A DNA stretch of 26,794 nt from a virus. The stretch spans positions 1 to 26,794 of the IMG/VR virus record IMGVR_UViG_3300003322_000052; one strand, given 5' to 3'. A program made the translations under genes and the position numbers. The notes beneath the pieces were generated by a model. That model did no database searches. It had not been told where the DNA came from and saw only the letters and a list, made by a program, of their open reading frames with translations. Positions 1-26,794 of this stretch are shown one piece after another. Each line of letters begins with the position of its first letter. Within the stretch, counting starts at the first letter, position 1.

Positions 1-66
1 CTTCAAGGTAAGGAGCGTAGCGCGCGAAATGAATCACCAACAAGTAGCGACGATTTACCATTCTAA
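1..66 (+). CDS. ssb: C-terminus of a probable single-stranded DNA-binding protein (partial)
   Basis: The first 66 nt form an open frame that enters from outside the window and ends in TAA at 64-66. The last residues read NESPTSSDDLPF. An acidic tail ending in D-D-(I/L)-P-F is the hallmark of bacterial and phage SSB proteins, where the tip docks partner replication and repair proteins. Only 21 residues are visible and the OB-fold would lie upstream, so the call rests on the tip alone. The next gene starts 3 nt after the stop, so it is probably in the same operon. Other acidic tails could end this way by chance. Confidence 0.55.
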   Translation, partial: LQGKERSARNESPTSSDDLPF

Positions 67-69
67 ACC

Positions 70-342
70 ATGAACCTGAGTTTATTCGAGTTCGAGTTAA
101 AGGAAAACAACGAACCTGTGGACGAAACGCGGATTCAAACAGTGAATCTGCCTTTCTCCCAGGCTGAAAGATCGCGTTTCAACGAATTATGCCGCAAGGG
201 AATGGTAGATTTCTACGGGGCAGACGCTAAGAACAGGAACGCAGTTGACTTTTTACTCGATCTTTTGGAACGTACTTTCGGCTCTCAAACTGACCTATTC
301 GATGAAACCCCTACGGCTAACCCTACGGAAGGCTCTGACTGA
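70..342 (+). CDS. Hypothetical protein, 90 aa, downstream of SSB
   Basis: A 90-residue, mostly hydrophilic, acidic protein (MNLSLFEFELKENNEP...) with no membrane segment and no motif I recognise. The ATG lies 3 nt after the stop of the SSB-like gene. Its last 41 nt overlap the most plausible ATG (302) of the dioxygenase gene, so the three genes look co-transcribed and coupled. The middle (residues 29-70) is predicted helical, with a pattern (ERSRFNELCRKG, AVDFLLDLLERTF) that could form a small helical bundle. No function can be assigned. Confidence 0.7.
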   Translation: MNLSLFEFELKENNEPVDETRIQTVNLPFSQAERSRFNELCRKGMVDFYGADAKNRNAVDFLLDLLERTFGSQTDLFDETPTANPTEGSD

Positions 343-1201
343 CTTTGAAGTTCAGAATCTAACGGCTACTTACATTGACGAAACTCATTTCGATACACTT
401 ATAGAAGACGATTGCGACGTTTATGATACCTCTGGTCGTATGCTGGCCAAGTTTCGGAAAGGCGTATTGCCGATCGAAACTTTAAAAATAGGCGTCGATT
501 CGTTTCGAGGGGCTATAGGCGTCTCCAGGCAGCGCGGCGATTCTGGCGGCGGAACAGTTCTTAACGTGGAACGTAAGGACGGTACAAAATCGAATTGGAA
601 CGCCACTCCGCCGGTAGAATGCGGGTTAGTAGGCGCAATAGAGGGATTTGGAGGGTTGAACCCGTTTTGCAGGCTGACAGCGTTCACAGCGAAGCATTTC
701 GAGCAATATAAAGCAGGTATACCGTTCGTAGAGGCTATCGACGAGCTTTACGCCACACTGGCACCTATACACCACAAAATACAACGAGAGTATGCAAAAG
801 CGACCAACAGAAATTACATCATCGGAAACACCGCGTTTTCCACTGTCACTGTCAATAAGAACTTCCGTACCGCCGTTCATCAAGACGCCGGTGACTTACC
901 GAAAGGATTCGGAAACCTTATCGCCTACCGGGAAGGCCGATGGACAGGGGGATATTTTTGCTTACCGCAGTACCGAGTTGCATTCGATCTACGCAACACC
1001 GACGTGTTGTTCGTAGACGTACACAAGCATCACGCAAATACTCCGTTCTATTTGGACGGTAAGATTATGGACGAATGGCCGGAAGATCAGCTACGAATCA
1101 GCTTCGTATTGTACTACCGGCAGGACATAATCAAATGTGCGAGCCCTTCTAACGAGCTGAAGCGCATGAAAAACACCTATTTTGGATTTAATAAACTGTA
1201 A
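302..1201 (+). CDS. TET/JBP-family 2-oxoglutarate/Fe(II) dioxygenase (DNA pyrimidine hydroxylase)
   Basis: A 299-aa protein from the ATG at 302. A longer reading starts at TTG 245 but lies inside the upstream gene. The core resembles J-binding proteins and phage TET/JBP enzymes: strand TVTVNKNFRT (181-190), the iron-binding HxD motif H193-Q-D195, GFGNL (202-206), PQYRVAFDLR (222-231), the distal histidine region DVHKHH (239-244) and a 2-oxoglutarate-binding arginine candidate R265 in DQLRISFVL. This family uses Fe(II), O2 and 2-oxoglutarate to oxidise the methyl of thymine or 5-methylcytosine in DNA. No DNA methyltransferase is visible nearby, while a kinase and an amino acid:DNA transferase-like gene follow, so thymine to 5-hydroxymethyluracil is the favoured inference. 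It could act on 5mC if a methyltransferase lies elsewhere. Confidence 0.87.
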   Translation: MKPLRLTLRKALTDFEVQNLTATYIDETHFDTLIEDDCDVYDTSGRMLAKFRKGVLPIETLKIGVDSFRGAIGVSRQRGDSGGGTVLNVERKDGTKSNWNATPPVECGLVGAIEGFGGLNPFCRLTAFTAKHFEQYKAGIPFVEAIDELYATLAPIHHKIQREYAKATNRNYIIGNTAFSTVTVNKNFRTAVHQDAGDLPKGFGNLIAYREGRWTGGYFCLPQYRVAFDLRNTDVLFVDVHKHHANTPFYLDGKIMDEWPEDQLRISFVLYYRQDIIKCASPSNELKRMKNTYFGFNKL

Positions 1202-1205
1202 ATGA

Positions 1206-1505
1206 ATGCGTTTAAAACCAAACATAAACCCTCTTCTGAACTTCCCTACCTGGATTTGCTTTCACTTCCTGGGGGAGAAGCATACTCACGCTCACCGAAT
1301 AATAATCGGCGTATTCGTTATGGGATTCGGCGTAGGAATAGCTAAGATTCACACCGAATACATCATTATTCACTTTGTTTACGATATGTGCGGATACCTG
1401 ATTCACGGTATCGGCGCAGTACCTATCATCGAATTTCTAACCCACAAAACCAATGAAAAATCAAAAGAAAAAGAGAAAATACGCGAAACGGAAGAGGTTT
1501 CTTGA
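1206..1505 (+). CDS. Small two-pass membrane protein, 99 aa
   Basis: Starts 4 nt after the dioxygenase stop. Two hydrophobic stretches (about residues 31-47, RIIIGVFVMGFGVGIAK, and 53-78, containing IIIHFVYDMCGYLIHGIGA) are separated by a short loop and followed by a lysine/glutamate-rich tail, so two transmembrane helices with a charged C-terminus are predicted. The tail coding region overlaps the next gene by 53 nt. An ATG at 1202 in another frame would give only a 47-aa peptide and is less convincing. A holin-like role is conceivable, but nothing else points to lysis here. Function unknown. Confidence 0.6.
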   Translation: MRLKPNINPLLNFPTWICFHFLGEKHTHAHRIIIGVFVMGFGVGIAKIHTEYIIIHFVYDMCGYLIHGIGAVPIIEFLTHKTNEKSKEKEKIRETEEVS

Positions 1506-1776
1506 TTTTTACAATACGAGCATGACTTTTCGATCCAGAGGCGACAGTTTTGAAATGCCATATGCAGGGTTATGCACTTTCGTTAATAGAGACATTAGAA
1601 GTATTGGTATATTCAACCGTATGATGCCTACCAGTGAAGATTATAGGAAGCTGGAAGAGGAAGGTTTGGATACAAATTATTGGGCGTCAGGAGACTCCGA
1701 CGCATTGGAATATAAATTCACTGAGCTTCGGCAGAACATTATATTGTTCTGCGCTGCTATGAACGGCGAACTATGA
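1453..1776 (+). CDS. Hypothetical protein, 107 aa, in the DNA-modification operon
   Basis: Begins with a very basic N-terminus (MKNQKKKRKYAKRKRF) that could bind nucleic acid, followed by a mixed, acidic C-terminal half. The start lies inside the end of the upstream membrane-protein gene. The stop overlaps the kinase start as ATGA (1773-1776), which argues for translational coupling with the kinase. No domain is recognised. Its place directly before the kinase suggests an accessory role in the DNA-modification pathway, but that is inference from position only. Confidence 0.65.
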   Translation: MKNQKKKRKYAKRKRFLDFYNTSMTFRSRGDSFEMPYAGLCTFVNRDIRSIGIFNRMMPTSEDYRKLEEEGLDTNYWASGDSDALEYKFTELRQNIILFCAAMNGEL

Positions 1777-2306
1777 TAACTACAGCAATATTGGGTTATC
1801 CAGGCGCCGGTAAGACTTGGAGCGTGTATGAGTTCATTAAGGGTTTGAAACACCTGGGGACGAAGAAAATCGGTCTCGTAGAATACGAGGACTTTGGAAA
1901 CGTAGTAATTATGGGGCGATACGACGGAAGCATTTTTCAGGGTACAGATCGCCTCAGCATGGCTGTATCGGTAGACTTCGACAAGTTTTTCAAGAAGATG
2001 GTAGACGGATTCAGCTCCGCAGACCAATTCACACCAGGGCCGAAATGGATCATAGCAGAGGGTGACAGAATAAACAACTCTACGTTCTTTCACTCAGCTA
2101 TCAAGTACGGAGAACTCGAACGAATAAAATGCGACTGCGAAAGTAATCTGCTTGCAGAGCGCAGGATAAGCCGCGGTCATTCTTTCAAGGCTTCGTTTTT
2201 GAAAACGGTAGCCTCGAAGGTGGATAAGCATGTTTACGACATGATATTAACATCAGATCAACTTTTGATGTATTTAGATCAATTCTACGAGTCCCAAATC
2301 AAATAA
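1773..2306 (+). CDS. P-loop kinase, candidate 5-hydroxymethyl-dU DNA kinase
   Basis: A 177-aa protein with a Walker A motif GYPGAGKT (8-15), an acidic motif WIIAEGDR (92-99) where Walker B or catalytic acidic residues are expected, and a basic segment ERRISRGHSFKASFLK (about 129-144) that could be a lid. In phages with hypermodified thymidine, a P-loop kinase phosphorylates the 5-hydroxymethyl of hmdU in DNA, making the leaving group for amino acid transfer. The characterised kinases carry an extra helical domain. Here the protein is only the kinase domain, and a helical HhH-containing protein is encoded separately at 3775-4524. P-loop nucleotide kinase is secure; the DNA-base substrate is inferred from neighbours. 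Confidence 0.65.
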   Translation: MITTAILGYPGAGKTWSVYEFIKGLKHLGTKKIGLVEYEDFGNVVIMGRYDGSIFQGTDRLSMAVSVDFDKFFKKMVDGFSSADQFTPGPKWIIAEGDRINNSTFFHSAIKYGELERIKCDCESNLLAERRISRGHSFKASFLKTVASKVDKHVYDMILTSDQLLMYLDQFYESQIK

Positions 2307-2307
2307 A

Positions 2308-3072
2308 ATGTATAACATTATAGGAGCCGGGCTCGCGGGCTCTATACTCGCGAAATTCATGAGAATGGCTGATATTCCTTTCAGGTTGTTCGACGCAGGC
2401 TATCCGAACAGTGCCTCAGCGGTAGCGGAGAACCTTGTTTCTGAGAAGTGGGAAAACGGGTTAGAAGGGTTAAGACAGCTTGAAAGGATTGTTCCGATCC
2501 GAGATATAGGGAAGATGAAACACGTATACCGGGAGGACGTGTTAGAAACAAATTATATGAAGGCTGAGGTAGTTCGTCACGTAAATGGTTGCTTTAAACC
2601 GCATACAAATACGTTGTACACTGGTAAAAACATATACTGCACCGGCGTATGGACTAAATTTCTCGTCCCTACTATGGTCGTAGTACCGATACTCGGACAC
2701 GGCCTAAGCCTGGGCGGACAAACAAAAGACGAGTTTATAGAACCGTATAAGCCTTTCCGCGATCTTAAATACATAAACGACACTCGCAATACGCGATGGT
2801 TTAGCAATTCTTTGGCAATTAAGCCTGAGAATTACAACGAATTTCACAAGAACGAACTATTGAGGCTATACAAAGCGGCTAAACAGAGCGAAGGATTCTA
2901 TGAGGGATACACTCTCGAATCGTTCGTAAAAACAGGCCTGCGCCCTAAGCTACTCCCAGGAAAATCACATCATTACGAGCCGGTAATCACTGGCGGATAC
3001 AAGACTGGCTTAATCCAGTACGCAATACGGGCAAATCAGATCGTAGAATTGATAAAAAACAAAAAGCTATGA
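2308..3072 (+). CDS. Short FAD-dependent oxidoreductase/lyase of the modification cluster
   Basis: A 254-aa protein opening with a dinucleotide-binding Rossmann motif IIGAGLAGS (4-12) and an acidic residue D29 ending the second strand (FRLFDAG), typical of FAD binding. The C-terminal GGYKTGLIQYAIRANQIVEL resembles the closing FAD-contact segment of the D-amino-acid-oxidase/glycine-oxidase fold. At 254 aa it is shorter than most members (350-400 aa). Phages with aminoalkylated thymidines encode flavin enzymes that process the amino acid attached to the base, so a similar role on an aminoacylated thymine is inferred. It begins 1 nt after the kinase stop and its end overlaps a small membrane-protein start (ATGA). 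Confidence 0.68.
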   Translation: MYNIIGAGLAGSILAKFMRMADIPFRLFDAGYPNSASAVAENLVSEKWENGLEGLRQLERIVPIRDIGKMKHVYREDVLETNYMKAEVVRHVNGCFKPHTNTLYTGKNIYCTGVWTKFLVPTMVVVPILGHGLSLGGQTKDEFIEPYKPFRDLKYINDTRNTRWFSNSLAIKPENYNEFHKNELLRLYKAAKQSEGFYEGYTLESFVKTGLRPKLLPGKSHHYEPVITGGYKTGLIQYAIRANQIVELIKNKKL

Positions 3073-3176
3073 CAAAACAAGAGTTCAAGCAGGACGTTAT
3101 CATAGTGGTAACGTCTGCGATAGCTGTTCTGGTTATCGCTGGTTCAATCAGGTACGCAATCGAAAATTGGTTATGA
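3069..3176 (+). CDS. 35-aa single-pass membrane peptide
   Basis: An ATG at 3069 overlaps the stop of the FAD gene (ATGA), and its stop TGA at 3174-3176 overlaps the next ATG (3173). The peptide starts MTKQEFKQD and has a hydrophobic stretch IIVVTSAIAVLVIAGSI (residues 11-27) followed by RYAIENWL, so it is predicted as a single transmembrane helix. Exact ATGA overlaps on both sides support a translated gene rather than a spacer. It may also serve to couple translation across the junction. Function unknown. Confidence 0.6.
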   Translation: MTKQEFKQDVIIVVTSAIAVLVIAGSIRYAIENWL

Positions 3177-3778
3177 AAACAAATCACTTCATTTACAAAC
3201 ATGACGGACTATACTATATGCCGTGGGTGCCCGAAATACCAAAACGAGGAAGTAATCAAGGCCTGGGCTTATTTAACATGCTCAACTACGAATCCTCATT
3301 AGCGCAGTATAAAGCAGAACTCGAACGCGCCAAAGCGGAGGCTGTTATATGCGACTCATCTATAGTTAGTCACTTTTTTAATGGGATGTATGACGATAAG
3401 GAGTTTTTAAGCTCGCTGGGCGGCCTCGATCCTAATAAAATCTACACTATCAACATAGAGGAAGAGATTGAGATAATAGAAGAGCCTGAATTTCCAGGAT
3501 TCGATCATACCTCATATCCAATCTTTAAACGAATCGCCCGCATAGCAGCACCTAAAAATGAACGCTATTTCCTATTCAGTTACATTGGAGATAGCGAAGT
3601 AGGAAACATAAAATATCACGGTAACGTATGTTTCGGTTACAACGGATTCCCGTCTAAAAACACTATTAACGATTGTATAAAGCAAGTTAATCCATCTGTA
3701 GACGTGAATACTATAGCGATACAAAATATTTTCGAATTTAAGGATAAAAGCGATTTCGATAATTTTTCAAGATCATGA
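3173..3778 (+). CDS. Unknown 201-aa protein embedded in the DNA-modification operon
   Basis: The ATG at 3173 (ATGA overlap with the upstream peptide) is preferred over a TTG at 3167. The protein is soluble, with a helical charged segment (about 40-60), an acidic run EEEIEIIEEPEFPG (about 96-109) and a C-terminal alpha/beta-looking half (RYFLFSYIGDSEVG, then NVCFGYNGFPS). I recognise no catalytic motif. It is flanked by ATGA overlaps and lies between the FAD enzyme and the amino acid:DNA transferase-like gene, so it is likely translated with them. It could be a further modification enzyme, a specificity subunit or an unrelated passenger. Confidence 0.72.
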   Translation: MKTNHFIYKHDGLYYMPWVPEIPKRGSNQGLGLFNMLNYESSLAQYKAELERAKAEAVICDSSIVSHFFNGMYDDKEFLSSLGGLDPNKIYTINIEEEIEIIEEPEFPGFDHTSYPIFKRIARIAAPKNERYFLFSYIGDSEVGNIKYHGNVCFGYNGFPSKNTINDCIKQVNPSVDVNTIAIQNIFEFKDKSDFDNFSRS

Positions 3779-4524
3779 CGTTCAAAGAATTTTCGCGCGA
3801 ATTGATCTTATCTGGCGATCTCGATCCAGATTATTTAGTAATGCTTCATATAGGCAAAACGATGACTTTCGACGAGATTATGCGATGGATCAAATTGAAG
3901 ATATTTGTTTACGACACTGCCAGTGAATTGAATTTGATGAACGGGGTTAGTTGGGACGAATTGAAGTTTGGCGCTGAACGGGTTAAAAGCAAGGGAAGAT
4001 CGAAAGAATATTTCGATCATTTCGACCAAAATTTCAGGTTATCCGATCTGCCGTTTAAATATGATGAGGCTGCTAAGTATCTAAAGATGTTCCCTGGTAT
4101 AGGCTCCTGGGCGGCTTGGAAGTTTTGCGATCTATTGGAGCGAGTAGCAGGAATAGAAATAGACTTTAGCGATGTCGATTTCCGGATAGCGTACGACTAC
4201 CCGTTGAAGGGGTTATGCCGAGTCAACGGAGAGCCTGATAGCTTCGTACCAAACCTGAAAGATCGATTGACTTACGAAGCGTTTATGCACTCAGCTTTGC
4301 TACAACTCGGAGACGTTAAGAACTTGGAAGCTCCAGGCGGCGGAAGGACTATAAATATACAGGAGGTAGAAACGTGTCTTTGCAAATATCATTCCCATCT
4401 TCAAGGCCGGTATACCCTCGGAAAGGATACTGTACATCTCGCACGACGATTCAAAGAAGAGGGGTTGGAGTTCCCTAAAGGACTATTTTTAGGCAATCCG
4501 CGCACGTTGACGCTGGGGATATAA
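3775..4524 (+). CDS. Amino acid:DNA transferase-like protein (alpha-glutamyl/putrescinyl thymine pyrophosphorylase group)
   Basis: A 249-aa, largely helical protein. FPGIGSW (106-112) is a helix-hairpin-helix element like that of DNA glycosylases. D133/D135 lie in FSDVDFR, and a conserved-looking C-terminal block runs from GGGR (188-191) through QEVETCLCK (196-204) to GKD (216-218). These features match, from memory, the phage family first predicted as alpha-glutamyl/putrescinyl thymine pyrophosphorylases and later linked to amino acid transfer onto 5-phosphomethyl-dU in DNA (the helical domain of hmdU kinases is related). Predicted role: displace phosphate from the modified thymine with an amino acid or amine. 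The gene ends the cluster; its ATG overlaps the upstream stop. Confidence 0.77.
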   Translation: MTFKEFSRELILSGDLDPDYLVMLHIGKTMTFDEIMRWIKLKIFVYDTASELNLMNGVSWDELKFGAERVKSKGRSKEYFDHFDQNFRLSDLPFKYDEAAKYLKMFPGIGSWAAWKFCDLLERVAGIEIDFSDVDFRIAYDYPLKGLCRVNGEPDSFVPNLKDRLTYEAFMHSALLQLGDVKNLEAPGGGRTINIQEVETCLCKYHSHLQGRYTLGKDTVHLARRFKEEGLEFPKGLFLGNPRTLTLGI

Positions 4525-4543
4525 AAATATTTATAAAATATTT

Positions 4544-4574
4544 AGGTTTTTATAAATATAGGATATACCTTTAC
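4544..4574 (+). promoter_or_regulatory. Promoter-like element AGGTTTT-N15-TACCTTTA
   Basis: AGGTTTT (4544-4550), 15 nt of spacer, then TACCTTTA (4566-4573). The -7-like part fits the Bacteroidota consensus TAnnTTTG with one mismatch. The same 31-nt arrangement recurs on the minus strand before the lipoprotein gene (14907-14877), with 24 of 31 positions identical by eye. The spacer is shorter than the usual 17-23 nt, so the exact -33 element is uncertain. Confidence 0.5.
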
Positions 4575-4597
4575 TACCAGTTCGAACAAAAAAAGAA

Positions 4598-4666
4598 ATG
4601 AAATTGGGTTTTAATAGTTACACACCCATCCCCCCTGCGGAGCGATCTGTAGGGGGCCTTTTTTAA
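4598..4666 (+). CDS. Possible 22-aa leader peptide overlapping a terminator
   Basis: ATG at 4598 opens a 22-codon frame (MKLGFNSYTPIPPAERSVGG, then LF) ending in TAA at 4664-4666. It lies just downstream of the promoter-like element, and its 3' half is the terminator hairpin itself, with the stop in the T-run. A ribosome translating it would melt the stem, so it could act as an attenuator leader. It may also be chance, because short frames are common and the start lacks a recognisable signal. Confidence 0.25.
   Translation: MKLGFNSYTPIPPAERSVGGLF
4630..4664 (+). terminator. Rho-independent terminator
   Basis: CCCCCT (4631-4636) pairs with AGGGGG (4651-4656) and is extended by G-T and C-G pairs around the loop GAGCGATC. 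A T6 run follows (4659-4664), with a second T-run at 4672-4679. It would end transcripts from the modification operon or the promoter at 4544. Confidence 0.7.
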
Positions 4667-4700
4667 AACCTCTTTTTTTCGCCCTAAAACCACTACTCAT

Positions 4701-4898
4701 ATGAACAAAAAAGAACGAGAAGAGTACCGCAAGAAATTGCAGAGTATGACCAACGCCGAGTTATCCGAAGAGATACACAGGAAAACTGACCTCGTAGACA
4801 AACACTATGAGGTATATGACAGCTACGAATACCTCCTTTATACCGCGATAGGCGCCCTGGTCGCTTGCGGCGTTTTATTGATCTGCTTAACCTTTTAA
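4701..4898 (+). CDS. Small C-terminally anchored membrane protein, 65 aa
   Basis: The N-terminal 45 residues are charged and helical (KKEREEYRKKLQ, then LSEEIHRKTDLVDKHYE). The C-terminus is a single hydrophobic segment (LLYTAIGALVACGVLLICLTF, 45-65), giving a tail-anchored topology. It is first of four small genes after the promoter and terminator region, and the next ATG follows by 3 nt. Possible roles include host-envelope or lysis functions, but no family is recognised. Confidence 0.68.
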   Translation: MNKKEREEYRKKLQSMTNAELSEEIHRKTDLVDKHYEVYDSYEYLLYTAIGALVACGVLLICLTF

Positions 4899-4901
4899 AA
4901 C

Positions 4902-5207
4902 ATGAGAATCTTCACAGAACAGGATTTCGTCAGATTCGACGATTACTCAACAGACCGTTTGATGCTCCACAAATCAGAAGCGTTAGCGCGCATATCCGTT
5001 CTCGAAAACCTCATATCAGAGGTAAACGAGATAGTAACCGAAAAAGGCAGCGTAGACGAAACGAGCCGAGGCCTTTTGATGTCATTCGAGGCTGAAATCG
5101 ACAAGAAGTCTGAATTTGTAGACTTCTTAACTCAACTCATTGAGTTCCGAGAGCGTACCGAATCGCCATCCGCCAGGGTATCAGTATCCATTTCATACGA
5201 GCAATAA
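4902..5207 (+). CDS. Hypothetical helical protein, 101 aa
   Basis: A soluble protein with a strong heptad-like helical pattern (LARISVLENLISEVNEIV at about 27-44 and FEAEIDKKSEFVDFLTQLIEF at about 61-81), likely a helical hairpin or coiled coil, ending in a Ser/Arg-rich tail. The next gene starts 1 nt after its stop. The C-terminal helix pattern resembles the following protein (5209-5469), hinting at tandem duplication. No known domain. Confidence 0.68.
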   Translation: MRIFTEQDFVRFDDYSTDRLMLHKSEALARISVLENLISEVNEIVTEKGSVDETSRGLLMSFEAEIDKKSEFVDFLTQLIEFRERTESPSARVSVSISYEQ

Positions 5208-5208
5208 T

Positions 5209-5469
5209 ATGTTAAGAAATTTCAAAGAAACCTACACCCCTGAGGAACTCGATTCTGTTCCGTTCCCCAGCGAAGAAGTATTGCGAGATTTGCGAAATAA
5301 TGAGTCTGATTTAGTTAGACTCAGAAATAATATTAAGGCAATAGACGATTACCCTTTGTCTGAAGGATTTCAGGAATACCTGAAGGAACAGGTATCAGAA
5401 GCTGAAAAACTTAGCTATTTCCTGCGAGAAGTACTTAAACACCGAAACTATGACATTCCTACAATCTAA
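5209..5469 (+). CDS. Hypothetical helical protein, 86 aa
   Basis: Starts at the ATG 1 nt after the upstream stop; a TTG at 5140 would lie inside the previous gene and is less likely. The protein is predicted to be a helical hairpin (ESDLVRLRNNIKAI, then FQEYLKEQVSEAEKLSYFLREVL). Its 3' end overlaps the next gene by 20 nt. Organisation and helix pattern are similar to the preceding gene product. Function unknown. Confidence 0.68.
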   Translation: MLRNFKETYTPEELDSVPFPSEEVLRDLRNNESDLVRLRNNIKAIDDYPLSEGFQEYLKEQVSEAEKLSYFLREVLKHRNYDIPTI

Positions 5470-5878
5470 AACACAACTCCGTAAGGCCCTTCGTATATGG
5501 GTTATTACGATGACGTTACTATACGCTTTTGTATTATCGGCTTTGATAGCGTCAAATCGAGATATAGGTTGGCTCTGGCTACTGCACATCCTTACTCCTA
5601 TTGGAATGTTCTTCGCAATGGTACTCGATACAGCCTTACTCGATCCTACTTTCAACTATAAATCCAAAGATGAACTCCTGGCTCTATCAGAGGTATACGA
5701 TTTGAATATCTTAGACGCAGAACTCGAAGCGCACTATAACTGGCTCGTTGATAACGGCAACAAGGCGTTAATGGAGTCTATAAAACATGTATTCTACGCT
5801 AAGGCTGACACCGTAGCCGAGGTCAGAAAGTCGATAAAAAAAGTAATAACAGACAGAGAAAAACTAAAGGTTTTATAA
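5450..5878 (+). CDS. Two-pass membrane protein with cytoplasmic helical tail, 142 aa
   Basis: Two hydrophobic segments near the N-terminus (about 16-34, WVITMTLLYAFVLSALIAS, and about 40-62, IGWLWLLHILTPIGMFFAMVLD) are followed by an 80-residue soluble helical region rich in Glu/Lys (DELLALSEVYDLNILDAELE). The start overlaps the end of the upstream gene. This two-TM-plus-tail shape could fit a phage envelope or signalling protein, but I know no specific family. The terminase small subunit begins 16 nt after its stop. Confidence 0.7.
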   Translation: MTFLQSKTQLRKALRIWVITMTLLYAFVLSALIASNRDIGWLWLLHILTPIGMFFAMVLDTALLDPTFNYKSKDELLALSEVYDLNILDAELEAHYNWLVDNGNKALMESIKHVFYAKADTVAEVRKSIKKVITDREKLKVL

Positions 5879-5894
5879 TACCTTTACTGCACTC

Positions 5895-6353
5895 ATGGCA
5901 AAGTCAAGTAAGGATAAAGGCAAATCTAAGGTTGGTAGACCTTCCAAGTACCTCCCCCGGTACGATAAAGAGGTCTACCGCCTGTGCCTTTTAGGTGCAA
6001 CCAACGATCAGATCGCTGATTTCTTCGAGGTCAACGTAGACAGCATTCACCAGTGGAAAAAGGATCATCCGTCATTTTCCGATGCTATAAAAGCAGGAAA
6101 GACACAGGCGGACGCTTTAGTAGGTACGAAGTTGTTCGAGAGAGCCACTGGATACAGTCACAAGGCTGAAAAGGTTTTCTTGGACAGAAACGGCAAGATA
6201 GTAACACACGAATACATCGAACACTACCCTCCAGACCCTACGTCTATGATTTTCTGGTTGAAGAACCGAAATCCTGAAATGTGGAAAGACAAGCAAGAGG
6301 TAGACGTAAACAAGACAATAACGGTGCGAGTGGCAGGCGAAGAGGAGGAGTAG
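5895..6353 (+). CDS. terS: Terminase small subunit (DNA recognition)
   Basis: A 152-aa protein with a basic, flexible N-terminus (KDKGKSKVGRPSKY) and a helix-turn-helix (ATNDQIADFFEVNVDSIHQW, 35-54) followed by KAGKTQADALVGTKLFERATGY and PDPTSMIFWLKNRNPEMW. The last two blocks are typical of phage terminase small subunits, which bind pac/cos DNA and hand it to the large subunit. It is preceded by a short CA-type leader (ACTGCACTC) rather than a Shine-Dalgarno. The large subunit gene is 680 nt away, beyond an RNA-rich spacer and a small gene. Confidence 0.87.
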   Translation: MAKSSKDKGKSKVGRPSKYLPRYDKEVYRLCLLGATNDQIADFFEVNVDSIHQWKKDHPSFSDAIKAGKTQADALVGTKLFERATGYSHKAEKVFLDRNGKIVTHEYIEHYPPDPTSMIFWLKNRNPEMWKDKQEVDVNKTITVRVAGEEEE

Positions 6354-6506
6354 CGCCGAAAGATGATAATACCGAATAGGGATAATATTGAAACTGCTGG
6401 CTTCGGCCAGCTACCCTGGGTATAAAAGACAACCGTAAGAGGACGGCGGGCGCCCTGAGAACCGTGTTAACAAAAGGGCAGAATACTGTTTCAACAGTAT
6501 TCTTTT
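6354..6506 (+). ncRNA. Structured non-coding segment between the terminase genes
   Basis: No gene fits here, but the sequence is dense with hairpins: GCTGGC-TTCG-GCCAGC (6396-6411, a UUCG tetraloop stem), CCGT-loop-ACGG (6433-6446), GCCCT (6452-6456) with AGGGC (6475-6479), and a 9-bp stem GAATACTGT/ACAGTATTC (6481-6502). It ends immediately before the tRNA-like gene. It may be a small RNA, a cis-regulatory leader or a tRNA-processing context. I cannot assign an RNA family. Confidence 0.4.
6480..6506 (+). terminator. Hairpin with T-tail upstream of the tRNA-like gene
   Basis: GAATACTGT (6481-6489), loop TTCA, ACAGTATTC (6494-6502), then TTTT, with an outer A-T pair. The perfect 9-10 bp stem is AT-rich and the U-tract is short, so it could be a weak terminator or a processing signal rather than a full terminator. 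Confidence 0.45.
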
Positions 6507-6639
6507 GATCAGGTGGCGAAATGCTTTAGGCAACGGTAGACGCACCCATTTTGGGGATGGGCGGGAGTGAATAAAACTTGCAGTGATAAATAGCTCGTAA
6601 GGAATAGCCCAGTTGCAGGTTCGAATCCTGCCCTGATCA
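6507..6639 (+). tRNA. tRNA-Pro(UGG)-like gene with enlarged D-loop and variable region
   Basis: The acceptor stem GATCAGG (6507-6513) pairs perfectly with CCTGATC (6632-6638), with discriminator A6639. T-arm: GCAGG-TTCGAAT-CCTGC (6615-6631), fully canonical. Anticodon arm: CCCAT-TTTGGGG-ATGGG (6545-6561), with U33, anticodon UGG (6552-6554) and G37, as in proline tRNAs. D-stem: GCG/CGC (6516-6518 with 6541-6543), but the D-loop is 22 nt. The region between anticodon and T arms (6562-6614) is 53 nt, giving 133 nt in total instead of about 75. CCA is not encoded (CTA follows the discriminator). It could be an interrupted tRNA, a degenerate tRNA or a tRNA-mimic RNA. Confidence 0.55.
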
Positions 6640-6673
6640 CTAACCGGGGGACAGCGAAAGATACTGAACATCA

Positions 6674-6901
6674 ATGGTTATGAAAAAACTCGTATTAGTA
6701 GAATTCATCGCTAAAAGTAACGAATCAGAATGGTATGGTTATCGATTGGTAGTTGTCAATACTGACGAAAACGTTCAGTCAATGACTGAGCAATCGTTAA
6801 TGATGGAAGCAAATCGTATTTTCACAGCTAACTTTGTACGAGAGTATCCTGAAAGTAAATTACTTGCATCTGTTGCCCTTCCAACTTGGGGAGCGCTATA
6901 A
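6674..6901 (+). CDS. Hypothetical protein, 75 aa
   Basis: A small soluble protein (MVMKKLVLVEFIAKSN...) with alternating strand-like segments (KLVLVEFIA, YGYRLVVVN) followed by a helix (SLMMEANRIFTANFVREY), a possible alpha/beta mini-domain. An in-frame ATG at 6680 is an alternative start. It lies between the tRNA-like gene and a strong terminator. No family recognised. Confidence 0.55.
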   Translation: MVMKKLVLVEFIAKSNESEWYGYRLVVVNTDENVQSMTEQSLMMEANRIFTANFVREYPESKLLASVALPTWGAL

Positions 6902-6979
6902 AAAGATAATTGGGCGGAAACGTTCTATAAAAACTGGGAAACTGGTTTTGGTTTGGGTTTTTGAAAGTGATCCGTTCTC

Positions 6980-7012
6980 GCCTCCTGACTGCCCACAGGA
7001 GGCTCTTTTTTT
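6980..7012 (+). terminator. Strong Rho-independent terminator before terL
   Basis: GCCTCCTG (6980-6987) pairs perfectly with CAGGAGGC (6996-7003) around an 8-nt loop, followed by TCTTTTTTT (7004-7012). The large terminase gene starts 19 nt downstream, so its transcript must come from read-through or from a promoter I cannot identify. Confidence 0.82.
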
Positions 7013-7030
7013 AACACACATCACACACTC

Positions 7031-8476
7031 ATGGAGGTTATTTGGCCTAAATGGGACAAGATAATCAATAGGAGGTTTGTCCCCCTCGTAAAGAACAAAG
7101 ACAGATACCTGATTTGCTGGGGCGGCAGGGGATCGTCAAAGTCTGACTTCATAGCGAAAAAGCTCATATTCCGCTGCCTGAGCGAACCTTACTTCAGGTA
7201 TCTACTCGTCCGTAAGAACTACAATACCGTAAAGAACTCGCAATTCCAGACTATAAAGGATATCATTGAAGATTTAGGGCTATCAAAACTATTCACCTTC
7301 AATATGACAACTTTCGAGATAAAGTGCATTAACGGAAACAAATTCATAGCCGTAGGATGCGACGACCCAAAAAAGATCAAATCTACAAAAGACCCGTCAG
7401 GCGCTTGGTACGAAGAGGATATAATTGACGAAGACGATTGGATAACTATAACGACCTCGATCCGTACGTCAAAAGCCACTTACCTACAAGAGGTATTCAC
7501 TATAAACCCAGAGGTAGAGGGTAATTACGAAGAGAATTGGTTTTGGAAGCGCTTTTTCGAAGGCCGCGTCGACAAGAGTTTCAATTCAGTTATATACATT
7601 GAGATAGACGGGCAGCAAATTCCGCTGACGTACACTTGCCATCACTCCACGTATCACGACAATCGTTGGTTGCCGGACGAGTTCAAAGCCTTCCTGGAAG
7701 ACATGAAGCGAACAAATCCGTACTATTACACAATATATACTCTCGGCGAATGGGGTAACAAGCAAACCGGCGGCAGGGCCTATAAGTCTTTCGATAGGAT
7801 AAGACACGTAGCTAACGTATCGTACAACCCTGACGAAGTATTGCATCTTTCTTTCGACTTCAACGTAAAACCGTACCTAACACTTACCGTGTGGCAGGTG
7901 TACGTAAACGAAGCCACAGGACGTAAAAAGGCTATTCAGATTGATGAGATACTCGGATTCGAACCGAATAACCGTACAGAGGCTGTTTGCAGGCTATTTA
8001 CCGAAAAGTATCCGTATCACAGGGGCGGAGTGTTTATATACGGCGATCCGTCAGGTCGGAAGGAAGACACCAGGAATGAAAAAGGTCATAACGACTTCCG
8101 GATAATCGTAAAGGCGTTATCAAGGTACAACCCCAGAACGAAAATCGCAGACTCAGCCCCGCCAGTAGTTCAACGTATCAACTGGATAAACGCTATAATG
8201 GCGGCTAACGAAGGTAGTATCGAGATATGGATAAACGAGAATTGTAAATACACAATACTCGACTATACGCAGGGTAAGGAGAAAGCCGACGGAACCAAGT
8301 TCAAGGAGACATTCAAAGACGATACCGGCGTACAATGCGAACGGTATCATCATATATCGGACGCCAACGATTATTTCTTAACTAAAATTTTTCGAGACGA
8401 TTTTAATAAGTACCTTCGAGGCAATAAGGAACGCGAATATATGGCCGGAGAAAGGCAAAATAGCTTCCAGTACTAA
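7031..8476 (+). CDS. terL: Terminase large subunit (packaging ATPase/nuclease)
   Basis: A 481-aa protein, normal for the family. Residues 31-38 (GGRGSSKS) form the Walker A motif and WYEED (126-130) the Walker B and catalytic glutamate region. The nuclease half has acidic residues D276 in LSFDFN and D339 in YGDPSGRKEDT, typical of the RNase H-like headful/cos nuclease. It drives ATP-powered DNA packaging at the portal and cuts the concatemer. The start follows a CA-rich leader (CACATCACACACTC) with no Shine-Dalgarno. Confidence 0.93.
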   Translation: MEVIWPKWDKIINRRFVPLVKNKDRYLICWGGRGSSKSDFIAKKLIFRCLSEPYFRYLLVRKNYNTVKNSQFQTIKDIIEDLGLSKLFTFNMTTFEIKCINGNKFIAVGCDDPKKIKSTKDPSGAWYEEDIIDEDDWITITTSIRTSKATYLQEVFTINPEVEGNYEENWFWKRFFEGRVDKSFNSVIYIEIDGQQIPLTYTCHHSTYHDNRWLPDEFKAFLEDMKRTNPYYYTIYTLGEWGNKQTGGRAYKSFDRIRHVANVSYNPDEVLHLSFDFNVKPYLTLTVWQVYVNEATGRKKAIQIDEILGFEPNNRTEAVCRLFTEKYPYHRGGVFIYGDPSGRKEDTRNEKGHNDFRIIVKALSRYNPRTKIADSAPPVVQRINWINAIMAANEGSIEIWINENCKYTILDYTQGKEKADGTKFKETFKDDTGVQCERYHHISDANDYFLTKIFRDDFNKYLRGNKEREYMAGERQNSFQY

Positions 8477-8487
8477 CACATCAGCAC

Positions 8488-8985
8488 ATGGCTTACCTGA
8501 TAAAAGACGATTACACTCGGTTGATAGCGTTAGACCATCTTACCGAGATTCTCAACCAAGCCGCTATGACTTCGGCTTTCTCTTCAGATCAAATATTGCT
8601 CAACGCTCAGAATATGGCTGTTGCTGAAGTGAAACGCTATTTGAATAAGCTATTCGAAATCGACGCTGAACTCGCAAAGACCAACTCAGACCCCGCCAGG
8701 AACGAGAATATAGTACGTTGTATAATCGTTATCGCTCTGTACAATCTCCACTTCACAGTAAATCCCAGGGATATACCTGAGATTCGCGAAAAAGACTACA
8801 AAATGTGTCGTGAAGATTTAAGCGCCTGCCGGGATGGTATACTTGATTTCGGTCTGGCAGCGAAGCCTTCAGACGAAACGGACGGAATGGATCGCACTGA
8901 CATAAAATCGGCGCGTAAATTCATTTCTAAACCGTTCTCTGATCCTCTCGTCACATCGTCAGACAATAACCCGTACGGAGCATGA
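8488..8985 (+). CDS. Mu gp36-like (DUF1320) head-tail connector protein
   Basis: A 165-aa protein beginning YLIKDDYTRLI, followed by helices that include AQNMAVAEVKRYLNKLFEID and RCIIVIALYNLHFTVNPRDIP. The pattern of a helical connector protein with DR/NPR turns matches the Mu gp36/DUF1320 family of head-tail adaptors. The Gly/Asp-rich C-terminus is probably disordered. It usually lies after the capsid gene; here it precedes the portal gene, which starts at an ATGA overlap. Confidence 0.75.
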   Translation: MAYLIKDDYTRLIALDHLTEILNQAAMTSAFSSDQILLNAQNMAVAEVKRYLNKLFEIDAELAKTNSDPARNENIVRCIIVIALYNLHFTVNPRDIPEIREKDYKMCREDLSACRDGILDFGLAAKPSDETDGMDRTDIKSARKFISKPFSDPLVTSSDNNPYGA

Positions 8986-10274
8986 AAGGGCAAACTAAGG
9001 CTAAACCGAAAAACGTAGCAGTACAGAAGCTCCGTAGCGCTGCTGACTACATAGCGCAAAGGCAGAAGTTTCGAATGCAAGAGGACTTGCTTAAACTTCG
9101 TATAGCGATCGAAAGCGCTGAAAATCTCGTTTTGTTTGACAGAGAACAATTACACCGCATCTATCGCGAGGTGTATAAAGACCCTCATTTCCAATCTCAG
9201 TGGGGAACTCGCAAGCTCAAAACCATCGAAAAGGAGTTTTCTATAGTCAATCAGTCCGGAGAACCGAACGACGAATTAACTGATATTTGCCAATCGCAGT
9301 GGTTCGCTGATCTAATCGACGAGATACTCGAATCAAAGGTATGGGGATTTCGCCTCATAGAGTTCGGGATAGTGGATAAGGCTAATAAAAAGTTGCTTCC
9401 GTATCGGGCAGCTAACGGCAGGGTATATCCTCCTGTTAATCCTATCGACCCTGATTACGTGAAGCCAGAATGGGGGTTCGTAGGTAAAGACCCGTCAGAC
9501 ACACAAGGTATGCCGTTCGAGGGCGGGCCTATGGACGATCAATTGTTATTCGTAGGTAAACGACACGATTTCGGGTTACTTTTGCCTGCTACAAAATACA
9601 TTTTGTTCAAAAACAATTGTATTGAAAACTGGTCAGAATGGGCGGAGATATTTGGTATGGACGTTCGAATAGGCAAAACTGACGCTGAAGGCGACGCCAA
9701 AAACAAATTCTTTAAGACTCTCGAAAAAATCGGGGCCAGTGGATACGGTGTTATAGACAAAGAGGACGAAATAATGTTCGCTGGGACGTCCAGGACAGAC
9801 GCATATAAGGTTTATGAAGCGCTTATGGATACTGTCGACAAGAACGTATCCAAATTGGTATTCGGCCAGGACGTTATTTCAAATAACACTGGTCACGTTA
9901 TAGGCAAGGTAGGCGAGAACGTTTCGAATCTATACGGCGATTCAGACGCCAAGTTCGTAAGTCGGATTATAAACGACGAAGTTCTTCCAAGACTCACAAA
10001 ATTCGGATTGGCAAACTTCAACGGATTCAAGTTCAAGTGGGACAACACTGAGAAATTGACGTTGAAGGATAACGCTGACGTGGATTACAAGATAAGCCAA
10101 ATGGGTTGGAGGCCTACACAACAGTATTTGGAAGACAAGTACGGCGTAATGCTCGAAGAGGCTCCGCAGCCTGTAGCGCCTGCCGGTAAAGGGCAGAATC
10201 AAAATCCGAATCCGAATCCGAAAGCCTTACGAAATCAAGCCTTAAAAGAGTTGTATGCTGGTTCAATGGAGTAA
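8982..10274 (+). CDS. Portal protein (DUF935, Mu gp29-like)
   Basis: A 430-aa protein. DEILESKVWGFRLIEFG (about 112-128), an LLPATKYILFK segment and the C-terminal half (KLVFGQDVISNNTG, then VSNLYGDSDAKFVSRIINDEVLP) match the DUF935 portal family of Mu-like phages. Portals form the dodecameric ring through which the terminase threads DNA. The C-terminus is a low-complexity run (PNPNPNPK), probably disordered. The MuF gene starts inside its end (20-nt overlap). Confidence 0.88.
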   Translation: MKGQTKAKPKNVAVQKLRSAADYIAQRQKFRMQEDLLKLRIAIESAENLVLFDREQLHRIYREVYKDPHFQSQWGTRKLKTIEKEFSIVNQSGEPNDELTDICQSQWFADLIDEILESKVWGFRLIEFGIVDKANKKLLPYRAANGRVYPPVNPIDPDYVKPEWGFVGKDPSDTQGMPFEGGPMDDQLLFVGKRHDFGLLLPATKYILFKNNCIENWSEWAEIFGMDVRIGKTDAEGDAKNKFFKTLEKIGASGYGVIDKEDEIMFAGTSRTDAYKVYEALMDTVDKNVSKLVFGQDVISNNTGHVIGKVGENVSNLYGDSDAKFVSRIINDEVLPRLTKFGLANFNGFKFKWDNTEKLTLKDNADVDYKISQMGWRPTQQYLEDKYGVMLEEAPQPVAPAGKGQNQNPNPNPKALRNQALKELYAGSME

Positions 10275-11082
10275 ACAACCTGGAAACTCCGCGTCTGACG
10301 AGCCGGACGAACCTCCATTCGGCGAAGAATGGGAGGACAACTATTTGGAGCGGGTCTATTCAGGTGACATAACCAAAGACAATCTCGACTTACGTTATCA
10401 CGAAATGACAGGTGAGTACTTGTCGCGCGGAGCGTATCGAGGATTCAAAGGTCGCCCAGAGTATTTCACCGAAGGCACTATCAATTACGACACTATAAAG
10501 AGCATTCAGCGGAATATATTCCAATTCTCAGCAGCCAAGCAGTATCAGCAGGTTACTACAATGTCTGAGTTTATTTACGAACAAGGAATAAAAAATAGCT
10601 TTTCAGACTTCAAAAAAGTAGCCTCTAAGGTGTTCGAAATCTACAACAAGAACTACTTAAAGGCAGAGTTCGTTACTGCCGTAGGTCAGGCTCAGAGCGC
10701 TCGCGATTGGAATTATTTTCAAGAGAACTCGAAAGAATTTCCCTATCTTCGTTACCATACTCAGTTGGATGATCGGGTACGAGACGAACACGCAGCGCTT
10801 GAAGGTATAGTCCGCAGGGTTGATGACGCGTTTTGGAAACACTACGGGCCTAAAAACGGTTGGCGATGCCGCTGTTTTTTAACAGCTCACGAAACAGGCC
10901 GGAGCACTGACTTGACGAAAAAAGAGATACCGGAATTTGGTTCGCCTGGGTTCCCTGAGATATTTGATATGAACCCGGGAATTGATCGACTGGTGTTCGA
11001 CCCGAATAAACACCCTTATTTCTTCGTGGATAAGGGCGACGAGAAACTGAAGGAAAACAATTTTAACTTACCTATCCCATGA
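10255..11082 (+). CDS. MuF-domain minor head protein (Mu gp30-like)
   Basis: A 275-aa protein whose C-terminal two thirds hold the Phage_Mu_F domain: TAVGQAQSARDW (141-152), RDEHAALEG (176-184), DDAFWKHYGPKNGWRCRC (190-207). The HAAL...V, FW and NGWxCRC signatures are diagnostic. MuF proteins sit inside the head near the portal and aid DNA ejection or early head assembly. There is no extra C-terminal toxin domain, unlike some MuF proteins. The stop overlaps the next gene (ATGA). Confidence 0.88.
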   Translation: MLVQWSKQPGNSASDEPDEPPFGEEWEDNYLERVYSGDITKDNLDLRYHEMTGEYLSRGAYRGFKGRPEYFTEGTINYDTIKSIQRNIFQFSAAKQYQQVTTMSEFIYEQGIKNSFSDFKKVASKVFEIYNKNYLKAEFVTAVGQAQSARDWNYFQENSKEFPYLRYHTQLDDRVRDEHAALEGIVRRVDDAFWKHYGPKNGWRCRCFLTAHETGRSTDLTKKEIPEFGSPGFPEIFDMNPGIDRLVFDPNKHPYFFVDKGDEKLKENNFNLPIP

Positions 11083-11285
11083 AAGAAAAATTAGAACTCG
11101 CGGCCACTGTAATATCAGTCGAGCCAGCAATAACAAGAAAAAACGGAGAACACGTAGATTACGAACGAATAGAGCTCGCCACTTCGATAGGCGGCGAAAT
11201 ATCCGGATACTGTGTTTTGAACAGCTTTGTACCTGGGACTTTCAAGATCGGAGATAAATTCGATCTCGTAAGACAAGACCTATAA
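11079..11285 (+). CDS. Hypothetical protein, 68 aa
   Basis: Starts with ATGA overlap on MuF. The protein is short and probably all-beta (LAATVISVEPAI, ERIELATSIGGEISGYCVLN, FKIGDKFDLV), resembling a small OB- or barrel-like accessory fold. It may be a small head-associated protein. A structured non-coding block follows it. No family recognised. Confidence 0.65.
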   Translation: MKEKLELAATVISVEPAITRKNGEHVDYERIELATSIGGEISGYCVLNSFVPGTFKIGDKFDLVRQDL

Positions 11286-11526
11286 AGAGAGGGTTGGATA
11301 GGATGATAACGTGACCGAGTAGGTCGGTTCCGAGCGCTTTTCGATCCAAAGACCATAACGTGACTCTCTCGCCCATTGGGTTTATTTTCACGTATAAACG
11401 CAGTTTACTGATTTTGCTGCGGAGGTATAGGAGGAAACACCCGCCTGTCCACGACGCTAAAGGCGTCGATATTCATCGGGTAATCGAAAGGAAACACTAC
11501 GCGCGGGTTAATCCCGCTTTATTTTT
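11286..11526 (+). ncRNA. Structured non-coding block in the head operon
   Basis: These 241 nt hold no convincing ORF. They have nested inverted repeats: AGAGAG (11286-11291)/CTCTCT (11364-11369), GGAT (11296-11299)/ATCC (11344-11347) and an internal hairpin ACCGA/TCGGT (11314-11328). Separate stems follow: CGCAG/CTGCG (11399-11421) and CGACGC/GCGTCG (11452-11468). A 10-nt direct repeat ATAACGTGAC occurs at 11306-11315 and 11355-11364. It may be a small RNA, a riboregulator or an RNase processing site. I recognise no RNA family. Confidence 0.45.
11503..11526 (+). terminator. Terminator-like hairpin abutting the next start codon
   Basis: GCGGG (11503-11507), loop TTAAT, CCCGC (11513-11517), then TTTATTTTT (11518-11526), directly followed by ATG at 11527. 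The form is that of an intrinsic terminator, but it occupies the leader of the next gene, so it may instead modulate read-through or ribosome access. Confidence 0.6.
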
Positions 11527-11925
11527 ATGAACAAACTGAGACTACAACGTAAGCTACAACAATTCCAGAACAGGAAATTGTCGATAATGCGGGCGATTGC
11601 GAATAATTCGGTTAATTTCTTCAAGATTCAAACGTTCAATGCTCAGGGGTGGATCGATCACGGAATAGAAAGGTGGCCTGAAAGAAAAAGCAAGAAGGAT
11701 GACGCGGGCAGGAAAATACTCGTCAAAACAGGAACTGGACGGCAATCTATACACGTGTTCAGTGTATCGATAGAAAAAGCCGTTATTAAGGTTGAAGCTG
11801 AGTACATGAGATACCACAACGAAGGAACGAATAAGCTCCCGAAACGTAAATTTATGGGAGAATCTGCTACCTTAGATCGTCAAAACATCTTTATTATTCG
11901 TCAAAAATTGCGCGGGTTGTTATGA
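11527..11925 (+). CDS. Phage virion morphogenesis / tail completion protein (Mu gpG, P2 gpS-like)
   Basis: A 132-aa protein: an N-terminal helical, basic region, a central WPERKSKKDDAGRKILVKTG, RQSIHVFSV, and a C-terminal EYMRYHNEGTNKLPKRKFMG. The 'Y..yHn.Gt...pkRkFmG' signature is typical of the phage virion morphogenesis family, which caps the tail or joins it to the head. It has no leader of its own beyond the terminator-like hairpin. The stop overlaps the next ATG (ATGA). Confidence 0.78.
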   Translation: MNKLRLQRKLQQFQNRKLSIMRAIANNSVNFFKIQTFNAQGWIDHGIERWPERKSKKDDAGRKILVKTGTGRQSIHVFSVSIEKAVIKVEAEYMRYHNEGTNKLPKRKFMGESATLDRQNIFIIRQKLRGLL

Positions 11926-12461
11926 AAGAGCTTTTCGAGTTCATTAAAGGCAAAATACTGGCAGGCGTCCCCCAGGTGAAAACGGTAAGGATGTACAACA
12001 ACCAGATTTCGCAGATGAACACTTCGCGAAAGGAAAAGCCTATGGCGTTCCCGGCTGTTCTGGTTGAATTTATCACCGAAGAAGTACAAAACTTCAGCCT
12101 GGGGATAAAGAACGTCAGATTAACCGTCAGATTCAGATTCGCCATAGAAGGATATACGTTCGAACGGTTACAAAATCTCGATTTTCAAGACGATTTCGAC
12201 GGAGTGATACAAAGCCTGAGAGGAAACGAAACCGATCCGGTTCAATTCTCAACTATGCAGGAACAGGTAAATGAGTTGGACGAAGATTTTGACAACGTTC
12301 AGCAACCTTATATCGATTATAGCACTATCTTTCGAAAGAAATCGGCTTACGCCCGCAGGCACGACACGATAATAACGGGCGTAAATGTCAAGATATCGTT
12401 GTTCGATCCCAATGTCGATACTGGCATATTTGACAAGAGTTTCGGCGTAGAATTTGAATAA
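11922..12461 (+). CDS. Probable tail terminator/neck protein, 179 aa (Mu gp37-like position)
   Basis: A soluble alpha/beta protein with FPAVLVEFITEEVQNFSLGIKN and VRLTVRFRFAIEGYTF at about 43-85, then acidic loops and ITGVNVKISLFDPN near the end. The pattern of paired long strands with an N-terminal helix (IKGKILAGVPQVKTVRMY) resembles tail terminator/gp37-like proteins. Position between tail-completion and baseplate genes agrees. No diagnostic motif, so the call is by shape and context. Confidence 0.55.
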   Translation: MKELFEFIKGKILAGVPQVKTVRMYNNQISQMNTSRKEKPMAFPAVLVEFITEEVQNFSLGIKNVRLTVRFRFAIEGYTFERLQNLDFQDDFDGVIQSLRGNETDPVQFSTMQEQVNELDEDFDNVQQPYIDYSTIFRKKSAYARRHDTIITGVNVKISLFDPNVDTGIFDKSFGVEFE

Positions 12462-12462
12462 A

Positions 12463-13332
12463 ATGGCAAGAAGCGTAGACGAAATCAAAACAGACCTCAA
12501 AACAAAAGTAAGGACGTATCCGAGCCTTAACGCTTTTAAATTTCCTGAGGATGGCGGAAGTAAGGTTAGTGTTTTCAACCTTATGATTGACGTCGTTTCT
12601 TTGAGTATTTATGTTTTTGAAGTTCTGTTAGATCAACTCAAAGCGGACATCCAGGCTATAGCTGACAAGGCTCCGTCCGGAAATAACAAGTGGATTCAGG
12701 CTCAGATGTTCAAGTTTCAATACGGCGATGTAATTCAGTTGGTAGATTTCGTTCCAACGTACGCAGTCGTAGACGAAACCAAGCGAATCATAACTCAATG
12801 TGCCGTTAAAGATTTTGGAAACGGTATCGTAGCCATCAAAATAGCGAAAGGCGCTACGCCTCCATTCTCGCCGCTTACCAACACAGAATTAAATGCGGTT
12901 AAAGACTACTACTACGGGACTTCATTTACCCAGGGAATAGGTTTCTCAGGTGTTAAAGCGACATTCATAACATTGAATCCGGATAGATTGTACGTATCTG
13001 CCAATATTTATTTTCTTGGGCAATACATACAAACAGACGTAAAAACCAACGTCATAGTTGCTATAAACAATTTCCTGGCTTCTTTTTCTGGCGACGCGTT
13101 TAACGGAAGAATATTCATGATTCGATTGATCGACGCAATACAAGCTGTTCCTGGCGTATCGAGAGTAGAGCTATTGGACGTTAAAGTTCGCGCGGCTACT
13201 GTTTTATTCGGCTCCGCTTCATCCGTACCAATTCAAGGATTCGCGGATACCGTCGCAGGACACGTTATATCTGAGGACGACACTGGCCACACTTTGGACG
13301 ATTCATTAACAATGATTGAGGAAGTTCCATGA
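12463..13332 (+). CDS. Baseplate J-like wedge protein (Mu gp47/P2 gpJ-like)
   Basis: A 289-aa protein from ATG 12463, one nt after the upstream stop; the upstream TTG 12454 is rejected. The C-terminal domain has features of baseplate J proteins: DRLYVSANIYF, DVKTNVIVAINNFLASF, FNGRIFMIRLIDAIQAVPGVSRVELLDVK, where 'aI..F......FNG.i....l..aI..vpGV..v' is a family hallmark. The N-terminus is helical (KSVFNLMIDVVSLSIYVFEVLLDQL-like stretch at about 34-60). It would form the wedge around the hub. Its position before the capsid genes is unusual. The stop overlaps the next start (ATGA). Confidence 0.78.
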   Translation: MARSVDEIKTDLKTKVRTYPSLNAFKFPEDGGSKVSVFNLMIDVVSLSIYVFEVLLDQLKADIQAIADKAPSGNNKWIQAQMFKFQYGDVIQLVDFVPTYAVVDETKRIITQCAVKDFGNGIVAIKIAKGATPPFSPLTNTELNAVKDYYYGTSFTQGIGFSGVKATFITLNPDRLYVSANIYFLGQYIQTDVKTNVIVAINNFLASFSGDAFNGRIFMIRLIDAIQAVPGVSRVELLDVKVRAATVLFGSASSVPIQGFADTVAGHVISEDDTGHTLDDSLTMIEEVP

Positions 13333-13814
13333 TTTTTGACGTAGACTATAGCACCGAAGTAAAAAAGCTCTCGCCTCCTGAATTGAGATCGGGCAGCTTA
13401 ATGAGCTGGTTTGCGTCGCTCGTTAATCCGCTCCAAACACTTATAGATACAGTAGCGAAGCCTTTTGAGACAGACGTTAAAAAAAGAGCAAAGTTCAATG
13501 CACAAATAATGGTACTGGCGGCAGCTCTAAACAACATATTGGCAGTAACAGGTATCAGGGTAGTAACAAACCAATCGTTAGCGTACAATACGTTTGTGTT
13601 CAACGAATCTGAAGGAATCGACGTATATTCGTACAACGAAAGCGAAACTCAATCGCCTATATTTACATTTAACGAAGCTGAGCCCGTAGATGCGTACGAC
13701 TTTACTATACAAATTCCTTCAGGAATATACACGACTGAGGTAGGACGGAGAATACGGGCAGAGGTAACTACTTATAAACTGGCAGGGAAAAGTTTTAACA
13801 TAGTAACGTACTAA
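13329..13814 (+). CDS. Hypothetical baseplate-associated protein, 161 aa
   Basis: An N-terminal half (residues 1-75) rich in helices (LMSWFASLVNPLQTLIDTVAK, QIMVLAAALNNILAVTGI) and a C-terminal half of repeated strand motifs (NTFVFNESEGIDVYSYNESE, FTFNEAEPVDAYDF), where FNE/YNE recurs three times. It directly follows the baseplate J-like gene, where P2 and Mu carry gpI/gp48-like proteins that link wedge to fibre, so a similar linker role is inferred. No family signature seen. Confidence 0.6.
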   Translation: MIFDVDYSTEVKKLSPPELRSGSLMSWFASLVNPLQTLIDTVAKPFETDVKKRAKFNAQIMVLAAALNNILAVTGIRVVTNQSLAYNTFVFNESEGIDVYSYNESETQSPIFTFNEAEPVDAYDFTIQIPSGIYTTEVGRRIRAEVTTYKLAGKSFNIVTY

Positions 13815-14572
13815 TGAAAGAATACTTAAATCCGATACCGAACGGCGGAGCCCCGTTCAATAACAACAGGATAATTACCGAGTTGAACGGAGAAATACAC
13901 GCTGCGTACGTTGCTTACCTCGCAGCATTTGATTCTCATACTGAGGGCGTAATACTATCAGGAATGCAAGTAACTGGCTCAGGCCCTTATAACGTCTCTG
14001 CCGGGTTGGTGTACTTAAACGGTAAAATACGCCGGTTCCCTGCCCAGGTAGGGATAACGTTACCCAAATACGTTGTTCCTGCTGATATAACTACTCAAAA
14101 GGTATTCGCAGACGGAGTTTCAAGAAATTTACTTCAAGATTACTCCTCTACTGTTCAGAACATAGCGCCAGGATCAGGACAATATATAGCTTTAGCTTCG
14201 GCGACCGATTTCGATGATCGCCGGATAAACATGATACCCCATAATAATGGGTATTGGAAACAGGAGCTGATATATCCGTTTCCGAGCGCCTGGAATATGG
14301 ATACCACTGATTCTTTTACAATACCACACAACCTCGGTACTGATGTAAACAGGGTATGCGCTGCGTTTTGCCCAATACCAGGAGCAACAGGTATACCCAC
14401 GTTCTTAACGAGCGCTGACGGAGGAGACGCGTTCGGTAGCTGTCACGGAAATATAAACTTCAACTCAACCAACATAGTATTGGCGAGAAAAATAGGAGGT
14501 ATATTCGATTCAGCTACGTATAACGCAGTTACGAGCTTGGTAGTATTGCAATTGTGGCGCCCGATAGTTTAA
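13814..14572 (+). CDS. Tail-fibre-like structural protein, 252 aa
   Basis: Starts at TAATG overlap with the previous gene. The N-terminal part (about 1-105) with YNVSAGLVYLNGKIRRFPAQV resembles baseplate-proximal fibre domains. The C-terminal half is rich in Gly, Asn, Pro and aromatic residues (SFTIPHNLGTDVNRV, GSCHGNINFNSTNIVLARKIGG, VVLQLWRPI) and looks like a beta-sandwich tip domain. It probably attaches to the baseplate and may contact the host surface. Its stop overlaps that of the convergent lipoprotein gene. Confidence 0.55.
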   Translation: MKEYLNPIPNGGAPFNNNRIITELNGEIHAAYVAYLAAFDSHTEGVILSGMQVTGSGPYNVSAGLVYLNGKIRRFPAQVGITLPKYVVPADITTQKVFADGVSRNLLQDYSSTVQNIAPGSGQYIALASATDFDDRRINMIPHNNGYWKQELIYPFPSAWNMDTTDSFTIPHNLGTDVNRVCAAFCPIPGATGIPTFLTSADGGDAFGSCHGNINFNSTNIVLARKIGGIFDSATYNAVTSLVVLQLWRPIV

Positions 14573-14856
14573 AAGCAATCGCAGTGCTCTTTTTTGTAGT
14601 CTTCAAGATCAGCCTCCAAGAGAGCGACTTCGATTATAAGGTAACCGAGTTCGTCGTCGGAAGTTGTTCGCTCGATAACGACGTCTTGATCGTTGAAGTC
14701 GCCAGATTCGGAGCCCATCTGGGAAGCGAACTCGGATAATTCAGCGTGTTTTTTCTGAATTTCCTGTTGTGCTTGGGCTGCGTATTGTTCTTCCTTGTGG
14801 CAGTTAGTACAAGAGAAAAGGAAGTACATGAAGAGGACGAATAGTATGTATTTCAT
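14569..14856 (-). CDS. Small lipoprotein on the reverse strand (moron gene)
   Basis: A 95-aa protein read opposite to every other gene here. MKYILFVLFMYFLFSC is a signal peptide with lipobox LFSC (C16). After the cysteine comes TNCHKEE; a K-E-E triplet shortly after the lipidated cysteine resembles the lipoprotein export signal of Bacteroidota that sends lipoproteins to the cell surface. The rest is acidic and helical, ending CDCF. It has its own promoter (14877-14907). Lone promoter-bearing lipoprotein genes in phages are often morons: superinfection exclusion, receptor masking or an outer spanin are candidates. The stop codon overlaps the stop of the fibre-like gene. Confidence 0.75.
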   Translation of the reverse strand: MKYILFVLFMYFLFSCTNCHKEEQYAAQAQQEIQKKHAELSEFASQMGSESGDFNDQDVVIERTTSDDELGYLIIEVALLEADLEDYKKEHCDCF

Positions 14857-14867
14857 GATTTTTGTGT

Positions 14868-14898
14868 TTTGTTTCTGCAAAGGTAGAAACTAAATTTA
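14868..14898 (+). promoter_or_regulatory. Possible divergent promoter for the head protease operon
   Basis: TTTG (14868-14871), 19 nt, TAAATTTA (14891-14898), then the protease ATG at 14923. Spacing fits the Bacteroides-type TTTG-N19-TAnnTTTG, with one mismatch in the last base of the -7. AT-rich sequence makes chance matches likely. Confidence 0.33.
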
Positions 14899-14907
14899 AT
14901 AAAACCT
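14877..14907 (-). promoter_or_regulatory. Bacteroidota-type promoter for the lipoprotein gene
   Basis: Reading the minus strand: AGGTTTT (14907-14901), a 15-nt spacer, TACCTTTG (14885-14878), a perfect TAnnTTTG -7 element, and the ATG 21 nt further (14856). The 31-nt element closely matches the one at 4544-4574 on the plus strand. Confidence 0.68.
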
Positions 14908-14922
14908 AAAAAAATTATAATT

Positions 14923-16092
14923 ATGGAAGCGAAGGCAAGAGAATTGAAATTTACCAACGCTATCGACGGAAGTAAGGCAATAATGTTGCTTTACGATCGT
15001 ATTGGTTTCGATCCAGAAACTTACGAAGGAGTATCGGGCTCTTGGTTCGCTGAGGAAATGTATTGGCATAAGTCGCAGGGCCGGTCAATTCAGGTTAATA
15101 TAAATTCTCCTGGCGGAGCTGTTTTCGACGGATTTTCTATCATTCAGGCTATGATTGATTGCGGCGCTACAGTACACATTGTTGGTATGGCAGCGAGCAT
15201 GGCAGGGATAATAAGCCAGTTCGGTAAATACCGTACTTGTAACGATTTCGCTGTAGGAATGATACACCCGCCGCAGGGCGAAGGAGGTAAGTTGCTCGAG
15301 ATAGTTCGCGATTTGTTAAAGGAATGTTTGCTGAAGAAATCTAAGTTGACTGAGAAGCAAGTGGACAAGATGATGAAGGCTGACGCCGAAGAGGTTTGGT
15401 TGGATTCTTCTGAAATGCTTGCGGCTGGTTTGGTTGACGAGATCATTATAACCGGCGTCGACGCTGGCACACCAGTAAAAAAATCCAACGGAAAAGTTTT
15501 AAATGTCAACGAAACTTTTAAAATTTACTCCGACATAATCAACGGTCTTACCGTAAAACCAAAAAATACTGACATGGAAGACATCAAAGCAATAGGCGCA
15601 GAGCTTGGTATCGACAACGCTACCAAAGATTCTGTTCTTTCTAAGGTGAAAGAAATCAAGAACGCTGCGACTGAGAAAGCTGAACTTCAGACCAAGCTAA
15701 CAGCCGCTGAAAAAGCAAAAACTGAAGCTGAGGCCGCTAAGACGGAAGCCGAAACGAAACTGACTAACGAGCGGAAATCTCGTGCGACAGAGCTCGTCGA
15801 AAATTCCATCGCGGCAGGTAAGATCAAAGAAGAGTCTAAGCAAGAGTACATCGACCTTGCGGTTACGAATTACGATCTGGCTAAAAAGACGCTTACCGGA
15901 ATCCAAGTTCACAATTCAGTTATAGACAAAACCAAAATCGGCTCACCTTCGAAGGTAGAAAACGCTGAAGAAGACTACGAAACGTTGGTGAAAACCAATC
16001 CTAAGAAGCTCGACGAGATCGCTGAAAAGGAGCCTGAAAAATACCAGAAAATTGTGAACGCCTACGTCGAAAAGAAACGATCAGGCAAGTAA
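14923..16092 (+). CDS. ClpP-like prohead protease with C-terminal scaffold
   Basis: A 389-aa protein. Residues 15-180 form a ClpP/S14 fold: VNINSPGGAVFDG (58-70, oxyanion loop), AASMAG with catalytic S92, MIHPP with H115, AAGLVDEI (167-174). The third catalytic residue, Asp in ClpP just before the (F/W)L-(S/D) turn, aligns by eye with E157 in EEVWLD. Residues about 210-300 are a lysine/glutamate/alanine coiled coil (AEKAKTEAEAAKTEAETK), a typical scaffold, and the tail (about 340-389) is highly charged. Such fusions self-assemble, template the capsid and are then cleaved. It lies directly upstream of the capsid gene. Confidence 0.88.
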   Translation: MEAKARELKFTNAIDGSKAIMLLYDRIGFDPETYEGVSGSWFAEEMYWHKSQGRSIQVNINSPGGAVFDGFSIIQAMIDCGATVHIVGMAASMAGIISQFGKYRTCNDFAVGMIHPPQGEGGKLLEIVRDLLKECLLKKSKLTEKQVDKMMKADAEEVWLDSSEMLAAGLVDEIIITGVDAGTPVKKSNGKVLNVNETFKIYSDIINGLTVKPKNTDMEDIKAIGAELGIDNATKDSVLSKVKEIKNAATEKAELQTKLTAAEKAKTEAEAAKTEAETKLTNERKSRATELVENSIAAGKIKEESKQEYIDLAVTNYDLAKKTLTGIQVHNSVIDKTKIGSPSKVENAEEDYETLVKTNPKKLDEIAEKEPEKYQKIVNAYVEKKRSGK

Positions 16093-16145
16093 CGAAAGAA
16101 ACTTTTTTAAACGCACACACACACCTCACACTCACACAATAAACT
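16093..16145 (+). promoter_or_regulatory. CA-rich leader of the major capsid gene
   Basis: 53-nt leader whose 3' two thirds are nearly pure CA repeats (16114-16139: a CACACACACACCTCACACTCACACAA-type run) before ATAAACT-ATG. There is no Shine-Dalgarno. Shorter versions of the same motif precede five other genes (5886-5894, 7013-7030, 8477-8487, 23588-23601, 25603-25620). It is probably an unstructured translation enhancer suited to hosts that do not rely on Shine-Dalgarno pairing. Confidence 0.5.
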
Positions 16146-17075
16146 ATGGCAGCAGGAGCAGAACTATTAACCCGGTATTTCCACACTGAAATACAACCTC
16201 TGTTGTTTCCGGGTAACTCGTTTATGCAACGCGCGTTGAACGATGACGCGTTCGTAAACTATAACTCGGTGGAATTGCCGCATTCCGGCACTATTCCTTC
16301 GGTATCGGTTGACAGGTCGTCACTGCCTGCGACCATAGCGAAACGCACAGACGCAGCAACCAACTATCTGTTGGAAGAACTCACTACCGACCCTACTCTT
16401 TTGCAGGATAGCGAGTCGTATATTGTGAATTACGACAAACGTGCTTCTATCCTGGATCAGCACGCGAAACAAATCAACACGAAGGCCGCTGATCGCGCCC
16501 TATATAAGTGGGCGGCAGGCCTTAACGCAGGTCACACTTTTAAGTCTACCGGCGCTACTCGTACAGCGTCAGGCCCGTCACAGACTGGTAACCGTAACAA
16601 GTTTACCGTAGCGGACATCATCAAAGTTCGTCAAAAGTTCTTCGCTGATGACGTGATTAACGAGAACGCTGATTTGATGGGAGTCGCTATCCTTACGCCT
16701 GCTCAATACGGCGATTTGCTGGAATTATCTAACGTAACAGAGGCGCAGAAATACGGACGCGCGACTTTCCCTTCTGGCGTAGTGGATCGCGTTCTGGGTT
16801 TCGACATTTACGTTCGTAGCCGCGTGATCGTGTTCAACGCGTCAGACGCGCTGAAAGCAGAAGGCGCCGCCGCAGCTGCTACTGACCAAGATGCAGCTTT
16901 CTTCTATCACCCGAACTTTGTTCGCAGAGCGAAAGGAGCCGTGAAGGCTTACGTCAACCCTGACAAGGCAGAGTACTACGGTACGATATTCTCAATGATG
17001 GTTCGCTTCGGCGCCTCTATCGTTCGAAACGATAACAAAGGTGTTGCGACTATAATCGAGGATGACGGAGTGTAA
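16146..17075 (+). CDS. Major capsid protein (HK97 fold, Mu-like)
   Basis: A 309-aa protein immediately downstream of the protease-scaffold, as expected for the capsid gene. Features: PLLFPGNSFMQRALNDDAFV (about 19-38), ELPHSGTIPSV (43-53), a long helix-rich middle, ADLMGVAILTPAQYGDLLEL (176-195), VDRVLGFDIYVRSRVIVF (214-231) and the C-terminal FFYHPNFVRRAKGAVKAYVNPDKAEYYGTI-like region with RFGASIVR, typical of HK97-type P- and A-domain endings. The heavy CA-rich leader fits a highly expressed gene. No family name is needed for the call, which rests on context plus pattern. Confidence 0.82.
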   Translation: MAAGAELLTRYFHTEIQPLLFPGNSFMQRALNDDAFVNYNSVELPHSGTIPSVSVDRSSLPATIAKRTDAATNYLLEELTTDPTLLQDSESYIVNYDKRASILDQHAKQINTKAADRALYKWAAGLNAGHTFKSTGATRTASGPSQTGNRNKFTVADIIKVRQKFFADDVINENADLMGVAILTPAQYGDLLELSNVTEAQKYGRATFPSGVVDRVLGFDIYVRSRVIVFNASDALKAEGAAAAATDQDAAFFYHPNFVRRAKGAVKAYVNPDKAEYYGTIFSMMVRFGASIVRNDNKGVATIIEDDGV

Positions 17076-17079
17076 TAGT

Positions 17080-17364
17080 ATGGCTAAATTCCAAAAGAAA
17101 ACAGACATACCTCCGGATCAAGAGTCAACGATTCCTGCCCTTCCTCCTGAAATCCAGGAGGGGGGCGATAATGTTGCCGATCAATCCGGAATAACTTCAG
17201 AGCAACAGGCGATTGATTATTTCAAGACAGCCTATCAAATGCCTGAAGGACAAAACAAAGCGTATATTACCCAGGACGGTAATGTTTTTTTCAAAGAAAA
17301 CGAGGGCTCAGGTAGAGCCCATGCGCGAGACAAAAAAATAGCAATTTTCGAAATAACACTGTAG
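17080..17364 (+). CDS. Hypothetical protein, 94 aa, downstream of capsid
   Basis: Start taken at ATG 17080, 4 nt after the capsid stop; an upstream ATG (17062) in the same frame lies inside the capsid gene. The N-terminal third is Pro/Glu-rich (DIPPDQESTIPALPPEIQE), probably disordered, and the C-terminal part (AIDYFKTAYQMPEGQNKAYI, then NVFFKENEG and KIAIFEITL) looks like a small alpha/beta domain. It may be a capsid accessory or head-tail joining protein. A perfect 6-bp hairpin lies in its coding region (17304-17320). Confidence 0.65.
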   Translation: MAKFQKKTDIPPDQESTIPALPPEIQEGGDNVADQSGITSEQQAIDYFKTAYQMPEGQNKAYITQDGNVFFKENEGSGRAHARDKKIAIFEITL

Positions 17365-17368
17365 CAAA

Positions 17369-18562
17369 ATGGCTTTAAGTGGAATAACCGTAAACGTCTC
17401 TACATCCGGAATAGGTCGCCGGGCTCCATCCACCGACAAGATTTCGGGTATTTTGTGGTTTAACGCCACTTGGCCAAGTGGAATGAGCACTACAGCTCGT
17501 TATAAGAAAGTATTTTCTCTGGCCGAGGCCGAGGCGCTCGGTATAACGGAAGCTCTGACGTCCTTTAACGCTCTCTGGTATCATATCCGCGAATATTTCC
17601 GGATACAACCAGAAGGCGAACTTTGGATAGGGATCGTTCCGGTTCCAGCAGGAACATACGATTTCACCGAAATCACAGCAATGCTGGCTGCGGCTAACGG
17701 GGAAATAAAGCAACTCGGCGTTTACGCTAATTTGTTGAACTTCGCCTCTGCCCAGGTAACCACTATTCAAGGCGTTCTGGATACGAACGCAGCGCTCGGA
17801 TACCGTTGCTCTGTGTTATACGCTCCGAATTTCCAATCTGCCTACGACTGGACTACTACGACAGACTTGCGTACGCTAACAGCGCCGCGAGTATCGGTAG
17901 TTACGGGGCAGGACGGAAGCGGTAAAGGAGCTGCTTTATTCACAGCTAAATCGTTCACTATCTCTTGCCTCGGAGCTGAGCTCGGCGCTGTTTCTAAGGC
18001 GTCTGTACAGCAATCAATAGGTAACCCTGCTAACTTCAATATATCAAACGGTACTGAATTAGAAGTACCGGCGATGGCTAACGGAACGCTTCAGTCGACC
18101 ATGTCGAATACGTTGCTTGGAGCAATCAAAGATAAGGGTTACTCTATCATCAGAAAGTACACGCCTCGGATTAGCGGTACTTACTTCGAGCGAGTTCCTA
18201 CGGCTACGTCTGCTACTTCTGATTTGGCTTGGTTAGAGTTCCAAAGAACCATAGACAAAGCCGTCCGCGGCCTGGAATCTAAATTGACTCCGGCGATACA
18301 AAGTAGCTTGTATATAAAAGCTGACGGAACGCTGAACAGCGACACGATAGGTTACTTTACTGACTTGTGCGGTAAGGTACTATTGGACATGATAGCAGAC
18401 GGCGAATTATCAGGCTCTCCGTCTGATATTTCTAAAATGGTTCTGATTGACCCGAACCAGAACGTACAAAGCACTTCGCAGTTGAAAATAACTGTTAAAC
18501 TGCTCCCTGTTGGAGTAGCTGAATTTATAGTACTTAACATAGGATTTACTACCAGCTTATGA
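17369..18562 (+). CDS. Contractile tail sheath protein (DUF2586-like)
   Basis: A 397-aa protein. Sheath features include the N-terminal GITVNVSTSGIG, an alpha/beta middle (WIGIVPVPAGTYDFTEITAM, then VSVVTGQDGSGKGAALF), the C-terminal TFERVPTA-like turn (GTYFERVPTATSATSDLAWLE), RTIDKAVRGLESKLTP and the closing KITVKLLPVGVAEFIVLNIGF. The R.idka...l...l.P and final strand are typical of sheath C-terminal domains; from memory the family is DUF2586. It makes this phage a myovirus-like particle. The stop overlaps the tube gene start (ATGA). Confidence 0.8.
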   Translation: MALSGITVNVSTSGIGRRAPSTDKISGILWFNATWPSGMSTTARYKKVFSLAEAEALGITEALTSFNALWYHIREYFRIQPEGELWIGIVPVPAGTYDFTEITAMLAAANGEIKQLGVYANLLNFASAQVTTIQGVLDTNAALGYRCSVLYAPNFQSAYDWTTTTDLRTLTAPRVSVVTGQDGSGKGAALFTAKSFTISCLGAELGAVSKASVQQSIGNPANFNISNGTELEVPAMANGTLQSTMSNTLLGAIKDKGYSIIRKYTPRISGTYFERVPTATSATSDLAWLEFQRTIDKAVRGLESKLTPAIQSSLYIKADGTLNSDTIGYFTDLCGKVLLDMIADGELSGSPSDISKMVLIDPNQNVQSTSQLKITVKLLPVGVAEFIVLNIGFTTSL

Positions 18563-18990
18563 TTCTTCCAAGCCCTCCACTTGTAAACGGCGTAGCGTAC
18601 ACACACGCAGATATTGTTTTAAACATTTTCGGTACGCCTCAGGTTGGTGTAACTGCTATCGAGTACTCTGATATGCAAAACATCACGCCTAACTACTCGA
18701 CAGGCCAAAAAGCTACGTCTGTAGGCTTCGGAACCGTAGAATGCACAGGACGTATCACTATGACTTTCGAACTCGTTCAGGCTCTCCAAAAGATCGCTCC
18801 GAACGGTAGAATACAAAATATTCCGTTCTTCACCATAGGGGTAAATTACCTGCCTGAGGGTGGAGTATTGGTTCGTCACGCATTAAGAAAGGTTAAATTC
18901 AAAGGCAGAAACGTGACTTCGTCCACAGGTAACTCGCAGATAGAGGAAGTAATCGAATTGTTCATTGGAGATATAGATTATAACGCTTAA
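18559..18990 (+). CDS. Tail tube protein
   Basis: A 143-aa, all-beta protein directly after the sheath, as is standard. Long alternating strands (TECTGRITMTFELVQAL-like, IQNIPFFTIGVNYLP, EGGVLVRHALRKVKFKGRNV, IEEVIELFIGDIDYN) fit a tube fold with GNSQ-type loop between strands. The VRHALRKVKFKGRNVTSSTGNSQIEE region resembles the insertion loop of Mu/P2 tubes. Called on order and fold pattern. Confidence 0.72.
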   Translation: MILPSPPLVNGVAYTHADIVLNIFGTPQVGVTAIEYSDMQNITPNYSTGQKATSVGFGTVECTGRITMTFELVQALQKIAPNGRIQNIPFFTIGVNYLPEGGVLVRHALRKVKFKGRNVTSSTGNSQIEEVIELFIGDIDYNA

Positions 18991-18993
18991 AAA

Positions 18994-19305
18994 ATGGAAA
19001 AAGGAACACCATCAACAATCAATCAAACTGTAGTACCCGATTTTACAATCAAAGTAAGGAAGAGTAGAAACGAAAGCGACGGATGTCTTGAATTTGGCAT
19101 CAAGGAAATCGACGAGCCAACGTACATCGCAGCGCAAACACTGATCCGAAACGACAAAGAACTCGAAGCGGTTCGATTCCTTTTGAAGAACCTGAGAGTC
19201 TCAGGAAATACAGTGGATGAGCTGACGTTCCAGGCTACCAGGGCTGCAGTTCGTCCAATGTTCGAATTTCTTTCGCCTCTTGACGGAGAGTTAAAAAAAA
19301 ATTAG
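18994..19305 (+). CDS. Tail assembly chaperone, short form (gpG/gpE-like)
   Basis: A 103-aa soluble protein between the tube and tape measure genes, where tail phages encode the assembly chaperone. It has a charged, mixed alpha/beta pattern and ends in GELKKN. The sequence TTAAAAAAAAATTAG just before the stop contains an A AAA AAA slippery run (19293-19301). The following -1 frame is open for 64 codons, so the protein is likely made in two forms, as with lambda G/GT. Confidence 0.8.
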   Translation: MEKGTPSTINQTVVPDFTIKVRKSRNESDGCLEFGIKEIDEPTYIAAQTLIRNDKELEAVRFLLKNLRVSGNTVDELTFQATRAAVRPMFEFLSPLDGELKKN

Positions 19306-19493
19306 CCGAAAGAAAGATAAAGGCTGAGTACTCGGGCGACAAGCTATTAATTGGATTAGAGCAACAGAAGGCTTTAATCCATTTTTATTTTGGGGTAGAC
19401 CCTGACACAATGACTATAGACGAGTACGCAAAATGTTGGGGGCGACTCGAATTTTGTCTCGAATTTGAAGGTAAATTAACTAAGATAAAATGA
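19299..19493 (+). CDS. -1 frameshift extension of the tail chaperone (T-like)
   Basis: Downstream of the slippery run, the -1 frame reads (K)LAERKIKAEYSGDKLLIGLE on to YAKCWGRLEFCLEFEGKLTK and stops with TGA at 19491-19493. It has no ATG of its own near its beginning and fills the gap exactly up to the tape measure start (ATGA overlap at 19490). Fused to 102 residues of the short form it gives a 166-aa protein. In lambda and P2 this T-part binds the tape measure. The composition (YDEYAKCWGRLEF-type aromatic/acidic) is protein-like. Confidence 0.8.
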   Translation, partial: KLAERKIKAEYSGDKLLIGLEQQKALIHFYFGVDPDTMTIDEYAKCWGRLEFCLEFEGKLTKIK

Positions 19494-21037
19494 GCGAACG
19501 CGCGGAATACGTAATAGACCTCAAAGACTTGTTTAGTTCTAAGCTCAAAAACGCAGATAGAGCGCTCGACAATTTCGAAAGCAAGTTAAAGGGCGCTACT
19601 GGTTCAGGTGGCGCTATTAGTCAATTTTCTGTAGGGTTAAAGACGTTATTCGCTGGAGCCCTGGTGACTGCAATAGGGGCGGCTGTTCGTCAGGCCTCGA
19701 ATCTCGCCGGAGCAGCGGAGCAGACACGTATCTCCTATGAAGTAATGGTTGGAGATATTGAAAAAGGCAACAAATTACTCCGCGATATTAAAAAATACGC
19801 AGATTACACGCCATACGGGTTCGCTGAGTTATCGGATGCTGGTAAAAAACTTTTGAATTTCAATGTAGATTTGAAAGATGTAATGCCAACTATTAAGATG
19901 TTGGGAGATGTTGCGTCAGGCGATAAAAACAAACTCGAATCACTTGCGTTAGTTTATGGTCAGGTTAACGCAGCTGGCAGATTAATGGGACAAGATTTGC
20001 TTCAATTGATTAACGTTGGATTTAACCCCCTTCAAGTAATATCCGAAAAAACGGGTGTTAGCATGAAAGACTTGAAGAAAAAAATGGAAGACGGTGCCAT
20101 TTCCGCTAAAGACGTCGCCCGGGCGTTCAAGATAGCGACTTCGGAAGGCGGTTTATTCCACGACATGACGGAACGACAGGCTGAAACGTTCGAGGGCCGC
20201 TGGTCAACTTCAGTCGATAAATTGAAAACCGCGCTTACAGGAGCCGGGAACTTGTTTAACCAAGTTCTTTCCCCGCTTCTGCAAATGCTTAACGATACGT
20301 TGGACAAAGCTCAAAACGCAAATCAATACGCGGTAGATAATTACGTAAAAGACGTCAGAGACAAAGGCGAATTGCTGAATTTATATCAATCGCTCGCCGA
20401 ATATCAAAAAGTAAAAACGCCATACGGTAAACGCGCTTTCGAAGACACTCAAAAGGAATTGCTTGAAAAATTTCCTCAATTCGCGAAAGGATTTGAGGGT
20501 GGAGTTCCTAAAGGAGTAGACGTTCAAAGATTACAACGTTACTTGAAATTGACGACTGGGAATAGAGACGTTGTATTGAAAGGTATCGACGCAGAGATTG
20601 AGCAAAAGCAAAAAGTAATCCAGGTATTGAACGAAGCGCTGGAAACTCAGGTATCAAAAGGATTGTACGATACTAAAGACGCGCGCGGAGCATCTCAGGC
20701 CATCCGTCAGTACACTAAGGATTTGGACGATTTATTGAAAATGCGCGCTGCTTTTGCAAATCCGTCCAAGACTCCGCCAAAGGGATTCCTGGCGTCAGGA
20801 CTGCCTGACAACAGCAAATTCGATTTCGAAACGGCCTCCACCAAAAAGAAAAAGAAGAACGGTGTAGACGGAGACGTAAGGAGCGGCGGAATAAAAAACA
20901 TAGTGATCAACATCACTCAGTTGGTTGGAGAAATTAACTTCGAGCAATTCGATAAGATGAGCGAGAATAAGGTTGTTGAGATAGTAAAAAGAGCATTACT
21001 TACGGCTGTTAACGACGCTAACTCTGCAATAGAATGA
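19490..21037 (+). CDS. Tape measure protein
   Basis: A 515-aa, mostly helical protein. The N-terminal domain (about 55-240) carries tape-measure features: ALVTAIGAAVRQASNLAG, TRISYEVMVGD, ADYTPYGFAELSDAGKKLL, GRLMGQDLLQLINVGFNP and TFEGRWSTSVDKLKTAL. The C-terminal half is helical and charged, ending in a KKKKKNG linker and an IVEI-type helix. At about 0.15 nm per residue, 515 residues predict a tail near 75-80 nm. It lies right after the chaperone. Confidence 0.9.
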   Translation: MSERAEYVIDLKDLFSSKLKNADRALDNFESKLKGATGSGGAISQFSVGLKTLFAGALVTAIGAAVRQASNLAGAAEQTRISYEVMVGDIEKGNKLLRDIKKYADYTPYGFAELSDAGKKLLNFNVDLKDVMPTIKMLGDVASGDKNKLESLALVYGQVNAAGRLMGQDLLQLINVGFNPLQVISEKTGVSMKDLKKKMEDGAISAKDVARAFKIATSEGGLFHDMTERQAETFEGRWSTSVDKLKTALTGAGNLFNQVLSPLLQMLNDTLDKAQNANQYAVDNYVKDVRDKGELLNLYQSLAEYQKVKTPYGKRAFEDTQKELLEKFPQFAKGFEGGVPKGVDVQRLQRYLKLTTGNRDVVLKGIDAEIEQKQKVIQVLNEALETQVSKGLYDTKDARGASQAIRQYTKDLDDLLKMRAAFANPSKTPPKGFLASGLPDNSKFDFETASTKKKKKNGVDGDVRSGGIKNIVINITQLVGEINFEQFDKMSENKVVEIVKRALLTAVNDANSAIE

Positions 21038-21573
21038 GAAATCCGCCAATGATAATACCGTCAGGAGGTATACAAAATCTCACTCCGAGATTGATGAATA
21101 TCGGTACGTTTGATCCTTCGGACGATCCGATAGCAACCTCGTACCTGGGAACTCCTATCTACTCAAACATCATTTTCGAGGCTGATCCTGATACGCCAGA
21201 GAACGCGGATTTGCGCCTGGATACAGTTTTGTTCGAAGTGAATATGCCGAGAATAGTTGTCATGACTCCGATCTCTGGTCGTAATGGAACTGTAAAGGAA
21301 TACATTTCGAACGGAGATTATCAAATATTGATTTCTGGTATGATCGTTTCGCAGTATCCGAACGTATTTCCGAAGGAAGAAATAACAGCATTGAGGAATC
21401 TTGTAGAACTACCCAAATCATTGGCCGTAGCTTCCAGTTTTTTGCAGATTTTCTCAGTGCATAATATCGTAGTCCTGGAATCGAGATTTTCGGAGGTTAT
21501 GGGCAGCAGGAATCAAATAGCGTTTACGTTAAATTGTGTTTCAGATCAACCTATAGAAGTGCGCGAGTTATGA
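21034..21573 (+). CDS. Baseplate/tail protein, DUF6046-like
   Basis: A 179-aa protein with VVMTPISGRNGTVKEYISNGDYQ-type and ISGMIVSQYPNVFPKEEITALR segments, followed by PKSLAVASSFLQIFSVHNIVVLESRF and RNQIAFTLNCVSD. The PI-G-NGTVKEYI ... I-G ... YP ... L-R-L pattern matches, from memory, the Bacteroidota phage family DUF6046, found next to the tape measure and hub. Role probably at the tail-baseplate junction. ATGA overlaps join it to its neighbours. Confidence 0.66.
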   Translation: MRNPPMIIPSGGIQNLTPRLMNIGTFDPSDDPIATSYLGTPIYSNIIFEADPDTPENADLRLDTVLFEVNMPRIVVMTPISGRNGTVKEYISNGDYQILISGMIVSQYPNVFPKEEITALRNLVELPKSLAVASSFLQIFSVHNIVVLESRFSEVMGSRNQIAFTLNCVSDQPIEVREL

Positions 21574-22550
21574 TTGTGTTGAAGCAAAATATCAACATGG
21601 GTGGATTTACTTTTGATTTCGTGAATAACGTAGAGGTCAGAAGTTCAGTTGATAGTTTAACTGATACAGCCACTTTGGTAATACCTAAAAAACTCGTGTA
21701 TAAGCGAAACGGTAAGGTCGTTACGAACATAGTAGAAGGGCCAGACCCGTTATTCAAGCGCGGAACTCCGATTGAAATATCTTCAGGATACGACGACACC
21801 GTAAACGTTATATTCAAAGGTTACGTTTCGGACATCTCTCCGCGATTACCGCTCAGATTCGAGCTACAAGACGAAATGTTTAACATGAAGCAGACGGCGG
21901 TTGTAAATTATGCGAAAGAGAAACTTACGTTGAAACAGCTATTGACTGATATACTTCCTAAGAGTATAAAATTTAAGGCTCTCGACGTGCAGCTCGGATG
22001 GATTCGGGTGAAAAGAAGTACAGTTGCTGGGGTGTTAGATCATTTAAAAACTCATTACGGATTAACCTGCCGTTTTGTTGACGGAGTACTTTACGCAGGC
22101 CTTCGGTACATAACAACCGATCCATTGGAATTGAATATTCAAGAGTTTGAGTTCGAAAAGAACATCATAGACGATTCTGATTTGGTTTATCGGCGATCTG
22201 ATGATATGTTCATCAAACTAAAAGCGATCTCGATAAATGACAAGAACGAGAAAATAGAGGTCGAAGTCGGAGACGACTTCGGCGATCAACGTACAATGTA
22301 TTTCTACGGGCTAAGCCAAGCTGACTTGAAAAAGATAGCTACAGAGAACTTGTCTAAGTTAAAATATGAAGGCTTCTATGGTTCTTTCGAGACGTTCTTA
22401 CAACCCCAGGTAAGGGCCGGGGACGCTGTTCGGATGATTAATCAGAAATTACCCGAAAAAAACGGCGTATATTTAGTTAAGGAAGTCGTAACGACCGCAG
22501 GAGTTGACGGAGGTCGGCAGGTTATATCGCTTGATCGTAAGGTAGCATGA
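21570..22550 (+). CDS. Baseplate hub protein (gpD/late control D-like)
   Basis: A 326-aa protein from the ATG at 21570 (ATGA overlap); the TTG 21534 lies inside the previous gene. It starts with NVEVRSSVDSLTDTATLVIPK-like beta segments (gpD fold), GTPIEISSGYDDTVNVIFKGYV (about 69-90), AGVLDHLKTHYGL, then a C-terminal barrel with GFYGSFETFLQPQVRAGDAVR, a hallmark of hub proteins where the G-F-T ... P-GD-V motif occurs. It forms the central hub with the spike. The stop overlaps the next gene. Confidence 0.78.
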   Translation: MIVLKQNINMGGFTFDFVNNVEVRSSVDSLTDTATLVIPKKLVYKRNGKVVTNIVEGPDPLFKRGTPIEISSGYDDTVNVIFKGYVSDISPRLPLRFELQDEMFNMKQTAVVNYAKEKLTLKQLLTDILPKSIKFKALDVQLGWIRVKRSTVAGVLDHLKTHYGLTCRFVDGVLYAGLRYITTDPLELNIQEFEFEKNIIDDSDLVYRRSDDMFIKLKAISINDKNEKIEVEVGDDFGDQRTMYFYGLSQADLKKIATENLSKLKYEGFYGSFETFLQPQVRAGDAVRMINQKLPEKNGVYLVKEVVTTAGVDGGRQVISLDRKVA

Positions 22551-23053
22551 GTAGCATTCGAGATTTGATAAAACAGATCGCAAAATCGGAGTTCGAAGAG
22601 AACTACGGAGTACCTTGCACAGTTAAATCTATCGACATGGATTCGCTAACTTGTGTTTGTTCTCCCATAAACGGCGATGCTGATTTTATAGGGGTTAGAT
22701 TGCAGGCTGAGCCAGCAGACGGGATATTGATTATACCTGCGTTAAATTCAGTGGTTATAGTTCAACCGATAAACAACTCTACTGGGTATTTATCAATGTA
22801 TTCGAAAGTTGATAGTATCCAGTGGTTGGACGGAACATACGGCGGAATACCGAAGGTTATACCGCTTACCGAGAAAATTAACAACTTGGAGAATCAAATA
22901 AATAATATTCTTCAAGTGTTGAAAACAACTTCTATACCATTGGCCCCGTCGGGAACTTACCCTTTTGCGCCGTTGTATTCGAGTATAAATCCGTTGACTC
23001 CGACTAATCAAAATGAAATAGAAAACACGAAGATAAAACATGGCGATAGTTGA
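22547..23053 (+). CDS. Baseplate assembly/spike protein (gpV-like OB domain)
   Basis: A 168-aa protein. Residues 15-100 form an OB-like beta domain (CTVKSIDMDSLTCVCSP, IGVRLQA, GILIIPALNSVVIVQP, STGYLSMYSKVD), as in gpV/gp5-type spike bases. A helical segment (KINNLENQINNILQVLK, about 109-125) and a Pro-rich C-terminus with NPLTPTNQNEIENTKIKHG follow. No needle beta-helix is seen, so the tip may be separate. It overlaps the wedge gene by 14 nt. Confidence 0.68.
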   Translation: MSSIRDLIKQIAKSEFEENYGVPCTVKSIDMDSLTCVCSPINGDADFIGVRLQAEPADGILIIPALNSVVIVQPINNSTGYLSMYSKVDSIQWLDGTYGGIPKVIPLTEKINNLENQINNILQVLKTTSIPLAPSGTYPFAPLYSSINPLTPTNQNEIENTKIKHGDS

Positions 23054-23345
23054 TATAATTCTGGACAAAGACACGCAAGAGCTGGTCGCGTTAAACGGCG
23101 ATTTCAAAACCGGGGATATGTCGAATAGCTACATAAAATACATTTGCCTCGCCGGGCCAGGGCACTACAAAACGAGTCCTACTATGGGGGCTGATCTATA
23201 CACATTCATTAACGCGAACGCTTCGCCTGCTCAGATTGAGCGGGTAATACGGTTGAACTTGGAAAGCGACATTTTCAAACGTCCGAGTATCGACACTTCA
23301 AATTTTCCAACAATAGCTATCGATAAAGTAGAATTAGACGTATGA
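23040..23345 (+). CDS. Baseplate wedge protein (gp25/gpW-like)
   Basis: A 101-aa protein with GDFKTGDMSNSYIKYICLAGPGHYKTSPTMG-type N-terminus and helical middle (AQIERVIRLNLESDIF), ending in strand IAIDKVELD. The G-d ... P..G ... I..ai...l ... v..v order fits the gp25-like/W family. It is small and precedes the LysM-like gene, which starts at ATGA overlap. Confidence 0.62.
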   Translation: MAIVDIILDKDTQELVALNGDFKTGDMSNSYIKYICLAGPGHYKTSPTMGADLYTFINANASPAQIERVIRLNLESDIFKRPSIDTSNFPTIAIDKVELDV

Positions 23346-23587
23346 CCTGGGTAGTTCAAGAAGGGCAAACAGTGTATGATTTAGCAATACAACTATACGG
23401 AAGTATAGACAGTTTGGCTAAAATAATCGCTATAACTGGCGGACTCGGCGATCCGAAAGCCGGTACTGAAATAGAGTATTCACCAGAGGATTCTATAGTA
23501 ACTACTTTTTTTGCAACGAAAAATATCGGTACTTCGTTGCCTAAAGAACGCGTATTCGATTTGCAGTTCGATTTATCGTTCAACTAA
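23342..23587 (+). CDS. LysM-like tail protein X
   Basis: An 81-aa protein. WVVQEGQTVYDLAIQLYGSID (3-23) followed by LAKIIAITGGLGDP and GTEIEY is a compact LysM pattern (GQTvydlA..lYGs...l..I...N/G...G..i.y), as in P2 gpX and other baseplate linkers. It may join wedge and tail or bind peptidoglycan. It has a short tail (RVFDLQFDLSFN). A CA-rich leader follows before the next gene. Confidence 0.66.
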   Translation: MTWVVQEGQTVYDLAIQLYGSIDSLAKIIAITGGLGDPKAGTEIEYSPEDSIVTTFFATKNIGTSLPKERVFDLQFDLSFN

Positions 23588-23601
23588 CACACACTCGCAC
23601 A

Positions 23602-24009
23602 ATGGCACAAGTAGACGACGCAGCACTCAAAACAGCAGCCCAGCAGATAAAAAACGAAACTGCCCCGCTGGCCAACACAGCTAATCGTGTAGGCACTAAT
23701 CTCGAAAACCTGGGCGACAGCAAGATGAATAACGGCGCCTTAGTATCTTCAGGTACGGCTGTTAAATTCGACGTAGGGAGACTCTACGGCGCTTCATCCC
23801 CTGAGACAGGAAATATAACGCTCGACGCTACAGGAGCTTGCGTAGGGATGACTCAAATCATGAGGCATAACAGTACTCCGGCGCCTACGTTCTCCGCTGC
23901 GTTCAAGCAAATTTCTCCGAATAGTTACGTGCCTGGGGTGATAAATTATATCACTTTCCTTTATATATCGAGCTCTGAGGTTCTTTACTCTATATCCCAA
24001 GTTCAATAA
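23602..24009 (+). CDS. Probable tail fibre or baseplate-attached protein, 135 aa
   Basis: Starts behind a CA-rich leader. The N-terminus is helical (DDAALKTAAQQIKNETAPLANTANRV, about 5-30), and the rest is beta-rich with a repeated GTAVKFDV, GNITLDATGACVGMTQIM, SSEVLYSISQVQ pattern, typical of short fibre or attachment proteins. The stop overlaps the ATG of the next gene (TAATG), so the two are likely made together as parts of the fibre complex. Confidence 0.55.
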   Translation: MAQVDDAALKTAAQQIKNETAPLANTANRVGTNLENLGDSKMNNGALVSSGTAVKFDVGRLYGASSPETGNITLDATGACVGMTQIMRHNSTPAPTFSAAFKQISPNSYVPGVINYITFLYISSSEVLYSISQVQ

Positions 24010-25268
24010 TGAGACTTTCGGCTTTTCTTTTAGGGTTAGGCGGAGCGAGCACGAATTTACCTCCAGTGGTATCGAGTTTTACAGCAGCTCAGAGCGGGAC
24101 TATTATGACCTGTTCGGCGGCTTACTTCGATGCTAACGGCGATCTCGAAGACGACCAGCTACCGATAGCGAGCGGAGTTCTTTGTACTGGTATAAATGCG
24201 CCTGGATTTTTGAACGTTGGAGAAACACTCGTAGGATCGTATATATACAGCCATATAAATCAAGCTGCACAAGGGGCTTCTACCATTAAATTTTATATGG
24301 CTGATGACGCGTCAGGTACTAACGAAACGTTAATATCTTCGTCGAACAATTTTGTGTTGACTTCAACTCAGTTGAACAAGTATATAAAAATGGTAGTTAC
24401 GCCGGTAACATCCGGCGGGACTATTGGATTACCGGTCAGCACAGGGTATAGCTCTGTGCCGGTAGGAGTCGCGTTGATTACGTTAACCGGATTGATTAAA
24501 TTCTCGAGAGCTTCGTTCACTGCTATCACAGGAGATAGTAGAACTTGGAACAACGCGAATAGCGATTCTCCGAGCGAGGTATTCGAGTTGAACCACCTAT
24601 TGTTAGCTACTAACGGAACAACTTCCACAACTTCAAACGCTATACCGACATCACATCCAACGTCTAAAACATTTACTGTTGGATCAGGATTACCATACAC
24701 CGCAGGGCAAAAAATAGTTTGTAGAGGCGCTGTCGGTAGTTACTTCTGGGGTACAGTATCGAGCTATTCGGGAACTACTTTAGTAGTGTCGTCTCTGGGA
24801 AATGTAGGAACCGGAACATTTACGTCTTGGATAATTGGGTACGATTCTGAGGTAAATATAAATGTAGATTTGGCTTTGTCTTCACAGGCAGGACTTGGAA
24901 CCGCAAACGCAGGAACCGGGGCCGCTTCAGATTTCCCAGCGAACTCAGCTCGCGATTGGTGGTATACTCCGGCGGCTGCTCCGCAGACGCGCGGATTTCA
25001 ATTAGAGATACCTTCAAGCCTGAGAAACAGAACCTGGACTATAACCACTGTTCACAATCGCTCTTCGACAGCTCCGAACGCCATAGATTTGACGGTAGGA
25101 GGTATAAACAAGACGATAGCAGACTGTACCGGCTCGGCGCTTGACGACGCGCTGGTGTTCGACGTATACGTCGATAACGACACCACTTCGATAACATTCA
25201 GACTTTTGGACGGAAGCGGTATATGTATGATTAACGCAATGAAGTTCACAACAAAAGTATTACCATGA
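24009..25268 (+). CDS. Large tail fibre / receptor-binding candidate, 419 aa
   Basis: The sequence is Ser/Thr/Gly-rich and beta-strand dominated. Residues 1-150 look Ig-like (VVSSFTAAQSGTIMTCSA, KYIKMVVTPVTSGGTIG). The middle has a hairpin-rich zone (TAGQKIVCRGAVGSYFWGTVSSY, SGTTLVVSSLGNVG). The C-terminal third (RGFQLEIPSSLRNRTWTITT, AIDLTVGGINKT, DVYVDNDTTSITFRLLDG) reads like a beta-sandwich carbohydrate-binding module. The role is inferred as host surface binding; no catalytic residues are evident. The next gene starts at an ATGA overlap. Confidence 0.52.
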   Translation: MRLSAFLLGLGGASTNLPPVVSSFTAAQSGTIMTCSAAYFDANGDLEDDQLPIASGVLCTGINAPGFLNVGETLVGSYIYSHINQAAQGASTIKFYMADDASGTNETLISSSNNFVLTSTQLNKYIKMVVTPVTSGGTIGLPVSTGYSSVPVGVALITLTGLIKFSRASFTAITGDSRTWNNANSDSPSEVFELNHLLLATNGTTSTTSNAIPTSHPTSKTFTVGSGLPYTAGQKIVCRGAVGSYFWGTVSSYSGTTLVVSSLGNVGTGTFTSWIIGYDSEVNINVDLALSSQAGLGTANAGTGAASDFPANSARDWWYTPAAAPQTRGFQLEIPSSLRNRTWTITTVHNRSSTAPNAIDLTVGGINKTIADCTGSALDDALVFDVYVDNDTTSITFRLLDGSGICMINAMKFTTKVLP

Positions 25269-25597
25269 AAATACATCAATTAGACAACGGTAAAACGCTT
25301 TTAGTCCTCGATCCGGACGCAGAGTACAACGTAGACGAAATCCACGAAGTGGATAAACGGCCTCTGGGCGAGAATCCAGATAAAAAAAAGATCATTCTTT
25401 TGTTGAGCGGATTAGATAAAATCCGAGTATTGGGCGTATTTTCGAAAATCACTGACCAACAGGTTATTGATTACGTGTTTCCTGATATGAAGAGTATAGT
25501 GACGACTCCGAGAAAATCGGCAGCGTTCCTGAAATTGAAGGAAATCATAAGCAAAGACAACGAATATCTCGATCCGTTGATAGCGGTATCTAAATAG
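25265..25597 (+). CDS. Hypothetical protein, 110 aa, between fibre genes
   Basis: A soluble alpha/beta protein (KTLLVLDPDAEYNVDEIHEV, KKIILLLSGLDKIRVLG, ITDQQVIDYVFPDM). Small size and location between two fibre/spike genes suggest a fibre assembly chaperone or an adaptor, but no motif is recognised. A CA-rich leader separates its stop from the tail spike gene. Confidence 0.6.
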   Translation: MKIHQLDNGKTLLVLDPDAEYNVDEIHEVDKRPLGENPDKKKIILLLSGLDKIRVLGVFSKITDQQVIDYVFPDMKSIVTTPRKSAAFLKLKEIISKDNEYLDPLIAVSK

Positions 25598-25620
25598 TTT
25601 TTCTGCACACTCACACACAT

Positions 25621-26794
25621 GGCTACTACTTATTTTTGGAATAAAGGATTTACAGTAGGCTCCGACGGAGTTAATAAAATGGTGTATCCGGCTGGTAACA
25701 TCCAGTTTACATTAAATTACCTGGAAAGTCAGGTCGCAGCCGTTGGAACTACTAAATGGACTTTCAAAAATTCAGTAACCGGGGCCGTGATAAAGACGGC
25801 TACTCAAAATAGTCCACTGGTTAGCTTTACCTTTGCAGAAGGAAAGGACGGGATTGACATACTCCTCGAAATAAGAGTAGGAACACATCTGATACCGTTC
25901 TTCAAAGAATACAGGCTTTTCATATCGCCAAGTACGTCAGCCCCTAATTACACGATAAATTTATCATTAGGGAGCTCAGACCCGTTGATAACCAACCTCA
26001 CGAACGGACAAGTTCAATCAGATTTCTCGTCGATCGCTCCGGGCTCTATAGTGCATTTAACAGGCACTTTAAGCGCAGCTCGTTGGAGGATAATCAACTG
26101 TGTAGGGACAGACACAAATCCTATTTGGATTACTATCGACGATTCTACTTCTGTTGTTACTTTGGACAAAACAGGAACAGCCTATGACGATATATTTCAA
26201 TTTGCTGACAACTGTAAACACGTTAGGTTGCTCGGAAAGAAAGCTGCGGACGGCTCGTACAGACTCAGGTTTGTAGACGGCGGAGTAAGCTCACAACAAT
26301 TCGCAGGCGCTGCGAACTCTCACCATAATATCCGCGTGATGGAGGTCGAGTGCGACAACGCCCAGTCTTCAGGTATCAAATTAAAGCTCGATACTGTTGA
26401 TCGATTTATGGGAGCTTTCGACGACTGCATAGTTTGCGGTTGCTACGTTCACGACTCCGGAAATGAAGGAATTTACCTCGGGCACTTCCAACACAATTTC
26501 GATTCCACGTTCAACGGAGGCGACTATCATCATAGTATGAAGCGCCTGCGGGCTATAGCAAATCATTCAGAGAACAACGGTTGGGATGGGTTACAATGCT
26601 CTAACGCTGATTTGGATTGTAGGATCATTTACAACTTCATTAAGAACAACGCGACTTCCGGTACATCTGGTCAGAACTTCTCTATCGTTATGAACTCTGG
26701 ATTTACGGGCAGGTGTAACGATAATGTTTGTATACGGGAAGGCGCTCAATGCTTCCCGAACGACTTGGTAGCTATCTATAATAATGTTATTGAC
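25621..26794 (+). CDS. Beta-helix tail spike (partial, runs off window)
   Basis: An open frame of 391 codons from ATG 25621 with no stop before the window ends. After a beta-rich N-terminal adaptor (about 1-120), residues from about 125 show a repetitive right-handed beta-helix pattern: GSIVHLTG, RWRIINCVG, CKHVRLLGKK, HHNIRVMEVECDNAQSSGIKL, DDCIVCGCYVHDSGNEGIYL, LDCRIIYNFIKNNATSG, RCNDNVCIREGAQ. This is the pectate-lyase-like fold used by many spikes that cut or bind surface polysaccharide. The catalytic centre, if any, lies in or beyond this part. Confidence 0.72.

Follow-up and report, generated by a model that had tools for sequence, protein, structure and literature searches.

A phage operon for putative TET-primed hypermodification of thymine in DNA

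Gene content of the operon and its surroundings

The window, that is, the whole stretch of DNA analyzed here, is a linear virus record of 26.8 kb and likely a fragment. A run of plus-strand genes occupies positions 70–4524, left of the genes for packaging and virion structure. The small and large terminase genes are located at 5895 and 7031, to the right of the operon, and the structural and packaging set in the window also includes portal, protease, capsid, sheath, tape measure, and baseplate genes. The window phage is a contractile-tailed phage infecting bacteria. Among cultured phages, its large terminase is nearest to those of a Pseudanabaena phage and Flavobacterium phages, and the cultured TET nearest to the window TET comes from a flavobacterial phage. 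A Bacteroidota host is plausible because flavobacterial phages are among the nearest cultured relatives of both proteins. A host scan of bacterial genomes gave one weak actinobacterial locus.

All features of the operon are on the plus strand. The run opens with w70 (70–342, 90 aa), a small partner gene that overlaps the start of the gene for a TET/JBP 2-oxoglutarate/Fe(II) dioxygenase (302–1201, ATG at 302, 299 aa) and is an addition to the gene set of the initial annotation. A small hydrophobic ORF of 99 aa, uncertain as a gene (1206–1505), and a 107-aa protein with no assigned function (1453–1776) follow, both without detected relatives. The latter is joined by an ATGA overlap to the P-loop kinase gene (1773–2306, 177 aa). 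Then come the gene for a flavin-dependent lyase homologue (2308–3072, 254 aa), a hydrophobic 35-aa ORF read from the sequence that overlaps both neighboring genes (3069–3176), a 201-aa protein with no assigned function (3173–3778), and the gene for an amino acid:DNA transferase, proposed to be a glycinyltransferase (3775–4524, 249 aa). Searches of Pfam, PHROG, and NCBIfam with the 201-aa protein gave no match, and no relatives were found. A terminator-like hairpin with a T-run (CCCCCT...AGGGGG...TTTTTT) can be read after the operon at 4630–4664. The initial annotation described the four enzyme genes as one run of ATGA-linked genes, but the chain is not unbroken: two small ORFs separate the dioxygenase and the kinase, the kinase and flavin genes are separated by a gap of 1 nt, and the 35-aa ORF and the 201-aa protein stand between the flavin gene and the transferase.

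Family assignments of the four enzymes and w70

The four enzymes had been annotated as a dioxygenase with HxD (H193/D195) and distal His/Arg motifs, a P-loop kinase, a Rossmann FAD enzyme remodeling the adduct, and an amino acid:DNA transferase-like HhH protein. These family calls stand, and the third can be named more sharply as a flavin-dependent lyase.

The dioxygenase matched the Pfam family Tet_JBP (PF12851) over the cut-off (E 1e-21). Its residues H193, D195, H244, and R265 do not vary across 22 relatives, and the HxD and distal His/Arg segments match when the TET family profile is aligned to TET2. The enzyme is proposed to convert thymine to 5-hydroxymethyluracil in DNA. A single-sequence scan with the window TET found nothing in viral contigs, and an alignment-based search was required. 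At a position after the HxD motif, the window TET has D198, whereas other TET clades have Asn. The residues after HxD were rejected as a guide to T versus 5mC specificity, since they did not cleanly split the records with and without a C5-cytosine methyltransferase (C5-MTase).

The w70 profile matched in 82 loci, and in nearly all relatives of the window TET clade the gene lies upstream of TET and overlaps it. The AlphaFold model of w70 (pLDDT 78) has an N-terminal extended segment and helices at residues 31–55 and 58–77. A Foldseek search with this model gave no significant match, and a ribbon-helix-helix assignment was discarded (weak Foldseek support; the top match was an antitoxin with E 0.88). 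w70 is possibly a regulator or a targeting subunit. One related locus (L045:4193-6922) contains a tandem TET pair with a w70 gene and a kinase.

The kinase carries the Walker A motif GYPGAGKT. Alignments of the kinase covered 12 and 39 relatives. The window protein alone had no Pfam match, but 20 of the 39 aligned members matched Ploopntkinase3 (PF18751); the kinase did not match HMUDK_HMUD1 (PF18748). Identity to its relatives is only 22–35%, and G8, G13, K14, G48, G57, D59, E96, G97, and R99 are common to the 39-member family. The AlphaFold model (pLDDT 93.7, pTM 0.88) has a nucleoside-kinase-like fold, and the fold search returned uridine-cytidine kinases and seryl-tRNA kinase (E about 1e-3, TM about 0.5). 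A tblastn search of cultured phages with the window kinase found nothing. From its linkage to TET and the transferase and its predicted fold, we propose that the protein is a 5-hydroxymethyl-pyrimidine DNA kinase.

The flavin enzyme matched the Protein Data Bank (PDB) entries 8z2o/8z79, named “Flavin-dependent lyase” (E 1e-11), phrog_16743, and gp47 of phage PaMx11 (E 6e-13, 97% coverage, about 26% identity). The homology to gp47-like lyases covers the Rossmann part at the N terminus as well as the C-terminal part. Its matches in cultured phages are PaMx11-like flavin genes, and in PaMx11 this gene is located after the transferase. The proposed reaction is the conversion of N-alpha-glycyl-thymine to 5-aminomethyl-dU (5-NmdU). 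The transferase passed the ADDT family (PF18724) by a narrow margin (E 5e-6, 26.8 bits versus a gathering score of 26.2), and matched phrog_6364 (1e-27) and the PDB entries 25qc (ADDT, 6e-16) and 8z2m (“Glycinyltransferase,” 9e-14). It contains an HhH segment and shares the motif NIQEVETxLCK with the solved homologues. A single-sequence scan with it found nothing in viral contigs, and an alignment was needed. To judge from the title of the study, the solved lyase and glycinyltransferase structures appear to belong to work on the thymine-derived products N-alpha-GlyT and 5-NmdU. At the level of homology, the matches of the two enzymes point to glycyl-thymine and then 5-aminomethyl-dU.

Gene linkage and cassette exchange across viruses

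We analyzed 79 loci retrieved with the kinase profile only, 44 of which have at least 4.5 kb upstream. TET was found in 44/44 of these and TET together with an ADDT-superfamily gene in 42/44, and therefore the four-enzyme set is not a chance neighborhood. Kinase and TET are on the same strand in all 76 loci having both. Five other contigs (L099, L100, L104, L106, and L155) contain the same four enzymes, TET, kinase, transferase, and flavin lyase, but their gene orders differ from that of the window. The small unrelated ORFs interspersed in the operon would fit auxiliary genes that lie close by chance and share no pathway, but the co-occurrence in 42 of 44 loci and in the five further contigs makes this extremely improbable. 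A GNAT-like gene precedes the transferase in several related contigs. Microbacterium phage Margaery (L170) has TET and kinase in its complete genome, and no ADDT match was found anywhere in its 56 kb; its end product is possibly a phosphomethyl base, or another transferase may be present.

The window TET belongs to a clade of 25 rows in the TET tree (SH-aLRT 100). In this clade, the slot after w70–TET is occupied by either a TET-associated glycosyltransferase (TAGT) or a kinase, the latter with or without the transferase. Among all loci, 60 have TET and TAGT without the kinase, and only three have TAGT, TET, and kinase together. Two contigs with near-identical TETs (L032:4639-8924 and L027:1-4084) have TAGT in one and kinase in the other in exactly the same slot; identity between the two is 93% through the end of TET and 97% beyond the slot. 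Another pair (L040 and L041) shows 92% identity until the slot begins and the same difference from there on. The TAGT/kinase state has changed at least nine times among 21 rows on the TET tree. As the glycosyltransferase and kinase steps each need a hydroxyl on the base, the simplest reading is that both enzymes use the TET product, and they probably do. The complete genome of Nonlabens phage P12024L (L002) has TET and TAGT without a C5-MTase, and this cultured phage is a candidate for carrying base-J-like glycosylated thymine. In Pelagibacter phage HTVC112P (L003:6973-9195), a ParB-like gene and TET are followed by an FkbM-type methyltransferase, which perhaps methylates the hydroxymethyl group.

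Substrate, proposed pathway, and comparison with known systems

The initial annotation suggested looking for a dUMP hydroxymethylase or a DNA methyltransferase elsewhere in the genome. Neither a ThyA-type hydroxymethylase (PF00303) nor a C5-MTase (PF00145) was found in the 26.8-kb window, a fragment whose genome could encode a methyltransferase elsewhere. PF00303 is also absent from 46 related IMG/VR records and from Gordonia phage CloverMinnie, and it is present in PaMx11 and RHph_I65, both of which pair ADDT with ThyA. PF00145 was detected in only 5/90 related IMG/VR records and was found neither in the complete genomes of CloverMinnie, P12024L, HTVC112P, and Margaery nor in the L155 record (49.9 kb), which has all four enzymes. 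Because ThyA is missing from the 46 records and C5-MTases are rare, thymine is the more probable substrate for the majority of these phages.

A cytosine version of the module seems to exist nevertheless. In Methylophilales phage Melnitz-2 (L166:4010-8090), a C5-MTase adjoins TET, followed by a 427-aa protein and then a kinase of the window's family, two genes on; this arrangement suggests a version with a hydroxymethylcytosine kinase. Within the window's own TET clade, L054 carries TET, transferase, and kinase with a C5-MTase next to them. The phage TETs studied so far are also reported to be active on 5-methylcytosine (Burke et al. 2021, cited in PMC10273834). By this route, a phage or host C5-MTase would make 5mC, TET would oxidize it to 5hmC, and the kinase, transferase, and lyase would build an amino-acid-derived cytosine. 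For the window phage, we consider it unlikely: a C5-MTase is absent in 85 of the 90 related records, in the four complete genomes, and in the window fragment, and the study title appears to tie the solved homologues of the transferase and the lyase to thymine products.

Here, we propose a post-replicative, TET-primed thymine hypermodification pathway. This agrees with the initial annotation and is the best-supported reading, given the linkage of kinase, TET, and transferase, the absence of ThyA from related records, and the rarity of C5-MTases, and we regard it as probable. In the first step, the dioxygenase would oxidize the 5-methyl group of thymine in DNA to give 5-hydroxymethyluracil. The kinase, judged from linkage and fold, would then phosphorylate the hydroxymethyl group to phosphomethyl-U. 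By homology to the solved DNA glycinyltransferase, the ADDT would swap the phosphate for the amine of glycine, giving N-alpha-glycyl-thymine, and the flavin-dependent lyase, like its solved homologue, would cut the glycyl adduct to leave 5-aminomethyl-dU. 5-NmdU is the predicted end product because no acetyltransferase was seen in the operon. PaMx11-type phages use a ThyA-like dUMP hydroxymethylase, for which direct oxidation of DNA would substitute here, and incomplete replacement of T is plausible. The modification would presumably protect against restriction. The 201-aa and 107-aa proteins might alter the product.

On a thymine route, the transferase, the flavin enzyme, or else the 201-aa protein might also lead to a different end product, such as an adduct with an amino acid other than glycine or an amine that is acylated further. 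The ADDT and the lyase are only about 27% and 26% identical to their phage relatives and PaMx11 gp47, respectively, proteins without assigned function lie inside the operon, and GNAT acetyltransferase-like genes stand beside the transferase in related contigs. However, transferase and lyase occur together in PaMx11 and in the five other TET contigs, as expected for a glycine substrate, and a different end product is quite improbable. More broadly, we put forward tentatively that the phage TET/JBP genuinely acts as a thymine dioxygenase on duplex DNA and starts the four-enzyme post-replicative route to 5-aminomethyl-dU without a modified nucleotide pool, possibly guided by w70, in a lineage where gene cassettes for the whole second step (sugar versus phosphate/amino acid) are exchanged. 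If so, phages would have two independent starts for thymine hypermodification, the hmdU nucleotide or the oxidation of thymine in finished DNA, and the lineage would offer a candidate thymine oxidase with interchangeable glycosyl, phosphoryl, and aminoacyl steps as tools.

The phages M6, ViI, and phiW-14 build 5hmdU into their DNA as it replicates; phosphorylation of this base by a DNA kinase then precedes the later modification steps (PMC6449724). PaMx11 resembles the window in its homologous transferase (gp46) and lyase (gp47) and in having a P-loop kinase, and a phosphate-activated hydroxymethyl intermediate is expected in both. PaMx11 differs in its ThyA-like hydroxymethylase, a separate HMUDK_hel protein, and a GNAT acetyltransferase, whereas the window operon has TET and a kinase of a different family but lacks a GNAT; the TET matches from cultured phages did not include PaMx11. 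The five-gene module of actinophages (Gordonia phages CloverMinnie and CaiB and Rhodococcus phage Tonitrus) shares TET/JBP, ADDT/aGPT-Pplase, and kinase with the window, but has a ParB-like gene where the window has w70. It sits at the genome start, with the terminase directly after it in CloverMinnie and CaiB. CaiB, a DR-cluster Gordonia phage, has been described as having ParB, TET/JBP, pyrophosphorylase, and kinase genes, with 4-bp overlaps (PMC9302106), and a TET-containing thymine hypermodification system has been described in Tonitrus (PMC11955845). The CloverMinnie TET scores below the Pfam cut-off, and its fifth gene, for a Rossmann protein, resembles the flavin lyase at first sight, but homology could not be demonstrated (hhalign probability 4%, no relevant PDB match).

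P12024L, whose TET is among the nearest relatives of the window TET, has the same upstream w70 gene, but cassettes of this type have a glycosyltransferase instead of the kinase and transferase, and a base-J-like sugar adduct is the expected product. The oxidation of thymine in DNA by the TET/JBP enzymes JBP1 and JBP2 is the first step of base J synthesis in kinetoplastids. There, the later step is glucosylation, without a kinase or an amino acid transferase, both of which the window has; oxidation in finished DNA, if true for the phage, would parallel base J of trypanosomes. Pathways starting from TET/JBP-made hydroxymethylpyrimidines were reportedly predicted by Iyer et al. in 2013, and we know of no phage TET with demonstrated action on thymine, so this old prediction is now directly testable in cultured phages. 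Since the TET-primed idea was predicted then and similar gene sets have been annotated in actinophages, the window operon is no new class; beyond the known systems, it brings in a flavin lyase, a further TET clade, and evidence of cassette swapping.
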